Position numbers and translations under genes: made by a program
Shown: positions 1-64,000 of the stretch, one piece after another
How the letters are laid out: every line of letters starts with the position of its first letter
How positions within the stretch are numbered: the stretch's first letter is position 1
Assembly (NCBI GenBank): GCA_947625775.1
Contig: CANQPM010000004.1
Span: 124,001 to 188,000 of the forward strand
Length of the DNA stretch: 64,000 nt
DNA from: an uncultured Lachnospiraceae bacterium
GTDB lineage: Bacteria > Bacillota > Clostridia > Lachnospirales > Lachnospiraceae
Reading direction: 5' to 3'
The notes under the pieces: generated by a model
Databases searched by the model: none
Told to the model about the DNA's origin: nothing
Seen by the model: only the letters and a program-made list of their open reading frames with translations

Positions 1-2
1 AT

Positions 3-2084
3 GTAGCGCTCCACGAAAACGCCCACAAAAAACGCCGCGACCATTTAATCAAGCCGATTGCATATCTGCTTCTTTCGGTGTACTGGTTCAATCCCGTGAT
101 ATGGATAGCGTACTGTCTGCTGTGCAGGGACATAGAGCTTGCGTGCGACGAAAAGGTAATCCGCAGGCTTGGAGCAGACAACAGATGCGCATATTCCGAG
201 GCGCTCCTTGCCTGTTCAGTGAGCAGAAAAACAATCGCCGCCTGCCCCATAGCCTTTGGCGAAGTCGGCATCAAAGCGCGGATAAAAAATATTTTGGATT
301 ACAAAAAGCCCACCTTCTGGATAATAGCCGCAGCCGTGGCGGTATGCGTGGCCGTACCCGTCTGCTTTATGACGCAGAAGAAAAATGACACAGCTGTCAG
401 CGGCACAGTGAGCATAGACGACTCAGAAATATTCAAATTAACTCTGCCCGCAGACCTCGCCGAAAGGCTTTTATGGAAAACGGAAGACGGCAAAAACCTT
501 GTATTTTATGAAAGCAGCGGCAAATACGAAATCGGACGTATGGAAGCAGTGCTTGAAGACGACATTTATTCACGCTTCAATAAGGATGCAAATCCAGACG
601 CAAAAGAATACTATACTATAGGCAGCTATGGAAAAAACAATAAGATAGAAACCCTCGTGAACACCTCACATACGACGCATGAATACTATTACAATGAGCC
701 GGAAAGCAACGCAGAAGCTCCGAGCTATGAAATCCCTGCCGAGGGCATTGCGGAATTTTATGAAGGGACTGTAGACGCGGGGACAGTCCTCATTCCAAAC
801 GCCGACGGCACGCACACGCCCGAAAAGCTGCCAAATGCGGGTGAGGAATTTAAAGGAGAAAGAGTAGAGAAAGACGAGGACAGTACAGGGACAGCAGAAA
901 CAGACACAAATACCGAAACAGAATATATAATAGAGGACAATAACAGCAATAGCATAATACACGAAGGAAAAGCGGAATTTGTCGCAAACGAACCGCTGAC
1001 ATATGAATACTGCTACCTTTTCATACCGCAGAAAAGCGACGCTTGGGGCGATGAGCTTGCCGAGGAATGTGTGGCGCTACAGACAGAGCTTATAAGTCTG
1101 CTTGGCACAGTGACAGTAAACGAGCTTGTCGCCACAGACACATTAGTCACGGCGGAAACCAGCGCCGAAAGCACTGATACCAAAAGCATACAGCAGTCCC
1201 AGATAGAAAAATGGGCAACAGCATTCTGCGCAAGGAACGGAGCCGTAATCGCCGAGATGGCTGACGAAGCCGTATGCGCCCAGTTTGGCGAAAAAGAGCT
1301 GCTTATAAAAGGCACAAATGAAGACGGCAGCAGCTACGCTTCATTTGGCTGGTCAAGCCCGTGGCCGTGGGAGCAGGAGGGGAGCTATCGCATAATAGAC
1401 CTTACCGACAGCACAGCGACAATATTGTACTACGCATGGACATCAGATCCGCACGTGACCGTATGGCGCGAGGAGCTTGGCTTTGAAACAAAAAATGACA
1501 ATATTGTCATAAAATCCGAAAACTTTGAAATTCTTGACGCGATATGCACATCAGAGGAATTTTACAAGGCGTATCCCGACGGCATCATAAACGGCACAGC
1601 TATGGATTACACGGCAAACGGCGCGGGCGAGAGCCTGAAAAACAGCATAATGGAAAGCAGGCTGCTCCACCCTGCCGAAGCCGCAAAAAATCTGCTCAAC
1701 ATACTGGACAATTCAAACAAGGTTGATGCCACGACAGTCTATTATGATGATATAGAAAACAGCGCAAAAGTCACCTTTACATTCAAGCTCGACCACAAAA
1801 GCGTAAGCGTAAAGATGATACAGCCCTACGGCAAGGACGGCATATGGGTACCGCAGACAGACGCGCCGATTGGTGACAGGTTCATATCAGGAGTAGTCAA
1901 CACAGACGTGATCGAGGTACGCAAGACGCCTTCAGAAACAGCCGAGGTAATAGGCATACTTCCAGAAGGAAGGTTGGTAACTTTTGAAATGCTTTCAGAG
2001 GACGGTGATTTTTATAAAATATCAACAGAAAATGACGGCGAAACAATACAAGGCTATGTAAAAAAAGAGTACATAGATAAATAA
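3..2084 (+). CDS. BlaR1-like M56 peptidase protein with C-terminal SH3 domain, 5' partial
   Basis: The reading frame is open from base 3, so the gene starts outside the window and 693 residues are visible. A zinc-protease HExxH motif (HENAH, bases 12-26) followed by WFNPVIW and ELACDEKVI identifies the M56/BlaR1 peptidase domain. These proteins are membrane sensors that cleave a BlaI-type repressor. One hydrophobic segment (around base 318-378) then leads to a long, acidic, low-complexity extracellular region. The last 65 residues look like a bacterial SH3 domain (VIEVRKTPSETAEVIGILP, ending QGYVKKEYIDK), which would bind cell wall or peptide. Codons are unusually rich in A and C. Most likely an envelope-stress sensor. 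The BlaI partner is not visible and may lie upstream. Confidence 0.8.
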   Translation, partial: VALHENAHKKRRDHLIKPIAYLLLSVYWFNPVIWIAYCLLCRDIELACDEKVIRRLGADNRCAYSEALLACSVSRKTIAACPIAFGEVGIKARIKNILDYKKPTFWIIAAAVAVCVAVPVCFMTQKKNDTAVSGTVSIDDSEIFKLTLPADLAERLLWKTEDGKNLVFYESSGKYEIGRMEAVLEDDIYSRFNKDANPDAKEYYTIGSYGKNNKIETLVNTSHTTHEYYYNEPESNAEAPSYEIPAEGIAEFYEGTVDAGTVLIPNADGTHTPEKLPNAGEEFKGERVEKDEDSTGTAETDTNTETEYIIEDNNSNSIIHEGKAEFVANEPLTYEYCYLFIPQKSDAWGDELAEECVALQTELISLLGTVTVNELVATDTLVTAETSAESTDTKSIQQSQIEKWATAFCARNGAVIAEMADEAVCAQFGEKELLIKGTNEDGSSYASFGWSSPWPWEQEGSYRIIDLTDSTATILYYAWTSDPHVTVWREELGFETKNDNIVIKSENFEILDAICTSEEFYKAYPDGIINGTAMDYTANGAGESLKNSIMESRLLHPAEAAKNLLNILDNSNKVDATTVYYDDIENSAKVTFTFKLDHKSVSVKMIQPYGKDGIWVPQTDAPIGDRFISGVVNTDVIEVRKTPSETAEVIGILPEGRLVTFEMLSEDGDFYKISTENDGETIQGYVKKEYIDK

Positions 2085-2105
2085 ATTGGAAAGGGGGTAA
2101 AAAGC

Positions 2106-2348
2106 ATGAAAAAGGGTAAAAAATTATTTGCAGCGTTATCATTAGCTGCCATAATGGGCATAGCAGCCGCGGGCTATTCAAGCATAAGCGCGCAGGCATC
2201 AGCAGCCGCAGTAATAACTCTGCCAGGCGCGCCCAAAATAGCGGACATACTATCTGAACAGGGCGGCTATTACAAAGTATCAGCGAAAAGCAACGGCAAA
2301 ACAGTCCAAGGCTATGTAAAAAAAGAATATGTGCATACAATCAAATAG
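2106..2348 (+). CDS. small secreted SH3-like protein
   Basis: An 80-aa protein with a strong signal peptide (MKKGKK, hydrophobic stretch, then SISAQASA cleavage region). The mature part is only about 50 residues: LSEQGGYYKVSAKSNGK followed by VQGYVKKEYVHTIK. This matches the end of the upstream gene (IQGYVKKEYIDK), so it is a free-standing, truncated copy of the same SH3 domain. It starts 21 bases after the upstream stop, behind a GGAAAGGGGG ribosome site, and is therefore probably co-transcribed with the sensor. It may be a decoy or accessory ligand for the sensor, or simply a duplication remnant. Function unknown. Confidence 0.65.
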   Translation: MKKGKKLFAALSLAAIMGIAAAGYSSISAQASAAAVITLPGAPKIADILSEQGGYYKVSAKSNGKTVQGYVKKEYVHTIK

Positions 2349-2390
2349 ACATACAATGTCCAATCGCTGATTTTAACACAGACGCTTATA

Positions 2391-2415
2391 ACCGTCGGCA
2401 AATTTTGCCGACGGT
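2391..2415 (+). terminator. strong hairpin after the SH3 gene
   Basis: Perfect inverted repeat ACCGTCGGCAA / TTGCCGACGGT with a very short AT loop, 43 bases after the SH3 gene stop. There is no real U-run (CTTGC follows), so it may be a weak terminator or an RNA-stabilising hairpin. Confidence 0.5.
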
Positions 2416-2443
2416 CTTGCAATATGTTTGTATAGTAAAAAAA

Positions 2444-2473
2444 TCAAACCTACAGCATTCAAACCTACAGCAT
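2444..2473. repeat. 15-bp tandem duplication
   Basis: Two head-to-tail copies of TCAAACCTACAGCAT. The rest of the 2416-2563 gap is AT-rich and probably holds the promoter of the next gene. Nothing else is seen in it. Confidence 0.8.
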
Positions 2474-2563
2474 ATAGCATTAGGATTTTACGCTGTTGAT
2501 TTTTAGAGCTTTGTATGACATAATGATAATATATAAATTTTACCCAAAAGGAGAGGTGTAAAA

Positions 2564-3103
2564 ATGGAATTTTTAAAACGAAATGCAAATGTCATTATTA
2601 TCTGTCTGCTTGAAGCTCTGATTGGAGTTTTGCTGCTGGTGGATCCGGTTGCCTTTACATCAGGCATTATCATCGCTGTGGGAATCGCCCTGCTGGTTGC
2701 GGGCGTAATCAGCATTGTCGGCTATTTCAGCACTGATGCTGTGGAGGCAGCGCTCAGAGGGGCACTTGCGAAGGGGCTTGCGCTGATTTTGGCAGGTATT
2801 TTCTGCGTAGCGCGCCCCACATGGTTTATCGAGGCATTCCCGCTTATTACAATTCTTTACGGCGTAGTTATTCTGGCGGCGGGCCTGTTCAAAGTACAGT
2901 GGGCGGCGGATTTGCTCAGGATGAAAACAGGAAGATGGTTTCTCCCCGCAATCAGCGCGGCAGTATCCATAATCTGCGCTGTCATAATCCTGTCCAATCC
3001 GTTTGCGTCTACTCTTGTGCTGTGGATGTTTGTCGGTATTTCGCTTATCATTGAGGCAGTGCTTGACGTAGTCGTACTGTTTTGCAATAGGAACAGGTAT
3101 TGA
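2564..3103 (+). CDS. DUF308 (HdeD-like) membrane protein
   Basis: A 179-aa integral membrane protein with about six hydrophobic helices arranged as two-helix repeats, each followed by a short polar turn (DPVAFTSG, ARPTWFIEA, SNPFASTLV). This internal repeat and length fit the HdeD/DUF308 family, whose members are implicated in acid or stress tolerance but have no proven reaction in Firmicutes. It has a GGAGAGG ribosome site six bases before ATG. It stands alone between two hairpins, so it is probably monocistronic. Confidence 0.8.
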   Translation: MEFLKRNANVIIICLLEALIGVLLLVDPVAFTSGIIIAVGIALLVAGVISIVGYFSTDAVEAALRGALAKGLALILAGIFCVARPTWFIEAFPLITILYGVVILAAGLFKVQWAADLLRMKTGRWFLPAISAAVSIICAVIILSNPFASTLVLWMFVGISLIIEAVLDVVVLFCNRNRY

Positions 3104-3123
3104 TTATAATTCGTTACAAAAAG

Positions 3124-3180
3124 CTCCCAATGCAAAGTGTCCTGTGCCATCAGACAGCTGTATTTTGCATTGGGAGTTTT
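3124..3180 (+). terminator. rho-independent terminator
   Basis: 13-bp perfect stem (CTCCCAATGCAAA, 3124-3136, with TTTGCATTGGGAG, 3164-3176) followed by TTTT, 20 bases after the DUF308 gene. The loop is long (27 bases). It can also end transcription of the convergent minus-strand gene. Confidence 0.7.
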
Positions 3181-3244
3181 CATGAATATATTCTTTTGTG
3201 ATTATTTTTACGTTCCTGTTTTTGTAAATATTGATTTTTAGCCT

Positions 3245-4954
3245 TTATCCTATACGGCATGTCTTTCCGCAGAACGCAAATCCATACTTGCGTATTCTTT
3301 CAACCGATATCCCTTTAGCCTCAAGAGCAGCGCTGTAGCGTTTCGCTTCAATCTGACCGAGTGCATTCTGGACAGTTTCGTAAAGCGTCTTTTCGTCTTC
3401 TGGATCATAGACCTTAAACTCTATGATTATCGCGTCGTCCTGTTTGTTCAGCGGTTCAAGCATCACATCATACCGCCCAAAGCCGCTTTCGCGGTTGGAG
3501 GTTATGACATATCTGTCCGCAAGGTCTACCATCAGTCCCAGCACAAAGCCATGATAAAAACGCTCTGGTTCAGAGTATTCTGACGGTTTATTTCCGACAT
3601 CAAAGCTGCTGAAGGTCGTGAGCGCTACTTTGTTCATGTAGCGGTTCATAGCCTTTTTATCATTTATAAGCAATGCCTTGATAAAGTCGTTGTAGGACAC
3701 CTTGGCGCTGCCGCCAAACCAGCCTTTTACCATGTCTAAGAACATAATTTCTACTTCCAGATTTGTTAAGCTCAAAGTGTATGATTTTCTTTTAAATCTT
3801 CCTAATTGCGCCAGCTTATCAATTTTAAGGTATCCTGTGGCTAACAGCAGGCTCCATACGGCATTTTCATTTTCATCTAACTGACTGAACACAATCTGTT
3901 CGTCTATTTCCGCCTCAAAGCTCCTGCCGGCTAAAAGCTCCTCCATGGTCTGCTTGATGTCGGCGCTGCCTTTCTGTATAAGCGAATTCACAAGACCATT
4001 TCCGCTTGTGTTTGACCAGTAAGTTTCATAACACCCGTTTTTGCTGACAAACGATATAATAGACCATGGATTGTAAATGTCAGCATGCGCGCCAAAGGTA
4101 AAGCCATCATACCATTTTTTCACGCCCTGCTTTTCATTTCCAAGCCCTTTCTGCTCCAGAACGTTAAACACTTCTTCTTCGGATAATCCAAAGCATAGGG
4201 CGTATTTATCAGATGTTGTCGTCACCACCTCAAGATTGTTCAGCCCAGAAAAAATGCTTTCCTTAGATATCCTTGTAATCCCTGTTATGATGCCCCTGTA
4301 AATATGGCTGTTTGTCTTGAACGTGGCATCAAAGAAACTTCTGAAAAAGCCGACAGCCTTGTCCCATGTTCCCGACAGCCATGCCTCCTGCATTGGTGTG
4401 TCGTATTCGTCGAGCAGTATGATTACCTTCTGTTTATAATGCTTTTCCAAATATATGCACAGGCTGTTAAGCGACGAATATGCCATATCGTCACTCATAT
4501 CATAAATCATTCGGTCAAAATAAGCTCTGTCCATATCATTGAATTCATCTGAAAACATAATTTCCCTGTATTCATTATAAATAATAGATATGCTCTTTTT
4601 TACGGCGGCTTTAATATCCTCGATGTCGCCGGTTTTGATTGCCGCAAAGCTTAAGAAAATCACTGGGAATGTCCCCTGCAGATGCCTGTACTTGTATTTC
4701 CCATCAGCGTCTTTGGCTTCCCACACGGCTTTTCCCTCAAACAAGTCCCCTCTGCCCGCGTATTTATTGGAGAAAAAGCACTCCACAGTGCTAAGGTTGA
4801 GCGTCTTCCCAAATCTGCGGGGTCTTGTTATGAGAGTAACTTTGTCACCGTATTCCCACCATTCGCTTATGAAATTTGTCTTGTCAATGTAAAGGATATT
4901 CTCTGTAATGACTTCCTCATAATTTTGATAACCCAGAGCTGGCCGACCTAACAT
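3245..4954 (-). CDS. AAA-ATPase-like / PD-(D/E)XK nuclease protein
   Basis: 569 residues from the ATG at 4954, which has a clear AGGGAGG ribosome site. An upstream in-frame TTG has none. The N-terminal half is the AAA-ATPase-like domain: a P-loop variant RPRRFGKT and a Walker B strand VIILLDEYDTP. The C-terminal part has the nuclease core RYDVMLEP followed by IIIEFKV (D...ExK) and the YETVQNALGQIEAKRY helix, as in the DUF1703 family. These two-domain proteins are abundant, multicopy genes in gut Clostridia and Bacteroidetes. Their function is unproven, with mobile-element or defence roles suggested. It is transcribed alone from its own promoter at 5000-5028. Codon use resembles the chromosome. 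Confidence 0.85.
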   Translation of the reverse strand: MLGRPALGYQNYEEVITENILYIDKTNFISEWWEYGDKVTLITRPRRFGKTLNLSTVECFFSNKYAGRGDLFEGKAVWEAKDADGKYKYRHLQGTFPVIFLSFAAIKTGDIEDIKAAVKKSISIIYNEYREIMFSDEFNDMDRAYFDRMIYDMSDDMAYSSLNSLCIYLEKHYKQKVIILLDEYDTPMQEAWLSGTWDKAVGFFRSFFDATFKTNSHIYRGIITGITRISKESIFSGLNNLEVVTTTSDKYALCFGLSEEEVFNVLEQKGLGNEKQGVKKWYDGFTFGAHADIYNPWSIISFVSKNGCYETYWSNTSGNGLVNSLIQKGSADIKQTMEELLAGRSFEAEIDEQIVFSQLDENENAVWSLLLATGYLKIDKLAQLGRFKRKSYTLSLTNLEVEIMFLDMVKGWFGGSAKVSYNDFIKALLINDKKAMNRYMNKVALTTFSSFDVGNKPSEYSEPERFYHGFVLGLMVDLADRYVITSNRESGFGRYDVMLEPLNKQDDAIIIEFKVYDPEDEKTLYETVQNALGQIEAKRYSAALEAKGISVERIRKYGFAFCGKTCRIG

Positions 4955-4999
4955 ATGAGTCCCTCCCTGCAATTAATTAACCGTTTTGTCCATAATCCC

Positions 5000-5028
5000 A
5001 TTATAGCCGTTCAACCCGTGTTTCACAA
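5000..5028 (-). promoter_or_regulatory. sigma-70-type promoter for the ATPase/nuclease gene
   Basis: On the minus strand: TTGTGA, 17-base spacer, TATAAT, about 45 bases before the start codon. The remainder of the 4955-5348 gap is AT-rich. It holds a TATAAT at 5153-5158 facing the sigma gene and a 12-bp palindrome CAATCGCGATTG near 5228. No other gene is seen there. Confidence 0.65.
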
Positions 5029-5348
5029 CAATTTTTTCCTGATGCAAGGTATTAAAAAAGTTTCACAGAAGTGAAAAGTTTATTTCTGCTTTGAAAGGGG
5101 CAAAGTAGATTTTAGTCTTAAAAAAATTTTCACAAAAAACGACAGAGAGAATTATAATTACTGTAATAATGCTGTTACCTTTTTGCTATTAAAAACATCT
5201 AATATATGTACACACCAGAAAGCTTCAATCGCGATTGAGCCAAAACCTACATAAAAACAAAAACTAAATAACATAGCGCGCCATATTGCCATATTTTGCC
5301 AAAGAACGCCCAAAATGGAGTATGGCAGCTAAGAAAGCAGGGTTCCCA

Positions 5349-5825
5349 ATGACTAAGGAGCAGTTCACCACAAAAATACTTGCCCTTGAAAAAAGCATGT
5401 ACCACACTGCCATAGCCGTGCTGAAAAATGACGATGACTGCGCAGATGCAATGCAGAACGCGATTATGCTTGCATATAAAAATCTGCCAAGCCTTAAAAA
5501 GCCTGAGTTTTTCAACACATGGCTTACGCGCATACTTTTAAACGAGTGCTATAAGATAATCCGCTCGCGCAGAAATACAGTCGAATACGAGGATTATCTT
5601 GAACCGGCGCAGGACGCGGGTAGCGGCAGCCTTGAAAGTTCCGAGCTGTTTGGTGAAATAATGCAGCTGGGCGAAAGCTACAGAGTGCCCATAGTCCTGC
5701 ACTATATTGAGGGCTACTCCGTAAAGGAAACAGCCGCAATGCTAGGCGCTACGCCTGCAGCCGTCAAACAGCGCCTTTTAAGGGCAAGGAAAATCTTAAA
5801 GGAAAGGTTTGGTGAAAGACTATGA
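5349..5825 (+). CDS. ECF-type RNA polymerase sigma factor
   Basis: 158 residues from the chosen ATG. Region 2 is seen in DDDCADAMQNAIMLAYKNLP and FFNTWLTRILLNECYKIIR. Region 4 is the helix-turn-helix GYSVKETAAMLGATPAAVKQRLLRARKILKE. The size fits SigV/SigW-like ECF factors. The start is uncertain: the frame is open upstream to 5286 with an ATG at 5322 too, but MTKEQFTTKILALEKSMYHTA is the usual family beginning and GCAGGG precedes it. The stop overlaps the next start (ATGA), showing translational coupling to the membrane anti-sigma factor. Expected to be held inactive until an envelope signal. Confidence 0.85.
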   Translation: MTKEQFTTKILALEKSMYHTAIAVLKNDDDCADAMQNAIMLAYKNLPSLKKPEFFNTWLTRILLNECYKIIRSRRNTVEYEDYLEPAQDAGSGSLESSELFGEIMQLGESYRVPIVLHYIEGYSVKETAAMLGATPAAVKQRLLRARKILKERFGERL

Positions 5826-7015
5826 AAAAAAATATGTCAGACAAGTTTCCCGAGGTGTCCGCAAAAGTCCACAGAGCGGTTTTGGACACGTTAGACGCGC
5901 TTCCAAGCCTAAATCCAATAACAGAAAACGAAAAGGAGAATAAAGCTATGTTCAAAAACAGAAAAAACAGATACGCAGCCGCCGTAATCGGCGCGGCAGT
6001 CCTCGCCGCAGGCTCAATCACAGGCTATGCCGCGCTCAAATACCTCACGCCGTCGCAGGCCGCCCTCGAGCTTGACGACAATAAGCTTGCCAAGGCATTT
6101 GAAGGCGAAAACGCAATACTCATAAACGAAACGCAGAAATACGACGACTACACAATATCGCTCCTCGGCGTGGCAAGCGGCGCTGACATCAGCGACTATA
6201 TCTCGCCAGATGCGGCGCTTGGCGACAAGACAATGTACGCTGTACTCACAATGGAAAAAACAGACGGCGCGCCAATGCCTGATACAAGCTCCGATGAATA
6301 CGGCTCATATACGTTTTTTGCCTCGCCATACATTCAAGGGCTTGCGCCAAAGGATTTCAATATCTACACTCTCGGCACAGGCTATAGCGAGTTTGTAAAG
6401 GACGGAGTGCAGTACCGCCTGCTTGAATTTGACGACATTTCCATATTCGCGGACAGGACAATTTATATTGGCGTAAGCGAAGGCATGTCATATGACATCT
6501 CGGCATATATATTTGACGATACGACAGGGGAAATAAGCAAAAACCCCGACTACAGCGGCATAAACGCCCTGTTTACGCTTCCAATCGACAAATCCTGCGC
6601 GGACGAAAAAGCGGCGCAGGAATGTATCGACAAAATCAACGCCGAAATGCACCCAAGCGAAAGCGACAAGCATTCAAGCCAGCCCGAAATGACAGACGAG
6701 GAGAATGAGCTTGACGCATTTATGAGCCAAATCACAGGCGAAAACATAGGAGAATATCTGGAAAGAGTAGAGAGTACAGTCCAAACCCTTACGCCAGACA
6801 AAGACAATTACCTCGAGTATTCATGGGAGCTTGAATCGGGCGCGGGCGGCAATGAAAGGCTGCTCCTTGACTGGATAGACATTGCGCCAGGTGAGACGAA
6901 GCTGCTCGGCTGGTCGTCATCAGGCGGCACAATAGAAGGGCTGTGCGTTCCGACGCTCACGGACAACGGCGACGGCACATACACCTTTGCGGCTTATATA
7001 TATGGGCAGGATTAA
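5822..7015 (+). CDS. putative membrane anti-sigma factor (DUF4179-like)
   Basis: 397 residues with a short cytoplasmic N-terminus (about 45 aa), one transmembrane helix (AAVIGAAVLAAGSITGYAAL), and a large extracellular domain. The architecture and the four-base overlap with the ECF sigma gene make it the cognate anti-sigma factor. The N-terminus contains MKKNMSDKFPEVSAKVHRAVLDTLDAL, which would bind the sigma. There is no zinc-binding HxxxCxxC motif, so it is not a ZAS-type anti-sigma. Its outer domain presumably senses the signal. The C-terminal 60 residues (DWIDIAPGETKLLGWSSSGG onward) look like a separate small beta domain. The ligand is unknown. Confidence 0.75.
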   Translation: MKKNMSDKFPEVSAKVHRAVLDTLDALPSLNPITENEKENKAMFKNRKNRYAAAVIGAAVLAAGSITGYAALKYLTPSQAALELDDNKLAKAFEGENAILINETQKYDDYTISLLGVASGADISDYISPDAALGDKTMYAVLTMEKTDGAPMPDTSSDEYGSYTFFASPYIQGLAPKDFNIYTLGTGYSEFVKDGVQYRLLEFDDISIFADRTIYIGVSEGMSYDISAYIFDDTTGEISKNPDYSGINALFTLPIDKSCADEKAAQECIDKINAEMHPSESDKHSSQPEMTDEENELDAFMSQITGENIGEYLERVESTVQTLTPDKDNYLEYSWELESGAGGNERLLLDWIDIAPGETKLLGWSSSGGTIEGLCVPTLTDNGDGTYTFAAYIYGQD

Positions 7016-7167
7016 AAAATAAAACAAAAAATATTTATTTTCTATTGTTTATGGGATTTCTTTCTGATAAAATAAATGTGTTTAGACAGCAAGCCTGCAG
7101 CGGCGCCGCTTTGCGGGCTTGCGATATTAAAAGCGGTGCAGAAACGGCGGCATGGTGGTAAATTAAG

Positions 7168-7272
7168 ATGAAGGACAAAATACTGCAGGATTGCAGGCGG
7201 GCTTTAAAAAATCATTTTTCAAGGACAAACAAAAATGCGGCAGCAGCCAGCTTAGACAATAATTTTAAATAG
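7168..7272 (+). CDS. possible 34-aa small peptide
   Basis: ATG AAG GAC ... TAG encodes MKDKILQDCRRALKNHFSRT and 14 further residues. It is basic, has one Cys and no signal peptide. It is followed within eight bases by a good terminator, which suggests a transcript ends here. The ribosome site is poor (GGTGGTAAATTAAG). A long imperfect palindrome lies just upstream (GCAAGCC...GGCTTGC, about 7090-7124). It may be a real small gene or only the 3' part of the sigma operon mRNA. The rest of the 7016-7438 gap shows nothing recognisable. Confidence 0.25.
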   Translation: MKDKILQDCRRALKNHFSRTNKNAAAASLDNNFK

Positions 7273-7280
7273 ACACTACA

Positions 7281-7310
7281 AAAAACCTCGGCGGGATAGT
7301 CGGGGTTTTT
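7281..7310 (+). terminator. rho-independent terminator
   Basis: Stem AAAAACCTCG / CGGGGTTTTT (10 bp with one G-U pair) ending in five T. It terminates transcripts from the sigma/anti-sigma operon or the small ORF. Confidence 0.75.
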
Positions 7311-7438
7311 AATTTGCCTGATAATTGCAATTCGAGGACAATAAAGTACAATACAGGGACACACTACTTCACAAATTTAAAAAATGTGATATTTTATACA
7401 TATAGCAGAGGTAAGCAAAAATTTATGAAGCCCAGCGC

Positions 7439-7783
7439 TTAATTGTTTCGGCGCCTGCTAATGGAGAGAATAATGTCGAGCGCAAGCTGGCGGTCATCTT
7501 CATTCATATTTTCCAGCAGTGAGATTATCTCCTGCGTCTGCGGCGCAAGTCGGTACGCCCCCGATTTGGCGGACAGGTCGTAGAGCAGATAATCAATACC
7601 TACATCTAAGCCGTTCGCTATAGTACATAGTGTTTTTAATGCGGGCATGCTGTTGCCTGTTTCGATACGGCTTAAGCTGCTGACGGAAATAGAACATTTT
7701 TCAGCGAGCTGCTCCTGCGTCAAGCCTCTGGTAATTCGGGCGCAGGTTATGCGTTTACCGATTAAAATCGCAATGTTTTCCAC
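7439..7783 (-). CDS. XRE-family helix-turn-helix regulator
   Basis: 114 residues starting at GTG with AAGGAG nine bases upstream. Residues about 8-60 form the classical lambda-repressor/Xre fold: IGKRITCARITRGLTQEQLA, then CSISVSSLSRIETGNSMPALKTL. The C-terminal tail (ISLLENMNEDDRQLALDIILSISRRR) resembles the tails of small SinR/Rgg-like repressors. It diverges from the gene at 7935. The 150-base shared spacer holds three copies of a CGCNTAGTA-type repeat that are the likely operators. Probably an autoregulated repressor of the divergent unit. Confidence 0.8.
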   Translation of the reverse strand: MENIAILIGKRITCARITRGLTQEQLAEKCSISVSSLSRIETGNSMPALKTLCTIANGLDVGIDYLLYDLSAKSGAYRLAPQTQEIISLLENMNEDDRQLALDIILSISRRRNN

Positions 7784-7848
7784 GTTTTCACGCTCCTTGG
7801 TTTAACAAAAGTTTAGCAATATAAACTGGAAATGTGAAATACACAAAA

Positions 7849-7918
7849 CGCTTAGTACATTTACAAATACGCGTAGTTAAATCTGCGCTTTACATAAATA
7901 ACAATATGCGCATAGTAC
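7849..7918. promoter_or_regulatory. three direct repeats between divergent genes, candidate operators
   Basis: CGCTTAGTAC (7849-7858), CGCGTAGTTA (7870-7879) and CGCATAGTAC (7909-7918) share CGCNTAGT. The first two are 21 bases apart (two helical turns), and the third sits next to the ribosome site of the 7935 gene. This is typical placement for a repressor-controlled divergent promoter. Confidence 0.55.
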
Positions 7919-7934
7919 GCGGAAATGGGGTAAA

Positions 7935-8477
7935 ATGGATTCACTTAACAATGTAACACAGATGGAGCTTATGACAGATGCCTTAATGATGACCTTTTCG
8001 GTTCTGCACTATGTAGGAAAATCAGTGGGAGGCGTGATGGAACAAAGCATTCAGTGGCTTACGCTTATGTATGATGCCACAAAAGATGAAAAATACAGAA
8101 TTATATTAAAGGCGGAGATTATGGCGTATATGAACATGGGATTTTCAATGCCAAAAGAAAATGCCATAATAGCCGACGCAATCAATAGGGAAAGCATTTT
8201 GGATGAGCTGTACGGGCTTAGGCGCGGAAAGAGGATATGCCTTACAAAGACACAGGTGCGTTCAATGATTGGCAAATGGAAACCCTCAAAGACTTCACCG
8301 ATGACAATAAACCAAGTGGTTGACGATATAATAGAAAAGGTAAGGAATAAGCAGCTTGGCACATACAGATATTCCTGCCATTCAGACGAGACTGATTCAT
8401 ATGAGCTTGTAATTACCGAAAATGAAAGCTTTTTTTGGGACATAAGAAACTACAGATTTTATGTGTTTGAAAAATAG
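7935..8477 (+). CDS. uncharacterised 180-aa protein
   Basis: I do not recognise a family. The protein is soluble and mixed alpha/beta. The N-terminal half is helical (SIQWLTLMYDATKDEKYRI), a basic central stretch follows (LYGLRRGKRICLTKTQVRSM), and the end is beta-rich (YELVITENESFFWDIRNYRFYVFEK). It starts at an ATG behind GGGGT, immediately downstream of the repeat operators, and lies 46 bases before the LytTR regulator. It could be the first gene of the lanthipeptide regulatory operon, or a separate unit controlled by the divergent XRE protein. No catalytic motif is visible. Confidence 0.65.
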   Translation: MDSLNNVTQMELMTDALMMTFSVLHYVGKSVGGVMEQSIQWLTLMYDATKDEKYRIILKAEIMAYMNMGFSMPKENAIIADAINRESILDELYGLRRGKRICLTKTQVRSMIGKWKPSKTSPMTINQVVDDIIEKVRNKQLGTYRYSCHSDETDSYELVITENESFFWDIRNYRFYVFEK

Positions 8478-8523
8478 AAATTGTATTTAGATAGAGCCGT
8501 TAAATAAATGAAGGGATATTGAG

Positions 8524-9261
8524 TTGGAAGAACAGACGAAAACCTGCCGCATCGCGGTAATTGATGATGTGGCAGAGGAAGCGGAGTATATCCGCAGTTT
8601 AAGTGATAAATACTTTGAAAATCACAGGGGCTATAAGCATGAGATAGACACATACGAAAGAGGAGAGAGCCTTGTAAGGGATATAAAAGCGGGAAAATAT
8701 TACGATATTTATCTGCTTGACGTTGAAATGCCCGAAAAATCAGGGCTTGAGATTGCAAAGGAGATAAGGCGCTGTTATCCCGAGGTGTTCGTGGTATTTG
8801 TGACAAACCATGTCCAATATGCAATACCCGCGTATGAAGTAAACGCATTCAGATATATTCCAAAGCGCCTGCTCTCGGAAAAGCTGCCAGAGGCATACGA
8901 CCATCTTTTGCCCAAGCTTGACCTTTTTGACAAGAGGGTATATATGATTGAAAGCGCGTCAAACATAGAAAAAATTTTGTACAAGGATATTTACTATGTC
9001 ACCAAATACAGCAAATATCTGACAATACACCACAGACATGGCGAATCCAAGGTGAGAAAAACCCTTTCGACGCTTATGGACGAGCTGGACTCATCGGAGT
9101 TTATATACATTGATAAGGGCTGTATCGTCAATCTGATACATATAACCTCATGCAAAAAAGAAGAAGTCGTAATGAGAAACGGCGACACCCTCAAAATAAG
9201 CCGCCCAAGATACAGGCAGGTAAGGGAAAGCATAATGGATTACTGGCGGTGTGAGGAATGA
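8524..9261 (+). CDS. LytTR-type response regulator of the lanthipeptide locus
   Basis: 245 residues starting at TTG with AAGGGA eight bases upstream. The receiver domain (1-125) has the acidic pair IDD, phospho-acceptor Asp66 in YLLDVEMPEKSG and the T/K positions VTNH and PKR. The LytTR DNA-binding domain (about 140-240) shows KILYKDIYYVTKYSKYLTIH and IYIDKGCIVNLIHI. AgrA/VirR-like regulators of this type usually switch peptide production in response to a peptide signal. The stop overlaps the kinase start by four bases (ATGA). Likely target: the promoter of this operon or of lanM. No clear LytTR binding repeats were found. Confidence 0.9.
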   Translation: MEEQTKTCRIAVIDDVAEEAEYIRSLSDKYFENHRGYKHEIDTYERGESLVRDIKAGKYYDIYLLDVEMPEKSGLEIAKEIRRCYPEVFVVFVTNHVQYAIPAYEVNAFRYIPKRLLSEKLPEAYDHLLPKLDLFDKRVYMIESASNIEKILYKDIYYVTKYSKYLTIHHRHGESKVRKTLSTLMDELDSSEFIYIDKGCIVNLIHITSCKKEEVVMRNGDTLKISRPRYRQVRESIMDYWRCEE

Positions 9262-10562
9262 TTGTTAATGTCATATGTGCATCGATTGAGACATTTATAG
9301 AAATATTTATATGCTTTGATATATTTATTAAGGCATATGATAGAAGGAATATGCATAATAAATTTGTTAAAGCTGTAGTTTGTATATTGCTTGTTATTAT
9401 ATATGCGTTTAAAACCTTTAGTAATGTGCGAAATTTATTTTCAATTAGTGAAATATTAATAGAGCTTCCTGTTATGGTTATAACATTGTGGATAATTATA
9501 AGGGCAGAATTTATAAGAATTGTTTCTTGGTGCTTTTTTAATATTATTAATATTATGCTATTAAAGCTGCCGACATTAGTTATAATAGGCGTTGCATATG
9601 GAGAATCTTTATCTGATTTGGCATTGATGAGAAATTCTCAAGTTTGGTCAAGATTTGTAAATTGCATAATATTTTTTATATTATATTTGATATATATAAA
9701 AAATAAAAATAGCATAATTAAATGTATTAAAAGCATTTCGTATCAGCAAGCAGTATTATTAGGTCTTGGAAGTATCGAATATATTATAATTTTATATATA
9801 ATGTACATAGGCTGGCATGGTTTTACAATTCAGACATTTATTTTAACATTATGTTTAATACTTATGCTATTTATGTTTATTGTCTGCTTACTAATATTAC
9901 TTGAATATCAGATAATAATACGAATGAATCATTTGCTAAAATCAAAAGAAAATAGTATGAGGACAAATTACACTTTAATAAACCATGAGATAGAGAGAAA
10001 CAGAAAAATAAATCATGATAAAAAATATGATTTAGAATATTTATATTATTGCTTTGAACAAAAAGATTATGAAAATGGATTGAATTACATAAAGCAAAAG
10101 GAAAATTATTATAATATTAGTAACCAAAATACGATTTGGACAGGTAATGGAAGTATTGATTTTTTGATAAATCGCGCTAAAGCGCGAGCTGATGAGAAGA
10201 AAATTTTATTTACCATAAAAGTAGACATTGTCGAAATACCAATTGAAGAATATGATTTCTTTTCAATGTTATCTAATCTGTTAGATAATGCAATTGAAGC
10301 ATCTGAACCAAAAAATGAAAACGAAAGATTTATTTCGCTACAAATACTTTCGTTAAATAATGTGTTTAGGTTGCGGCTTGAAAATTCATATCTAATAGAG
10401 CCGATGAAAAGAGGTAAACGTTTTATTTCCCATAAAGACGGCAGTACTCTGCATGGTTGGGGAATAGAAAATGTAAAAGAAATTGTATATAAGTATGATG
10501 GTAAAATTGATATTAATTATGGTAATGGAATTTTCTTGGTAGATTTAATAATGATTAAATAA
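9258..10562 (+). CDS. GHKL sensor histidine kinase (AgrC-like)
   Basis: 434 residues. Five or six N-terminal membrane helices (to about 215) precede a dimerisation helix with the His-Asp pair NHDKKYDLEYL (His about 253) and a GHKL ATPase domain: N-box SMLSNLLDNAIEAS (about 335-350) and G-box HGWGIENVKEIV. The arrangement matches the AgrC/ComD peptide-pheromone kinases. It is translationally coupled to the LytTR regulator. The gene is visibly more AT-rich than both neighbours (runs such as atattattaatattatgc), which suggests a separate origin. Its stop is 14 bases before the lanthipeptide precursor, so the kinase may sense that product or a related peptide. Confidence 0.88.
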   Translation: MIVNVICASIETFIEIFICFDIFIKAYDRRNMHNKFVKAVVCILLVIIYAFKTFSNVRNLFSISEILIELPVMVITLWIIIRAEFIRIVSWCFFNIINIMLLKLPTLVIIGVAYGESLSDLALMRNSQVWSRFVNCIIFFILYLIYIKNKNSIIKCIKSISYQQAVLLGLGSIEYIIILYIMYIGWHGFTIQTFILTLCLILMLFMFIVCLLILLEYQIIIRMNHLLKSKENSMRTNYTLINHEIERNRKINHDKKYDLEYLYYCFEQKDYENGLNYIKQKENYYNISNQNTIWTGNGSIDFLINRAKARADEKKILFTIKVDIVEIPIEEYDFFSMLSNLLDNAIEASEPKNENERFISLQILSLNNVFRLRLENSYLIEPMKRGKRFISHKDGSTLHGWGIENVKEIVYKYDGKIDINYGNGIFLVDLIMIK

Positions 10563-10576
10563 TAGGAGGTAAAACA

Positions 10577-10714
10577 ATGAAAGACTTAATGAATAATGCA
10601 GGTAATGTTTTAGAGGAGTTAAAAGAGGCTGAGTCTATTAATGGCGTAAAGGAGGAGGGAATTTGGACATTAACTGTTGAGTGCGGTGAAGCATGGACAA
10701 TTTTATGCTGCTAA
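10577..10714 (+). CDS. lanthipeptide precursor, lacticin-481-like
   Basis: A 45-aa peptide with a perfect AGGAGGT site seven bases before ATG. The leader is MKDLMNNAGNVLEELKEAES. The core region is GIWTLTVECGEAWTILCC. The T-x-T-x-E-C element followed by a terminal Cys-Cys is the pattern of lacticin 481, salivaricin A and ruminococcin A. Thr31, Thr33 and Thr41 with Cys36, Cys44 and Cys45 give three potential methyllanthionine rings with family-like spacing. There is no classical double-Gly cleavage site. ING-V/K is the best equivalent of the LGA/K site of lacticin 481. Location directly upstream of lanM supports the call. Activity as antimicrobial or as pheromone is open. Confidence 0.82.
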   Translation: MKDLMNNAGNVLEELKEAESINGVKEEGIWTLTVECGEAWTILCC

Positions 10715-10752
10715 TTCGTATCAGTTATCATTTTTAATTAAAATTAGTAAGA

Positions 10753-10785
10753 AGGGCGAAATCACTACGGTTTCGCCCTTTTTTA
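10753..10785 (+). terminator. terminator between precursor and lanM
   Basis: Stem AAGGGCGAAA / TTTCGCCCTT followed by six T, 38 bases after the precursor stop and 72 bases before the lanM ATG. Partial read-through here would give excess precursor over enzyme, a common arrangement for lanthipeptides. Confidence 0.85.
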
Positions 10786-10857
10786 TTACCCAAATTCAAC
10801 CTCATTAAACAAACTTACGCAAATACCAAAAAAATATAAAGAAAAGAGGAACCCAAC

Positions 10858-13788
10858 ATGAAAAACACCCTAACCCAATCCCCCGAATTTTGGCAGCCGC
10901 TGCTAGGCAAAGAACTCTACGAAAACCTTATCACAGACCAAAAACAGCCAATAATCCCAAACGCAATTACCAACCAGAAAGAAACCCACTCCCTCCTCCA
11001 AACCCTAAACAAACAAGCCACCGCCCCGCTTCCCCAAGACTTCCAATTTCTGGACAATGAAGTCTTCGCGCCATTTTATAAGAGAATAATTCACGCCTAC
11101 TTAACACTCCACCCATACCCCGCAATAATAGGCGAAATTTTATCCAACCCTCTCCCAATGCTTAAAACCGCCCTCTACAGCAGCATAAAAGACATACCAA
11201 TGCGCGTATGCATCTATGACCTGCAGCTGTGCAGGCAAAACAACCAGCTCCAAGGCGAAAACGAAAGCGCCGAATATGATTATTATTGCAACGCCAAGCT
11301 CTCAGACGGAAAATACATATATAATCTGTGCGCCGAATACCCAGAAATGCTGCGCCTATTATACACAAGACTTCAAAACACGGCAGACTTTATCACGGAA
11401 ATATCGCGGCATATACACGAAAACAAATCCGAAATAACCGCCAGCCTATGCGGCGGCAAACCATTCGCAAAAATCACCCAAATGGAAATCACAGGCTCCG
11501 ACTGCCACAACGGCAGCAAAAAGACAGTAAAGTGCATTTTGGACAATGGCGAAAGCATATTTTACAAGCCGCACTGTCTGAAAAAGGAAATCGAATACCG
11601 GCACCTGTACGCGGAATTTTGCGGAAAAGCCTCCCTTGACAGCAAGCCCTGCCCAGTTTTGGACGGCGGCGATTATGGAATAGCGAAGTGCCTTGACACA
11701 AACGGCTGCCACAAAAAAGCAGAGCTTGAACGCTATTTCAAGCGAATGGGGATACATCTTTTCTTGTGCTACCTGTTAAGCGCGGGCGATATGCATCAGG
11801 AGAACATAATAGCGTCAGGTGAATACCCCATACTCGTGGACGCCGAAACAATATTCGGCATACAAAGACCGCAAAAGCCCCAGACCGCAGAGGATAAAAT
11901 AAATGAGCTTTTATCGTGGACAGTCCTCAAAACAGGAATACTTCCGATACCTATATGGCGGGTAGGCGATAAAGGCGTCATAATCAGCGCCCTCCACAGC
12001 GGCGGAGAAGCGTATTCCACCGTAAAACTTCCTATAATAAAAGAGGCAAAGACATCAAAAATGTACATAGCCTACGACTGCGTAAAAATAGACGCAAAAA
12101 GCAGCCTTCCCACGCTGAACGGAAATGAGATAAACCCCGCTGATTACACGGATAAGCTAAAAGAAGGCTTTACGGCGGCATACCGCATTTATATGGAAGA
12201 AACGCAAAAATTTGAGCAGGAGCTTTTGTGCTTCAAGGCTCTCGACACACGCTACCTTATCAGGCATACGCAGCAGTACAGCATGTATTTGTCAAGCTCG
12301 ACGCACCCAATATTTTTAAAGGATACAAAGGCGCGCCTGCTTATGCTGCAGGTTCTGCAGAAAAATGACTATGACGGCGGCATGGTAAATAAAGAGCTGA
12401 ACGCGATGCTGGATATGGACACGCCGCTCCTTACCTGCAAGGGCGGAGAGTATGTTCCGTTTTACGAGTGCTCCGCCTATGACACGCATCTGCGGCTTAC
12501 AAAGCGAATGGGAGAGGACGACCTCAAAGCTCAGCTGAAGCTCATAACGGCATCTATGGAGCTGCTGGATTTTGCGCGCCTTAACAATGAATATTTTACA
12601 TATTCAAGCTTTACGTCAAAGCCTGAAAAGCAAAGCAGGGAAAATCTCAACGCGGCGGTAAAGCTGCTCACAGCCGAAATAGAAGAAAGAGCCGTATGCC
12701 ATAACAACGACATAAGCTGGAGCGCATTAAAGCTGGAGGGCGAAAATCTATGGAGCTTTGAGCCGCTGGGTTATAATCTCTACGACGGGCTTTTTGGCAT
12801 GGCAGTCTTTCTCGCAAAAGCGGAAAAGCAGGGCTTTCTGGAAAACAGGGAAATTTATGGACTGACACTAAAGGCGCTCTGCCGATATGCCGAAGGGAAA
12901 GCCGCTGAAAAAGAGAAAAACACAGGTCTGTACGTCGGCGCAGGCTCGCTGCTTTACACATTTTTAACACTGTACGAAATCACGGGCGAAGATACAATGC
13001 TTGATTACGCCCAAAAGCAGGTAAAGCTGATAGAAAAGCTCTATCCGTCGGACAGTGGCTACGATTTAATTTCAGGAAACGCGGGAGCCATTGTCGCGCT
13101 CTCAAAGCTGTATGCTGTCACAGGACAGGAGGAGGTTCTTGCGCTTGCGGAACAGATTGGAGACTTTCTCTGGGCGCAGGCGCAAAAGCAGGATTTAGGC
13201 TATGGCTGGCGCATAAAGGACACTGACTGCGCGCTTAGCGGAATGTCACATGGAAACAGCGGCTTTATAATGGCGTACACATACCTTCTTGAATATACGC
13301 ACGACAAAAAATACTGTCAAATCATAGACGGGCTTATTGCCTATGAAAATTCAATGTATTGCGCGGAAGAAGGAAACTGGCGCGACCTGCGGGGTTATGG
13401 TTGCTGCCATGAGGTATATGCAAACGCCTGGTGCCACGGCGCGGCGGGCATACTTTTATCGCGCATGAAGCTTTTGCAGCTCGATGAATATAAAAACGAC
13501 CTGCGCATAAAGGCGGACATTCAAAACGCGGCGGCTGTCCTCTTTGAAAAATCCGCTCGGAAGGGCTTATGCCTATGCCACGGCATGTCAGGCAACTATT
13601 TAATAATGAAGCTTTACGCAAAGCAATTCCAGCTCACTGGCGCGCAGCGCGAAAGCATGGAATATATAAAAGACGCCATAATAGGCGCTGTAGTCGGTAA
13701 AAAGCTGCTTGCGCAGGACAAATATTTCACGGGACTTATGACGGGGCTTGCGGGCATCGCGCTGTGCCTTATGGAAATGGCGGATTAA
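10858..13788 (+). CDS. lanM: class II lanthipeptide synthetase LanM
   Basis: 976 residues, the normal LanM size. The N-terminal two thirds (DUF4135) is the kinase-like dehydratase that phosphorylates and eliminates Ser/Thr: note GDMHQEN (Asp311, His313, Asn316) and DAETIFG. The C-terminal third is the LanC-type cyclase with SHGNSG (around 797), zinc ligands Cys859 in AWCHG and Cys907-His908 in CLCHGMSGN. All catalytic ligands seem intact. The enzyme would dehydrate the Thr residues of the 45-aa precursor and add Cys thiols to form thioether rings. No LanT peptidase-exporter or immunity gene is adjacent. The first 600 bases have codons strongly rich in A and C. RBS is AGAGGA before ATG. Confidence 0.95.
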   Translation: MKNTLTQSPEFWQPLLGKELYENLITDQKQPIIPNAITNQKETHSLLQTLNKQATAPLPQDFQFLDNEVFAPFYKRIIHAYLTLHPYPAIIGEILSNPLPMLKTALYSSIKDIPMRVCIYDLQLCRQNNQLQGENESAEYDYYCNAKLSDGKYIYNLCAEYPEMLRLLYTRLQNTADFITEISRHIHENKSEITASLCGGKPFAKITQMEITGSDCHNGSKKTVKCILDNGESIFYKPHCLKKEIEYRHLYAEFCGKASLDSKPCPVLDGGDYGIAKCLDTNGCHKKAELERYFKRMGIHLFLCYLLSAGDMHQENIIASGEYPILVDAETIFGIQRPQKPQTAEDKINELLSWTVLKTGILPIPIWRVGDKGVIISALHSGGEAYSTVKLPIIKEAKTSKMYIAYDCVKIDAKSSLPTLNGNEINPADYTDKLKEGFTAAYRIYMEETQKFEQELLCFKALDTRYLIRHTQQYSMYLSSSTHPIFLKDTKARLLMLQVLQKNDYDGGMVNKELNAMLDMDTPLLTCKGGEYVPFYECSAYDTHLRLTKRMGEDDLKAQLKLITASMELLDFARLNNEYFTYSSFTSKPEKQSRENLNAAVKLLTAEIEERAVCHNNDISWSALKLEGENLWSFEPLGYNLYDGLFGMAVFLAKAEKQGFLENREIYGLTLKALCRYAEGKAAEKEKNTGLYVGAGSLLYTFLTLYEITGEDTMLDYAQKQVKLIEKLYPSDSGYDLISGNAGAIVALSKLYAVTGQEEVLALAEQIGDFLWAQAQKQDLGYGWRIKDTDCALSGMSHGNSGFIMAYTYLLEYTHDKKYCQIIDGLIAYENSMYCAEEGNWRDLRGYGCCHEVYANAWCHGAAGILLSRMKLLQLDEYKNDLRIKADIQNAAAVLFEKSARKGLCLCHGMSGNYLIMKLYAKQFQLTGAQRESMEYIKDAIIGAVVGKKLLAQDKYFTGLMTGLAGIALCLMEMAD

Positions 13789-13832
13789 AAAAATAAATAT
13801 ATACAAAATACTACCAAAACCGCAATCATTTA

Positions 13833-13841
13833 TGATATAAT
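13833..13841 (+). promoter_or_regulatory. extended -10 promoter of the hybrid kinase gene
   Basis: TG-A-TATAAT, an extended -10 element, 54 bases before the ATG at 13895. The -35 region is weak. Confidence 0.5.
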
Positions 13842-13894
13842 TTATACAACTGTAGATAGGCATTATTGATAAATATAAAGGCGGCATTAAGCGT

Positions 13895-16336
13895 ATGAAT
13901 AAAAATTCCGTAAGCAAGGCAATCAATTCAGATAAAAAATTTTTGTTCAGTGTTGCATATTATTTTTTCCTCGCGTTTGTGGCGGTGGTGACATTGTGGA
14001 TATTTATAAATTCCCCCGTGCAGAAGCATTTCAGGGGGCTTGCAGACAATGACGTGTGGTTCGGCGACGGCTGGAGATATGTAAACGACGACGGTTCGAT
14101 TGACACGGAAACGGAGATAAAACCGCACGGCAGTCATTATCTGCGCCTCGAATCGCGCGACAACCATATAAAAATCACAAAAACCCTTGACTTTACGCCC
14201 AGTGAGGAGGACTACATAAGCTTCCGCGTCAGAGCGCAGCAGGTGAGGGTATATGTAAACGGTGAGCCGTATTATGAAAAGCTGCAGCAGGAAAAATATA
14301 AGGCATATACTGTCAGAATGTACATGCTGCACCAGTTTCCCGTAGGCGGTTTAAAGGAGGGCGACGAAATATCGATAGAGCTTTCCATAGAAAGCACCTC
14401 TTATTTTATAGTGCAGTTTTTGGCGCTGGGCGACAGGTACGCGCTGTCGCATTACATATTCCAGAAAGCGATGCCAAACATTATGGCATGCGTGCTTGCG
14501 GCGATTTTGATTGTGCTTGCCGTGATGACAAGACATTCGCTTTTCCTTGACGAAAGGGCGCAGGGTGAGAACGCCCTCAAATGGCTGATAATCTTTCTGA
14601 TAACGGCAATAGTATATATAAGCATGGACAGCGGCTGCATGGAGATATATTTAGAGCGCATGGCGTTTACAAACTGGCTAGGCTGCGTATCGCTGCTGAT
14701 GCTGCCCATTCCGTTTATTCTGTATACGCAGTATGCGTTTTTCCCAGGGCACAGGCGCTATGAGGCGCTCGCCGTTGTAAATTTCATAATAACGCTGTCC
14801 AGCATCATAGGATATATTACCGTGGCATATAATATAGCAAACTCCTATATTTACGTGCATATACTGATAGCGGTTGCCATCGTGTGCTGCTTTATCAGCT
14901 TTATACAGGAAAAGCTGCTGCCAAGCCCGTATGTTGTCATAGGGTATCTTTCGATATGCGCCATGGCGATAATAAGCATAATAGGATACTGGGAAGGGCT
15001 TATTTACCCTGCCTCGATGCTTTTCGGGTACGGGCTGGTAATATTCGGCTTGTGCATGCTTTTGTGGACAGTACAGAGCAATGCCGAATTCAGGAAAATG
15101 CGCGAGGAGGCAGACCTTGTGCTTATGCAGCGCGACAAGCAGGAGGCGGAGGACGCAAGCGAGCAGAAAAGCCGTTTCCTGTCGCATATGTCGCACGAAA
15201 TCAGGACGCCGCTCAACGCCGTCATCGGCATGAACGAGCTTATCATGCACGAGACGGACATTGAGCAGATACGCAAATATTCAGTGAATATCCAGAGCGC
15301 CAGCAGCTCCCTGCTTGCGCTGATAAATGATGTGCTCGATTTTTCAAAAATTGAAACTGGAAAGATGGATATAATAAATTCCACATATTCGCTTTCCTCA
15401 ACGTTAAATGACGTAGTCCTCATGACACAGGGCAGGGCTGCGGACAAGGGGCTTGAGCTAAGGCTCAATATCGACAAGGAAATGCCTGATGTCCTGCGCG
15501 GCGACGAGGTGCGCATAAAGCAGATAATCCTAAACCTTATGACAAACGCCGTGAAGTACACGGAGAAGGGCTGGATAGAGCTGAATGTAAATACCACATA
15601 CTCCTCGCAGTATTTGGACGAGCGTGACGACGTAAACCTGAACATACGCGTTTCAGACAGCGGCATAGGCATAAAGTCAGAGGAGCAGTCAAAGCTGTTT
15701 GTGGAATTTGAGCGGCTTGACAGGGAAAAGAACAGGAGCATAGAAGGCACGGGGCTTGGGCTCAGCATCACCTCGCAGCTGATAAGCCTCATGGGCGGCA
15801 AAATCAGCGTCGAGAGCAAATACGGGGCGGGTACAAGCTTTATGGTATCAATACCGCAGAAGGTGGTTTCACACGAGCCGATAGGCGACTACAAAAAGCG
15901 CTTTGAGCGCCTTTGCAATGAAAAAGAGGAGGAAACGCTGGAAAGCCTTGAAAATATGAGATTTAACGGAAAAAAGGTATTTGTCGTTGATGACAATGAT
16001 ATGAATCTGGAGGTTATCGCGTCAATCCTCGAAATGCTTGAAATCACCGTAGGCAGGGCGGTAAACGGCAGGGAGGCGCTTGAGGCGCTCGGGACTGAAC
16101 TGTACGATTTGATACTCACGGATGATATGATGCCCGAGATGAGCGGCACGGAGCTTATGGAGAGCATAAAAAAGGACACGGAAGGCATAAACCACGCCAC
16201 CCCCATAGTGGTGCTTACGGCAAACGCCGTGGTAGGCGTCAGGGAGGAGTACATTAACAAGGGCTTTGACGATTATATGACAAAACCGCTTGACGTAGAT
16301 GTCCTCCAGAAAATACTTGTCAGGTACTTAAAATAG
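13895..16336 (+). CDS. hybrid sensor histidine kinase/response regulator
   Basis: 813 residues. One N-terminal helix, an extracellular beta domain (about 40-190, jelly-roll like, SFRVRAQQVRVYVNG), then seven membrane helices (about 195-405): a 7TM sensor layout. It continues with a short coiled coil, HisKA box SHMSHEIRTPLNAVIGM, HATPase (NLMTNAVKYTEKG, GTGLGLSI), and a C-terminal receiver (VFVVDDND, LILTDDMMPEMSG, MTKPLD). Phosphotransfer would go from the His to the receiver Asp. No separate output regulator is adjacent. It is transcribed alone after lanM from its own promoter. A link to the lanthipeptide is possible but not shown. Confidence 0.92.
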   Translation: MNKNSVSKAINSDKKFLFSVAYYFFLAFVAVVTLWIFINSPVQKHFRGLADNDVWFGDGWRYVNDDGSIDTETEIKPHGSHYLRLESRDNHIKITKTLDFTPSEEDYISFRVRAQQVRVYVNGEPYYEKLQQEKYKAYTVRMYMLHQFPVGGLKEGDEISIELSIESTSYFIVQFLALGDRYALSHYIFQKAMPNIMACVLAAILIVLAVMTRHSLFLDERAQGENALKWLIIFLITAIVYISMDSGCMEIYLERMAFTNWLGCVSLLMLPIPFILYTQYAFFPGHRRYEALAVVNFIITLSSIIGYITVAYNIANSYIYVHILIAVAIVCCFISFIQEKLLPSPYVVIGYLSICAMAIISIIGYWEGLIYPASMLFGYGLVIFGLCMLLWTVQSNAEFRKMREEADLVLMQRDKQEAEDASEQKSRFLSHMSHEIRTPLNAVIGMNELIMHETDIEQIRKYSVNIQSASSSLLALINDVLDFSKIETGKMDIINSTYSLSSTLNDVVLMTQGRAADKGLELRLNIDKEMPDVLRGDEVRIKQIILNLMTNAVKYTEKGWIELNVNTTYSSQYLDERDDVNLNIRVSDSGIGIKSEEQSKLFVEFERLDREKNRSIEGTGLGLSITSQLISLMGGKISVESKYGAGTSFMVSIPQKVVSHEPIGDYKKRFERLCNEKEEETLESLENMRFNGKKVFVVDDNDMNLEVIASILEMLEITVGRAVNGREALEALGTELYDLILTDDMMPEMSGTELMESIKKDTEGINHATPIVVLTANAVVGVREEYINKGFDDYMTKPLDVDVLQKILVRYLK

Positions 16337-16476
16337 TAAAGATAAATTTTTTATTAGAAATTTTAATAAAAATATTGACTTTTTTATATAAAAGACGGAA
16401 AATAGAATAGTTTTAAGGTATAAGATTATATTTTAAGTAATATATTTGTTTTTTATTATTGTACGGAGGTATCAAG

Positions 16477-16731
16477 GTGATTAAAAGAGAAGTGACTGTA
16501 AGGGACATTGATAAGAAATATGAGCATCCATTGGCAGAGATAGTGCAGATAGCGAGCCAGTACAAGAGTGAGGTGCTGCTTGAGTACGACAAATACAGGA
16601 TTAATGCCAAAAGCATTATGGGCATCATAGCTTTTAATCCCTCTGAGGGTATGAATGTGGTAATATCTGCGGACGGAAATGACGAGGCTGACGCAGTTGA
16701 CTCACTGGAAAAGTTTCTTATCTGCAGTTAA
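16477..16731 (+). CDS. HPr-like protein lacking the phospho-His (Crh-type)
   Basis: 84 residues from a GTG start with GGAGG six bases upstream. The HPr fold is clear: IASQYKSEVLLEYDKYRINAKSIMG aligns with HPr without gaps, and Pro18 and Ser46 fall at the canonical positions. The PTS active site HARP is replaced: residue 15 is Tyr and residue 17 is His, so the protein should not take phosphate from enzyme I at His15. Ser46 in KSIMG, the HPr kinase target, is kept. That is the pattern of Bacillus Crh, a CcpA cofactor in catabolite repression. Single gene followed by a terminator. Confidence 0.85.
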   Translation: MIKREVTVRDIDKKYEHPLAEIVQIASQYKSEVLLEYDKYRINAKSIMGIIAFNPSEGMNVVISADGNDEADAVDSLEKFLICS

Positions 16732-16789
16732 TGTGAGCGGACAAGAGGCGGGCAGTCATCAGATTAATGGTCGGTTGTACGGTTTTTCA

Positions 16790-16819
16790 AGGTGCTGCGC
16801 TAAAGCGGCGCCTTTTTTT
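16790..16819 (+). terminator. rho-independent terminator
   Basis: Stem AGGTGCTGC / GCGGCGCCT with two G-U pairs and loop GCTAAA, followed by seven T. Confidence 0.8.
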
Positions 16820-16886
16820 CGCTAATTTTATATTTTGGCGCATATTGAACAAATTTAAGGCTTGTGTGGCGCGCCTGAAAAAATTG

Positions 16887-16895
16887 TGCTATAAT
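16887..16895 (+). promoter_or_regulatory. extended -10 promoter of the dehydrogenase gene
   Basis: TG-C-TATAAT, 70 bases before the ATG at 16966. No good -35 is seen. Confidence 0.45.
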
Positions 16896-16965
16896 CAATT
16901 TATACTTTCTGCCTTTACTGCATAAACTATTATTTACTAAATCAAATAATAGCGGAGGCGAGGGC

Positions 16966-17955
16966 ATGAAAATTGCATTTTATTCAACAAAACCATATGA
17001 CAGGATATATTTTGAGCCAATGAGCCGTGAACGCGGCATAGAAATACATTTTTTTGAGGCCGCCTGCAGCGTGGAAACAATCCCGCTTGCAAACGGCTGC
17101 GACGCGCTTTGTATTTTTGTAAACGACTATCTCAATGAAGCTATGATTGGACAGCTTGCCCAGATGGGCGTCACGGCTATTCTGCTAAGATGCGCGGGCT
17201 TCAACAATGTTGACATCAGGGCGGCGGCGCAAAACGGTATTCACGTGCTCAGAGTGCCAAGCTACTCCCCCGAGGCAGTGGCGGAATTTGCGACGGCGCT
17301 GCTGCTGACAGTAAACAGGCATACGCACAGGGCGTTTATGCGCACGCGCGATTTCAATATGAGCATAAACGGCTTTATGGGCACTGACCTTCACGGCAAG
17401 ACGGCGGGAGTGATAGGCACGGGGCGCATCGGACAGGCAATGATACGCATTTTAAAGGGCTTTGGCATGGAGATAACCGCCTATGATCCTTATCCGAACG
17501 AAAGCTTAGGCATCACATATGATACTATTGAAAATGTATTCCGCAATTCAGACGTCATTACGCTGCATTGTCCGCTTACGCCTGAGACAAAGCACATAGT
17601 CCAGGCAAAGACGATAGAGCTTATGAAAGACGGGGTGTATCTGATAAACACCTCGCGCGGCGATCTGGTGCGCACGGAGGATTTGATAGAGGGGCTTCTG
17701 CACAAGAAGTTTGCGGGAGTCGGTCTTGACGTGTACGACGAGGAGGGCGGCGTATTTTACGAAGACCGCTCAAATGACATTATAGATGATGAGAACCTTG
17801 CGCGCTTATCCACCTTTCCAAATGTGCTGATTACTTCGCACATGGGATTTTTTACAAAGGAGGCGGTGCGCGCCATAGCCGAAGTCACCCTTGAAAACGC
17901 AGACGCGGTTCAAAAGGGGCTGGAGCTTAAAAACGAGGTGCTTGATACCAATTAG
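16966..17955 (+). CDS. ldhA: D-lactate dehydrogenase-type 2-hydroxyacid dehydrogenase
   Basis: 329 residues. The NAD-binding Rossmann motif is GVIGTGRIGQ (151-156 region). The catalytic triad of D-2-hydroxyacid dehydrogenases is present: Arg231 in NTSRGDL, Glu about 260 in GLDVYDEEGG, and His292 in TSHMGFF. The DVYDEEGGVFYEDRS segment is typical of fermentative D-lactate dehydrogenases (LdhA/DdlD) rather than of glycerate or phosphoglycerate enzymes. It would reduce pyruvate to D-lactate with NADH, in competition with the pyruvate formate-lyase of this window. RBS GGAGG before ATG. Monocistronic or leading the GNAT gene 40 bases downstream. Confidence 0.9.
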   Translation: MKIAFYSTKPYDRIYFEPMSRERGIEIHFFEAACSVETIPLANGCDALCIFVNDYLNEAMIGQLAQMGVTAILLRCAGFNNVDIRAAAQNGIHVLRVPSYSPEAVAEFATALLLTVNRHTHRAFMRTRDFNMSINGFMGTDLHGKTAGVIGTGRIGQAMIRILKGFGMEITAYDPYPNESLGITYDTIENVFRNSDVITLHCPLTPETKHIVQAKTIELMKDGVYLINTSRGDLVRTEDLIEGLLHKKFAGVGLDVYDEEGGVFYEDRSNDIIDDENLARLSTFPNVLITSHMGFFTKEAVRAIAEVTLENADAVQKGLELKNEVLDTN

Positions 17956-17995
17956 TAAACTGTAAAAAGCATATAATCAGGAGATTTTATTATAT

Positions 17996-18520
17996 ATGGA
18001 GAGCAGACATACGCTTGCGGGGCGTAACATTATAAAGCCTATGAGAATAACTGTCAGACCTGTCTGGCGTGATGAGTGGGACGATGCCATGGCGCTTGCA
18101 TGGCGCACATTTATGCTGTTTGAGGCATCGGATTATACGCCCGAGGGGATAAAGAGCTTTCAGGATTTTATAACCGACACAGTCCTTTACAGAATGTTTA
18201 TAATGGGCGAGTACCAGCTTTTCGGCGCATTTGAGCAGAACAAAATGATAGGCATGATAAGCCTCAGAAACCGCACGCACATTTCGCTTCTGTTTGTGGA
18301 CTGGAAATACCACAAGCTGGGAGTAGGCAGGCGGCTTATAGAGTATGTGGGCGACTATGTCCTTAATGAGGAGGGCTACAGCCGCATGACAGTCAACGCG
18401 GCGCCGTATGCGGTCGGCTTTTACCACAAGGTCGGCTTTTACGACACGGACGAGGAGGAAACTAATGACGGCATAAGGTACACTCCCATGGAGTGCGTCA
18501 TTAAAATTCATAAAAACTAG
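17996..18520 (+). CDS. GNAT-family N-acetyltransferase
   Basis: 174 residues. The GNAT core is FGAFEQNKMIGMISLRN (beta strands), SLLFVDWKYHKLGVGRRLI (acetyl-CoA loop, a V-x-x-x-x-x-x-G-V-G variant of the Q/R-x-x-G-x-G/A motif) and NAAPYAVGFYHKVGF (motif B). The substrate cannot be told from sequence. The start ATG follows AGGAGA at 11 bases. An alternative internal ATG at 18041 (MRITVRPVWRDEW) is also plausible and would better match family N-termini. The gene is followed 12 bases later by the HD-domain gene, with which it is probably co-transcribed. Confidence 0.85.
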   Translation: MESRHTLAGRNIIKPMRITVRPVWRDEWDDAMALAWRTFMLFEASDYTPEGIKSFQDFITDTVLYRMFIMGEYQLFGAFEQNKMIGMISLRNRTHISLLFVDWKYHKLGVGRRLIEYVGDYVLNEEGYSRMTVNAAPYAVGFYHKVGFYDTDEEETNDGIRYTPMECVIKIHKN

Positions 18521-18532
18521 GAGGGAAAATCA

Positions 18533-19786
18533 ATGGCGGTAGAGTATATTACAAGCAAAAATATGTGCCTGCTGATATATCAGACATTAAGGCTGATGAA
18601 CAAGGGCGTGGCGCACCACAGCAGACGCGTAAGCTACATTATGTCCAAGCTGCTCGAATGCAGGGGCGGCTATGAAAAGTATGAGATAGCGGATTTTATG
18701 GCGCTTGCGCTGCTCCACGACATAGGCGCGTACAAGACTGACGACGTGCGCAAGCAGCTCACCTACGAGGCTAAAAAACCCGAATCCCATTCGGTGTACG
18801 GGTATCTGTTTTTGAAGTACCTCTCGCCCCTTGAGGAGCAGTCAAAGATGATACTCTATCATCATGTGGACTATTCAAAGACAAAGGATCTTGACTACCG
18901 CTACCGCTTTGAGCTGGAGCTGCTCAAAGTGGCTGAGATAATAGACGTATGGCAGAAGGCTTTCGGCGAAAAATTTGACTATAACGTAATAGACCAGTAT
19001 TCGGGGACAAAATTCCACCCCGAGGCGTGCAGCATTGCAAAAGAGGCGATAGAGAAATACGACATTATCACAAAGCTGCGCGACGTAAGCTACAAGAATG
19101 ACTTTTATGACAGTCTGGAATATGTGCTATTGTCAGATGATGAGAAGGACAAATATCTCAAAATGCTTATGTACTGTACAGGCTTAAAGGACGAGGAAAT
19201 CGTGTCCAACACCACCGCCATCATATATGTATGCCGCGAGCTCGGGCGCAAAATGAAAATCAGCGAGGTTGACAAAAACGAAATCTACTACGCGTCGCTT
19301 CTCCACGACATAGGCATGCTCAAAATGCCGAAGGAGCTTTTGAACGCACCCCGAGTGCTGAGTGAGGAGGAAAAAAACCTTATCCGCACCCATGTGGAGA
19401 TAACAGGCAGCACCTTAAAAGGAAAAATCTCGGACAGCATTATATCAATAGCCACATCGCACCACGAGCGCTTTGACGGCTCAGGCTATCCGAACGCGCT
19501 CAAAGGCAGCGTTATGGACACCAGACAGGCGATTATCCAGGTAGCTGAGGCAGTGGTAAACGCGCGCAGGAAAAAGCCGTACAGGCCCGCCCACACGGAC
19601 GAGGAGATTACAAACGACTTAAATGAAGGCATAGTTTCAGGAAAATACGACGGCATAGTAGCCGACACCTTCCTCAAAAATTACGACGAAATAATAAACA
19701 AAGCCATGCAGAAGGCAGACGCGGCGCTCACTACATACCAGAAGCTCCAGAGAAACTATGAGCAGGTATATAAGGGGTTTGTATAA
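18533..19786 (+). CDS. tandem HD / HD-GYP phosphodiesterase
   Basis: 417 residues with two HD domains. The first (1-190) has LLHDIGAYK (His62-Asp63) and YHHVDYSK but no GYP. The second (220-400) has SLLHDIGML (His258-Asp259) and the full signature SHHERFDGSGYP (GYP 318-320), the mark of c-di-GMP phosphodiesterases. It would degrade c-di-GMP to pGpG or GMP in the cytoplasm. There is no receiver, PAS or membrane part, so regulation may come through the first, possibly inactive, HD domain. AGGAGGG lies eight bases before ATG. Co-transcription with the acetyltransferase is likely. Confidence 0.88.
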   Translation: MAVEYITSKNMCLLIYQTLRLMNKGVAHHSRRVSYIMSKLLECRGGYEKYEIADFMALALLHDIGAYKTDDVRKQLTYEAKKPESHSVYGYLFLKYLSPLEEQSKMILYHHVDYSKTKDLDYRYRFELELLKVAEIIDVWQKAFGEKFDYNVIDQYSGTKFHPEACSIAKEAIEKYDIITKLRDVSYKNDFYDSLEYVLLSDDEKDKYLKMLMYCTGLKDEEIVSNTTAIIYVCRELGRKMKISEVDKNEIYYASLLHDIGMLKMPKELLNAPRVLSEEEKNLIRTHVEITGSTLKGKISDSIISIATSHHERFDGSGYPNALKGSVMDTRQAIIQVAEAVVNARRKKPYRPAHTDEEITNDLNEGIVSGKYDGIVADTFLKNYDEIINKAMQKADAALTTYQKLQRNYEQVYKGFV

Positions 19787-19860
19787 TGCGCCGCAGCAGA
19801 CTGTGCGTAACCAGTGCCGAATAGCCGCAATGCGCTTACAGATTTGGAGGTCATTTTATT

Positions 19861-20628
19861 ATGTTTAAGCTTGACAGTCCGCTTATGAACTTTTTGAACA
19901 AGGTCGCGGATATTATGATTTTAAATTTTCTTCTGATAGTTTTTTCCATTCCCATATTTACCATGGGAGCCGCGCTCACGGCAGCGTACTATGTGGGCTA
20001 TAAAATGGTAAAAAATGAGGAAAGCTACATAATTAAGGGATTTTGGCGCTCATTTAAGGAAAACTTCAAGCAGTCAACAATACTCTGGCTCATCATGCTG
20101 GCAATAATAGGAGTAGTAGCCGCAGACTACCGAATCCTACTCTATTCAGGCATAGAGTTTGGCCGCAACATGCGCATAATAATGATAGTCGCAACAGTAG
20201 TCCTCGCCATGGGCGCCGTTTTTGTATTCCCCATGCAGGCGCGCTACACAAACACAGTCAAAAACACCCTGAAAAACGCGCTCCTTATGGCGCTCGCGCA
20301 CCTGCCGACCTCATTTTTGCTCATAGCAGTATATGCAGTCCCCGTGGCGATACTCTACTTTATACCCCAGCTCTTGCCCGCCCTTGTCCTTCTCGCATTA
20401 GGCTGCGTGTTCTATTTCAAGTCCTTCCTGCTCATAAGAGTATTTAACAAATACGAGGACAAATATATAAATCCCCAGCCGCAGGAGGACGAAGAAACCA
20501 CGGAAAACGACGAAGGCGCTGAGGAAATAGTATCTGATGAAACAGAAACGCCAGCAGAAATAACAGAAACAGTAAAACCAACAGAACCAACGGAACAGGC
20601 AGAAGAACAAACTCCCCCCGCACCATAA
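19861..20628 (+). CDS. YesL-family (DUF624) membrane protein with acidic tail
   Basis: 255 residues. The N-terminus MFKLDSPLMNFLNKVADIMILNFLLIVFSIPIFTMGAALTA is split across the well-known DUF624/YesL motif (LNxLxxIPxxTxGAAxTA), and four to five more membrane helices follow. YesL-like genes are usually found near carbohydrate ABC transporters, and an MsmK-type sugar ABC ATPase follows here. The last 50 residues are a Glu/Thr/Pro-rich tail (ETPAEITETVKPTEPTEQAE) that looks intrinsically disordered. Codon use changes within the gene: mixed at first, then strongly A/C-rich after about 20,090. RBS GGAGG. The exact function in transport is unproven. Confidence 0.85.
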   Translation: MFKLDSPLMNFLNKVADIMILNFLLIVFSIPIFTMGAALTAAYYVGYKMVKNEESYIIKGFWRSFKENFKQSTILWLIMLAIIGVVAADYRILLYSGIEFGRNMRIIMIVATVVLAMGAVFVFPMQARYTNTVKNTLKNALLMALAHLPTSFLLIAVYAVPVAILYFIPQLLPALVLLALGCVFYFKSFLLIRVFNKYEDKYINPQPQEDEETTENDEGAEEIVSDETETPAEITETVKPTEPTEQAEEQTPPAP

Positions 20629-20667
20629 ATTGTTCAATCTGTACACCAAACTCCCCAACCGCTATAC

Positions 20668-20704
20668 AAATTGCTTACCATTCCATTCTCGGTAAGCAAT
20701 TTTT
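20668..20704 (+). terminator. rho-independent terminator
   Basis: Stem AAATTGCTTACC / GGTAAGCAATTT followed by TT, 40 bases after the YesL gene. Confidence 0.85.
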
Positions 20705-20815
20705 ACATAACCAGCCAAAAAACTTTGTTTAATTGTGGCATAGCATTTTGATAAAAATTACATTATACTAATAACATCTTATAAAATCAAAATAATAATT
20801 TGGGAGGCATTAAAA

Positions 20816-21928
20816 ATGGCAAGTTTATCTTTAAAGAATGTTTGCAAGGTGTATCCTAACGGCTTTGAGGCTGTTAAGAACTTCAACCTTGAAATCGCTG
20901 ACAAGGAATTCATCATCTTCGTTGGACCTTCTGGATGCGGTAAGTCTACAACACTCCGTATGATAGCAGGACTTGAGGACATATCTTCAGGCGAGCTGAA
21001 AATCGGCGACAGAGTAGTAAACGACGTAGAGCCCAAGGACAGAGATATCGCGATGGTATTCCAGAACTATGCTCTTTATCCTCATATGACAGTATATGAT
21101 AATATGGCATTCGGTCTTAAGCTTAGAAAAGTTCCCAAGGCTGAAATTGACAAGATGGTTAAAGAGGCAGCTAAAATCCTTGACTTAACAAAGCTCCTCG
21201 ACAGAAAGCCCAAGGCTTTGTCAGGCGGTCAGAGACAGCGTGTTGCCATGGGACGTGCGATCGTTCGTAATCCTAAGGTATTCCTTATGGACGAGCCTCT
21301 TTCAAACTTGGACGCTAAGCTCCGTGTACAGATGCGTATCGAGATAGCTAAGCTTCATCAGAGACTCGGCACTACAATCATCTACGTTACACATGACCAG
21401 ACAGAGGCTATGACACTTGGTACACGTATCGTAGTTATGAAGGACGGTATCGTTCAGCAGGTTGATACACCGCAGAACTTATATGAGAAGCCCCAGAACC
21501 TGTTCGTAGCAGGATTCATGGGTTCTCCGCAGATGAACTTCATCGACGCTACAGTAGAGATTAAGGGCGATACAGCATACTTAAAGGTTGGCGGACTTTC
21601 AATCGGTCTTCCTCCCGCTAAGTCTAAGAAGTTAATCGAGGGCGGCTACAACGGAAAGGTAGTTACATTCGGTATCAGACCTGAGGATATCTATGACTCA
21701 CAGATGATGGTTGAGGCTAAGGCTGACAGCACATTTGAGACAACTATCCGTGTATATGAGCTTCTCGGTGCAGAAGTATTCCTGTACTCTGACTTGGCTG
21801 AGTTCCCTATCACAGCGAGAGTTGATCCGAGAACTACAGCAAGACCTGGCGACAAGGTTAAGTTTGCTATCGATGTTGAGAAGATTCACGTATTCGACAA
21901 AGAGACAGAGAAGGTTATTACAAACTAG
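20816..21928 (+). CDS. msmK: sugar ABC transporter ATPase, MsmK/UgpC type
   Basis: 370 residues. Walker A GPSGCGKST (37-45), Q-loop FQNYALYPHM, signature LSGGQRQR (135-142), Walker B FLMDEP, switch His in YVTHDQTEAM. The C-terminal 130 residues form the MalK-type OB/TOBE regulatory domain (FGIRPEDIYDSQ, DPRTTARPGDKVKFAID). These ATPases energise several carbohydrate importers whose permeases are encoded elsewhere, and no permease or binding protein is adjacent here. Codon choice is clearly different from neighbours (consistent cct, gct, cgt and gta/gtt use), as expected of a highly expressed gene. RBS GGGAGG. Own terminator follows. Confidence 0.93.
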   Translation: MASLSLKNVCKVYPNGFEAVKNFNLEIADKEFIIFVGPSGCGKSTTLRMIAGLEDISSGELKIGDRVVNDVEPKDRDIAMVFQNYALYPHMTVYDNMAFGLKLRKVPKAEIDKMVKEAAKILDLTKLLDRKPKALSGGQRQRVAMGRAIVRNPKVFLMDEPLSNLDAKLRVQMRIEIAKLHQRLGTTIIYVTHDQTEAMTLGTRIVVMKDGIVQQVDTPQNLYEKPQNLFVAGFMGSPQMNFIDATVEIKGDTAYLKVGGLSIGLPPAKSKKLIEGGYNGKVVTFGIRPEDIYDSQMMVEAKADSTFETTIRVYELLGAEVFLYSDLAEFPITARVDPRTTARPGDKVKFAIDVEKIHVFDKETEKVITN

Positions 21929-21943
21929 TCTACGGCATATTCA

Positions 21944-21979
21944 AGCCCCCGACATATGTGTGGTGTCGGGGGCTGTTTT
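21944..21979 (+). terminator. rho-independent terminator
   Basis: Stem AGCCCCCGAC / GTCGGGGGCT, followed by GTTTTA, 15 bases after the ABC ATPase stop. Confidence 0.9.
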
Positions 21980-22004
21980 AATATATTGAAAATGGGGGAT
22001 ATTG

Positions 22005-23090
22005 ATGATTTCAAATCAGGTTATTCAGACGAGCATAGATGAGTTAAAGAGCATTACAAGGGTGGACTTGTGCGTTGTTGACGTCGAAGGCATGACAGTT
22101 GCCACGACATTTGACAGCGAGGAGATGTCAGAGGATTTAATATCAGCCTTTATCGATTCGCCCGCGGACAGCCAGATAGTAAACGGCTATCATATGCTTA
22201 AGATACTCGAGGAGCGCGAGGTCACATATGTGCTGATTGCCAAGGGCACAAGCGCCGACACATATATGATAGGAAAAATAGCCGTAAGCCAGATACAAAA
22301 TCTCATAATAGCATATAAAGAACATTTCGACAAAAACAATTTTTTCCAGAATCTGCTTTTGGACAATCTGCTTTTGGTTGACATCTACAACCGCGCCAAA
22401 AAGCTTCACATAAATAGCGAAGTCCCGAGAGTGGTTTTCTTGATCGAGGCGCAGAACGACAAGGACAATATCGCGATGGAGCTTATGAAAAACATCTTCG
22501 GGGAACAGCAGGGCTGCTTTCTCACGGCGGTTGAGCAGAAAAATATTATCCTTATAAAAGAAGTAAAGAATAAAGACGCATATGCCGAGATAGAGCAGAC
22601 GGCGCAGGTCATAGTGGATATGCTGAACACGGAGGGCATGCTGATTGCCAAGGTAGCCTACGGCACAATAGTCTCAGAGCTCAAAGAGGTGTCAAAATCA
22701 TACAAGGAGGCAAGGCTGGCGCTTGACGTGGGCAAAATTTTCTATATGGAAAAATCAATTACCGCATACAATATGCTCGGCATAGGCCGCCTGATTTACC
22801 AGCTCCCCGTCAATTTGTGCCGCATATTTATCAATGAGATATTCGGCGAAAACATACCCGACAGCATTGATGAGGAAATGCTCACCACAGTGCAGAAATT
22901 CTTTGACAACAATCTGAACGTCTCAGAGACTTCAAGGCAGCTTTTTGTACACAGGAATACGCTTGTGTACAGGATAGAGAAGCTTCACCAGGCGACAGGC
23001 CTTGACATAAGGAAGTTTGACGACGCGCTCACGTTCAAAATTGCGCTGATGGTAGTAAATTATATGAAATATGTGGATTCTGTCCAATAA
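22005..23090 (+). CDS. PucR/CdaR-type helix-turn-helix regulator
   Basis: 361 residues from the ATG at 22005, with GGGGGA eight bases upstream. The C-terminus is the PucR HTH_30 domain: FFDNNLNVSETSRQLFVHRN and TLVYRIEKLHQATGLDIRKFDDALTFKIAL. The N-terminal region (SITRVDLCVVDVEGMTVATT) resembles the sugar-diacid recognition domain of CdaR. The central part is a GGDEF-like fold without a catalytic motif. Members respond to organic acids or purine catabolites, and the ligand here is unknown. It follows the sugar ABC ATPase but is separated from it by a terminator. Confidence 0.85.
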   Translation: MISNQVIQTSIDELKSITRVDLCVVDVEGMTVATTFDSEEMSEDLISAFIDSPADSQIVNGYHMLKILEEREVTYVLIAKGTSADTYMIGKIAVSQIQNLIIAYKEHFDKNNFFQNLLLDNLLLVDIYNRAKKLHINSEVPRVVFLIEAQNDKDNIAMELMKNIFGEQQGCFLTAVEQKNIILIKEVKNKDAYAEIEQTAQVIVDMLNTEGMLIAKVAYGTIVSELKEVSKSYKEARLALDVGKIFYMEKSITAYNMLGIGRLIYQLPVNLCRIFINEIFGENIPDSIDEEMLTTVQKFFDNNLNVSETSRQLFVHRNTLVYRIEKLHQATGLDIRKFDDALTFKIALMVVNYMKYVDSVQ

Positions 23091-23100
23091 AAGTGTCATA

Positions 23101-23163
23101 CCCCCCGAATTGTGGACATACATTAGATTATTCAGAGCAATAATTTAATGCCGCAATGGGGGG
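23101..23163 (+). promoter_or_regulatory. hairpin that can hide the ribosome site of the next gene
   Basis: CCCCCCGAATTGTGG (23101-23115) can pair with CCGCAATGGGGGG (23151-23163): 13 base pairs with a two-base bulge and one G-U. The G-run is the Shine-Dalgarno sequence of the gene starting at 23170. The loop is 35 bases and AT-rich. Pairing would block translation, so control by temperature, ligand or upstream translation is possible. Confidence 0.6.
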
Positions 23164-23169
23164 ATTTTT

Positions 23170-24075
23170 ATGCAGTTTTTTTATATCGACTATATGAACG
23201 GTGACAGGAAGGAAAGAAACATAGGCTTTTTGCGCGTTGAGGGCGACGGCATAAGCGTAGGGCTGAGAGGAGTGCCCGTACAGTGCGGCTCAAGCTGCAG
23301 GGTATATGCGCTCAACTGTCTTGGAAAGAGGTGTCTGCTTGGCGAGGTAAAGATAAAAAACGGCTATGGAATGGAAAAGCTCAGCTGGACAAGTGAAGTG
23401 AGCTTTATGGACTGTCTCGGAATCGAAATACCGCTGTACGGCTCAAGGATAGGGAAATGCGTTCTGCGCGAGCAGTCCGACATAGTGGCGGCGCGGATAA
23501 ACACAGGGCAGGCGGCGGACAAAATAAAAAATCCCAAAGAACAGGCGGAAAATACACCTGCCGCGAAAGCAGGGACAGCCGAAAACGCACAAAAGGATGT
23601 GCCTGCAAAAAAGGCTGATGCAAAAGATGAGATAGGCAGCGTTGATGAGGACAAATGGGCACAGCTTCTGGAAACATACCCGCGTGTGCATATTTTCCCA
23701 GAGGCGCAGTCGATACTGATAAAGCCGAAGGATTTAATCGTGCTTACCGAGAAGTACCACAATCTCGCGTCTAATTCGTTTGTGCTGCACTCCTATTATA
23801 ATTACCGCCAGCTTCTCCTGTTCTGCTATCCGCTTGGCACGGAACATGAAAGCAGTGCGGAGCAGAATATCAGAGTCGCCGAAAGACGCGTCGAGGAGAA
23901 TTGCATAGAGTATTATCTTGGTGTGCCTGGCACATACTATGAGCGCGAGCGCAGGATAGCCGAAATGTTCGGCTTTGAAGGCTTTGAAAACGCTGAGGCG
24001 AGAATGCACGAGGAAATAAGGCGCGGCGTATACAGCGGGTGCTTTGGGTACTATATGAAACGCGTTGAAATATAA
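23170..24075 (+). CDS. conserved Lachnospiraceae protein, DUF6128-like
   Basis: 301 residues, soluble. The N-terminal 90 residues are a beta-rich module (FFYIDYMNGDRKERNIGFLR, VYALNCLGKRCLLGEVKIKNG) with several Cys. A Lys/Ala/Glu-rich linker (about 115-155) follows. The C-terminal module (ETYPRVHIFPEAQSILIKPKDLIVL, YHNLASNSFVLHSYYNYRQL, VPGTYYERERRIAEMFGFEGF) is the part I associate with DUF6128, from memory only. The end GCFGYYMKRVEI is also typical. No catalytic motif. The role may be in envelope or motility-related functions of these bacteria, but nothing here proves it. Its ribosome site lies in the hairpin at 23101-23163. Confidence 0.7.
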   Translation: MQFFYIDYMNGDRKERNIGFLRVEGDGISVGLRGVPVQCGSSCRVYALNCLGKRCLLGEVKIKNGYGMEKLSWTSEVSFMDCLGIEIPLYGSRIGKCVLREQSDIVAARINTGQAADKIKNPKEQAENTPAAKAGTAENAQKDVPAKKADAKDEIGSVDEDKWAQLLETYPRVHIFPEAQSILIKPKDLIVLTEKYHNLASNSFVLHSYYNYRQLLLFCYPLGTEHESSAEQNIRVAERRVEENCIEYYLGVPGTYYERERRIAEMFGFEGFENAEARMHEEIRRGVYSGCFGYYMKRVEI

Positions 24076-24087
24076 TTGCGCCGCAGG

Positions 24088-24825
24088 TTAAATTCCCCGC
24101 AGATATGTGTTTGGAATGTATTCCCTACATATGGCGGCAAATGAGCGCAGGGTTTCCTCGTCATATGAATGAAAACCTTTTTGGATAACGTTTTCGTTTT
24201 CCTCATAAGACTGTAAAAAATACGCCCTTGCGCCAGACAGCCATTTGGATATGACACGAATGTCATTTTTATCATGGAGCTCCTTCACAATGGTAGTGCG
24301 GAATTCGTACAAAAATGAGCTGTCCGTATTTGAAAGCAGGATATCCGCAGAACGCTTTATGTTTGACATCAGAGTGTCGCTGCCGCTGTCTGCATCAGCG
24401 CCTTCTGGGCTGCTGTCAAGTCCGACGGTGGGCAGGTATTTTTCGGGCGAGTTTTTGATGTCCATGGCGCAGTAATTTATAAGGCGCTCGTCTATTAGGA
24501 GCTTCAGCATATCGGGATTTGAGCCGTTTGTGTCGAGCTTTATGCTGTAGCCGAGCGTCTTTATTTTTCCCAGAAATTCGGGCAAATCAGGATTGAGAGT
24601 GGGTTCTCCTCCCGATATGCATACATTTCCGAGTATGCCTCTGCGCTTTGACAAAAATGCTAGTATCTCCTCAAGTGAGTACGGCGGCAGCGATGAAGGA
24701 CTGATAACCAAATCCCTGTTGTGGCAGTAAGGACATCTGAAATTGCAGCCGCCAAGAAATATGGTAGCCGCCAGCTCTCCTGGATAGTCTAAGAGCGTGG
24801 TTTTGTTAAGACCTAATATAAGCAT
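24088..24825 (-). CDS. nrdG: anaerobic ribonucleotide reductase activating protein (radical SAM)
   Basis: 245 residues. The radical SAM cluster motif GGCNFRCPYCHN gives Cys27, Cys31 and Cys34 (CxxxCxxC), followed by the SAM-binding GGEPTLNPDLPEFL. The N-terminal GLNKTTLLDYPGELAATIFL is typical of the long NrdG-type activases (the 'NrdG2' group), which differ from the classical 150-aa NrdG. It is expected to form a 4Fe-4S cluster and generate a glycyl radical, but the partner reductase is not in the window and the true substrate of this subgroup is uncertain. Convergent with the preceding gene (12-base gap). Own promoter at 24853-24880. Confidence 0.82.
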   Translation of the reverse strand: MLILGLNKTTLLDYPGELAATIFLGGCNFRCPYCHNRDLVISPSSLPPYSLEEILAFLSKRRGILGNVCISGGEPTLNPDLPEFLGKIKTLGYSIKLDTNGSNPDMLKLLIDERLINYCAMDIKNSPEKYLPTVGLDSSPEGADADSGSDTLMSNIKRSADILLSNTDSSFLYEFRTTIVKELHDKNDIRVISKWLSGARAYFLQSYEENENVIQKGFHSYDEETLRSFAAICREYIPNTYLRGI

Positions 24826-24852
24826 AGCGTTTTCGCCTCCTGTACTGATGTT

Positions 24853-24880
24853 ATTATATCATAAAAGCGCTTTTTATCAA
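24853..24880 (-). promoter_or_regulatory. sigma-70-type promoter of the activase gene
   Basis: On the minus strand TTGATA, 16-base spacer, TATAAT, 28 bases before the start codon. The spacer contains the palindrome AAAAGCGCTTTT, a possible operator. Confidence 0.75.
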
Positions 24881-25002
24881 AATACGCCAAGCGGTTCATT
24901 CGCGGTTTTTCAAAAATTTCTGATATTTTCCAATAATTTTTTGCTTTGCAGGCATCACGGGCTAGTCTGCCGTAAAAATAAAAAATATTCCACTATATAC
25001 AT

Positions 25003-25031
25003 TTGCATATATCGCTCGGTTAGTGTAATAT
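25003..25031 (+). promoter_or_regulatory. probable promoter of the lysozyme gene
   Basis: TTGCAT, 17-base spacer, TAATAT, 51 bases before ATG. Confidence 0.5.
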
Positions 25032-25082
25032 AAAAATAACACAGGATAAAAAAGCGGCAGCGGCGGCTGCCTATGGAGGAAT

Positions 25083-26219
25083 ATGATGGGGACAAGGAAA
25101 AAAAGCGCAGCAGGCATAAGCATAGCGGTAATGGCTGTTGTTATGGTGGTGTCACTTATTCTTGCGGGAGTTTTTGCGGTGCTGTATATAGCCGCGGCAA
25201 AGACGGCGGCGCAGCTTAGGAGTGAAAATGAACGGCTGCAGGCAGAGGCTGCGGTTACGGCGTTTTCGACTGATGTAAATGCCATGAATCCTGACAATGC
25301 AAATGAAGGCGAGACGTCTTTGCCAGATTTGGAAAGCAGTGAAAACATAGATGAGCTTCTGGTTGAGAAGGAGCTTGAGGTGGAGGATTCCATCAAACAG
25401 AAGATGAAGGAGCTTGTCGTAAGCGATGACGGAAGCCCCTTGAAAATGCTGCGGGCGTTTTTCCCTGAAAACCTTATTTATTATGACGAGGAGGAGTATG
25501 TGTTTGCGCCTGTGAATGACAGTCTGAAAATGCACAGCATTCTGCAGGAAAATCTTGTCGAGAATGACAATGGGGAAATGGAATACATAGAAAACGGCGT
25601 GGTTACTTCGCACAAGGGCATAGATGTGTCGAAATATCAGGGGAGCATTGACTGGCAGAAGGTAAAGGAGAATGGGATTGAGTATGCGTTTATCCGTCTG
25701 GGCATACGCGGGTATGGCACGGGGAAACTGGCGCTTGATGAGTATTTTGAGGAAAATATGAGCGGGGCGGCGCAGGCGGGCATAGAGACGGGGATTTATT
25801 TTTTTACGCAGGCCGTGAATGAGGCGGAGGCTGTGGAGGAGGCGCAGTTTGTGCTTGAGAATATTGCTCAGTATGATGTTAAGTGTCCTATTGTTTTTGA
25901 TGTGGAGCTTATTCCGAATGATGGCAGTGCGCGGGCGAATGGGCTTACTATGGAGGAGAGGACGGATATTGCTATAGCGTTTTGCGAGGAGATAAAAGGC
26001 GCGGGTTATACGCCGATGATTTATGGGAATATTAAGTGCTTTACTAAGCTGCTTGATATGGAACGGATTGAAGATTATGAGAAGTGGTATGCTTTTTATG
26101 ATGATTATATGTATTTTCCTTATGAGGTGAGTTGTTGGCAATATACGGAAAAAGGTAGAGTGGGGGGAGTGAGGGGGAATGTTGATTTGAATATTTCTTA
26201 TGAGAAGCTTTGGGAATGA
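25083..26219 (+). CDS. membrane-anchored GH25 lysozyme
   Basis: 378 residues. A short cytoplasmic start, one transmembrane helix (ISIAVMAVVMVVSLILAGVFAVLYI, split here as two parts of one helix), a coiled-coil/acidic stalk (AAQLRSENERLQAEA) and a C-terminal GH25 muramidase domain (about 175-378). The family's catalytic acids are in KGIDVSKYQGSIDW and CPIVFDVEL. It would cleave the MurNAc-GlcNAc bond of peptidoglycan on the outer face of the membrane. The start ATGATG lies just after GGAGGA, and either ATG is possible. Codon use becomes strongly G/T-rich in the last 600 bases. It may serve cell-wall turnover rather than attack. Confidence 0.9.
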   Translation: MMGTRKKSAAGISIAVMAVVMVVSLILAGVFAVLYIAAAKTAAQLRSENERLQAEAAVTAFSTDVNAMNPDNANEGETSLPDLESSENIDELLVEKELEVEDSIKQKMKELVVSDDGSPLKMLRAFFPENLIYYDEEEYVFAPVNDSLKMHSILQENLVENDNGEMEYIENGVVTSHKGIDVSKYQGSIDWQKVKENGIEYAFIRLGIRGYGTGKLALDEYFEENMSGAAQAGIETGIYFFTQAVNEAEAVEEAQFVLENIAQYDVKCPIVFDVELIPNDGSARANGLTMEERTDIAIAFCEEIKGAGYTPMIYGNIKCFTKLLDMERIEDYEKWYAFYDDYMYFPYEVSCWQYTEKGRVGGVRGNVDLNISYEKLWE

Positions 26220-26323
26220 ATGAATAAATAAATATGGATAAAAGGGGGCGGAAGTCGACCGTCTATGTCGGGGCGTTGTGCGTGGCGTGCGGGTGTTAAA
26301 TAAAAATTTTAGGAGGTTTTGGT

Positions 26324-27046
26324 ATGGAGAATGAGGTTAAGCGGCTGCAGGAGATGATTGATGAGAGTGAGCGGATTGTGTTTTTTGGCGGAGCGGGGGT
26401 GTCTACGGAGAGTGGGATTCCTGATTTTAGGAGTGTGGACGGGCTTTACAATCAGAAGTATGATTATCCGCCGGAGACTATTTTGAGTCATACTTTTTAT
26501 GTAAGGAGGCCTGATGAGTTTTTCAGGTTTTATCGTGACAAGATGCTTTTTCTTGATGCCAAGCCTAATGCGGCGCATTTAGCGCTTGCCAGGCTTGAGG
26601 AGAAAGGGAAGCTGACGGCGGTGGTGACGCAGAATATTGACGGGCTTCATCAGGCGGCGGGGAGTAAATGTGTTTATGAGCTGCATGGAAGTGTGCTTAG
26701 GAATTATTGTGAGAAGTGTGGGAAGTTTTTTGATGTGGGCGTGATTAAAAATTCGCAGGGGATTCCAACATGCGAGTGCGGCGGCAGGATTAAGCCTGAC
26801 GTGGTGCTTTACGAGGAGGGGCTTGACCAGAATACGCTGAGCGGCGCTGTCAGGGCTATAAGTGAAGCTGATATGCTTATTATCGGCGGCACGTCGCTTG
26901 CTGTTTATCCTGCGGCGGGGCTGATAGATTATTACAGGGGTAACAGGCTTGTGCTGGTAAATAAGACTCCTACGCCGAGGGACGCGATGGCGGATTTGGT
27001 GGTTACGGGGAGTATTGGGGAGATATTTTCACAGCTTGACATATAA
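26324..27046 (+). CDS. cobB: NAD-dependent protein deacylase, sirtuin
   Basis: 240 residues, normal bacterial SIR2 size. Motifs: GGAGVSTESGIPDFRSVDGLY (NAD pocket), TQNIDGLHQAAGS (catalytic Asn/Asp), ELHGS with catalytic His, the zinc site CEKC ... CEC, KPDVVLYEEGL, and the terminal GGTSLAVYPAAG and LVLVNKTPT. It removes acetyl or other acyl groups from lysines with NAD as co-substrate. The two zinc pairs are CxxC and CxC, slightly unusual because the family is mostly CxxC twice. RBS AGGAGG eight bases before ATG. Codons are strongly G/T-rich, like the end of the preceding gene. Confidence 0.93.
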   Translation: MENEVKRLQEMIDESERIVFFGGAGVSTESGIPDFRSVDGLYNQKYDYPPETILSHTFYVRRPDEFFRFYRDKMLFLDAKPNAAHLALARLEEKGKLTAVVTQNIDGLHQAAGSKCVYELHGSVLRNYCEKCGKFFDVGVIKNSQGIPTCECGGRIKPDVVLYEEGLDQNTLSGAVRAISEADMLIIGGTSLAVYPAAGLIDYYRGNRLVLVNKTPTPRDAMADLVVTGSIGEIFSQLDI

Positions 27047-27116
27047 AGGCGTGTGAGGGTGTTTTGGCGGCGTGTTTATGGATGATGGATAATATTTATG
27101 AAAGGACAGACAAAAA

Positions 27117-27305
27117 ATGGGCTTGGAATGTGAAGTGGGAGATGTATTGCGGCTGAAAAAGCAGCACCCCTGCGGAAGCTTTGAGTGGGAGGTGCTTAGA
27201 GTGGGCGCGGATTTTCGGCTGAAATGCACGGGCTGCGGACACCAGATAATGCTGCCGCGCCGCCAGCTTGAAAAAAGTGTAAAAAAGGTTGTGCAAAGCT
27301 CTTGA
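27117..27305 (+). CDS. DUF951 small protein
   Basis: 62 residues: VGDVLRLKKQHPCGSFEWEVLRVGADFRLKCTGC and GHQIMLPRRQLEKSVKKV in sequence. The KKxHPCG and CxGCG pattern is the DUF951 signature, and this family is usually encoded just upstream of rpsF or ychF in Firmicutes. The fold is a small SH3/OB-like barrel, with two or three Cys that may bind metal or RNA. Role unknown, probably linked to translation or replication. AAAGGACAGACAAAA precedes the ATG. The stop codon overlaps the -35 box of the rpsF promoter. Confidence 0.85.
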   Translation: MGLECEVGDVLRLKKQHPCGSFEWEVLRVGADFRLKCTGCGHQIMLPRRQLEKSVKKVVQSS

Positions 27306-27330
27306 AAAAATTTTAAAAGTGTGTTATCAT
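27302..27330 (+). promoter_or_regulatory. promoter of the rpsF-ssb-rpsR operon
   Basis: TTGAAA, 17-base spacer, TATCAT. It overlaps the DUF951 stop and lies about 72 bases before the rpsF ATG. Confidence 0.7.
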
Positions 27331-27398
27331 ATATCTTCGTGATATATAAAATCCTTGCTTTTCCTTCGGGGAGAAGCCAAAGACCAAAAGGAGGTAAC
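27331..27398 (+). promoter_or_regulatory. structured 5' leader of rpsF, possible autoregulatory site
   Basis: Two UUCG-type hairpins follow the promoter: ATATATC-TTCG-TGATATAT near 27330-27350, and GCTTTTCCT / GGGAGAAGC just before the ribosome site. Ribosomal protein S6:S18 leaders are known in bacteria. I cannot confirm the consensus by eye. Confidence 0.35.
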
Positions 27399-27401
27399 AA
27401 G

Positions 27402-27692
27402 ATGAACAAATATGAATTAGCCGTTGTCGTAAGCGCTAAACTTGAAGATGACGACAGAAATGCTACCGTTGAGAAGGTAAAAGACATTATTACAAGGCAC
27501 GGCGGCACGATTACAAACGTAGACGAGTGGGGCAAAAAGAAGCTTGCTTACGAGATTCGCAAGATGAGAGAAGGCTTTTACTACTTCATTCAGTTTGACG
27601 GTGATTCCACAGTTCCAGCTGAGGTTGAGTCAAGAGTGCGTCTTATGGAAAATGTCATCCGATATTTGTGCGTTAGACAGGACGGTAAATAA
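27402..27692 (+). CDS. rpsF: 30S ribosomal protein S6
   Basis: 96 residues from ATG with AAAGGAGG seven bases upstream. The S6 features are YELAVVVSAKLEDDDRNATVEKVK, then GGTITNVDEWGKKKLAYEIRK and EGFYYFIQFDG, with ENVIRYLCVR at the end. It binds the central domain of 16S rRNA together with S18. First gene of the rpsF-ssb-rpsR operon, the universal order in Firmicutes. An upstream in-frame start at 27321 has no ribosome site and would add a non-homologous tail. Confidence 0.97.
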   Translation: MNKYELAVVVSAKLEDDDRNATVEKVKDIITRHGGTITNVDEWGKKKLAYEIRKMREGFYYFIQFDGDSTVPAEVESRVRLMENVIRYLCVRQDGK

Positions 27693-27719
27693 ACACGTAC
27701 AGTTTATAGGAGAACATGA

Positions 27720-28178
27720 ATGAATAAAGTAATTTTAATGGGACGATTGACGAGAGATCCCGAGGTAAGATATTCACAGGGCGACAGCCCTATGGCAATT
27801 GCAAGATATACGCTTGCGGTAGACAGAAGGTTTACACGTAACAATGACGAGAACACGGCGGATTTCATTTCGTGTGTTGCGTTTGGTAAGTCAGGCGAGT
27901 TTGCGGAGAAATATTTACGCAAGGGCACGAAGATTGCTGTGACAGGCCGTATCCAAACTGGCAGCTACACAAACAAGGACGGTGTTAAGGTTTACACTAC
28001 TGATGTGGTTGTAGAGGATCAGGAGTTTGCAGAGAGCAAGAACAGCGCATCAAACGCTGGCGGAGGCTTCGGAGGCGGCAGTACAGGCAGCGCAAATCAG
28101 TCGGCAGCGCCTGTAGCGGCAAGCGATGGTTTTATGAATATTCCTGACGGAATAGACGAGGAATTGCCATTTAATTAA
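27720..28178 (+). CDS. ssb: single-stranded DNA-binding protein
   Basis: 152 residues. The OB fold begins [20 protein letters not shown] and continues [21 protein letters not shown] and [22 protein letters not shown] Gly/Ser/Ala-rich disordered linker ([18 protein letters not shown]) follows. The acidic C-terminal tip [12 protein letters not shown] is the partner-protein docking peptide, here ending PFN rather than the more common PF. RBS AGGAGA before ATG. It lies between rpsF and rpsR as in other Firmicutes and protects ssDNA during replication and repair. Confidence 0.97.
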
Positions 28179-28231
28179 TAGTCCGTTTTGATTTATTTTG
28201 TATAAGATTTTTAAGAATAGGAGGCTTTATC

Positions 28232-28495
28232 ATGGCTTTTAATAAAACTGAAAAAGCTGATTCCCCGATGAAAAGGAGAGGCGGCATACGCCGCAGAAAG
28301 AAAGTATGCGTATTTTGCGGCAAGGACAACGTAATTGATTACAAGAATGTTAGCAAGCTTAACAGATATGTTTCTGAGAGAGGCAAGATTCTTCCGAGAA
28401 GAATTACAGGCAACTGCGCTAAGCATCAGAGAGCTTTGACAGTAGCTATTAAGCGTGCGCGTCATGTTGCGTTGATGCCTTACACGATTGATTAA
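28232..28495 (+). CDS. rpsR: 30S ribosomal protein S18
   Basis: 87 residues. Core: [39 protein letters not shown] and [20 protein letters not shown]. The Cys pair CVFC and the later Cys in GNC mark the C+ (zinc-binding) form of S18, as opposed to the Cys-free paralogue found in some bacteria. It pairs with S6 on the 30S platform. RBS AGGAGG eight bases before ATG. Last gene of its operon. Confidence 0.97.
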
Positions 28496-28529
28496 TCAAG
28501 AGTGTGTATATAATTGATTATTAAGAGAG

Positions 28530-28559
28530 TTGGCTGTTCGTGAGGACAGCCAATTTTTT
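28530..28559 (+). terminator. terminator of the rpsF operon
   Basis: Stem TTGGCTGT / ACAGCCAA with loop TCGTGAGG, followed by six T. Confidence 0.88.
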
Positions 28560-28629
28560 GGTTGTGTGAAGATTTTCGGGTAGCTGGTTTGTGAAATGTT
28601 TTTAAATGTTTTAAATGAAAGGAGCGGCT

Positions 28630-29691
28630 TTGGGGAACAGGCGGTTTAGCGGGAAGGTCTGCAGGAGCATTCCTGTTTTATTGGCATGTGTTATAATTGT
28701 GTGTCTGCTGCTGGATCATTATGGAAAAGGGAAAAGCGCATCAAGGTCGGTGTTTGCAATGGACACTTATATGGAGCTTATGGCATATGGCACTGACAGC
28801 GAGGAGGCGCTTGACAGGGCTGTAGTTGAGATACAGCGCATAGATGGGCTGTTATCTACAGGGATAGCGGAAAGCGAGGTTTCGAGGCTTAATGCTGAAA
28901 AAGAGGGCGCTCTTTCGGAGGATTTAAGGTATCTTTTGGAGCGGTCAATGGAAATAAATGAGATGAGCGGGGGCGCATTTGACATAACGATTTATCCTGT
29001 GATGAAGGCTTGGGGATTTGCGGGCGGTGAGTTCAGGGTGCCTGGTGATGAGGAGCTTTCAAAGCTTTTGGCGTATGTTGATATGTCAAGTCTTAAATAT
29101 TCGCAGGAGTCGGGCAGGCTGGAAATGCCGCGGCAGGCGGAGCTTGATTTTGGCGGCATAGGGAAGGGATATACGGCGCAGCGTATTGCGGAGGTTTTTG
29201 CGGAATATGACATAGGCGGCGCGATGCTTAATCTTGGCGGCAATGTACAGATTTACGGCTCAAAGCCTGATGGGAGCGAGTGGAAAATCGCGGTCAAAAG
29301 CCCTGATGGGGCGCTGCCTTATTTGGGCATACTTTCCTTTGAAGGGCTTTCGGGCGGGGCTGGCGGCAGCAGGGCGGTAGTAACGTCGGGAGGATATGAG
29401 AGGTATTTTGAAAAGGACGGCGAAATTTATCATCATATAATAGATCCGCGGACGGGGAAGCCTTCGGACAGCGGGCTTGTTTCCGTGACTGTGGCGTGTG
29501 GCGACGGGACGCTTGCGGACGGGCTTTCCACAGCGATTTTTGTGATGGGTTATGACAAGGCGGTGGAGCTTTGGCGTGGGCATAAGGGTGAGTTTGAACT
29601 TATTCTTTTTGATGATCAGGGAAAGCTTTATGTGACGGAGGGGCTTGAGGGCAGCTTTGTGTCGGAGATAGAATATGAGATAATTTATTAA
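28630..29691 (+). CDS. apbE: FAD:protein FMN transferase (ApbE)
   Basis: 353 residues from TTG at 28630, which has AAAGGAG five bases upstream. An in-frame ATG at 28615 lacks a ribosome site. One N-terminal membrane helix (PVLLACVIIVCLLLDHYG) and then the ApbE domain: FAMDTYMELMAYG, GGAFDITIYPVMKAWGF, DFGGIGKGYTAQRIAEV, GAMLNLGGNVQIYG and HHIIDPRTGKPS. It attaches FMN from FAD to Thr of extracytoplasmic target proteins such as Rnf/Nqr subunits or flavin reductases. A Gx-transporter gene follows, a pairing often seen in extracellular electron-transfer or flavinylation loci. No target protein is visible in the window. Confidence 0.92.
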   Translation: MGNRRFSGKVCRSIPVLLACVIIVCLLLDHYGKGKSASRSVFAMDTYMELMAYGTDSEEALDRAVVEIQRIDGLLSTGIAESEVSRLNAEKEGALSEDLRYLLERSMEINEMSGGAFDITIYPVMKAWGFAGGEFRVPGDEELSKLLAYVDMSSLKYSQESGRLEMPRQAELDFGGIGKGYTAQRIAEVFAEYDIGGAMLNLGGNVQIYGSKPDGSEWKIAVKSPDGALPYLGILSFEGLSGGAGGSRAVVTSGGYERYFEKDGEIYHHIIDPRTGKPSDSGLVSVTVACGDGTLADGLSTAIFVMGYDKAVELWRGHKGEFELILFDDQGKLYVTEGLEGSFVSEIEYEIIY

Positions 29692-29867
29692 GTAAATGTG
29701 CTAAACTTGCCTGTGTGGTCTGGCAAATTTGTAGAAGGCTCTGCTTTTTTCTGGCTGATTTGGAATTAAAGTAAATGATATTGATATGATGCAGGGATTG
29801 CGTCGGCGTAGAAATTAGTCGGCTGGGTTTGAAAAAGCTGTTTTTATATGAGGAATGGGGTATTATA

Positions 29868-30359
29868 ATGGCGCGTAAAATTGCGTATTCTGCAATGCTT
29901 ACAGCATTGGCGATGATTTTGGGATATGTGGAGACGCTGATTCCGTTTTCTGTGGGCGTGGCGGGGATTAAGCTTGGGCTGGCCAATCTTGTTGTACTTA
30001 TGGGGCTGTATTATATGCCGCCTAAGCAGGTGTTTGTGATTTTGGTGGCGAGGATTGTGTTGTCGGCGTTTATGTTTGGGAGTATGGCGTCGCTTATTTA
30101 CAGTATGGCGGGGGGCGTGGTGAGTTTTTTGGTGATGCTTGGTTTAAAGAGGCTGAAGGGATTTTCTATAGTGGGGGTGAGCATTGCGGGCGGTACGGCG
30201 CATAATATTGGGCAGTTTATTGTGGCGGTGTGCGTGTTGGAAAGCTGGGGGATTGTGTATTATTTGCCGTTGCTTATGATAGGCGGAGCGGTTGCTGGGT
30301 TGGCTGTGGGGGTGGTGGCGAGACAGGTTGGGGGGATATTGAAAAAGTATGTGAGGTGA
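29868..30359 (+). CDS. Gx transporter family / heptaprenyl diphosphate synthase component I-like
   Basis: 163 residues, five or six membrane helices: MARKIAYSAMLTALAMILGY, VAGIKLGLANLVVLMGL, FVILVARIVLSAFMFG, SLIYSMAGGVVSFLVML, and a C-terminal pair. The conserved GIKLGLAN and SxxGG motifs match the family named after HepT/GerC component I, but now thought to be an ECF-like small-molecule transporter. It is commonly next to apbE and NusG-like domain II genes, and here it follows apbE by 176 bases. Probably supplies a flavin or quinone-type factor to the flavinylation system. Start at ATG 29868, not at upstream in-frame codons. Strongly G/T-rich codons. Confidence 0.85.
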   Translation: MARKIAYSAMLTALAMILGYVETLIPFSVGVAGIKLGLANLVVLMGLYYMPPKQVFVILVARIVLSAFMFGSMASLIYSMAGGVVSFLVMLGLKRLKGFSIVGVSIAGGTAHNIGQFIVAVCVLESWGIVYYLPLLMIGGAVAGLAVGVVARQVGGILKKYVR

Positions 30360-30384
30360 GGGGCGATGATGGCTGAAGCGGACG

Positions 30385-30612
30385 AAACCGCTTAGATATG
30401 CCTGCCGCGCATACACAGTCCGCGAGGACGGATTTTCTAATACAATGGATTTAGGTGTTTTAGTGAGGACGAGGCCGGCACAAGTCGCCGTCCGTGGCTC
30501 CGTGTGCCTCGATTTGCCGTCCGGGCAAATCGCCCTCTGGGTGTTGAACCATTGTATAAGAAAATACGCCCTTGCGGCCTAGGTATGCGTGGCAGGCATA
30601 TCTAAGCGGTTT
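30385..30612. repeat. 228-bp palindromic element (MITE-like or structured RNA)
   Basis: The 30-base ends (30385-30414 and 30583-30612) are inverted repeats with one difference (G-U compatible). The inner arms around GATTTTCTAATACAATGG (30431) and CCATTGTATAAGAAAAT (30549) also pair. A small internal hairpin GATTTGCC / GGCAAATC sits at 30511-30531. The whole folds into one long hairpin. It is not a gene. The remaining parts of the 30360-30893 gap hold no recognised feature apart from an AT-rich promoter region near 30850. Confidence 0.8.
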
Positions 30613-30893
30613 CTGGTTGTTGGTGTTGACGTTGGTGTTTTGAGATTTTGTATTATTTTATTTTGTTCTATTTTTTACATTTGGGTTTACTTTTCTTTGA
30701 GTATGTGTTATTCTGATATGGCGCTTGCATGGGGCAGAATGCGAGTGTCATATTTTTATAAAATTTTCTGACAAATCATATTCATCTTGTATTTCAAAGG
30801 CATATAAATAAAGGCAGAAAGCTTAACTTTATAATCTTGAAATCCCCGCATATAGATGATATATTAAAATTACGGAAAGGCATAATTTAATTG

Positions 30894-31910
30894 ATGAACG
30901 AGGAAATAATACAGCTTATAGACACAATGGACGGCAGGCAGAAGTATGACGCGATGTGCAAGGCGTTTTTCAGGTACCGCGAGGCTATAGCGCCGATTTT
31001 GAAGGAGGTCGTCGCTGAATTTAAGGACTGTACGAATGATGAGATAATCGCGCTGATAGATGCGGACTCGATAAGCCTGTCGGACACGGTGAGCGACTTG
31101 CCGCCGCGTATAAAAGACGCAGGCACGGAGATGACTTCTCCTACCGATAAGACGATTTATTATGACTGCCGCTTTAAGGCAAAAAATCCGAAGCTTTCAA
31201 ATGAAATGATTTGCATAATGCTGCACATAAATTTTGAGGTACATAACGATTATAATGTAAGGTACCCGATAACGAAACGCGGTACATATTATGTGGCAAG
31301 GGAAGTTTCGTCACAGCTTGGCATACTCACGGAAACTACAGATTATAATCGGCTGGAAAAAGCCTACAGCATATGGGTTTGCAATGAAAACATACCTGAA
31401 AAGCTGCAAAACACTGTGACAAGGTATCATTTTGTAAAGGAAGATTTAATAGGGCATACAGACGAGCCAGAAGAAAACTATGATTTAATGGAGGTAGTGA
31501 TAATCAGGCGCGGCAATAAAATGTCCGATTGCGATATATTCAAATACTTAAATGCGGTATTTTCGTCTGACAAGGAGAACATTCAAAAATACATAGATAT
31601 GGACAGGAACCCGCAAATCCGAGAGGAGGTCGATAAGATGAGCGGAATGGGGCAGACTATATATGACAGGGGAATGGAAAAAGGAATGGAGAGAGGAATA
31701 GAAAAGGGTATAGAGCAAGGAGTTATGCAAGGTATTATTAAAATGGGCTATGACCTCGAGCTGCCAGACAGTGAAATTATAAAACAACTTCAGACACAGC
31801 TTGGCACATCACTTCAAAAGGCTCAGGAATATTTGAATAAATTCGGCAAGAAGACGGAAAGCGTGACAAGGCAAAGCGCTCCCAAAAACATCGCAAAAAA
31901 AGAAAATTAA
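30894..31910 (+). CDS. Rpn/PD-(D/E)XK nuclease transposase-like protein
   Basis: 338 residues from ATG 30894 (an upstream TTG is also in frame). The core KTIYYDCRFKAKNPKLSNEM then ICIMLHINFEVHNDY fits the PD-(D/E)XK fold (Asp, then a strand ending in Glu) of nuclease-family transposases. The later part has the characteristic charged repeat YDRGMEKGMERGIEKGIEQG before a helical end. It is a different subfamily from the 51.6 and 57.6 kb genes. Whether these proteins transpose anything is uncertain: Rpn proteins in E. coli promote RecA-independent recombination and toxin-like DNA cleavage. Lies next to the palindromic element at 30385. Confidence 0.7.
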   Translation: MNEEIIQLIDTMDGRQKYDAMCKAFFRYREAIAPILKEVVAEFKDCTNDEIIALIDADSISLSDTVSDLPPRIKDAGTEMTSPTDKTIYYDCRFKAKNPKLSNEMICIMLHINFEVHNDYNVRYPITKRGTYYVAREVSSQLGILTETTDYNRLEKAYSIWVCNENIPEKLQNTVTRYHFVKEDLIGHTDEPEENYDLMEVVIIRRGNKMSDCDIFKYLNAVFSSDKENIQKYIDMDRNPQIREEVDKMSGMGQTIYDRGMEKGMERGIEKGIEQGVMQGIIKMGYDLELPDSEIIKQLQTQLGTSLQKAQEYLNKFGKKTESVTRQSAPKNIAKKEN

Positions 31911-32097
31911 AATCTGGCAAGTACCGCAATGATACCGCAGAACTCCCGTAATATTTGACTAATCCGTCATATAGTGATATATTAAGAAAAGCAGCATAAA
32001 AACCACTTTTTGCCAACAGCTGATATCCGCAAAAAACCATCATATATAAAAAATATTTGCGTCCGACACTCTCAAACGGCGCAGAAATGAGGAAGAA

Positions 32098-33348
32098 ATG
32101 TCGTATTCCAAAGTAATAGAAAACTTTTTAAGGTATATAAAAATCGATACCCAGTCAAGAGAAGAATTTTCAAATAAAGTGCCTTCCACAGAAAAGCAGC
32201 ACAGGCTTGCGGCGCTTTTGGCAGACGAGCTTACGCAGATGGGCGCGCAGGAAGTGCGTTATGACAGGGAGCATTGCTATATATACGCGTCAATTCCTTC
32301 AAATCTTGGCGCAGACAGCAGCGCGCCGTCAATCGGTTTTATAGCGCATATGGACACCTCCGATGCCGTGAGCGGCGAGAATGTAAAGCCGCGCATAATT
32401 GAAAACTATGATGGATGCGACATTGTCTTAAACGCCGAAAAGAATATAGTCACACGGGTGAGCGAGTTTCCTATGCTGGAGTCTTGTAAAGGCAAAAGCA
32501 TTATTGTGACGGACGGCAGCACCCTGCTTGGCGGCGATGACAAGGCTGGCGTGGCGGAGATAATGGCTATGGCTGAATATTTCCTAAAAAATCCCGAAGT
32601 GCGGCACGGCAAAATCTGTATCGGCTTTACCCCCGACGAGGAGGTTGGCAACGGAGTCGAGTTTTTTGACATCAAGGGCTTTGGCGCGGATTATGCTTAT
32701 ACTGTTGACGGCGGCGAGCTTGGCGATATGAGTTTTGAGTGCTTTAACGCCGCTGCCGCAAAGCTCCATGTTACAGGAAAAAGCGTACACCCAGGCTATG
32801 CGAAAAATATTATGAGAAACGCCATAAAGATGGTATACGAGTTTGCAGGTGGTCTGCCGAATGAATGTCCTGAGAATACGGAGGGCTATGAGGGCTTTTT
32901 CCATATTACGGATATTAAGGGTACTGTCGAGGAGGCATCGGCGGACTTTATCATACGCGACCACGACAGGCAAAGGTTTGAGCAGCGCAAGGAGATATTT
33001 GCGAAGACGGCTGACGGCTTAAACGAAAAGTACGGCGAAAAGCTTTTCCATGTGGAAATAACTGATTCCTACAGCAATATGCGCGAGATGATAGAGCCGC
33101 ATATGCATATTGTGGACAATCTGGCGCAGGCTATGAGAGAGGCGGGTGTAGAGCCTAAAATTTCGGCGATACGCGGCGGCACTGACGGCGCGCGGCTTTC
33201 CTTTGACGGCTTGCCCTGCCCCAATATATGCACGGGCTCGGAGGGGCATCATGGCAGAAATGAATTTGCTGTTATCGAGGATATGGAAGCGGTAGTTGGG
33301 ATACTGATAAATCTTGTTAAGCTCTACGCAGAAAACAGCAGTTTATGA
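32098..33348 (+). CDS. pepT: peptidase T (tripeptide aminopeptidase)
   Basis: 416 residues. M20 metallopeptidase ligands are in place: GFIAHMDTSDAVSG (His84, Asp86), LGGDDKAGVAEI (Asp147 or 148), TPDEEVGNG (Glu181-Glu182), and the late His in GSEGHHGRNEFA. The dimerisation insert with HVTGKSVHPGYAKNIMRNAI and the IRGGTDGARLSFDG loop are specific for PepT rather than PepV or ArgE. It removes the N-terminal residue from tripeptides in the cytoplasm, using two zinc ions. GAGGAAGAA precedes the ATG. A 187-base AT-rich gap separates it from the nuclease gene. Confidence 0.95.
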   Translation: MSYSKVIENFLRYIKIDTQSREEFSNKVPSTEKQHRLAALLADELTQMGAQEVRYDREHCYIYASIPSNLGADSSAPSIGFIAHMDTSDAVSGENVKPRIIENYDGCDIVLNAEKNIVTRVSEFPMLESCKGKSIIVTDGSTLLGGDDKAGVAEIMAMAEYFLKNPEVRHGKICIGFTPDEEVGNGVEFFDIKGFGADYAYTVDGGELGDMSFECFNAAAAKLHVTGKSVHPGYAKNIMRNAIKMVYEFAGGLPNECPENTEGYEGFFHITDIKGTVEEASADFIIRDHDRQRFEQRKEIFAKTADGLNEKYGEKLFHVEITDSYSNMREMIEPHMHIVDNLAQAMREAGVEPKISAIRGGTDGARLSFDGLPCPNICTGSEGHHGRNEFAVIEDMEAVVGILINLVKLYAENSSL

Positions 33349-33390
33349 CAATGACTGACAAAATATGCTATGGAATTTTATGGAAAATAA

Positions 33391-33399
33391 TGATATACT
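33391..33399 (+). promoter_or_regulatory. extended -10 promoter of the gdpP operon
   Basis: TG-A-TATACT, 52 bases before the gdpP start. Confidence 0.45.
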
Positions 33400-33450
33400 T
33401 AATTTATGCGATTAGCATAAGCTGCGTCTGGCGGCTTAATGAGGGGATAC

Positions 33451-35493
33451 ATGAAGCAAAAAAAGATTAGGCTCAAGGGGCATTTGAGGTCTTACCTTCA
33501 GGCTACCTTGATATTAGGATTTATATTGGCGGTTGTCAATGTGGGAATATATTTTCTGGATATAACAGCGGGACTGTGCGTCACGGCGTTTCTTGCGCTT
33601 TACCTTATAGTGATGCTTGCCCTCCTGAACCACAACAAGCCGCTTATATTAAATGAATTTATAAGCTTTGCCACTCAGTATGGGCAGATACAGCGCAGGC
33701 TTTTGAGGGATTTGGAGCTTCCGCATGTGCTCATGGACGAAAATGGCAGGATTATATGGACAAACATTGCGTTTGAGAAGATAACGCACAAGGAAAAGGG
33801 CTACCGCAAGTCTATAACGTCAATTTTCCCGTATATTACAAGGGATAAGCTGGAGTTTGAGCAGCAGACGGAGATGGAGGTTTCCTTTGAGGAGCATGAC
33901 TATCTTTTCAGGCTGAAAAAAATTTCGATAGATGAGGTGCTGGAGAGCAGCGAGGTATTGGAAAGCGATGGCGGCAATTTGCTGATTGCGGGCTACCTCT
34001 TTGATGAGACCGACCTTAAAAAAGCGCTGGGCGAGATTGACGACCAGAGCCTTGCCATGGGACTGATTTACATTGACAACTATGATGAGGCGCTTGAAAG
34101 CGTCGAGGAGGTGCGTCGTTCGCTTCTGATAGCGCTGATAGACAGGAAGATAAACAAGTATATTTCATCGCTTGACGGCATAGTGAGGAAGACGGAAAAG
34201 GACAAGTACCTTGTGATTATGCGTAAAAAGTCGCTGCTTGCGATAAAGGAGGCGCGCTTTGACCTGCTCGAAGACGTAAAGACTGTAAACATCGGCAATG
34301 AGATGGCGCTCACGGTCAGCATAGGCGTGGGACTTGACGCGCCGACATACAATCAGTGCATGGAGTACGCAAGAAACGCGATTGACATTGCGCTCGGGCG
34401 CGGCGGCGACCAGGCTGTCGTCAAGACGCCCGATTCGATAGCGTATTACGGTGGCAAGAGCCAGCAGGTGGAAAAGAACACGCGCGTAAAGGCGAGAGTC
34501 AAGGCAAACGCGCTGCAGGAGATAATTACAAGCAAAGACAGGGTGCTTATTATGGGGCACAGGCTTGCTGATGCCGATGCGTTTGGCGCGGCTGTGGGAG
34601 TGAGCTGCATAGCGAGGGCGCTTGAAAGGAAACCGCATATAGTTATAGACAACATCACAAATTCTGTCAAGCCGCTAGTCGAGCTTTTCAGGGACAGGAA
34701 TGTGTACGAGGAGGATTTTATCATAAGCACTGCCGAGGCGCAGGAGCTTGCGGGCAGCAATACGGTGCTTGTGGTTGTAGATGTGAATAAGCCAAGCATT
34801 ACGGAATGCCCTGAGCTTATCAGGGGCTGTAAGACAGTTGTGGTGCTAGACCACCACAGGCAGAGTTCGGAAATAATCGAAAATGCGACGCTCTCATATG
34901 TAGAGCCGTATGCGTCAAGCACCTGTGAGATGGTGGCGGAAATACTGCAGTATATAGCTGGCACTGTAAAGGTCAGAAACAATGAGGCCGACTGTATGTA
35001 TTCGGGCATTATGATTGATACAAACAATTTCACGGCAAAAACAGGCGTCAGAACCTTTGAGGCGGCGGCGTTTCTGCGGCGCTGCGGCGCGGACGTGACG
35101 CGCGTGCGCAAGATGTTCAGAGATGATGCCAATGAGTACAAGGCAAAGGCGGAGGCGGTAAGGAACGCCGAGATTTACAAAAACGCCTACGCAATGGGCA
35201 TATGTCCCGCAGACGGGCTTGAAAGCCCCACGGAGATAGGCGCGCAGGCGGCAAACGAGCTGCTAAATATGAACGGCATAAAGGCAAGCTTTGTAGTCAC
35301 GGATTACAATGGAAAATCATATATTTCGGCAAGGTCGATTGACGAGGTAAACGTACAGGTAATAATGGAGCGTCTTGGCGGCGGCGGCCATATGAATATC
35401 GCAGGCGCGCAGCTTGCGGACACTTCGCCCGAGCGCGCAATCAATATAATCAAGACCACATTAAACCAGATGCTTGAGGAAGGGGCAATATAA
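33451..35493 (+). CDS. gdpP: cyclic-di-AMP phosphodiesterase GdpP
   Basis: 680 residues from ATG 33451, with GAGGGG just before it (an earlier in-frame ATG has no site). Two membrane helices (to about 60), a PAS-like domain (LPHVLMDENGRIIWTNIAFEKI), a degenerate GGDEF domain (MALTVSIGVGLDAPTY, no GGDEF signature), then DHH (MGHRLADADAFGAA and VVVLDHHRQ) and DHHA1 (LGGGGHMNIAGAQ). It hydrolyses c-di-AMP to pApA and controls osmotic and cell-wall homeostasis. The order gdpP-rplI-dnaB is the standard Firmicutes arrangement. The stop overlaps the rplI start by one base. Confidence 0.95.
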   Translation: MKQKKIRLKGHLRSYLQATLILGFILAVVNVGIYFLDITAGLCVTAFLALYLIVMLALLNHNKPLILNEFISFATQYGQIQRRLLRDLELPHVLMDENGRIIWTNIAFEKITHKEKGYRKSITSIFPYITRDKLEFEQQTEMEVSFEEHDYLFRLKKISIDEVLESSEVLESDGGNLLIAGYLFDETDLKKALGEIDDQSLAMGLIYIDNYDEALESVEEVRRSLLIALIDRKINKYISSLDGIVRKTEKDKYLVIMRKKSLLAIKEARFDLLEDVKTVNIGNEMALTVSIGVGLDAPTYNQCMEYARNAIDIALGRGGDQAVVKTPDSIAYYGGKSQQVEKNTRVKARVKANALQEIITSKDRVLIMGHRLADADAFGAAVGVSCIARALERKPHIVIDNITNSVKPLVELFRDRNVYEEDFIISTAEAQELAGSNTVLVVVDVNKPSITECPELIRGCKTVVVLDHHRQSSEIIENATLSYVEPYASSTCEMVAEILQYIAGTVKVRNNEADCMYSGIMIDTNNFTAKTGVRTFEAAAFLRRCGADVTRVRKMFRDDANEYKAKAEAVRNAEIYKNAYAMGICPADGLESPTEIGAQAANELLNMNGIKASFVVTDYNGKSYISARSIDEVNVQVIMERLGGGGHMNIAGAQLADTSPERAINIIKTTLNQMLEEGAI

Positions 35494-35939
35494 TGAAAAT
35501 CATACTGTTGGAAGATGTCAAATCATTAGGGAAAAAGGGAGAAATCGTAGAGGTAAAAGACGGCTACGCAAAGAATTTCATCATACCTAAAAAGCTGGGG
35601 CAGGAGGCGACAAATGCAAATATGAACAGCCTGAAGCTCCAAAAGCAGAACGAGGAAAAGATAGCGCGCGAGCAGCTTGAGGAGGCAAAGGCGCTTGCGG
35701 CTGAAATTGAAAAAATGACGGTAAAGACTGAAATAAAGGCAGGCGAGGGCGGCAGGGCGTTTGGCTCGGTATCATCAAAGGAAATTGCCAAGGCAGTCGC
35801 GGAGCAGTACGGCAAGGACATAGACAAAAAGAAGATACAGATAAGTGAGCCCATAAAAGCGGCAGGCAGTTTTGAGGTGCCTGTAAAGCTGCACCCTCAG
35901 GTGACGGCAAAGCTCAGGGTTCATGTGGAGAGCGTATAG
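35493..35939 (+). CDS. rplI: 50S ribosomal protein L9
   Basis: 148 residues. The N-terminal domain is MKIILLEDVKSLGKKGEIVEVK followed by DGYAKNFIIPKKLGQEAT, then a long connecting helix and a C-terminal RNA-binding domain ending VPVKLHPQVTAKLRVHVESV. The N-terminal signature is invariant in L9. TAATG overlap with gdpP gives translational coupling. dnaB follows after 30 bases. Confidence 0.97.
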   Translation: MKIILLEDVKSLGKKGEIVEVKDGYAKNFIIPKKLGQEATNANMNSLKLQKQNEEKIAREQLEEAKALAAEIEKMTVKTEIKAGEGGRAFGSVSSKEIAKAVAEQYGKDIDKKKIQISEPIKAAGSFEVPVKLHPQVTAKLRVHVESV

Positions 35940-35969
35940 GCTGAGAATATACAGAATGGTGGTATTGCA

Positions 35970-37307
35970 ATGGCTGACATAGACGAGGCAGTGCTGAAAA
36001 GAGTCCTGCCCAACAGCATTGAGGCAGAGCAGTCCGTGATAGGGGCAATGCTTATAGACGCGGAGACCATAACCGTAGCCTCCGAGTATATAACAGGCGA
36101 TGATTTTTATGGAAAGCAGTACGGCATACTGTTTGACGCAATGGTTGAGCTGCATGACGAGGGCGTGCCCGTCGATTTGATAACGCTTCAGGACAGGCTT
36201 AAGGAAAAAGGAGCGCCGCCTGAAATATACAGCCTTGAATACATAGGCGACATAATGAGGGCAGTGCCGACCTCTGCCAATATCAAGCGTTATGCCAACA
36301 TAGTGGCGGAAAAATCAGTTATGCGTAAGCTGATACGTGTAAATGAGGAGATAGCAAATAGCTGTTATTCACAAAAGGAGCCGCTTGAAAATATTCTTGA
36401 TGATGCCGAAAAAAAGATTTTTGATGTAGTCCAAAAGCGGAATAATGGCGATTTTGTCCCTATCAGGCAGGTTGTCATGAACACTATGAATATGATAGAG
36501 GCGGCGTCAAAAAGCGGCGGCGCGGTGACAGGCATAGCGACAGGCTTTTTGGATTTGGATTACAAAACCGCTGGCATGCAGCCGTCGGATTTGATACTGG
36601 TAGCGGCGCGCCCGTCAATGGGGAAAACGGCATTTGTATTAAACATAGCCCAGCATGTGGCGTTCAAGGACAATAAGGCGGTAGCCATATTTTCACTGGA
36701 AATGTCAAAGGAGCAGCTTGTCAACAGGCTGCTTTCACTGGAATCAAAAGTCAATTCACAGGCAATCCGCACAGGAAACATGAAGGACGACGAGTGGGAG
36801 CGTCTTGTTGAGAGCGCCGATGTTATTGCAAAATCAAAGCTTATCATAGATGACACGCCGAGCATAAGCATGGCTGAGCTGCGTTCAAAGTGTCGTAAAT
36901 TTAAGCTTGAATATGACCTGCAGATGATAATAATTGACTATCTGCAGCTTATGTCTGGCTCAGGCAGGACAGAATCAAGGCAGCAGGAGATTTCCGATAT
37001 ATCAAGGTCTCTAAAGGCGCTTGCGCGTGAGCTTAACGTTCCTGTTATAGCGCTGTCGCAGCTTTCGCGTGCCGTGGAGCAGCGCCCCGACCACAGGCCG
37101 ATGCTGTCGGATTTAAGGGAGTCAGGCGCGATAGAGCAGGACGCGGACGTCGTGATGTTTATATACCGCGACGACTATTATAATAAGGACACGGAGCTTA
37201 AAAACGTCGCCGAGATTAACATAGCTAAGCAGAGAAACGGCGCAATAGGCACGATAAATCTCGCATGGCTGCCTGATTATACGCAGTTTGCAAATCTGGC
37301 AAAATGA
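35970..37307 (+). CDS. dnaB: replicative DNA helicase
   Basis: 445 residues. N-terminal DnaG-binding domain (LPNSIEAEQSVIGAMLID), linker, and RecA-like motor: Walker A ARPSMGKTAF, Walker B MIIIDYLQLM, arginine-finger region SRAVEQRPDHRPMLSDLRESG followed by IEQDADVVMFIYRDDYY. No intein and no truncation: the length is normal. It unwinds DNA at the fork as a hexamer. It closes the gdpP-rplI-dnaB operon. Confidence 0.97.
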   Translation: MADIDEAVLKRVLPNSIEAEQSVIGAMLIDAETITVASEYITGDDFYGKQYGILFDAMVELHDEGVPVDLITLQDRLKEKGAPPEIYSLEYIGDIMRAVPTSANIKRYANIVAEKSVMRKLIRVNEEIANSCYSQKEPLENILDDAEKKIFDVVQKRNNGDFVPIRQVVMNTMNMIEAASKSGGAVTGIATGFLDLDYKTAGMQPSDLILVAARPSMGKTAFVLNIAQHVAFKDNKAVAIFSLEMSKEQLVNRLLSLESKVNSQAIRTGNMKDDEWERLVESADVIAKSKLIIDDTPSISMAELRSKCRKFKLEYDLQMIIIDYLQLMSGSGRTESRQQEISDISRSLKALARELNVPVIALSQLSRAVEQRPDHRPMLSDLRESGAIEQDADVVMFIYRDDYYNKDTELKNVAEINIAKQRNGAIGTINLAWLPDYTQFANLAK

Positions 37308-37480
37308 TAATGATGCGAGAAGGATTTCTGGCTGTCGTGTTCACTTTTGGAATGATAAATACGGGATATACTAAGGAGGACATTGCACATTGCGGCGTGT
37401 CCTCTTTTGATATATTAATATATTAATTGAATATATATGCAGCTTTGCGTTTACACTTAATCGAAGAAAGGAGTATAAAA

Positions 37481-38446
37481 GTGGTAAAGGAAAGATATTT
37501 AATCAACGAAGCTGCAAAAGAAGTCCATGTGGAGTCGCATGTACTAAGATACTGGGAGGAGGAGCTGGAGCTTCCGATAAAGCGCAATGAGCAAGGGCAC
37601 AGGATATACACTCAGGAGGACGTCGACAGATTCATAAAAATCAAGAGCCTCAAGGATCAAGGGCTGCAGCTAAAGGCAGTCAGAATGGTGCTTGAGCAGA
37701 TTCAGGGCGGACAGGAGGAGTCTATGGATATGAGAGCGGACAATCCCTTTGCACAAAAGCAGCTTACAAAGATAGGCAAAAACGGCGATATGAAGGTTAT
37801 CCAGCTAAAGCCTGGGGACGAGGCAAAATGGAAGGAATTTAAAAGCGAACGCCGCATGAGCCAGCAAAAGAATGAACGCGGCGAAAGCAGTGAAAATAAC
37901 GAAAAGCGTGAAAATAATGAGCTTGCAATTCAGATAAAGGATACTCCGCAGAAGGAGAACGGAAGCAGTACACAGCTGAGCGCCAATAATGCAGATACGC
38001 AGAAGGAGCAGATGGTAAGGCTCCAGTATTTGTTCCAGAAGCTTATAAAGGAAGCGGTAGCGGAAAACAACGAGGCTATGGTACATACGCTCACTGAGCG
38101 CATTACGGACAACGTGAAATCGGACATCTGCAAGGAGCTTGATTACCAGTTCAGGCTTTTTGAGGAGCGCGAGGACGAGAGGACAGCGTCAAAGCAGGAG
38201 AGCGACAAGCAGCGGGACGAGGAATACTATAAGAGGATAGACGAGCTTTTACGCCAATACAGCGCTAAGAAGGCGTCTAAGTCTATTCTGAAAAAGCTGG
38301 ACAAGGAAAAGGATAAAGAAAAGAACGGCTCGAAAACAAAAGAAGCCGAGGCGATAAAGGACAATACTGTAAAATTCATTAAGGAGAAGGAGAAAAAGCC
38401 TAAGAGGGAGTTTAGCTTTTTTAAAAAGGCTGTTGAGGTAAAATAA
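37481..38446 (+). CDS. MerR-type helix-turn-helix protein with coiled-coil tail
   Basis: 321 residues from GTG 37481 with AAAGGAG seven bases upstream. The first 75 residues are a MerR-like winged helix (YLINEAAKEVHVESHVLRYW, EEELELPIKRNEQGHRIYTQ and EDVDRFIKIKSLKDQGLQLK). The remainder is not an effector domain of the classical kind: it is highly charged, rich in Glu and Lys, and predicted to be coiled or disordered, with a repeat-rich end. Such proteins, located after dnaB, are common in Lachnospiraceae, and RacA-like (chromosome anchoring) or regulatory roles are possible. Terminator follows. Confidence 0.75.
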   Translation: MVKERYLINEAAKEVHVESHVLRYWEEELELPIKRNEQGHRIYTQEDVDRFIKIKSLKDQGLQLKAVRMVLEQIQGGQEESMDMRADNPFAQKQLTKIGKNGDMKVIQLKPGDEAKWKEFKSERRMSQQKNERGESSENNEKRENNELAIQIKDTPQKENGSSTQLSANNADTQKEQMVRLQYLFQKLIKEAVAENNEAMVHTLTERITDNVKSDICKELDYQFRLFEEREDERTASKQESDKQRDEEYYKRIDELLRQYSAKKASKSILKKLDKEKDKEKNGSKTKEAEAIKDNTVKFIKEKEKKPKREFSFFKKAVEVK

Positions 38447-38469
38447 ATTGGTTTGGGATAAACAACAAA

Positions 38470-38505
38470 ATGCCACGCATAAAAAGCGTGGCATTAATGT
38501 TTTTA
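38470..38505 (+). terminator. rho-independent terminator
   Basis: Stem ATGCCACGC / GCGTGGCAT with loop ATAAAAA; TTTTT follows after TAATG. It also lies at the end of the convergent ferredoxin gene. Confidence 0.75.
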
Positions 38506-38516
38506 AATATGTTTGC

Positions 38517-38687
38517 TTATGCCTGAGAAATAGAGCCTGTAGGGCATGCGCCCGCGCATGAACCGCAGTCGATGCACTTGTCAGCGTCTATCTCAAACTT
38601 GCCGTCGCCCATGCTGATAGCTCCTACGGGGCACTGCGCCTCGCAGGCTCCGCAGCATACGCAAGCGTCAGAAATCTGGTATGCCAT
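38517..38687 (-). CDS. 2[4Fe-4S] clostridial ferredoxin
   Basis: 56 residues, too short for many ORF calls but unmistakable: two CxxCxxCxxxCP motifs (ACVCCGACEAQCPVGAIS and KCIDCGSCAGACPTGSIS). AAGGAGGA lies nine bases before the ATG at 38687. It is a low-potential electron carrier for anaerobic enzymes (pyruvate and hydrogenase reactions, radical SAM activases). The first CxxC has an extra Cys (CVCCGAC), which is common. Monocistronic, convergent with the MerR-like gene. Confidence 0.97.
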   Translation of the reverse strand: MAYQISDACVCCGACEAQCPVGAISMGDGKFEIDADKCIDCGSCAGACPTGSISQA

Positions 38688-38911
38688 AGCTTAAGTTCCT
38701 CCTTATATGATAAAATTTACAGCGGTAATCCGCCAAATCACGTTGGTTTAACAGGCTTTTGTGTATAATGCCTGTTAATATAGATATTTTAATATAAAAG
38801 AGTGGGAAATACAAGGTTAAAGTAGAAAAAATGTGTGGGAAATTTTATTATTTATATTGATGTGAGTGAGTTGCCCGCTTATATAGGGAAGGGTGTGTGT
38901 GGCAATGGGAC

Positions 38912-39078
38912 GCCCTAGCAGTGTTATACACCCCATTCAGACCCGCTTGCGCTTGTTGAAGGCGTAGCGGACACTAAGCTCAATGGCGCTGTAAAAGGAG
39001 CTACGCTTTTACAGCGCCATTGAGCTTAGTGCCGACGCCTTCAAAAGGTCTTCATGGGGTGTATAACACTGCTAGGGC
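38912..39078. repeat. 167-bp near-perfect palindrome
   Basis: Outer arms of 25 bp (38912-38936 with 39054-39078) and inner arms of 25 bp (38972-38996 with 39007-39031) are perfect inverted repeats. Between them lie short partly paired stretches, and the tip is a ten-base loop. Its sequence is unrelated to the palindrome at 30385. The rest of the 38688-39130 gap is AT-rich and holds the ferredoxin promoter. No gene is seen. Confidence 0.9.
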
Positions 39079-39130
39079 TGGTTGTTGGTGCTTTTATGGC
39101 TATTTTTTATAGGCTATTGGTTTAGGATGG

Positions 39131-39892
39131 TTACTCTGTATATGGTATGCCGCGGCGTTCTTTGATACCGTTGAGGATATGTTTTTTCAGTTCGGGTACG
39201 CGGCTTTTGTCCATTTCGGGTACGCCTTCGAGACGGTAGGGTATGCCTAGCTCGTCATATTTCTTTTTGCCCATGGTGTGGTATGGGAGGACGTCGAGAG
39301 CCTTTAGGTTGCTTAGTCCGCCGATGAAGTAACCGAGCTTGTGCAGGTCTTCGGGATTGTCCGTGATGCCTGGGACTACGACGTGGCGTATCCATATGTC
39401 AACGTGCATTTTGTCAAGGTACTCTGCAAACGCAAGTATGCCGTCGTTTGGTTGCTTTACAAGCTCCTTGTGTTTTTCGGGGTCTATGTGTTTGATGTCG
39501 AGCATAACTAAATCTGTGACGGCGCAGAGCTTGTCAAGCTTTGCAAGCCATTCGGGGTTGGCGTTTGGCTTATAGGCGATGCCTGAGCTGTCAATGCAGG
39601 TGTGGATGCCGCGTTCTTTTGCCATGGTGAAAAGCTCAAGCAGAAAGTCAATCTGCATGAGCGGCTCGCCGCCTGTTACCGTGATGCCGCCGCCCTTGTA
39701 AAAAGGCTTGTTTCTCTCGTAATTTTCGAGGATTTCCGCAGGCTCCATAAGAGTACCCGCGTTCATCTCCCAAGTGTCGGGATTGTGGCAGTAGGCGCAT
39801 CTCATAGGGCAGCCCTGCACGAAAACAACGTAACGCACGCCCGGTCCATCGACCGTGCCAAATGATTCAAGTGAGTGTATTCTTCCCTTCAT
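39131..39892 (-). CDS. pflA: pyruvate formate-lyase activating enzyme
   Basis: 253 residues. Radical SAM motif QGCPMRCAYCHNPDTW (Cys28, Cys32, Cys35) preceded by the PflA-specific start GRIHSLESFGTVDGPGVRYV. Further conserved parts are GGGITVTGGEPLMQ, DIKHIDPEKHKELVKQPN and VLPYHTMGKKKYDELG. It generates the glycyl radical on PFL. In most relatives it lies directly after pflB. Here it points away from the split pfl genes, in the same orientation but 18.6 kb downstream of them. A TATAAT about 70 bases before its start suggests its own promoter. Confidence 0.95.
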   Translation of the reverse strand: MKGRIHSLESFGTVDGPGVRYVVFVQGCPMRCAYCHNPDTWEMNAGTLMEPAEILENYERNKPFYKGGGITVTGGEPLMQIDFLLELFTMAKERGIHTCIDSSGIAYKPNANPEWLAKLDKLCAVTDLVMLDIKHIDPEKHKELVKQPNDGILAFAEYLDKMHVDIWIRHVVVPGITDNPEDLHKLGYFIGGLSNLKALDVLPYHTMGKKKYDELGIPYRLEGVPEMDKSRVPELKKHILNGIKERRGIPYTE

Positions 39893-40054
39893 AATATCAA
39901 CCTTTCATTTTCATATAATAAAAAATTGGCATAGAATTATCCTATGAATAATATTATACCCTATATTTGGGTAAAAGTGGTAAATAATATGAAAAAATAT
40001 TTTAAACTGTCAGATGGGTGTTTCCGCATTAGGGCACGATTTTTATTGTAGTGG
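39893..40054. other. junction between pflA and the accessory island
   Basis: AT-rich. On the minus strand it carries GGGTATAATATT, a likely pflA -10 box (about 39950-39960). No gene or inverted repeat was found. The boundary of the inserted island probably lies here or in the relic that follows. Confidence 0.5.
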
Positions 40055-40276
40055 GGAGGTAAATATAAAGATGCCAAGCCTGTCATACATATTGGATTTT
40101 TTGATTTTTCATTGGCGGAAGCGGCACTTGAGTTTTATGCGACGTATAAGCTTGCAAATATCAAGACAGGACAGATTTATAGTGACAATGTTACCCTTTG
40201 TGTGGTAGACTTAAATAAAATGGAGCTTGTTACGTATGAGGAAAAGAAGTATGTCATTGACAAATACAATCAGTAA
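40055..40276 (+). pseudogene. relic of a PD-(D/E)XK transposase-like gene
   Basis: Codons from 40055 read GGKYKDAKPVIHIGFFDFSL, then FYATYKLANIKTGQIYSDNV and end VIDKYNQ stop. This is the middle part (about residues 125-195) of the intact genes at 51568 and 57604, with only scattered changes. The 5' third and the whole C-terminal part are missing. The last codons plus the stop create a promoter (next entry). Confidence 0.85.
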
Positions 40277-40285
40277 ATATATAAA
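40257..40285 (+). promoter_or_regulatory. near-consensus promoter formed by the end of the relic
   Basis: TTGACA, 17-base spacer, TATAAA. The -35 box is the I-D-K part of the transposase relic, and the -10 is just after its stop. It points at the first lipoprotein gene, 67 bases away. Confidence 0.6.
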
Positions 40286-40351
40286 ATATATCAGGAGTAG
40301 TCGTAGATACGAATATGCGGTTAGTTTAATATCAAAGGAGGTTTAGTGGCT

Positions 40352-41143
40352 GTGAATGTAAAAATTTGTAAAATGGCTTTATTTATAACTGCAGCAACGT
40401 TAAGCGTAAGTGGGTGTACATCTGCACACACTGATGCTCAACAGCTTGAACTGGTTTCGGTGGATATGGATTCATCAGAACATGATTATAATTTTGGAAT
40501 CTCCGCTTCGTTTGAAAATTCTGACTCATTTGAAACCGAGGACATTGTAGTTTCCGAAAATGCCAATAAAGACATTTTGAATACCATACCAGTTGAGCAC
40601 GGAGAAAGCGACGTTTTCCTTGATATGCTTGACGAGGATAATGGTTATCTCCTCTACTGCGGCGGTCCGGCGGCAGGATTGATGGAGAAGTATATCTATT
40701 TCACAAATGACAGGTGGGAAACATATGACAAAATTGACATCAGCAGCAAAATAGACGGATATCCCACAAGCTTTGCGGCATTATCCTCAGAGCGCCTTTA
40801 CATTGGGACACAGCTAAGGGGCGATGGCTATCTGTTTGAAACTACTGACAGCGGCGCGAACTGGGAAAGTGTATCTGTGGACAATGACATAGAACACTGC
40901 CGTTATGGGTATGTGCCTGCGCTTGATGCTTCGGCGGATGCTTTATATGCCCTTTTAGATTTGGAGCGTGATGGAAAAGAAGGCGCATATTGCTTATATA
41001 AATTGGATGACAGGCAGGATAAATGGGATAAAGCAGGAACATATGATGCAGGCTTCGATTTGCCGATAAAATCTTTTTATATGTATGATGGCGGGTTATA
41101 TATTGATTTAAATGATGGGTTATACAAAATAAATATGGAATAA
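40352..41143 (+). CDS. Asp-box lipoprotein, module A
   Basis: 263 residues from GTG 40352, chosen because the paralogue at 50490 starts at the same residue. AAAGGAGG lies 11 bases upstream. Lipoprotein signal with lipobox LSVSGC (Cys22). The mature domain has Asp-box motifs (TTDSGANWESV is the clearest) and repeated YLLYCGGP/YIGTQL strands, so a beta-propeller of BNR type is likely. It would be anchored on the outer membrane face. It differs from the 50490 copy at three residues in the last 229 but at about a third of the first 35. First gene of a module with a second lipoprotein, permease, ATPase, BlaI and BlaR1. Function unknown, perhaps ligand capture for the exporter or sensor. Confidence 0.8.
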   Translation: MNVKICKMALFITAATLSVSGCTSAHTDAQQLELVSVDMDSSEHDYNFGISASFENSDSFETEDIVVSENANKDILNTIPVEHGESDVFLDMLDEDNGYLLYCGGPAAGLMEKYIYFTNDRWETYDKIDISSKIDGYPTSFAALSSERLYIGTQLRGDGYLFETTDSGANWESVSVDNDIEHCRYGYVPALDASADALYALLDLERDGKEGAYCLYKLDDRQDKWDKAGTYDAGFDLPIKSFYMYDGGLYIDLNDGLYKINME

Positions 41144-41215
41144 AACCCACGGAAAAATAAAACTATTGCAAATAATGATTTTTATGCAATGATATCCCAT
41201 ACAGGAGAAAAGCAA

Positions 41216-42514
41216 ATGGAAGCAAGAAAAGCAGTAGTTGTTATAATAATAAGCCTGTTCATATTGTCCGCATGCGGAAGGGAAAGCCTTCCCAATGCAT
41301 ATGTGGAAGGCAGTGATTTCCAGTATATGCAGATGAATGACATAGGGGAATATATGGACATTCAGAAAGGGGAAGGCTGCTATTATCTGAGGCATGGGGA
41401 TTTTATATATTATCTTGATGAAACAACGAATAAAATCCTGCCGCTTTGCAATAAGGTCGATTGTCTGCATGACAAGGAAACTCAGCAGATAAGAAAAGAA
41501 AAGTGTAATGCCTATGTGGCTGATAACAACGAATTCTGCAAAGGGATTTCATACTGTAATGGTTTTATATATTGTTTGGAGGCTACACTGTGGTTTGATG
41601 AGGGAAATACGCAGAAGCTTTATCGGATATCAGCCGATGGAGCTAAAAAAGAATTAGCATATCAGTTTTCGGATGACAGGTGGATACAGCGCTGGGGGAT
41701 TCACAGGGACATTTTTTATTATGTCGAGAAAAAGTACATGGAAAAGGAAAAAGACGGACAGTCAGAACTGATTGATGCAGTAGCATTGAAAGCAATAGAC
41801 TTAAAAGATATTGTTAAGCGTCCGATGACAATTTTTTCGATAACCAGCGATGAAGCCGAAGGTCCTGTAATCGCACACATTCAATGCTATGGCAATTATA
41901 TTTATTACTTGCTGGACGCAGCGACAACATTGGAGTCCGACGGTGAAATGCATAGGTTTACGAAAACATATATTTATGATTTGAATAAAAGGGAGAATAA
42001 GGAGTTAACCATTTCTAAACGGCAGGAAGGCGTACAGGTAATAGGTTGTTGTTTATGGAATGGGAGGCTGTTGATTAAAGCTGTGAGCGGATATGAACAG
42101 GATTATTTTAAACCCGCCGTTATGTATGCTGCCGATTTGGATGGTTCAAACATTGAGGTATGTATGGAAAATATACAAATGGGGCATACCTTTTCTTGCG
42201 ATGAGGAATATTTGTATAAGACGGATATTGCAATGGTAGAGCTTTCGCAGCTTGGTTTTTTTGAATATGATAAAGATGACGAAACCTATTGGGTATATGA
42301 CAAAGAACTTAAGCTGGTAGACACATATATGCTTCCGTCTGATATTACGCTGCCCGTAGGCGCCCCAAGACCAGGAACTTCCGAATGTATGTACCTGATA
42401 TATGATGATTCTGAAAATCCTGAAAACTGGGGTGTCCTTAAATGGGATAAAAGTGGTATAGGCAGTTATAACGGCAAACAGATTGAAATGGAAACCATTC
42501 CATATGAGGGATAA
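41216..42514 (+). CDS. Cys/His-motif lipoprotein, module A
   Basis: 432 residues from ATG 41216 (ACAGGAG upstream). Lipobox LSAC (Cys20). The outer part is Tyr-rich with repeating strands (CYYLRHGDFIYYLDETTNKI, CNGFIYCLEATLWF), typical of a beta-propeller such as DUF5050-like proteins. A striking motif PLCNKVDCLHD followed by KCNAY gives Cys78, Cys83, His85 and Cys97. The same C-x4-C-x-H-x(n)-C spacing occurs in the paralogue at 52726, so it may bind metal or form disulfides. Stop is three bases before the permease gene. The function is inferred from context only: partner of the ABC exporter. Confidence 0.75.
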   Translation: MEARKAVVVIIISLFILSACGRESLPNAYVEGSDFQYMQMNDIGEYMDIQKGEGCYYLRHGDFIYYLDETTNKILPLCNKVDCLHDKETQQIRKEKCNAYVADNNEFCKGISYCNGFIYCLEATLWFDEGNTQKLYRISADGAKKELAYQFSDDRWIQRWGIHRDIFYYVEKKYMEKEKDGQSELIDAVALKAIDLKDIVKRPMTIFSITSDEAEGPVIAHIQCYGNYIYYLLDAATTLESDGEMHRFTKTYIYDLNKRENKELTISKRQEGVQVIGCCLWNGRLLIKAVSGYEQDYFKPAVMYAADLDGSNIEVCMENIQMGHTFSCDEEYLYKTDIAMVELSQLGFFEYDKDDETYWVYDKELKLVDTYMLPSDITLPVGAPRPGTSECMYLIYDDSENPENWGVLKWDKSGIGSYNGKQIEMETIPYEG

Positions 42515-42517
42515 ATA

Positions 42518-44578
42518 ATGGAGGAGCTCATAAAATATGAGATAGTCAAACTGTGCAAAAGGAAAATATTTCTTATGGTTTCCATGCTGCTCATAATCTG
42601 CAATGTTTTTATGGCATATGCTTATGAGAAATCCACGGATAGGTTTTTTTACATATATAAGCAGAGGGAATGTTATAATGATTTTCTAAGCGGAAATAAA
42701 GCTGCTGATATTTCAGGCTATTATCAAAATGAGGCTGACGCGCAGGCAGCATATGCAAAAGACTATTTCCAACTTGTAAACGAAATGCAGCAGCGCTCTG
42801 AAAAAATGCAGGAAGTCTCATTTTTCCTTGACGAAAATAGTTATGTGTACCGAAATTTGATAAAAAGCAATGAGGATTTTTATCCCCTTTTAAATATTGT
42901 AATAAAGTCGGATAACTGCTATGGAATAGATGCTTTTGCACAATACAATGCTGGGATTGTATTTCTGCTGATTTTTCTTGCGGTATTAAGCTATTATGTT
43001 ATGTTTTGGGAAAGGGACAAAAATCTTGTGCTTTTGTTGAAATGTAATGAAAGAGGACATGTTACACTTGCAGCGGCAAAGCTTTTTACAATTCTTGCAG
43101 CGTCGGCTGTATTTACTGTTATGCTTGAAGGCAGTATTGCCTTGACTTTTGGAATTGTTTATGGATATGGCGATTTGGACAGAACCGTCCAGTCCTCAGA
43201 TGCGTTTCGCAACTGTACATATATGCTGACAGTCAGGGAAGCTCTTATAGCTATGATGCTTATACGCATATGCATAGCTGCAGTATTTATATGCATATTT
43301 TTTGCAGTCGGAATGTTGTTGAAAAATGCCGTTGTGGCAGCATGCGTTTCAGCGGCGGGTCTCTTGGCAGAATATGCCTTTAGCAAGGTGTTTTCACTTA
43401 GCGGCACATTCGGAATCATAAAAAGCGTAAATCCGTTTTATTGCTGGGATATGCAGCAGGTACTTGGTGAGTATTACAATTTAAACATTTTAGGTTATCC
43501 GATAGGAAAAAATAAGGCGGCTTTTTGGACCGCGCTTATGCTGATTGTCGTTTTCTCATCGGCTGGCATATATATATTTCATAAAACCTGTCAAATAAAA
43601 AGCGAAAGCCGTATTGAGACGCTGTTTCAATATATACGGGGAAAGATGAGTTTTTTGAGCAGACATCTGAGTCTGACATACTATGAATTATACAAGGTAA
43701 TGTTTCAACAGAAAAAAGCGTTGGCGCTGGTTTTGCTGCTATTCTGGTGGTTTTTGGAATTTGAGGATATTAATATGGTGCGCTACTATGGGTCGGCAGA
43801 AACTGCGGCATATCATGTATATTTGAGCAATTTGGAAGGAGCAATAACCGAAGACACATATGATTATATTGAAAATGAGGCAGCTTATATAGAAAGCCTG
43901 CGGGAAGCGGTTGATTCGGGCGATACAGACATTATTGACAGACAGGTATATGATGCTTATTTAAAAATGCATGAAGATGGATTTGCTAAGGTTCAGAAAC
44001 AACTTGAAGAATTGGAAAAAAGAGGCGGGGACATACGGAAAAAATATATGGTTGATGAATTGGCATATATGGAATTATGGCAGGACAGCGCAGCTGATGT
44101 AAAGATTTGGTTTGCAGGTACAGCGCTGTTGATATTTTTTATAAGCGGCATTTATACTGTAGATGAAAAAAAGGATATGGCTCTGATTATACGCTCTACA
44201 CTGAGGGGAAGAAAGGAATTAAAGCGCAGCAAGCATCGGTGTGTGGCGATATGCGCATGCATGATTTATGTTATTATGGAATCGCCGCTGCTTACAAAAT
44301 ACTATATGATCGACCATTTTTCCACGGCAAAGCATAAGCTGTGTGATTTTACAACACAGAATTTTTCTGCCACTATTTCCATAGGAGCTATGCTTGCGCT
44401 GGTATTTGTTTTAAAGGCATTGAGTTTTATGGCAGTATGCGGTTTTGGACAGGCTGTTTCCAGAATAATCAGGAATGAAACAGTAATTATATTTATAGGC
44501 ATTGGAGTGGCTGGTATATGTGCCCTTATTGCATATCATTTTAATTGGAGCTTTAATATGATTTTTCTGATTCCATAG
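42518..44578 (+). CDS. ABC transporter permease, module A
   Basis: 686 residues with about twelve membrane helices in two blocks: a helix at 17-37, a 100-residue outside loop, a cluster of five or six helices (about 145-360), then a second half beginning LTYYELYKVMFQQKKALALV with another outside loop and four or five helices. The duplicated layout (two ABC-2-like halves fused) is like BceB- or LanFEG-type peptide exporters, but no FtsX signature is seen. It is coupled to the Cys/His lipoprotein (three-base gap) and followed by the ATPase. Paralogue at 54289. Likely exports or removes an envelope-active compound. Confidence 0.75.
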   Translation: MEELIKYEIVKLCKRKIFLMVSMLLIICNVFMAYAYEKSTDRFFYIYKQRECYNDFLSGNKAADISGYYQNEADAQAAYAKDYFQLVNEMQQRSEKMQEVSFFLDENSYVYRNLIKSNEDFYPLLNIVIKSDNCYGIDAFAQYNAGIVFLLIFLAVLSYYVMFWERDKNLVLLLKCNERGHVTLAAAKLFTILAASAVFTVMLEGSIALTFGIVYGYGDLDRTVQSSDAFRNCTYMLTVREALIAMMLIRICIAAVFICIFFAVGMLLKNAVVAACVSAAGLLAEYAFSKVFSLSGTFGIIKSVNPFYCWDMQQVLGEYYNLNILGYPIGKNKAAFWTALMLIVVFSSAGIYIFHKTCQIKSESRIETLFQYIRGKMSFLSRHLSLTYYELYKVMFQQKKALALVLLLFWWFLEFEDINMVRYYGSAETAAYHVYLSNLEGAITEDTYDYIENEAAYIESLREAVDSGDTDIIDRQVYDAYLKMHEDGFAKVQKQLEELEKRGGDIRKKYMVDELAYMELWQDSAADVKIWFAGTALLIFFISGIYTVDEKKDMALIIRSTLRGRKELKRSKHRCVAICACMIYVIMESPLLTKYYMIDHFSTAKHKLCDFTTQNFSATISIGAMLALVFVLKALSFMAVCGFGQAVSRIIRNETVIIFIGIGVAGICALIAYHFNWSFNMIFLIP

Positions 44579-44648
44579 GAAATATGGGCGATATCTGAAA
44601 ATTTTGAACATTGGCTCTTGAACCGCTAAAGCAGCATGGGGGATTGAG

Positions 44649-45518
44649 ATGGTATTAAAACTTAATGGAATTAAAAAGAGTTATAATAACGGAAAAACAT
44701 ATGCGTTAAATGATTTTAGCGCTGATTTTACTTCGGGTGTGTATGGACTTCTGGGACCCAATGGGGCAGGTAAAAGTACTTTGATGAATATTATTACGGA
44801 CAATTTGAAAGCTGATGCCGGCACAATTACGCTTGATGGTCTTAGCATATTCCATATGGGTTCAAGATACCGTGGCATGCTTGGATACATGCCGCAGCAG
44901 CAGGGAATTTATGATGACTTTACAGGTGAGCAGTTTTTATGGTATATGGCAGCGCTGAAGGGACTTAAAAGGAAAGAGGCAAAAGAAACAATAGATTGGA
45001 CGCTTGAAATTGTAAACCTGAAGCAGAGTCGCTATAAGAAGCTAAAGTCATATTCGGGCGGAATGAAACAGCGCATTTTGATAGCGCAGGCATTATTGAA
45101 TAATCCCCCGATATTGATAATGGATGAGCCGACAGCAGGGCTTGATCCCAAAGAGCGAATACGCATAAGAAATTTTATCAGCGAAATATCAAAAGATAAA
45201 ATTGTACTGATTGCAACGCACGTGGTATCCGATATAGAATATATATCAAAGGAAATACTGATTTTAAAGGATGGCTTATTGGTGCGTAAGAATGCTTCTG
45301 ATATACTTTTGAAGGAGATTGAACATAAGGTATTTGAGGCAGTGGTTGGGCATGATGAGCAGCAATTTTATGAACATTCAGAATATAAAATTGCAAATAT
45401 TATGTTGGTTGGGGATAAAATATGTATGCGGATAGTTTCAGACAGACGCCCTGATGTCGGTGAAATTCGCGAGGTGCGCCCCAATTTGGAGGATGTATAT
45501 TTATATTTTGCAGAATGA
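44649..45518 (+). CDS. ABC transporter ATPase, module A
   Basis: 289 residues. Walker A GPNGAGKST, Q-loop MPQQQGIYDDFTGEQF, signature YSGGMKQR, Walker B ILIMDEPTAGLDPKERI and switch His in IATHVVSDIE. The C-terminal extension (HKVFEAVVGHDEQQFYEHSE onward, ending in NLEDVYLYFAE) matches the drug/lantibiotic-export group (BcrA/LanF-like). It is close to the permease and pairs with it. Paralogue at 56557, with the same MPQQQG and DVYLYF end. RBS GGGGATTGAG before ATG. Confidence 0.88.
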   Translation: MVLKLNGIKKSYNNGKTYALNDFSADFTSGVYGLLGPNGAGKSTLMNIITDNLKADAGTITLDGLSIFHMGSRYRGMLGYMPQQQGIYDDFTGEQFLWYMAALKGLKRKEAKETIDWTLEIVNLKQSRYKKLKSYSGGMKQRILIAQALLNNPPILIMDEPTAGLDPKERIRIRNFISEISKDKIVLIATHVVSDIEYISKEILILKDGLLVRKNASDILLKEIEHKVFEAVVGHDEQQFYEHSEYKIANIMLVGDKICMRIVSDRRPDVGEIREVRPNLEDVYLYFAE

Positions 45519-45563
45519 CTATCTTTGCGTGGCGGGTTATATGTAATTTTTGTTTTATCAGTT

Positions 45564-45605
45564 TACAATTTGTAACTTGACAAAAGAGGCTACAAAGTGT
45601 AAACT
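45564..45605 (+). promoter_or_regulatory. blaI promoter with two BlaI-type dyads
   Basis: -35 TTGACA (45577-45582), 17-base spacer, -10 TAAACT (45600-45605). The dyads TACA-ATT-TGTA (45564-45574) and TACA-AAG-TGTA (45591-45601) flank the -35 and overlap the -10. Known BlaI/MecI/CopY operators have TACAnnTGTA; here the spacer is three bases. Confidence 0.7.
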
Positions 45606-45636
45606 ACAGATAATAAATTACAGGGGATTCCAACTG

Positions 45637-46008
45637 ATGGGCAATGCAAATAATTCAATTACGGAAAGTGAAGAAGTTATATTGGAGATTCTTGAAAAAA
45701 AGAATCCGATTACTATGAAACAAATCATAGAGCTGGTAAAAAAAGAAAAAAAGTGGGCAGACAGTACGATAAAAACATTAGTAAGCAGATTGGTAAAAAA
45801 GGGGAATGTTACAATAATTAAAAAGGAGGTTCAGTATTTTATGCCCACCCATTCAAGGGGAAAAAGAGGAATAAACGCATTACGCGAAGTGGTTGACAAG
45901 TTTTATGATGGACATTGGGGAAAAGCAGCATTGAGCTTTGCTGAAAATGAAAAAATTACATTGGAAGAATTGGAAGGTGTATTGGACTATATAAGAAATC
46001 ATAAGTAA
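45637..46008 (+). CDS. BlaI/MecI-type repressor 1
   Basis: 123 residues from ATG 45637. Winged helix: ITESEEVILEILEKKNPITM, TIKTLVSRLVKKGNV, ending in a dimerisation tail that carries the cleavage region. It would repress its own promoter through the two dyads just upstream, and possibly the module genes. The BlaR1-like gene lies 63 bases downstream. The pair works as in beta-lactam sensing: the sensor protease cleaves or inactivates the repressor. The ligand need not be a beta-lactam. Confidence 0.88.
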   Translation: MGNANNSITESEEVILEILEKKNPITMKQIIELVKKEKKWADSTIKTLVSRLVKKGNVTIIKKEVQYFMPTHSRGKRGINALREVVDKFYDGHWGKAALSFAENEKITLEELEGVLDYIRNHK

Positions 46009-46071
46009 AATACTTGAGCATTTAGATTGAATGTAAAGGATTGGCATGTGCAGCAACAACGGAGGATTAAT

Positions 46072-47379
46072 ATGTCTGAAGCATTGTGGAATATAGTCGG
46101 AGTTACAATAATGGGCAGCATCATTCTGCTTGTCCGCAAAACCAACGGGGACAAAATACATCCGCAAGTATTGACGGTATATTGGATTGGTTTTTTTGTT
46201 ATTTCACTATTGCCGCTGCATTTAATTGCCGAAGCGGGAGCAGCTATTGGAGATATCAATTACATAAGCGGGGTAAAGGGTATATCGGACAGCAGGCAGA
46301 ACGAATATTTTGAATTAGCAGCGATACTGGGCAGTCAGCGGAATTCAAGCATATTGAGTAAAAGCGCAGCCAAAAATTTATTTATCACGGTTGCTTTGAT
46401 TATATGGACAATTGGCTTCTTGGTAAATGCCATTATAAAAATATTAATAGCTGTAAGAACTGGGAAAAAAATAAAAGAAAAATGCATAGGAATCCATTCA
46501 CGCATCTTGATAGGTAAAAAAAGTATTAACGTAGTAATTACAGAGGATATAGGTCCCATGGTGTATGGAATACACCCTGTAATTTATGTGCCAAAGGAAT
46601 TGGCAGAAAGAGACATATTAAACAGTATTTTGTATCACGAAAAAGTTCATATCATAAGAAGACATAATTTGCTGTTATTATTAATTAACGCAGTAAGCTG
46701 TATATATTGGTTTCTTCCGTATTATGAAAAATTTTTTCTGCAGGCTTTGCGTGAGGATATGGAATACCGATGCGACTATGAAGTGATTAAGAATACGAGT
46801 GTAAGTCCTAAAGAATATGCATTACATTACGCGGCTGTGAATGGATATCAATCCGGGCTTAAAGGTTCCCTTAACTTTAGCAGGGAACAGGTTATGAAAA
46901 GAGTTAATCGTATTTTTGACTTCAGGATTAGCCTGAAAAAGTCTGTCCATATGTCATTTGTGTTTAGTATAACAATTATTGCGTTTATATTATGGATTAC
47001 AAATGCCTATTTGCTGCCGGATATGAACGGATTTACCAAATGGGAAATAAAGCAGGCAGAAGAAACTGTTATTAACATAGTAAATGCAGCAAATAAAGGA
47101 GATAAACAATATATACTTAATCATATTTATGAATCAGGACCGCTAAGCGATGCGGCGGATTTTACTTATATGCAGTACGACCTGCATTATATTGATTATT
47201 TTCCAAATACATCAAATTATTATGAAAACAAATACAGGGCGCAGCATCAGCTGCAGGAAAAAAAGATTATCCATTTAGAGGGAATTTTTGAAATAGAAGA
47301 AAGCGAAATGGTATGGGGATTTACGGTTATCTTTGATGAAACAGACGGTACATGGAAACTATATGACTGGGGGCAGTAA
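46072..47379 (+). CDS. BlaR1-like M56 sensor protease 1
   Basis: 435 residues from ATG 46072 (GGAGG six bases upstream). Membrane helices at 5-21, 35-52, 102-127, and one after the protease domain (about 300-318). Zinc motif ILYHEKVHI (His189, Glu190, His193), with ALREDMEYRCDYEVIK downstream supplying the third ligand. The extracellular C-terminal 105 residues (IKQAEETVINIVNAANKGDK to IFDETDGTWKLYDWGQ) look like a DUF4829-type domain, not a penicillin-binding domain, so the ligand is probably not a beta-lactam. The final 33 codons recur as a relic at 51275. Directly followed by a transposase fragment. Confidence 0.85.
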   Translation: MSEALWNIVGVTIMGSIILLVRKTNGDKIHPQVLTVYWIGFFVISLLPLHLIAEAGAAIGDINYISGVKGISDSRQNEYFELAAILGSQRNSSILSKSAAKNLFITVALIIWTIGFLVNAIIKILIAVRTGKKIKEKCIGIHSRILIGKKSINVVITEDIGPMVYGIHPVIYVPKELAERDILNSILYHEKVHIIRRHNLLLLLINAVSCIYWFLPYYEKFFLQALREDMEYRCDYEVIKNTSVSPKEYALHYAAVNGYQSGLKGSLNFSREQVMKRVNRIFDFRISLKKSVHMSFVFSITIIAFILWITNAYLLPDMNGFTKWEIKQAEETVINIVNAANKGDKQYILNHIYESGPLSDAADFTYMQYDLHYIDYFPNTSNYYENKYRAQHQLQEKKIIHLEGIFEIEESEMVWGFTVIFDETDGTWKLYDWGQ

Positions 47380-47382
47380 GTC

Positions 47383-47661
47383 ATGCGAAAACCAAAGACA
47401 TGGGAGGCGGTAAAAATGTTAGCGGAGGAAGATGTTTATATCAACGAGGCATCTAAGACAATCTATGAATTGTGTGCAGACTTTGAAGTAAAAAAACGAT
47501 GCTGGGAGCGGGAAGAATTTGAGGACTATGCCGAGAGGCTTGCCGAGTCGGAGACTAGGCTTGCAGACGTATTGGCTCAGAAGGACGCAGCGCTTGAACA
47601 GCTTAAACAAGCGGAAAAATACCGTAAATGGGCAATGGCACGCGGTTATAAGGAAGATTAA
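47383..47661 (+). pseudogene. 3' fragment of the PD-(D/E)XK transposase-like gene
   Basis: 92 codons in frame to a stop. From KTWEAVKMLAEEDVYINEAS onward it equals residues about 205-315 of the gene at 51568, with one LAESE unit. The 5' 600 bases and the left flank are gone; the junction is at a shared AAAGACATGG. It could still be translated from the ATG at 47383, but the nuclease core is missing. Confidence 0.85.
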
Positions 47662-47704
47662 ATAAATGAGGCATCGGCGGAAAGCCGTTGCCTTATTTAT
47701 TTTT
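47662..47704 (+). terminator. terminator of the transposase-like gene (copy 1)
   Basis: Stem AATAAATGAGGCATCGGC / GCCGTTGCCTTATTTATT around loop GGAAA. The same sequence follows the intact gene at 52516, but not the one at 57604. Confidence 0.8.
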
Positions 47705-47770
47705 TGGAAAATATAAATATGCCTCAAATTCAAATTATTAGCATCAGTTTTGCAGACGGGACGCTTCTTC

Positions 47771-47804
47771 TTTACAGTACGACAAATATATAGTACAATA
47801 TTGT
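47771..47804 (+). promoter_or_regulatory. promoter of the second blaI-blaR pair
   Basis: TTTACA, 17-base spacer, TACAAT (47794-47799). A perfect palindrome ACAATATTGT (47795-47804) overlaps the -10 and may be the operator of this BlaI paralogue. Confidence 0.6.
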
Positions 47805-47839
47805 TATAAAGTAAAGCACATATGAATGGAGAAACAAAT

Positions 47840-48229
47840 ATGGACAATAACATTATTTTTGAAATGTCAATGTCAGAAAGTCTCATTATGGACTTTTTAT
47901 GGGAAACTGATAAAGGAATGACATTTGGCGAAATATCAGATTATTTGAATAATGAGCTGAAGAAAGACTGGAAAAAGCAGACCATAAATACATTCATCAA
48001 AAGGCTGTCCGATAAGAATCTTATTTCCGCAAAGCGTACTGGAAAAAATAAAATATACTATGCCGCGCTGACTAAAAGGGAGTATGAAAAAGGACACGCA
48101 CAGAAGCTGCTGGATGATTTTTATAACGGTTCAATAAGCAAGTTTCTGACGGCGCTTACTGGAGGAAAGAAGATAGACAGGGAATTTGCCGATGAGCTGA
48201 GGGATATTATTGATAAAGAAAGCTTATAG
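47840..48229 (+). CDS. BlaI/MecI-type repressor 2
   Basis: 129 residues from ATG 47840 (AATGGAGAAACAAAT upstream). Winged-helix pattern: ESLIMDFLWETDKGMTFGEI, KKQTINTFIKRLSDKNLI, KIYYAALTKREYEKGHAQKL, then a helical dimer domain. About as distant from repressor 1 as members of different systems, so it should recognise its own operator. The sensor gene lies 14 bases downstream. Confidence 0.88.
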   Translation: MDNNIIFEMSMSESLIMDFLWETDKGMTFGEISDYLNNELKKDWKKQTINTFIKRLSDKNLISAKRTGKNKIYYAALTKREYEKGHAQKLLDDFYNGSISKFLTALTGGKKIDREFADELRDIIDKESL

Positions 48230-48243
48230 AAGGAAGGATAATT

Positions 48244-49593
48244 ATGACGATATTGCACGCAATGAGCATTTCGGGAAGTATTGCGGTGATAATTTACTTC
48301 ATATTGCACCCTTTGGCGCAAAAACGGCTGCCCGTGTTATGGCATAAAATATATCTTACGGTTACGATATTTTTATTTATTATCCCATTTCCGTATATCG
48401 GGATATTTCAAAATACCGTCGGCTGGCTGAACAGCTATTTGCAATCGGAAAGACTGAAGCAGGCGGGAAGCTTATTTTATAATGAAAGCGGCAATACCAT
48501 TATAAAATTTAATAATGCTGTCTACGCATATAATTGGCAGCTGTATATAATCATATCAGCTTGCCTGCTGTTAAGTACATATTTCTTGGTTAAATTAATT
48601 ATAAAGTATGCAAGAATTTACAAATCATTAAAAAACATTTCCGAAAAATGCGAAATGGCAGACACGGACTTAAATGCGCTCTGCCAAAGGATAAAAGCTC
48701 CTAAGAATGTAAAGGTGTATTCATGTGACAGATTGGGGACACCTCTCACGATAGGCATTATGCGGGGAAGGATTATTCTGCCCAATACTAATTGGGAGAA
48801 TGGCAGGCTGGAAGATGCGCTTCATCATGAGCTTGTCCATGTAAAGTCTAAGGACAACCTTATGAAGTTAATATTGCTTATAGCAGTAATTGTAAACTTA
48901 TATAATCCGTTTGTATATTATTTGTGGCATAAATGGAATCTGATAGCGGAAATGTATTGCGACGATAAAGTAATAGAGCATAAAAGCGGGCAGGAAATTA
49001 AAAATTATGCAAAGCTTATTATAGATTTTGCAGAAGGCAATCAAAATGTTAAGCTGCCAGTCACGGGGCTTAGTATAGATGAAAAACAACTGAAAGAGAG
49101 GATAATGAACATGAAAAGAACACGAAAAAATTATGGGGTAATAAGCAAGGTCATAGGAACGGCAATAATTATTTTTGCAGTATTGGCATCATCATCGCTG
49201 TCGGTGCTTGCATATACGCCGAGGAGCATTGTATGCCTTGATGAAGATTATGAAGGCGGAGAGATAGAAACGCTGTTTCTGATAGAAAAGGATGTTTATT
49301 CGTCTGAATTAGATGTGCATTTAAAGAAATATGAAAAATATATTAATGAAGATATTGCTTTTTTTGTAGATAAGTATGGAAACGTATATTATGATGTACA
49401 CACAACAACTGATTATCAGAGTTATGCAGCATGTAACCACACATATGTAGATGGAACTTTTGCAATACACACAAAAAACAGCAACGGTGGCTGTACAGTA
49501 GATTATTATAATGGAAAAAGGTGCAGCAAATGCGGAAATGTAATTTATGGAAGTCATATAGCGGCGTATTCCTATGACGTTTGCCCGCATTAA
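48244..49593 (+). CDS. BlaR1-like M56 sensor protease 2 with Cys/His-rich outer domain
   Basis: 449 residues. Four membrane helices, zinc motif ALHHELVHVKSKDN (His195, Glu196, His199) and EMYCDDKVIEH. After the last helix (about 305-325) comes an outer domain of about 120 residues with no similarity to penicillin-binding domains. Its end is rich in Cys and His: ACNH, then CTVDYYNGKRCSKCGN and the final YDVCPH. CxxC plus C-P-H could form a zinc site or disulfides outside the cell. This suggests sensing of a metal, an oxidant or a peptide. AAGGAAGGAT precedes ATG. A sigma-4-like gene follows. Confidence 0.85.
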   Translation: MTILHAMSISGSIAVIIYFILHPLAQKRLPVLWHKIYLTVTIFLFIIPFPYIGIFQNTVGWLNSYLQSERLKQAGSLFYNESGNTIIKFNNAVYAYNWQLYIIISACLLLSTYFLVKLIIKYARIYKSLKNISEKCEMADTDLNALCQRIKAPKNVKVYSCDRLGTPLTIGIMRGRIILPNTNWENGRLEDALHHELVHVKSKDNLMKLILLIAVIVNLYNPFVYYLWHKWNLIAEMYCDDKVIEHKSGQEIKNYAKLIIDFAEGNQNVKLPVTGLSIDEKQLKERIMNMKRTRKNYGVISKVIGTAIIIFAVLASSSLSVLAYTPRSIVCLDEDYEGGEIETLFLIEKDVYSSELDVHLKKYEKYINEDIAFFVDKYGNVYYDVHTTTDYQSYAACNHTYVDGTFAIHTKNSNGGCTVDYYNGKRCSKCGNVIYGSHIAAYSYDVCPH

Positions 49594-49624
49594 GATAATG
49601 GGCGCTTAGTGGGGGGAAAAGGCT

Positions 49625-49999
49625 ATGTCGGAAGAACAAATCAAGAGCTTTATCAAATCATATAAATCTCTAAAGGCTAAAAAAGAGATACTTGATAAAA
49701 TAGCGGAAACTGCGTCCGCGAAAGACGACATTGACATAGAAGATTACAATAAAACAAAAATTAAAATACAGATTATAGAGTCTGCCTTAGAAATATTGGA
49801 TAAATCCGAAAAAGAAATTGTTTTACTGCATTTAATAGAAAATAATAAATGGAATGAAATAATTTTAAGATACGAGGCTCAGAAAGGCATGGAAGGCAGC
49901 TATTCCGATAGAACATTTAAACGTATACAGCAAAGTGCATTACAGAAAATAGAAGACTTCATTGTTCGAAATCAGTTTGAAAAATACATAGATATATAA
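49625..49999 (+). CDS. sigma-70 region 4-like helix-turn-helix protein
   Basis: 124 residues. The N-terminal half is coiled-coil-like and charged. The C-terminal half (LDKSEKEIVLLHLIENNKWN to SDRTFKRIQQSALQKIEDFI) resembles the region-4-like HTH of phage ArpU/RinA and DUF1492 regulators. No region 2 is present, so it cannot act as a complete sigma. It starts 32 bases after the sensor stop behind GGGGGGAAAAGGCT, so it belongs to the blaIR2 operon. It may be the transcription output or a transferred phage gene. Confidence 0.6.
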   Translation: MSEEQIKSFIKSYKSLKAKKEILDKIAETASAKDDIDIEDYNKTKIKIQIIESALEILDKSEKEIVLLHLIENNKWNEIILRYEAQKGMEGSYSDRTFKRIQQSALQKIEDFIVRNQFEKYIDI

Positions 50000-50073
50000 T
50001 GCGTTTGATTGTCACGTTTTTGTTATTACCGCATTTTCGCTAGAAAAATCAAGGCCTTTTGTATTCATTTTTA

Positions 50074-50382
50074 CATTTCAATTGTACATATGTAATTTTT
50101 TGATTTTTCATTGGAAAGAGTAGAGCCTTAATTTTATGCTACATATAGGCTTGCAAATGTCAAGACGGGGCAGATTTTGAACTGTGTGCAGATCTTGAAG
50201 TTAAGAAACGTTGCTGTGAGCGGGAGGAATTTGAGGACTATGCTGAGAGGCTTGCCCAATCGGAGGCTAGGCTTGCGGATGTACTGGCGCAAGAGGGGTG
50301 CTGCATTGTTAGAGAAAGCTGCTGTAATAGACCAAGCAAAAAAATACCGCGAATAGGCACCCACGGTTATAAAGAAGATTAA
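50074..50382 (+). pseudogene. decayed transposase-like element with internal deletion
   Basis: Starts with the element's left flank (ATTTTTACATTTC, 50069-50081), then the DFSLE..FYATYRLANVKTGQI part. A jump of about 180 bases leads to the ELCADLEVKKRCCEREEFED part, followed by several frame-breaking changes before KEDstop. The flank holds a perfect TACATATGTA (50085-50094), the classical BlaI/CopY box. The rest of the 50000-50489 gap has only the next promoter. Confidence 0.8.
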
Positions 50383-50407
50383 AATCTTTGCTGATATTGA
50401 CACATTT

Positions 50408-50445
50408 TTGTCACTTGAAAAAAGTAACTAAAGTGATAATATAAT
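50408..50445 (+). promoter_or_regulatory. promoter region of module B first gene
   Basis: TTTTTGTCACTT shared with the 52625 promoter, inverted repeat TCACTT / AAGTGA, TTGAAA and TATAAT (19-base spacing). A likely regulated promoter; the exact -35 is unclear. Confidence 0.45.
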
Positions 50446-50489
50446 TATAGCATCGGTGCGAAATATAAATAATGGGGGCTTGGTAAATT

Positions 50490-51290
50490 ATGAATGTAAA
50501 AATTCTTAAAATAGCCGTGTTTATAACTGCAACAATGTTAAGTGTCAGTGGGTGCGCATCTGCACCCGCTGGCACTCGGCAGCTTGAGCTGGTTTCGGTG
50601 GACATGGATTCATCAGAACATGATTATAATTTTGGGATTTCCGCTTCGTTTGAAAATTCTGACTCATTTGAAACCGAGGACATTGTAGTTTCCGAAAATG
50701 CCAATAAAGACATTCTGAATACCATACCAGTTGAGCACGGAGAAAGCGACGTTTTCCTTGATATGCTTGACGAGGATAATGGTTATCTCCTCTACTGCGG
50801 CGGTCCGGCGGCAGGATTGATGGAGAAGTATATCTATTTCACAAATGACAGGTGGGAAACATATGACAAAATTGACATCAGCAGCAAAATAGACGGATAT
50901 CCAACAAGCTTTGCAGCATTATCCTCAGAGCGCCTTTACATTGGAACACAGCTAAGGGGCGATGGCTATCTGTTTGAAACTACTGACAGCGGCGAGAACT
51001 GGGAAAGTGTATCTGTGGACAATGACATAGAACACTGCCGTTATGGGTATGTGCCTGCGTTTGATGCTTCGGCGGATGCTTTATATGCCCTTTTAGATTT
51101 GGAGCGTGATGGGAAAGAAGGCGCATATTGCTTATACAAATTGGATGACAGGCAGGATAAATGGGACAAAGCAGGAACATATGATGCAGGCTCCGATTTG
51201 CCGATAAAATCTTTTTATATGTATGATGGCGGGTTATATATTGATTTAAATGATGGGTTATATAAAATAAATATGGAATTTTTGAAATAG
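50490..51290 (+). CDS. Asp-box lipoprotein, module B
   Basis: 266 residues. Lipobox LSVSGC (Cys22), Asp-box TTDSGENWESV. From about residue 35 on it is almost identical to the module A protein at 40352 (three differences in 229 residues), but the signal peptide region differs much more, a sign of gene conversion or selection on the mature part. The end MEFLK arises because the gene runs into the relic of the blaR1 tail at the shared GGAAT. It has lost the following lipoprotein/ABC genes, and an intact transposase-like gene lies downstream instead. GGGGGC lies 14 bases before ATG. Confidence 0.8.
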   Translation: MNVKILKIAVFITATMLSVSGCASAPAGTRQLELVSVDMDSSEHDYNFGISASFENSDSFETEDIVVSENANKDILNTIPVEHGESDVFLDMLDEDNGYLLYCGGPAAGLMEKYIYFTNDRWETYDKIDISSKIDGYPTSFAALSSERLYIGTQLRGDGYLFETTDSGENWESVSVDNDIEHCRYGYVPAFDASADALYALLDLERDGKEGAYCLYKLDDRQDKWDKAGTYDAGSDLPIKSFYMYDGGLYIDLNDGLYKINMEFLK

Positions 51291-51373
51291 AAGAAAGCGA
51301 AATGGTATGGGGATTTACGGTTATCTTTGATGAAACAGACGGTACTTGGAAACTATATGATTGGGGGCAGTAA
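51275..51373 (+). pseudogene. relic of the blaR1 3' end
   Basis: About 99 bases equal to 47281-47379 (two differences visible), including GGGGGCAGTAA, fused to the end of the lipoprotein gene. It shows that a module with lipoprotein first and blaR1 last lost everything in between by deletion at a GGAAT microhomology. Confidence 0.88.
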
Positions 51374-51401
51374 GTCCTGGGAAAACCAAGGGCTTTTTTG
51401 A

Positions 51402-52515
51402 ATTAATTTTTACATTTCACACGAATTTTTACATTTCGATTGGACAGATGCAATTAAATATGATATAGTGCATATGTTGCGCGACACTTTCTTAATTAAG
51501 AAGGTGCATTTTAGGTTTTTGCAATGCACTTTCTGTCTAAAATAAACTCGAAAGGATATCATATTTAATGGCAAAAGAAAATTTACCTTCAAAAGAAAGC
51601 ACCTCTGTCACCTATGAAACAGCAACAGGCGAAATTCCTTTCAATATGACAAACGATTATATGTTCCGTGCCGTATTGCAGAAGAACAACCGCGTTTTGC
51701 GTGGGCTTATCAAAGCGCTGCTGCATTTGTCAGAGGATGACATTAAGGAGGTCAGGATTACCAACCCAATTATTCTGGGAGAGTCGATTGACTCAAAGCA
51801 GATGTGGCTTGATGTAAATGTCATTCTCAATAATTTCATAATAATTAATCTTGAAATGCAGGTTGCAAATCTGTTCAACTGGCGAAATCGTTCTGTGTCA
51901 TATATATGCCGTTCCTATGACAACCTGAACAGGGGCGGAAAGTATAAAGACGCCAAGCCTGTCATACATATCGGCTTTCTTGATTTTTCACTGGAAGGAG
52001 CAGAGCCTGAATTTTATGCCACATATAAGCTCGCAAATGTCAAAACAGGGCAGATTTATAGTGACAACGTTACTCTCTGTGTGGTAGACTTAAATAAAAC
52101 AGAGCTTGCCACAGATGAGGACAAAAAATACGGCATTGACAAGTGGGCGAAGCTTTTCAAAGCAAAGACATGGGAGGCGGTAAAAATGTTAGCGGAGGAA
52201 GATGTTTATATCAACGAGGCATCTAAGACAATCTATGAATTGTGTGCGGATTTTGAAGTTAAAAAACGCTGCTGGGAGCGTGAAGAGTTTGAGGACTATG
52301 CCGAGAGACTTGCCGAGTCAGAAGCTAAGCTTGCCGAGTCAGAGGATAGGCTTGCTGAGTCGGAGGCTAAGCTTGCCGAGTCAGAGGATAGGCTTGCCGA
52401 TGCACTGACTCAAAAAGATGCAGCATTGTCAGAGAAGGATGCAGCGCTTGAACGGCTTAAACAAGCAGAAAAATACCGTGAATGGGCAATAGCACACGGT
52501 TATAAGGAAGATTAA
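51402..52515 (+). mobile_element. transposase-like element, copy 1
   Basis: From ATTAATTTTTACAT at the left the sequence matches 57438 onward without an indel for about 900 bases, covering a 166-base non-coding flank plus the gene. No target-site duplication or terminal inverted repeat was recognised. The flank holds two TTTTTACATTTC repeats, GACAGATGCA and a TATAGT box. Confidence 0.65.
51568..52515 (+). CDS. PD-(D/E)XK nuclease family transposase-like protein, copy 1
   Basis: 315 residues. The start FNMTNDYMFRAVLQKNNRVL is typical of this family. The nuclease core is WLDVNVILNNFIIINLEMQV: Asp, then Glu in NLEMQ taking the place of ExK (E-x-Q form). Then NRSVSYICRSYDNLNRGGKY and KPVIHIGFLDF. 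The end is a coiled coil of LAESEAK/LAESEDR units (five) plus QKDAAL repeats. CGAAAGGATATC precedes the ATG. Identical for about 720 bases to the 57604 copy. These 'transposases' are abundant in gut Clostridia; actual mobility is not proven, though the duplicate plus flank suggests it. Confidence 0.85.
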   Translation: MAKENLPSKESTSVTYETATGEIPFNMTNDYMFRAVLQKNNRVLRGLIKALLHLSEDDIKEVRITNPIILGESIDSKQMWLDVNVILNNFIIINLEMQVANLFNWRNRSVSYICRSYDNLNRGGKYKDAKPVIHIGFLDFSLEGAEPEFYATYKLANVKTGQIYSDNVTLCVVDLNKTELATDEDKKYGIDKWAKLFKAKTWEAVKMLAEEDVYINEASKTIYELCADFEVKKRCWEREEFEDYAERLAESEAKLAESEDRLAESEAKLAESEDRLADALTQKDAALSEKDAALERLKQAEKYREWAIAHGYKED

Positions 52516-52557
52516 ATAAATGAGGCATCGGCGGAAAGCCGTTGCCTTATTTATTTT
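52516..52557 (+). terminator. terminator of the transposase-like gene (copy 2)
   Basis: Same GAGGCATCGGC / GCCGTTGCC stem with AAATAA/TTATTT extension as at 47662. Confidence 0.8.
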
Positions 52558-52624
52558 GCTAAACTTAACAGAATAAAAGTCCTTTCGCCTATTTCTAATT
52601 GTATTTCTATAAATTTTTACATTT

Positions 52625-52652
52625 TTGTCACTTTACATGCTGACATTATAAA
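52625..52652 (+). promoter_or_regulatory. promoter of the module B lipoprotein-ABC operon
   Basis: TTGTCA, 16-base spacer, TATAAA, 74 bases before ATG. An inverted repeat TGTCA (52626) / TGACA (52641) overlaps the -35 and may be an operator. Confidence 0.6.
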
Positions 52653-52725
52653 AATATAATAAATATAGCGTTGGCAATAAAAAGCGGCATATTAATATGG
52701 AAGTTAAGAAGAGGGGATTTCTCAA

Positions 52726-54276
52726 ATGAAGAATAAACAGTCTTTACTTGTTACGATCTGCTTAATTATGCTTGCTGCTGCCGGCTGCGGCAGCAGCAAA
52801 TATATAGATGACGGGCTTTTTGAATCAGAAGCGGAAATAAAATCGGAGCCGGAAACTGCTGCAGCAGATGCAGATGCTCCTAAGTTTCCCGATTACAAAT
52901 ATGATCAGGAAAATGCACAGCGTATGGACACGGAATCAATGGCAGTATCAGAGCAGGGATTTTATTATATCATAGATAACATATTGTTTTTTTATGACAT
53001 AGACAGCGGACTTAATACACCGCTGTGTTCTCGCGTTGACTGTGAGCATGATGATAAGAACTGCGATGCGTATGCGGCATCATCTGATCCTGTGGTCGAT
53101 CAGGTTACGGGGAAAGCGGACTTGTCATGCAACTGCTATCAGGGAAAGCTTTTCTTTTATGACGGCAGCCTGTATATGATAGAGCGGACTAAGGAGAGTG
53201 ATTTCCTGCTGTGCAGGTATGACAGTCGTTTTGATAACAGAGAAAGTCTGTGTATGCTTGCATCATTTTCGGATGAAAAGGAGCAGACTGTTGTTTCGGA
53301 CGCACATGCGGGGATCATATCGGACGGATATTTGTATTATTTTACATCTGTGTTTGATCCTGAGTATGCAAAAAAGGATTACATGCTGACATTTCAGTGC
53401 AAAAGAGTAAGGCTTGAAAAGAATGCGCAGCCGGAAACGCTTGGAGAGTTTGAATATGCATCAGATTACGCAATGAAAGCGGGCGATTCAAATGGTCTGA
53501 ATATATTTATTGAAGGCAGCGATGTTTACTACATAGCCGGAGGGACGGCGCGCATGTATACGGCTAGTAATAATGTGCAGTACAGAGCAGCAAGGTATGA
53601 TATTATATCAGGGACATTCAGCGAGCTTTGGTCATATACGGGAAGTGAAGGGAATGAAGTATTTGGCAAGGGAACGGGAGAAGCCGTTTCGGTATCGACA
53701 GGGAATAATATGCGCATGGACGACACGGGAAATATTTATATCCTGACCCGTTCAAAAGAAAACAAATGGAATGATGCCAACAGCATTGTTAAATTTAATC
53801 TCAGCGGGCAAAATGGCGAGATTATATACACGACTGATAGAGACGGAATAATAAATATGAGGTATAACGACGGCGTTTTATATTTTTTTGAAATAAATGA
53901 CGAAATAGATGAAGATCCGCCTGTTTTGAGCGCTATTAAAACGGACGGAACATATATCGCGGGACAGGATATGCAGTATACGCAGGAGATTTTGGAAAGA
54001 GAAAAGAACGTCAGGAAAAAAGCAGGCGCAAATGGTACGAGCCTACCGCCTGCGAAGAATATATTATTTTATGGGATTGATGAAAGATATATTCTCTTAG
54101 GAAGCAAATCGGTTGGATTTGAGGGATTGTCGGTTGAAAATCTCGGCGAGCACGAATCAATAGAAAGAGCGGACGGAGCCTTAGTGACAGCGGGCGTGGG
54201 CGTGCTGAACAGGTCTGTATTTTTGTCGGGCAGTCATTGTGAGATTAAACAAGTGTATCAATACAAAAAGCAGTAA
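52726..54276 (+). CDS. Cys/His-motif lipoprotein, module B
   Basis: 516 residues. Lipobox LAAAGC (Cys21), an acidic linker, then a Tyr-rich beta-propeller-like domain (GFYYIIDNILFFYDIDSG, GILYYFTSVFD-type strands). It shares PLCSRVDCEHDDKNCDAY with the module A protein: Cys101, Cys106, His108, Cys113, the same C-x4-C-x-H spacing with a shorter last interval. Overall identity to the module A protein looks low, so this is an old duplication, unlike the nearly identical Asp-box lipoproteins. Twelve bases before the permease gene. Outer partner of the exporter by context. Confidence 0.75.
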   Translation: MKNKQSLLVTICLIMLAAAGCGSSKYIDDGLFESEAEIKSEPETAAADADAPKFPDYKYDQENAQRMDTESMAVSEQGFYYIIDNILFFYDIDSGLNTPLCSRVDCEHDDKNCDAYAASSDPVVDQVTGKADLSCNCYQGKLFFYDGSLYMIERTKESDFLLCRYDSRFDNRESLCMLASFSDEKEQTVVSDAHAGIISDGYLYYFTSVFDPEYAKKDYMLTFQCKRVRLEKNAQPETLGEFEYASDYAMKAGDSNGLNIFIEGSDVYYIAGGTARMYTASNNVQYRAARYDIISGTFSELWSYTGSEGNEVFGKGTGEAVSVSTGNNMRMDDTGNIYILTRSKENKWNDANSIVKFNLSGQNGEIIYTTDRDGIINMRYNDGVLYFFEINDEIDEDPPVLSAIKTDGTYIAGQDMQYTQEILEREKNVRKKAGANGTSLPPAKNILFYGIDERYILLGSKSVGFEGLSVENLGEHESIERADGALVTAGVGVLNRSVFLSGSHCEIKQVYQYKKQ

Positions 54277-54288
54277 AACAGGGGTGGT

Positions 54289-56529
54289 ATGAGAGAAGCA
54301 AAAAGAGTCATAAATAGAAATTTCCTTATATTATGCGCCATATTGTTTATGTTGAATGCGTTTTTGATTATAAAGGATAACCATGCTCAAAAAGAATATG
54401 CGCAGGCATACAATGAAATGCTGGAATATGCGGCAAAGATGGAAAATGAGACAGTATCTTGCAAAGAGGCTGTCTCATTAGCATGGAAAAAATATTTTGC
54501 AAGGCATAAAATCCCATTTTATGGAAACGTTCAGGATGATAAGGACATAATGCGTAAAGCGGCGGTAAGCGCAAGGCAAAAGCTTGATGAGCAGGCGAAA
54601 TATGCCGATGGCTTTGACTCATTGATTGAGGAAAAAATCGATGAGGCGGAAAGATTAATAAAATCAGGGTTTTACAAAAATAACAGTTTTGAGTATGTTA
54701 ATCTGTGGAAAACACGATATGACCTGAATGCCCTAAAGGACATTGAAGTAAGGCTGAGCAGTGGCAGCTGGCTTGAGAAGCTGTACGAATATCCGTATGC
54801 ATCAATATTTTCGCTGCTGTTGGTGCTTGTCTCAATATATGGTTTTTTCTCTGAGAGGAAAACAGGGCTGTATTTATGTATCCACGCGGCGGCGGATGGT
54901 CGTGCCAGGCTGTTTTTAAGGCGGTCTGCCATTATACTTATGGAAAACATATTAATCAACGCGGCATTTTTTGCTGAGTCGGCAGCGATACATATATCTA
55001 TATACGGAGGACTAAAATACATTAATTATGCGGCGGCGGACAGTGAAATACTTATGCTTACAGCGGGAACGCTGACAAGACTTGAATTTACCGCAGCTAT
55101 GGCATTTATGTCGGCATTAGCAGGAACATGTCTGTCAATTATGTTTTGGCTTATACTGTCACTTTTCCGCAATATAAATATTGGGATGTTTATATACATT
55201 ATTATATGTGCGGGCGAATATCTGCTTTATCTGTTCATCCCTGCCAAAAGCATGTTCAGAGGGCTTAGATACATAAATATATATTACCTTTTATTTCCCA
55301 ATAAAACATTTGAATATTATAACTGGGGATATTCCGGCAATATATTTTCATTAAGGGCTTCGACTGCAGGTTTTGCCATAGTTCTGGGGACAGTGCTGTT
55401 TATGATAAATATGTATATGAACAGTAAAACATATTATACAGGGAAACAGAATATTATCGAAACAGCGATAAGCGTTATAATGGAAGCATTTATGCGTCTG
55501 CTTGGCAGGATGCCTGTAAGCTGCAAAGAAATATACAAGATTCTTATATCACAGAAAGTAATGATAATTTTAATGCTGCTTATATATGCAGCAGGCAATA
55601 TACAGGCAGGCATTGGTACATTTTACGATGCTTCAAAAAGCTATTTGTCAGGATATTATGAAAAGGCTGATGGATTGCATTATTCAAAAGAACTGACAGA
55701 TATTTATAATCAATACTATGAAGAATACAAAAAAGCTGTAGAAAATATAGATTTGCATTCTGAAACGGGAAGGGAATTTTTTTACTATAGAAAAAATCTG
55801 ATCGGCAGTATCAGGAAAAATGTGGATTATATAAAACGGATGAATGAAAAGGGAATCAACGCAGTAGTTTTAAAACCATATGAATTTGAGGGGGCATTTG
55901 GACTTGAACAGAGCAGTGCCCAAAAAGAACTGGCTTTATTAAATGTATTGGCAGTGCTGGCAATCAGCAGCGGATTTATTTCGTATGAAAAAAGTAATGG
56001 AATGTACAATCTGTCAATGTCATATTACAAAAGAAAAAACTGGCTGAATAGAAAAATCCGTATTAATCTGTTTTTAATTGGTTTATTTGAAATCACATCA
56101 TATGCAATATACTATAAAAAAATATTTGAGACTTTTGAACTGAAAAATTTATCTGCACCTTTAAAAAGCCTTCCGATGTTTGAAAATTATATCCTTAACC
56201 CATCAATAGGCGGGTTTATATTAATAAATATGTTGTACAGCTTTATATTATTATCAGCTGTATCGCTAATCATGTGCATGATTTCATTTTATATAAAATA
56301 TGCTTACTGTCTGCTTACAGGTATGCTCATGGTTTTGCCGCAGCTATTGTATATGCTTGGTTTTCAAGTGTTTGATAAGCTCTCAATAGGCAGATATATC
56401 GCGTTTCTGCCATGCTTTAATGAAGGAAAGATATCCGCGTATGATTGCTATGGAGTGGGTATAAGCTTATGTGCTGTCGGGGCGGCATTTTATGTTTATA
56501 TTATGGAAGATGAAGCGGTGAGGGGCTGA
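54289..56529 (+). CDS. ABC transporter permease, module B
   Basis: 746 residues. Same two-block plan as the 42518 protein: helix (12-28), large outer loop, helices from about 170, then a second half (AFMRLLGRMPVSCKEIYKIL, outer loop with YEKADGLHYSKELTDIYNQY) and a terminal helix cluster. GTGGTATG start with AGGGG upstream. Followed by its ATPase 27 bases later. Divergent paralogue of module A, so the two probably handle different substrates. Confidence 0.75.
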   Translation: MREAKRVINRNFLILCAILFMLNAFLIIKDNHAQKEYAQAYNEMLEYAAKMENETVSCKEAVSLAWKKYFARHKIPFYGNVQDDKDIMRKAAVSARQKLDEQAKYADGFDSLIEEKIDEAERLIKSGFYKNNSFEYVNLWKTRYDLNALKDIEVRLSSGSWLEKLYEYPYASIFSLLLVLVSIYGFFSERKTGLYLCIHAAADGRARLFLRRSAIILMENILINAAFFAESAAIHISIYGGLKYINYAAADSEILMLTAGTLTRLEFTAAMAFMSALAGTCLSIMFWLILSLFRNINIGMFIYIIICAGEYLLYLFIPAKSMFRGLRYINIYYLLFPNKTFEYYNWGYSGNIFSLRASTAGFAIVLGTVLFMINMYMNSKTYYTGKQNIIETAISVIMEAFMRLLGRMPVSCKEIYKILISQKVMIILMLLIYAAGNIQAGIGTFYDASKSYLSGYYEKADGLHYSKELTDIYNQYYEEYKKAVENIDLHSETGREFFYYRKNLIGSIRKNVDYIKRMNEKGINAVVLKPYEFEGAFGLEQSSAQKELALLNVLAVLAISSGFISYEKSNGMYNLSMSYYKRKNWLNRKIRINLFLIGLFEITSYAIYYKKIFETFELKNLSAPLKSLPMFENYILNPSIGGFILINMLYSFILLSAVSLIMCMISFYIKYAYCLLTGMLMVLPQLLYMLGFQVFDKLSIGRYIAFLPCFNEGKISAYDCYGVGISLCAVGAAFYVYIMEDEAVRG

Positions 56530-56556
56530 TTTTGCCGTGAAGAAATGGAGAAGGTA

Positions 56557-57423
56557 ATGGAACTTGAACTTAAAGAATTAAAAAAATCGTATGGTGATGT
56601 TCATGCTTTAAGAGGAATAAGCTATAAATTTTCCACAGGAATTTACGGCATACTCGGTGCGAACGGAGCAGGAAAATCTACGATGATCAACTTGATTACA
56701 GATAATATAATCCGTGACGACGATGGAGGCGAGGTATATTATAATGGAAAAGAAATTCTGCAGATGGGAAAAGAATTTAGAAAGAAAGTAGGATATATGC
56801 CGCAGCAGCAGGGGTTTTATGAAGATTTTTCACCCAGGACATTTCTGAGGTATATAGCTGAAATAAAGGGGATAAGGGCTAAAGATGCGAAAATGCAGAC
56901 AGAGGAACTTTTATCAGTGGTGAATTTGTCAAAAGTCGCTGATAAAAAAATAGGTGGATTTTCAGGAGGAATGAAGCAGCGTGTATTACTTGCACAGGCA
57001 CTTCTTGGCAAGCCTGATATTTTGATACTTGACGAACCTACCGCGGGACTTGATCCAAAAGAAAGAATCGTATTAAGAAATTATATTGCGGGATTATCAA
57101 AGAATAAAATCATACTTTTGGCGACACATGTCGTGAGCGATATTGAATGTATTGCTGACAGAGTCCTGTTCATAAAGAAGGGCAGGATTGTGGCAGAGGG
57201 AACACCGGAGGAATTGATAAATTCTATGATTGGTAAGGTTGGCGAAATTACCTGCAGCCTTGAAAATGTAGAAAGTTTACAGGAGAAATACAGGATTGGA
57301 AATATAAGACAGCGCAAATCGGGACTTGTACTTAGAATAGCAGGAGATACCCTGCCTGCAGACGCAGTATTAGTTGATAATAACATAGACTTGGAAGATG
57401 TATATCTATATTATTTTGGGTGA
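56557..57423 (+). CDS. ABC transporter ATPase, module B
   Basis: 288 residues from ATG 56557 (GGAG six bases upstream; an ATG 12 bases earlier is less likely because the paralogue aligns here). Walker A GANGAGKST, Q-loop MPQQQGFYEDFSPRTF, signature FSGGMKQR, Walker B ILILDEPTAGLDPKERI, switch His LATHVVSDIE. The C-terminus again ends DLEDVYLYYFG. It belongs to the BcrA/LanF-like export group. An intact transposase-like element follows within 15 bases. Confidence 0.9.
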   Translation: MELELKELKKSYGDVHALRGISYKFSTGIYGILGANGAGKSTMINLITDNIIRDDDGGEVYYNGKEILQMGKEFRKKVGYMPQQQGFYEDFSPRTFLRYIAEIKGIRAKDAKMQTEELLSVVNLSKVADKKIGGFSGGMKQRVLLAQALLGKPDILILDEPTAGLDPKERIVLRNYIAGLSKNKIILLATHVVSDIECIADRVLFIKKGRIVAEGTPEELINSMIGKVGEITCSLENVESLQEKYRIGNIRQRKSGLVLRIAGDTLPADAVLVDNNIDLEDVYLYYFG

Positions 57424-57437
57424 TAGCAAAGTTTGAT

Positions 57438-58509
57438 ATTAATTTTTACATTTCACACGAATTTTTACATTTCGATTGGACAGATGTAATTAAATATGAT
57501 ATAGTGCATATGTTGCGCGACTTTTTCTTAATTAAGAAGGTGCATTTTAGGTTTTTGCAATGCACTTTCTGTCTAAAATAAACTCGAAAGGATATCATAT
57601 TTAATGGCAAAAGAAAATTTACCTTCAAAAGAAAGCACCTCTGTCACCTATGAAACAGCAACAGGCGAAATTCCTTTCAATATGACAAACGATTATATGT
57701 TCCGTGCCGTATTGCAGAAGAACAACCGCGTTTTGCGTGGGCTTATCAAAGCGCTGCTGCATTTGTCAGAGGATGACATTAAGGAGGTCAGGATTACCAA
57801 CCCAATTATTCTGGGAGAGTCGATTGACTCAAAGCAGATGTGGCTTGATGTAAATGTCATTCTCAATAATTTCATAATAATTAATCTTGAAATGCAGGTT
57901 GCAAATCTGTTCAACTGGCGAAATCGTTCTGTGTCATATATATGCCGTTCCTATGACAACCTGAACAGGGGCGGAAAGTATAAAGACGCCAAGCCTGTCA
58001 TACATATCGGCTTTCTTGATTTTTCACTGGAAGGAGCAGAGCCTGAATTTTATGCCACATATAAGCTCGCAAATGTCAAAACAGGGCAGATTTATAGTGA
58101 CAACGTTACTCTCTGTGTGGTAGACTTAAATAAAACAGAGCTTGCCACAGATGAGGACAAAAAATACGGCATTGACAAGTGGGCGAAGCTTTTCAAAGCA
58201 AAGACATGGGAGGCGGTAAAAATGTTAGCGGAGGAAGATGTTTATATCAACGAGGCATCTAAGACAATCTATGAATTGTGTGCGGATTTTGAAGTTAAAA
58301 AACGCTGCTGGGAGCGGGAAGAGTTTGAGGACTATGCCGAGAGGCTTGCCGAATCGGAAACTAGGCTTGCCGAATCGGAAACCAAACTTGCCGAATCAGA
58401 GGCTAGGCTCGCAGATGCATTGACTCAGAAAGATGAGGCGCTTGAACAGCTTGAACAAGCGGAAAAATACCGTAAATGGGCAATAGCACACGGTTATAAG
58501 GAAGATTAA
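57438..58509 (+). mobile_element. transposase-like element, copy 2
   Basis: Same left boundary and flank as 51402 (constant offset of 6036 bases), with only a few differences such as GACAGATGTA for GACAGATGCA. On the right it ends at the bidirectional terminator of the pfl operon, without the GAGGCATCGGC hairpin of the other copies. This marks the right edge of the island. Confidence 0.65.
57604..58509 (+). CDS. PD-(D/E)XK nuclease family transposase-like protein, copy 2
   Basis: 301 residues. The first 720 bases show no difference from the 51568 gene, so the duplication or conversion is recent. The C-terminal coiled coil is shorter: LAESETR, LAESETK and LAESEAR units and one QKDEAL unit instead of two, i.e. 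repeat-number variation. Nuclease-core residues as in copy 1 (Asp in WLDVN, Glu in NLEMQ). It may be in the process of spreading within the island. Confidence 0.85.
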   Translation: MAKENLPSKESTSVTYETATGEIPFNMTNDYMFRAVLQKNNRVLRGLIKALLHLSEDDIKEVRITNPIILGESIDSKQMWLDVNVILNNFIIINLEMQVANLFNWRNRSVSYICRSYDNLNRGGKYKDAKPVIHIGFLDFSLEGAEPEFYATYKLANVKTGQIYSDNVTLCVVDLNKTELATDEDKKYGIDKWAKLFKAKTWEAVKMLAEEDVYINEASKTIYELCADFEVKKRCWEREEFEDYAERLAESETRLAESETKLAESEARLADALTQKDEALEQLEQAEKYRKWAIAHGYKED

Positions 58510-58513
58510 AATA

Positions 58514-58543
58514 AAAAAAGGGGCTGTATACAAGCCCCTTTTT
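58514..58543. terminator. bidirectional terminator
   Basis: AAAAAGGGGCT / AGCCCCTTTTT with loop GTATACA. A-run on the left and T-run on the right, so it works for the pfl operon (minus) and the transposase-like gene (plus). Confidence 0.9.
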
Positions 58544-58556
58544 ATTATTCAGCCAA

Positions 58557-58802
58557 TTAAATCTGCTCATGGAATGTACGAGAGATAACGTCAGCCTGCT
58601 GTTCAGGTGTAAGCTTGATGAAGTTTACAGCGTAGCCTGAAACGCGGATTGTAAGCTGAGGATAATTCTCGGGATGCTTCTGAGCGTCAAGCAGTGTCTC
58701 TCTGTTGAGCACGTTTACATTAAGGTGATGGCCGCCCTTTGTAGCATAGCCGTCTAATAATGATACTAAGTTGTCAACCTGTGTCTGATTGTTGTCTGCC
58801 AT
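58557..58802 (-). CDS. separate glycyl-radical subunit of pyruvate formate-lyase
   Basis: 81 residues with its own AGGAGGT site eight bases before [23 protein letters not shown], then [20 protein letters not shown]: this is the complete C-terminal radical domain of PFL (Gly56 in RVSGYAV is the radical site). In ordinary PFL these residues follow the barrel in the same chain; the large chain here (59211-61250) stops just before this point. It resembles the stand-alone GrcA (YfiD) spare domain, but here the large chain has no domain of its own. Last gene before the terminator. Confidence 0.93.
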
Positions 58803-58830
58803 AGTAATATACCTCCTAATAAAAATTATA

Positions 58831-59040
58831 TTATTGATAATCGTCTAACCCCTGGTGCAACGTAGGTACGCTGCATGCCAAGGGAGTTCTGGAACAGTCT
58901 GTACATCCAAGAGTTTCTACTTCCTTTGTAGAATTTGCCGCCTCGTCAACATCTACATTGAAATGTCCCACAGCCTTGTCTTTGGAAAATCCCGCGTCAA
59001 GCTGCGCCACGAGGTCGTCAATCATAGATTTCTCGTCCAT
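58831..59040 (-). CDS. unknown small Cys-containing protein of the pfl operon
   Basis: 69 residues from ATG 59040 (TAGGTG six bases upstream; a GTG nine bases earlier is also possible). [20 protein letters not shown] then HFNVDVDEA echoes [20 protein letters not shown] of the radical subunit, suggesting descent from its N-terminal half. The radical motif is absent. It ends with Cys residues in [17 protein letters not shown] (CxxC...C) and QGLDDYQ. It lies between the repeats and the radical subunit and is in the same operon. It could be an assembly or activation factor, or a degenerate duplicate. Not recognised. Confidence 0.6.
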
Positions 59041-59082
59041 AATCAGCACCTATTCCTCTCAAAAATCGTAATTAAAAATTAG

Positions 59083-59250
59083 TTGTTAAGGTCGATTTCG
59101 ATATCGCCAGAGAAGACCGAGGGCTTCTCTGGCGTTAGATAACATTAATTGTTAAGGTCGATTTCAATATCGCCAGAGAAGACCGAGGGCTTCTCCGGCG
59201 TTAGATAACATTAATTGTTAAGGTCGATTTCGATATCGCCAGAGAAGACC
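59083..59250. repeat. 66-bp tandem repeats copying the pflB 3' end
   Basis: TTGTTAAGGTCGATTTC occurs at 59083, 59149 and 59215, exactly 66 bases apart. Each copy encodes, on the minus strand, [11 protein letters not shown] and a stop; the third is the true end of the large PFL gene. Copies 1 and 2 also form a hairpin (GCCAGAGAAG / CTTCTCTGGC at 59106-59133, and 59172-59199). The operon mRNA thus has two identical hairpins after the large gene. Confidence 0.93.
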
Positions 59251-61250
59251 TTAGCTTCCTTACCAAGCGCGTTAGGGATAATGGTAAATGTATTAGAGAT
59301 ACCATCCTGTGCATCCTTAAACGGCAGCTTAGATACTGAAGACAATGAAGCTACAGCGCCATGAGTATCACGGCCGTGCATAGGGTTAGCGCCAGGAGCA
59401 AACGGCTGTCCCTTCTTACGTCCATCAGGTGTGTTGCCTGTTGCCTTGCCGTATGTTACGTTTGAAGTAATAGTAAGGATAGAAGTTGTAGGAATACCAT
59501 TCCTGTAGGTATGATGTCTTCTTACGGCAGTCATAAACCTGTGAACGATATCCTGAGCGATAAGGTCTACACGGTCATCATCATTGCCGTACTTAGGGAA
59601 GTCGCCCGTTGTCTCAAAGTCAACGATTACGCCGTCCTCATCACGAATAGGCTTAACCTTTGCATACTTGATAGCTGATAATGAGTCAGCAACAATTGAA
59701 AGACCAGCAACGCCTGTAGCGAAGTATCTCTTAACATCTCTGTCATGAAGAGCCATCTCTGCTCTCTCATAGCAGTATTTGTCATGCATATAGTGAATGA
59801 TGTTGAGCGTATTTACATATACGTCAGCCTGCCATTCCATCATGTCGATGAACTTGCTCATTACATCATCGTAATCAAGCACATCGCCTGTTACAGGGCG
59901 GTACTTAGGACCAACCTGCTTCTTTGTAACCTCGTCTACACCACCGTTTAAAGCATAGAGCAGGCACTTAGCAAGGTTAGCGCGAGCGCCGAAGAACTGC
60001 ATCTCTTTGCCGACAACCATTGAAGATACGCAGCAAGCGATAGCATAATCATCACCGTGAGTAACTCTCATGAGGTCATCATTCTCGTACTGGATTGAAG
60101 AGGTCGCGATAGACATCTTAGCGCAGTATCTCTTCCAATTCTCAGGAAGTCTTGTAGACCAGAGAACTGTAAGGTTCGGCTCGGGTGAAGGTCCAAGGTT
60201 TGTAAGTGTGTTGAGGTAACGGAATGACATCTTTGTTACCATAGGACGTCCGTCAACGCCAACACCGCCGAGTGACTCTGTTACCCAAACAGGATCGCCT
60301 GCGAAAATCTGGTTGTACTCAGGTGTACGAGCAAACTTAACGCAGCGCAGCTTCATAATAAAGTGGTCAACGAACTCCTGAATCTGCTCCTCTGTAAATG
60401 TGCCGTTCTTTAAGTCTCTCTGAGCATAGCAGTCAAGGAATGTAGATGTACGTCCAAGTGACATAGCCGCACCGTTCTGCTCCTTAACAGCGCAGAGATA
60501 ACCGAAGTAAGTAGCCTGGATAGCTTCCTGTACGTTTGAAGCAGGCTTAGAAATGTCGCAGCCGTAAGAAGCAGCCATTTCCTTCATCATCTTAAGAGCT
60601 GTCATCTGCTCTGAAAGCTCCTCACGAAGACGGATAACATCATCTGTCATAACGCGGCCTGTAGAATCTTTCTGATCCTGCTTATCCTCAAGAAGTCTGT
60701 CAATACCATAAAGAGCAACACGTCTGTAATCGCCGATGATACGTCCACGCCCGTAAGCATCAGGAAGACCTGTGATAATGTGTGAAGAACGGCAAGCTCT
60801 CATCTCCTGATTGTAAGCGTCGAAGCAGCCTGCATTGTGTGTTTTTCTGTGTGTTGCAAAGAACTCGCTGATTTCAGGATCAACCTCATAACCGTTGTCC
60901 GCGCAAGCTTTCTCTGCCATTCTGATACCGCCGTAAGGCTGTAAAGAACGCTTGAAAGGCTTATCTGTCTGGAATCCTACGATTTTCTCCTTGCTCTTGT
61001 CGAGGTATCCCGGACCATGAGAAGTGATTGTAGAGATAACCCTGGTATCCATATCAAGAACACCGCCATGTTCTCTTTCCTGCTTCTGAAGGTCAAGAAC
61101 CATCTCCCATAAATCCTTTGTGTCCTGTGTAGGTCCGGCTAAGAAAGACTCATCTCCGTCATACGGCGTGTAGTTTCTCTGAATAAAGTCACGCACATTA
61201 ACTTCGCTTTCCCATTTGCCACCTACAAAATCTTTCCATTCTGGTCTCAT
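59211..61250 (-). CDS. pflB: formate acetyltransferase (PFL) large chain without radical domain
   Basis: 679 residues from ATG 61250 (AGGAGG upstream). Catalytic Cys pair in [10 protein letters not shown] (Cys406-Cys407) and the PFL barrel motifs [43 protein letters not shown], and [17 protein letters not shown]. It stops after [11 protein letters not shown], about 70-80 residues short of normal PFL, and the missing radical domain is encoded separately at 58557. Together they should convert pyruvate and CoA to acetyl-CoA and formate. Codon use is that of a highly expressed gene. A strong promoter lies upstream. pflA is 18.6 kb away. Confidence 0.95.
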
Positions 61251-61369
61251 TTTGCAAAGCCTCCTATTAATAAATTTAATATTTTGCGGCATAAAGCCGT
61301 AGGTTACAATAAGAGATGTAATTTTGTTACTTATGCCCTGATAAATTGTTAATTACACCTTGTATTTGT

Positions 61370-61399
61370 ATTATAGCCTCAATCTTGTATACACGTCAA
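61370..61399 (-). promoter_or_regulatory. strong promoter of the pfl operon
   Basis: TTGACG, 18-base spacer, TATAAT on the minus strand, about 120 bases before the pflB ATG, giving a long 5' leader. The remaining 61251-61622 gap shows AT-rich DNA and one palindrome. Confidence 0.8.
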
Positions 61400-61583
61400 C
61401 ACTATTTTTTGTTCTTTTTCACGTACAGAGGGGAAAATTTTTTCAAAAATTTGGTAAAAATTAAAAAAGTATTATATTTATTATTTTTTGCTAAAAAATG
61501 CTTAAAATACTTTGTTAAGCCAAGAACGCACTTGCCAATTTTTTAAATATATATTATATTAATATAATTGATGGAAATAATAT

Positions 61584-61597
61584 TTTGCAGCTGCAAA
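61584..61597. promoter_or_regulatory. 14-bp perfect palindrome, possible operator
   Basis: TTTGCAGCTGCAAA, 25 bases before the DUF1858 start, between the divergent promoters of pflB and that gene. Confidence 0.4.
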
Positions 61598-61622
61598 GAC
61601 GCAGCAGTCTGGAGGTAAAAAA

Positions 61623-61817
61623 ATGGCAGATATAACCAAGGATATGACTATCGGTGAGATTTTGAGAGTAAAGCCTGATGTGGCGCCTGCGCTTATGGAG
61701 GCGGGCATGCACTGTCTGGGCTGTCCTTCGGCTCAGGGAGAGACTCTGGAGGAGGCGGCGATGGTTCACGGCATCGATATCGACTCTCTTATGTCAAAGA
61801 TTGCTGGTATTGCGTAA
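61623..61817 (+). CDS. DUF1858 protein
   Basis: 64 residues: [20 protein letters not shown] then [20 protein letters not shown]. The HCxGC(P/A) motif with one CxxC pair and the ETLEEAAxxHGID ending define DUF1858, found alone or fused to hybrid-cluster and sulfur-related proteins. The CxxC may serve redox chemistry or metal binding. TGGAGG lies seven bases before ATG. Divergent from the pfl operon, and a link to anaerobic metabolism is likely but unproven. Confidence 0.9.
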
Positions 61818-61874
61818 TCTGGGAAAATACTGGTGACAGGCAGGCTTTGCAATAAGGATTATTTCTTGCGAAAC

Positions 61875-61928
61875 AAAAAGGACTGGCGCTTTGCGGTATT
61901 CATTCGTTAAAGCGGCAGTCCCTTTTTT
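61875..61928 (+). terminator. rho-independent terminator
   Basis: Imperfect long stem AAAAAGGACTGGCGCTTT / AAAGCGGCAGTCCCTTTTTT with one mismatch near the base. Confidence 0.8.
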
Positions 61929-62080
61929 GTGGAAAATAAGGTGCGCCTGTCTTATATCCCTGCGGTTGTCTGGCACTGAAAAAGTCCGCACAAAAGAACA
62001 AGCCGTAGAGCAGGTCGGTTTTACCATAGCATTTACAGTGTTTCAAAAACATTATTTATGTTGTCTTCGGACAGGTCATA

Positions 62081-62287
62081 TCACTTGGCATCTGCCTTTT
62101 GTTCCTGGCTGTTTATTGCATTGATAAATTTGCTTTCTGAACAAGCTTCATCATTTACAAAATATTGCACAGTCAATTCATAGTTATAATCATATCCAGA
62201 TTGGCTATAGTCTGACGTTTCATGTGTGGTAAACAAGAGCAACAAATTAAAATACCCTTCCTTATATGTGTCCTCAAATTGTATCAT
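62081..62287 (-). CDS. doubtful 68-aa ORF, possible gene remnant
   Basis: MIQFEDTYKEGYFNLLLLFT and 48 more residues, polar and Tyr-rich. No ribosome site and no recognised family. The composition looks protein-like, so it may be the remnant of a larger gene. Otherwise the 61929-62507 gap is AT-rich with no clear feature; the TTTACAGTAAACCG near 62393 may belong to a promoter for the next gene. Confidence 0.25.
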   Translation of the reverse strand: MIQFEDTYKEGYFNLLLLFTTHETSDYSQSGYDYNYELTVQYFVNDEACSESKFINAINSQEQKADAK

Positions 62288-62507
62288 AAACGGCTTATTC
62301 TGTCGGAGTTGAATACTTGAAACGAAGAAATGTGCATAATATAATTAAAACCAAGGAATATTGTAAAATTTTGTTGAAATTGATAATATTTGTTTACAGT
62401 AAACCGTAAAAGTTCAGTTTTTTCATATTTTCATATTAATATTAACCCACAGGCAACGGAAATAAATAGGCAGGCGGCAGTTTTGGGTGAAAGGAGCGTC
62501 TGCCCTG

Positions 62508-63011
62508 ATGGACAAAATAGATAAATTCTGCGTGTTGGACAATGTAAAATCCAAAGAAGAACTTCACAGGATAGCCTTGGAATATATTGATTATTACCAT
62601 AAAAGGGCAAATTTTTATAAATACGCATACCGTGTTTTCAGCATTATTAAATATCTGGCGCTGGCGGCAATCCCTATAATCCAGGTGACGCCAATCGCTG
62701 GAAAATCCCCTTGGGTAGTAGTGATAGCATCATCCGTGAGCCTGTTAATGGATTCATTGAATGACCTTTTCCAAATGAAGGACAAGTGGATATTATACCG
62801 CAATGCGGACGGCAGGCTTATGAGGGAACAGCGGCAGTATAATTTAAAATCAGGCGCTTATTCTGGGCTGGATGACGAAAAGAGATTTCATATGTTTGCC
62901 GATAATTTTGAGGATATTGTCCAATGCGAGGCGAAGGAGTGGGCGGTGACTGTCAATCAGGTTAAGGAGCGCCGGAAGGACAGCTCTGCTGTCGAGAGTG
63001 GAGATAAATGA
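62508..63011 (+). CDS. DUF4231 (SLATT-like) two-helix membrane protein
   Basis: 167 residues from ATG 62508 (AAAGGAG upstream). An N-terminal helical part (RIALEYIDYYHKRANFYKYA), two membrane helices (IIKYLALAAIPIIQVTPIAG and SPWVVVIASSVSLLMDSLND), then WILYRNADGRLMREQRQYNL and FADNFEDIVQCEAKEWAVTV, which match the DUF4231 layout. DUF4231 belongs with the SLATT proteins, small membrane effectors thought to make pores in nucleotide-signalled and other defence systems. It is followed 18 bases later by an HD-domain gene, consistent with a sensor/effector pair. It lacks a signal peptide. Confidence 0.78.
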   Translation: MDKIDKFCVLDNVKSKEELHRIALEYIDYYHKRANFYKYAYRVFSIIKYLALAAIPIIQVTPIAGKSPWVVVIASSVSLLMDSLNDLFQMKDKWILYRNADGRLMREQRQYNLKSGAYSGLDDEKRFHMFADNFEDIVQCEAKEWAVTVNQVKERRKDSSAVESGDK

Positions 63012-63029
63012 ACGGGAGAAAACACAGTT

Positions 63030-64000
63030 ATGGAAAATACATATGATTTTAATATGCATATGACGCTGGAACAGCATTTTGAAAACCTCGCGCATGCATA
63101 CCCGAACGCGGGCGAGATACACAGCCTGTGGGTGCTTCTGAAGAAGAAAATTGAGGATGAGCTGGTGCATTCGCGGGGCGTTTTTGTGAATTACAGCCTT
63201 CATGATGCGACACACAGCCGTACTGTGCTTCAGGCAATAGAGAGGTTTTTGGGTGATAAGCGGATTCGCATGCTTTCCGTGACAGATACGTTTATGATAT
63301 TGGCATGCACATATGCACACGATTATGGCATGGCGCAGACTTACAATAAAATTTATGATTTGCTCGGGAAAACAGAATTTAAGAATTTTTTGGATGATAC
63401 GCACAAAAATGCGGATCATCTCGAGAAAGAGGAGTCATGGGCAGTTGAGAACCTTCTCAAGTATCTGAACGACGAGAAACCGAATATCAAGTTAAATGAT
63501 ATGTATTTTTCCATAATGCTGGTAATCCAGATGTATTTGCGCCCTGAACATTGGAAGGGCGTGATTGACATACGCAGGGATTTTGAGGGGCTTTTTTCAG
63601 GTCAGATTAAAAAACGGTTTATACATGGCTGCGAAGGCATTGTTGAGGTGTGCATGTGCCATGGACAGACCATTGAGGATCTGCTCAAGCTGTCACCTGA
63701 AGCAGACGGAATGGCGGGTGATGACTACCATCCCCGCTTTGTGGCGGCAATGCTGCGGCTTGGGGATCTGCTGGACTTGGACAACGGACGTTTTCCCGCC
63801 TGGTTTGCCAAAGAGGTTGCGCAAAATAAAAATATTATTCCCAAGCTTTCAGTTCTGCATTTTGGAAAACATGAGGCAGTTTCCCATTTGCTGATTACGC
63901 CTGATAAGATTGAGATTACCGCCCATTGTTATTCAAAATATATTGCAAGGTCAGGGGAGGAAAACAGGGAAAAAGAAGATCTTGAGATAGAGAATGCGCA
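63030..64000 (+). CDS. HD-domain protein, 3' partial
   Basis: 323 codons visible, open at the window end. Metal-binding pattern of HD hydrolases: VNYSLHDATHSRTVLQAI (His58, His62) and LACTYAHDYGMAQ (His97-Asp98), with RPEHWKGVID and MLRLGDLLDLDNGRFPAWFA further on, and SHLLITPDKIEITAHCYSKY near the edge. This looks like the HD domain often joined to an Hsp90-like ATPase in large conflict-system proteins, but that second part is outside the window. With the DUF4231 gene in front, a defence role is a reasonable inference. GGGAG precedes the ATG at 11 bases. Confidence 0.75.
   Translation, partial: MENTYDFNMHMTLEQHFENLAHAYPNAGEIHSLWVLLKKKIEDELVHSRGVFVNYSLHDATHSRTVLQAIERFLGDKRIRMLSVTDTFMILACTYAHDYGMAQTYNKIYDLLGKTEFKNFLDDTHKNADHLEKEESWAVENLLKYLNDEKPNIKLNDMYFSIMLVIQMYLRPEHWKGVIDIRRDFEGLFSGQIKKRFIHGCEGIVEVCMCHGQTIEDLLKLSPEADGMAGDDYHPRFVAAMLRLGDLLDLDNGRFPAWFAKEVAQNKNIIPKLSVLHFGKHEAVSHLLITPDKIEITAHCYSKYIARSGEENREKEDLEIENA

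Follow-up and report, generated by a model that had tools for sequence, protein, structure and literature searches.

Does a pyruvate formate-lyase (PFL) locus in which the large chain ends ahead of the glycyl radical domain, with that domain encoded by a small gene of its own, represent a damaged pflB with a repair protein beside it, or a working enzyme that is naturally made in pieces? The question is raised by a locus (Table 1) in a 64,000-nucleotide stretch of contig CANQPM010000004.1 (positions 124,001 to 188,000, assembly GCA_947625775.1, uncultured Lachnospiraceae bacterium), which was analysed as a whole and is called the window here. The preliminary description had reported a large chain of 679 aa with Cys406-Cys407 that stops ahead of the radical domain, and the coordinates, TIGR01255 and Pfam all agree with it. 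The gene starts with an ATG at 61248-61250, has AGGAGG at 61260-61265, and would give a protein of 693 aa if an alternative in-frame ATG 5′ of this start were used. The large chain scores as a PFL against TIGR01255 (1101.7 bits, cut-off 994.2), with a match that stops at position 665 of 744, and the Pfam Gly_radical model matches it at positions 1-50 of 106 only; the glycyl radical domain, which a PFL of TIGR01255 carries in the same chain, is here a separate gene. The aligned part corresponds to residues 10-680 of the E. coli PFL, and Cys406-Cys407 is invariant in an alignment of 38 split large chains (38/38). An AlphaFold model of the large chain (pLDDT 70.9, shallow alignment, weak active-site loops) was used for fold look-up only.

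The radical domain with RVSGYAV was confirmed as a gene with its own AGGAGGT. The encoded radical subunit covers TIGR01255 positions 661-743, so that the large chain and the small protein sum to one PFL. It matches NF038360 (GrcA3) with an E value of 2.4e-48 (162.1 bits, cut-off 158) and scores 101.8 against TIGR04365 (GrcA/YfiD), below the cut-off of 170. Its radical glycine is invariant in the 38 split loci. Since it aligns to residues 678-757 of the E. coli PFL, the break between the natural chains falls near E. coli residue 680, N-terminal to the 695/696 cut tried in E. coli, and the radical piece thus carries one extra helix. A gap of 408 bases containing a 69-aa ORF separates the large-chain and radical genes.

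Table 1. Features of the split PFL locus and of related genes in the window
Feature	Position	Strand	Description
PFL-activating radical SAM enzyme	39131..39892	(-)	253 aa; the genome's only match above the TIGR02493 cut-off
Radical subunit (GrcA3)	58557..58802	(-)	81 aa; Gly56 in RVSGYAV
Ribosome-binding site of the radical subunit	58811..58817	(-)	AGGAGGT, read from the sequence
Middle gene	58831..59040	(-)	69 aa; homologue of the radical-domain helix and strand; no radical glycine; cysteines
Tandem repeat	59078..59250	(-)	66 bp, 2.6 copies; spans the stop codon of the large chain; the RNA that separates the large-chain gene from the two small genes folds into strong hairpins
PFL large chain	59211..61250	(-)	679 aa plus stop; Cys406-Cys407; radical glycine absent; C-terminal GDIEIDLNN
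Divergent neighbour, redox disulfide domain (TIGR03980, DUF1858)	61623..61817	(+)	64 aa

A PF02901 search of the assembly (3.75 Mb, 98.77% complete, 42 contigs) gave one match, the window's large chain. No other full-length pflB was found, and a second PFL in the organism's own genome was therefore rejected. Repair of the GrcA/YfiD type needs an intact PFL, and the sole PFL-like gene of this genome is without a radical domain. Three stand-alone radical genes were found with the radical profile, the window's and two on contig C3. Fused PFL was absent in 33 of the 38 split genomes searched (completeness is 90% or more and contamination 5% or less in 30 of the 38), and the other five (G085, G132, G265, G284 and G296) also have a PFL-type radical domain in a frame of about 755 aa; none was found in 25 of 25 named split genomes, chosen by us from 64. 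Weaker radical-profile matches in long frames were counted as other glycyl radical enzymes without individual inspection. As these searches found no fused PFL in the organism's own genome, in 33/38 and in 25/25, the radical piece looks like an obligate partner of the large chain, which is how the preliminary description had read it.

We compared the locus with those of relatives. A TIGR01255 search of 299 family (Lachnospiraceae) genomes gave a match in 256, and a first set was formed from the window and all 37 short rows (match ending at or before 704) among the matches listed. The identical split layout recurs in these related pfl loci: a separate downstream radical ORF with R[VI]SGYAV is present in 38 of 38, which, having been picked for shortness, give no estimate of frequency. 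From a scan of named-species genomes the best 80 loci were taken, comprising 64 split, 13 fused and 3 cut by a contig end, with split examples in Ruminococcus albus, Ruminococcus bicirculans, Catonella morbi, Collinsella aerofaciens, Olsenella, Spirochaetales and Gastranaerophilales. All 64 named split loci have the radical gene downstream, 61 by motif, one complete with SGYAI (L146), and two (L106 and L126) begun and then cut by a contig end. A sequencing error was rejected because 102 loci share the split, and the recurrence of the separate gene likewise excludes an assembly error, in line with the earlier view that a sequencing error is unlikely. An even draw of 398 phylum genomes contained 119 with a PFL-type radical domain at E ≤1e-25; the clearly stand-alone ones were confined to G000 and G180, both Lachnospiraceae, and two further domains in frames of 198 and 252 aa were left unclassed. 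According to these surveys the split is not general but frequent in parts of Lachnospiraceae and found in some other lineages as well.

All three genes of the locus are under purifying selection. In comparisons with four relatives the large chain has a dN/dS of 0.04-0.09, the middle gene one of 0.08-0.10 and the radical gene one of 0.05-0.14, values that are rough because synonymous differences are high (0.50-0.73 per site), and a pseudogene large chain was rejected on this basis. These data bear on the explanation in which the large chain is a pflB that is damaged or decaying and the radical protein serves, like GrcA/YfiD, only as a spare part for repair. NCBIfam names the radical protein an autonomous glycyl radical cofactor, and similar small proteins repair PFL in E. 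coli, as described in an excerpt of PMC8683613, both of which speak for it. It nevertheless appears very improbable, since the searches yielded no full-length PFL that it could repair in the organism's own genome, in 33/38 or in 25/25, since the selected large chain is short in 102 loci of several lineages, and since the extra helix stretch at the N-terminus of the radical piece cannot be aligned with YfiD. We read the locus as a naturally split pyruvate formate-lyase, the cell's only PFL found, and from the sequence evidence put the probability of this reading at roughly 0.8.

The segment between the genes may also be of regulatory interest. The RNA fold of 59040-59240 on the (-) strand has a z score of -4.5, with none of 200 shuffles equally stable and no T run seen by eye, and the hairpins could set the ratio of the chains. 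Of 101 split loci (window excluded) 28 have a DUF1858 gene in their flanks, as do 3 of 43 fused loci, counts from which no claim is drawn because flank lengths are unequal between loci. On contig C3 of the same genome (L007:4907-9333) there are two extra radical-subunit genes, protein-identical, each behind a palindrome TGTAACAAATGTTAC(A/G), and a Crp/Fnr-type regulator gene lies upstream of the first. The sequence TGTAACNNNNGTTACA occurs exactly at 2 places in the genome, one of them beside an extra radical gene, with 0 exact sites for the control; with up to 2 mismatches TGTAACANNTGTTACA is found 15 times per strand and the control 37 times. A search of the window for a Crp/Fnr-like box with up to 3 mismatches gave 3 sites against 3.07 by chance, none near the pfl promoter, and such a box near the extra radical genes is only suggestive. 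Additional stand-alone radical genes were seen in other genomes: G247 has a second one on a contig other than that of its pfl locus (L174:4877-5119), with no C3-like palindrome seen by eye upstream, and Olsenella phocaeensis (L185) has two about 5.4 kb apart whose products agree in their last 92 residues.

The ORF between the two genes had been passed over as filler; it is instead a conserved third part that is homologous to the front half of the radical domain and lacks the glycine. A homologue of this middle gene is present in 19 of the 38 first-set loci and in 36 of the 64 named split loci. An hhalign comparison (probability 96.1, E 3.5e-9, 59 columns) shows homology between the front half of the protein, IDDxVxMLDxxMxxGxGHxNV, and the front of the radical subunit, and the middle-protein profile also matches radical domains genome-wide, at E 1.7e-7 and weaker. 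In place of the radical glycine there is usually a cysteine motif, C-x(2-6)-AC-x-V-P-T-L-x-x-G-x-D. Among 55 middle proteins, 23 have two cysteines, 28 have three and 4 have four; that of the window has three cysteines and a histidine in the order CxxC..C..H. Besides the cysteines, the best conserved residues are those of the helix and strand (D15, G25, H26, N28). A search for a solved relative found none (best E 0.41), and AlphaFold modelled the middle protein poorly (pLDDT 63.2).

Split rows without the middle gene have a large-chain tail with at least two cysteines, often in the same motif (e.g. C..ACKVPTLHKGIDDD). Over the 102 split rows, the middle gene is present in 55, the cysteine tail in 46, both in 0 and neither in 1, so that at least two cysteines on either the tail or the middle protein are found in 101 of 102. 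No middle-gene match better than E 5e-7 was found in the 19 tail-type first-set genomes, and all 18 mid-type genomes and the window's own gave one at E ≤1e-12. The sole row with neither element is Collinsella L134, in whose genome no fused PFL was found either, and the cysteine element is thus not strictly required; the middle proteins of L058 and L075, which end directly after CxxC, also go against a strict either-or rule. The tail cysteines are spaced from CC to CxxxxxxC, a variability that implies no fixed chemistry. Fused chains with at least two cysteines within 45 residues past the core amount to 1 of 43 (L033), and 85 of 102 split chains, as against 0 of 43 fused ones, have an acidic short strand, G[DE][ILMV], after the core.

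A FastTree tree of 145 large chains (L050 and L100 being identical) placed the 102 split rows and 14 fused rows in one group (99) versus the 29 other fused rows. The split/fused label changes 4 times on this tree, for which, given fused outgroups, one fission and three re-fusions are the simplest reading. An IQ-TREE tree of 60 rows is in agreement, with 3 label changes on that subset, and the AU test rejects a single pure split clade (p 0.021; the group was named after the first tree, and the model is a simpler one). The middle gene was not found in any of the 14 nested-fused genomes (14/14), where the only matches were the fused PFL itself. Two nested fused chains, L033 and L127, have an insert between the core and the radical domain with three cysteines and one, respectively, and this insert looks like a relic. 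The middle-gene and cysteine-tail forms switch at least 14 times at fewest on the FastTree tree, a number that may in truth be lower because 47 of 141 inner branches are weak. The split itself is old and widespread.

What the cysteine element does can be framed in several ways. We tentatively favour an arm acting as a dithiol guard, which would keep or re-reduce the active-site cysteines, or discharge the radical, when the radical subunit is away; such a role would explain both the interchange in cis and in trans and the absence of the gene from re-fused genomes. Alternatively, the element may be a metal or iron-sulfur site tuning the radical, for which the small subunits of 4-hydroxyphenylacetate decarboxylase and benzylsuccinate synthase serve as metal/iron-sulfur comparators. 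The CxxC..C..H arrangement of the window's middle protein would suit this, and an accessory subunit of benzylsuccinate synthase regulates thiyl radical formation according to the title of PMC12590467, but with just two cysteines in 23 of 55 middle proteins and highly variable spacing in the tails we regard a metal site as unlikely. It is likewise doubtful that the middle protein is an inactive mimic of the radical domain, holding the empty seat as an assembly factor or inhibitor with the cysteines secondary: the conservation of D15, G25, H26 and N28 in the domain helix and strand would be expected of such a mimic, yet the tail-type loci retain the cysteines without the docking part, which makes the cysteines look like the shared function. 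That the middle ORF is a chance or unrelated gene could be argued from the lack of any Pfam or NCBIfam family above cut-off, and is scarcely credible, as a 55-sequence profile matches at E ≤1e-11 in 78 of 299 family genomes (a count of rows), dN/dS is about 0.09 and the position between the two genes is fixed; this candidate was rejected by the homology to the radical subunit (hhalign) together with the occurrence in family genomes.

Radical pieces were also found outside cellular genomes. In a viral collection the radical profile matched at least 62 contigs, of which at least 13 (L186-L198, sizes up to 333 kb, with phage status being the collection's label) carry the helix-bearing radical type. 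Among the matches listed, the ORF is complete, at 77-95 aa, in 12 of these 13 and cut short in L197; L191 contains a 680-aa split large chain adjoining the radical gene, and L194 and L198 have PFL-like sequence across two ORFs. The viral matches listed further include 44 that are YfiD/Y06I-like by reading and five fused PFLs, maybe host DNA.

For the working of the split enzyme we propose that the large chain would hold the substrate pocket and the Cys406-Cys407 pair, and that the 81-aa subunit would dock at the seat of the C-terminal domain of a normal PFL, the helix bearing NLVSLLDGY giving firm docking. The PFL activase would activate the radical subunit, and the radical, stored on Gly56, would be passed to the cysteine pair. 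Once oxygen has cut the radical subunit, replacement of the small piece alone should suffice; such exchange is plausible given the two extra radical genes in the same genome and the viral contigs that carry one. While the radical piece is off, the active-site cysteines would be exposed to oxidation, and the cysteine-pair arm would be supplied in trans by the 69-aa middle protein, docking via its copy of the helix and strand, or in cis by the large-chain tail. Taken together, the locus may encode an enzyme of three functions, a large chain, an exchangeable radical subunit and a cysteine arm derived from a glycine-less duplicate of the radical domain that docks in or reaches the radical seat, where it would shield the active-site cysteines, reduce them again or discharge the radical, so that anaerobes survive oxygen and reload the radical piece, some phages perhaps supplying it; we offer this composite as a possibility with the odds still against it. 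The E. coli enzyme is instructive here. PflB G734A with GrcA in trans yields formate in vivo at an intermediate level, according to a portion of PMC12338860. In extracts from PMC8683613, E. coli PFL cut at 695 shows undetectable YfiD binding and 32-fold less radical, and its activity once activated equals that of the wild type; by this partial account of poor radical uptake, a split PFL is not automatically competent.

The preliminary description knew of no well-described natural split PFL. That statement holds in so far as no description was found in open-licence PMC papers, the literature covered, and has to be qualified in that the curated NCBIfam name GrcA3 and two PDB chains exist, so the split has not gone wholly unnoticed. 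These chains, 38lb and 38la (formate acetyltransferase), are the closest solved ones to the large chain; they were not among the 34 sequences matched by the radical-subunit search at E 0.001 and not in the fold-search results (library ending 8 April 2026). Past the core, 38lb runs on with GECDMCEM. Both look like split large chains, and 38la could be a made truncation.

Fission was also seen in a second glycyl radical enzyme, of the PFL2/glycerol-dehydratase type (L172:5826-8449 and L173:5610-8126 (-)). Its large chains stop at position 708 of 786 without a cysteine tail, the next gene encodes a radical subunit of 84-92 aa, and L172 also contains an activase. PFL2-type radical subunits in frames of 85-106 aa were counted in 5 of 299 family genomes, leaving out three longer frames of 193-266 aa, and large chains were seen in two (L172 and L173). 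A further small family (L164:5051-5344, on contig C8 of the same genome as the window, and L165-L169) has a front of the same type and the motif YHHGRCD[VI]GSP[WF]A; Pfam and NCBIfam gave no match for the L164 protein, and inspection by eye of the surroundings of the L164-L169 genes revealed no recognisable glycyl radical enzyme.

PFL is a standard example of an enzyme cut by oxygen, as an excerpt of PMC8683613 puts it. It is central to fermentation in many anaerobes, and many genomes with the split layout come, by their record titles, from gut or rumen samples, where the picture of oxygen damage and repair would change. The locus would show that a glycyl radical enzyme tolerates fission at this joint and would offer a natural system for swapping a radical domain in vitro, and the either-or pattern of the cysteine element is a testable rule that calls for an explanation.

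Class I ribonucleotide reductase NrdA has a mobile C-terminal cysteine pair that re-reduces an active-site disulfide; the likeness of the cysteine arm to this tail is offered as an analogy, with no claim of homology. Compared with PflB (TIGR01255; E. coli 1H16/2PFL), the split enzyme consists of two chains, cut near E. coli residue 680, and adds a new acidic tail and the cysteine-pair element. The radical subunit shares with GrcA/YfiD and T4 Y06I (TIGR04365) the nature of a stand-alone glycyl radical domain, its residues 20-80 corresponding to about 65-125 of GrcA. In contrast to GrcA, it is without the N-terminal half, the match starting at GrcA residue 65, it has the NLVSLLDGY stretch, which does not align with YfiD, and no intact PFL was found for it to repair. 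The name of NF038360, GrcA3, implies a spare part, whereas here it denotes the only kind of PFL radical carrier found, and the 'spare part' beside a short pflB is probably a working radical subunit.
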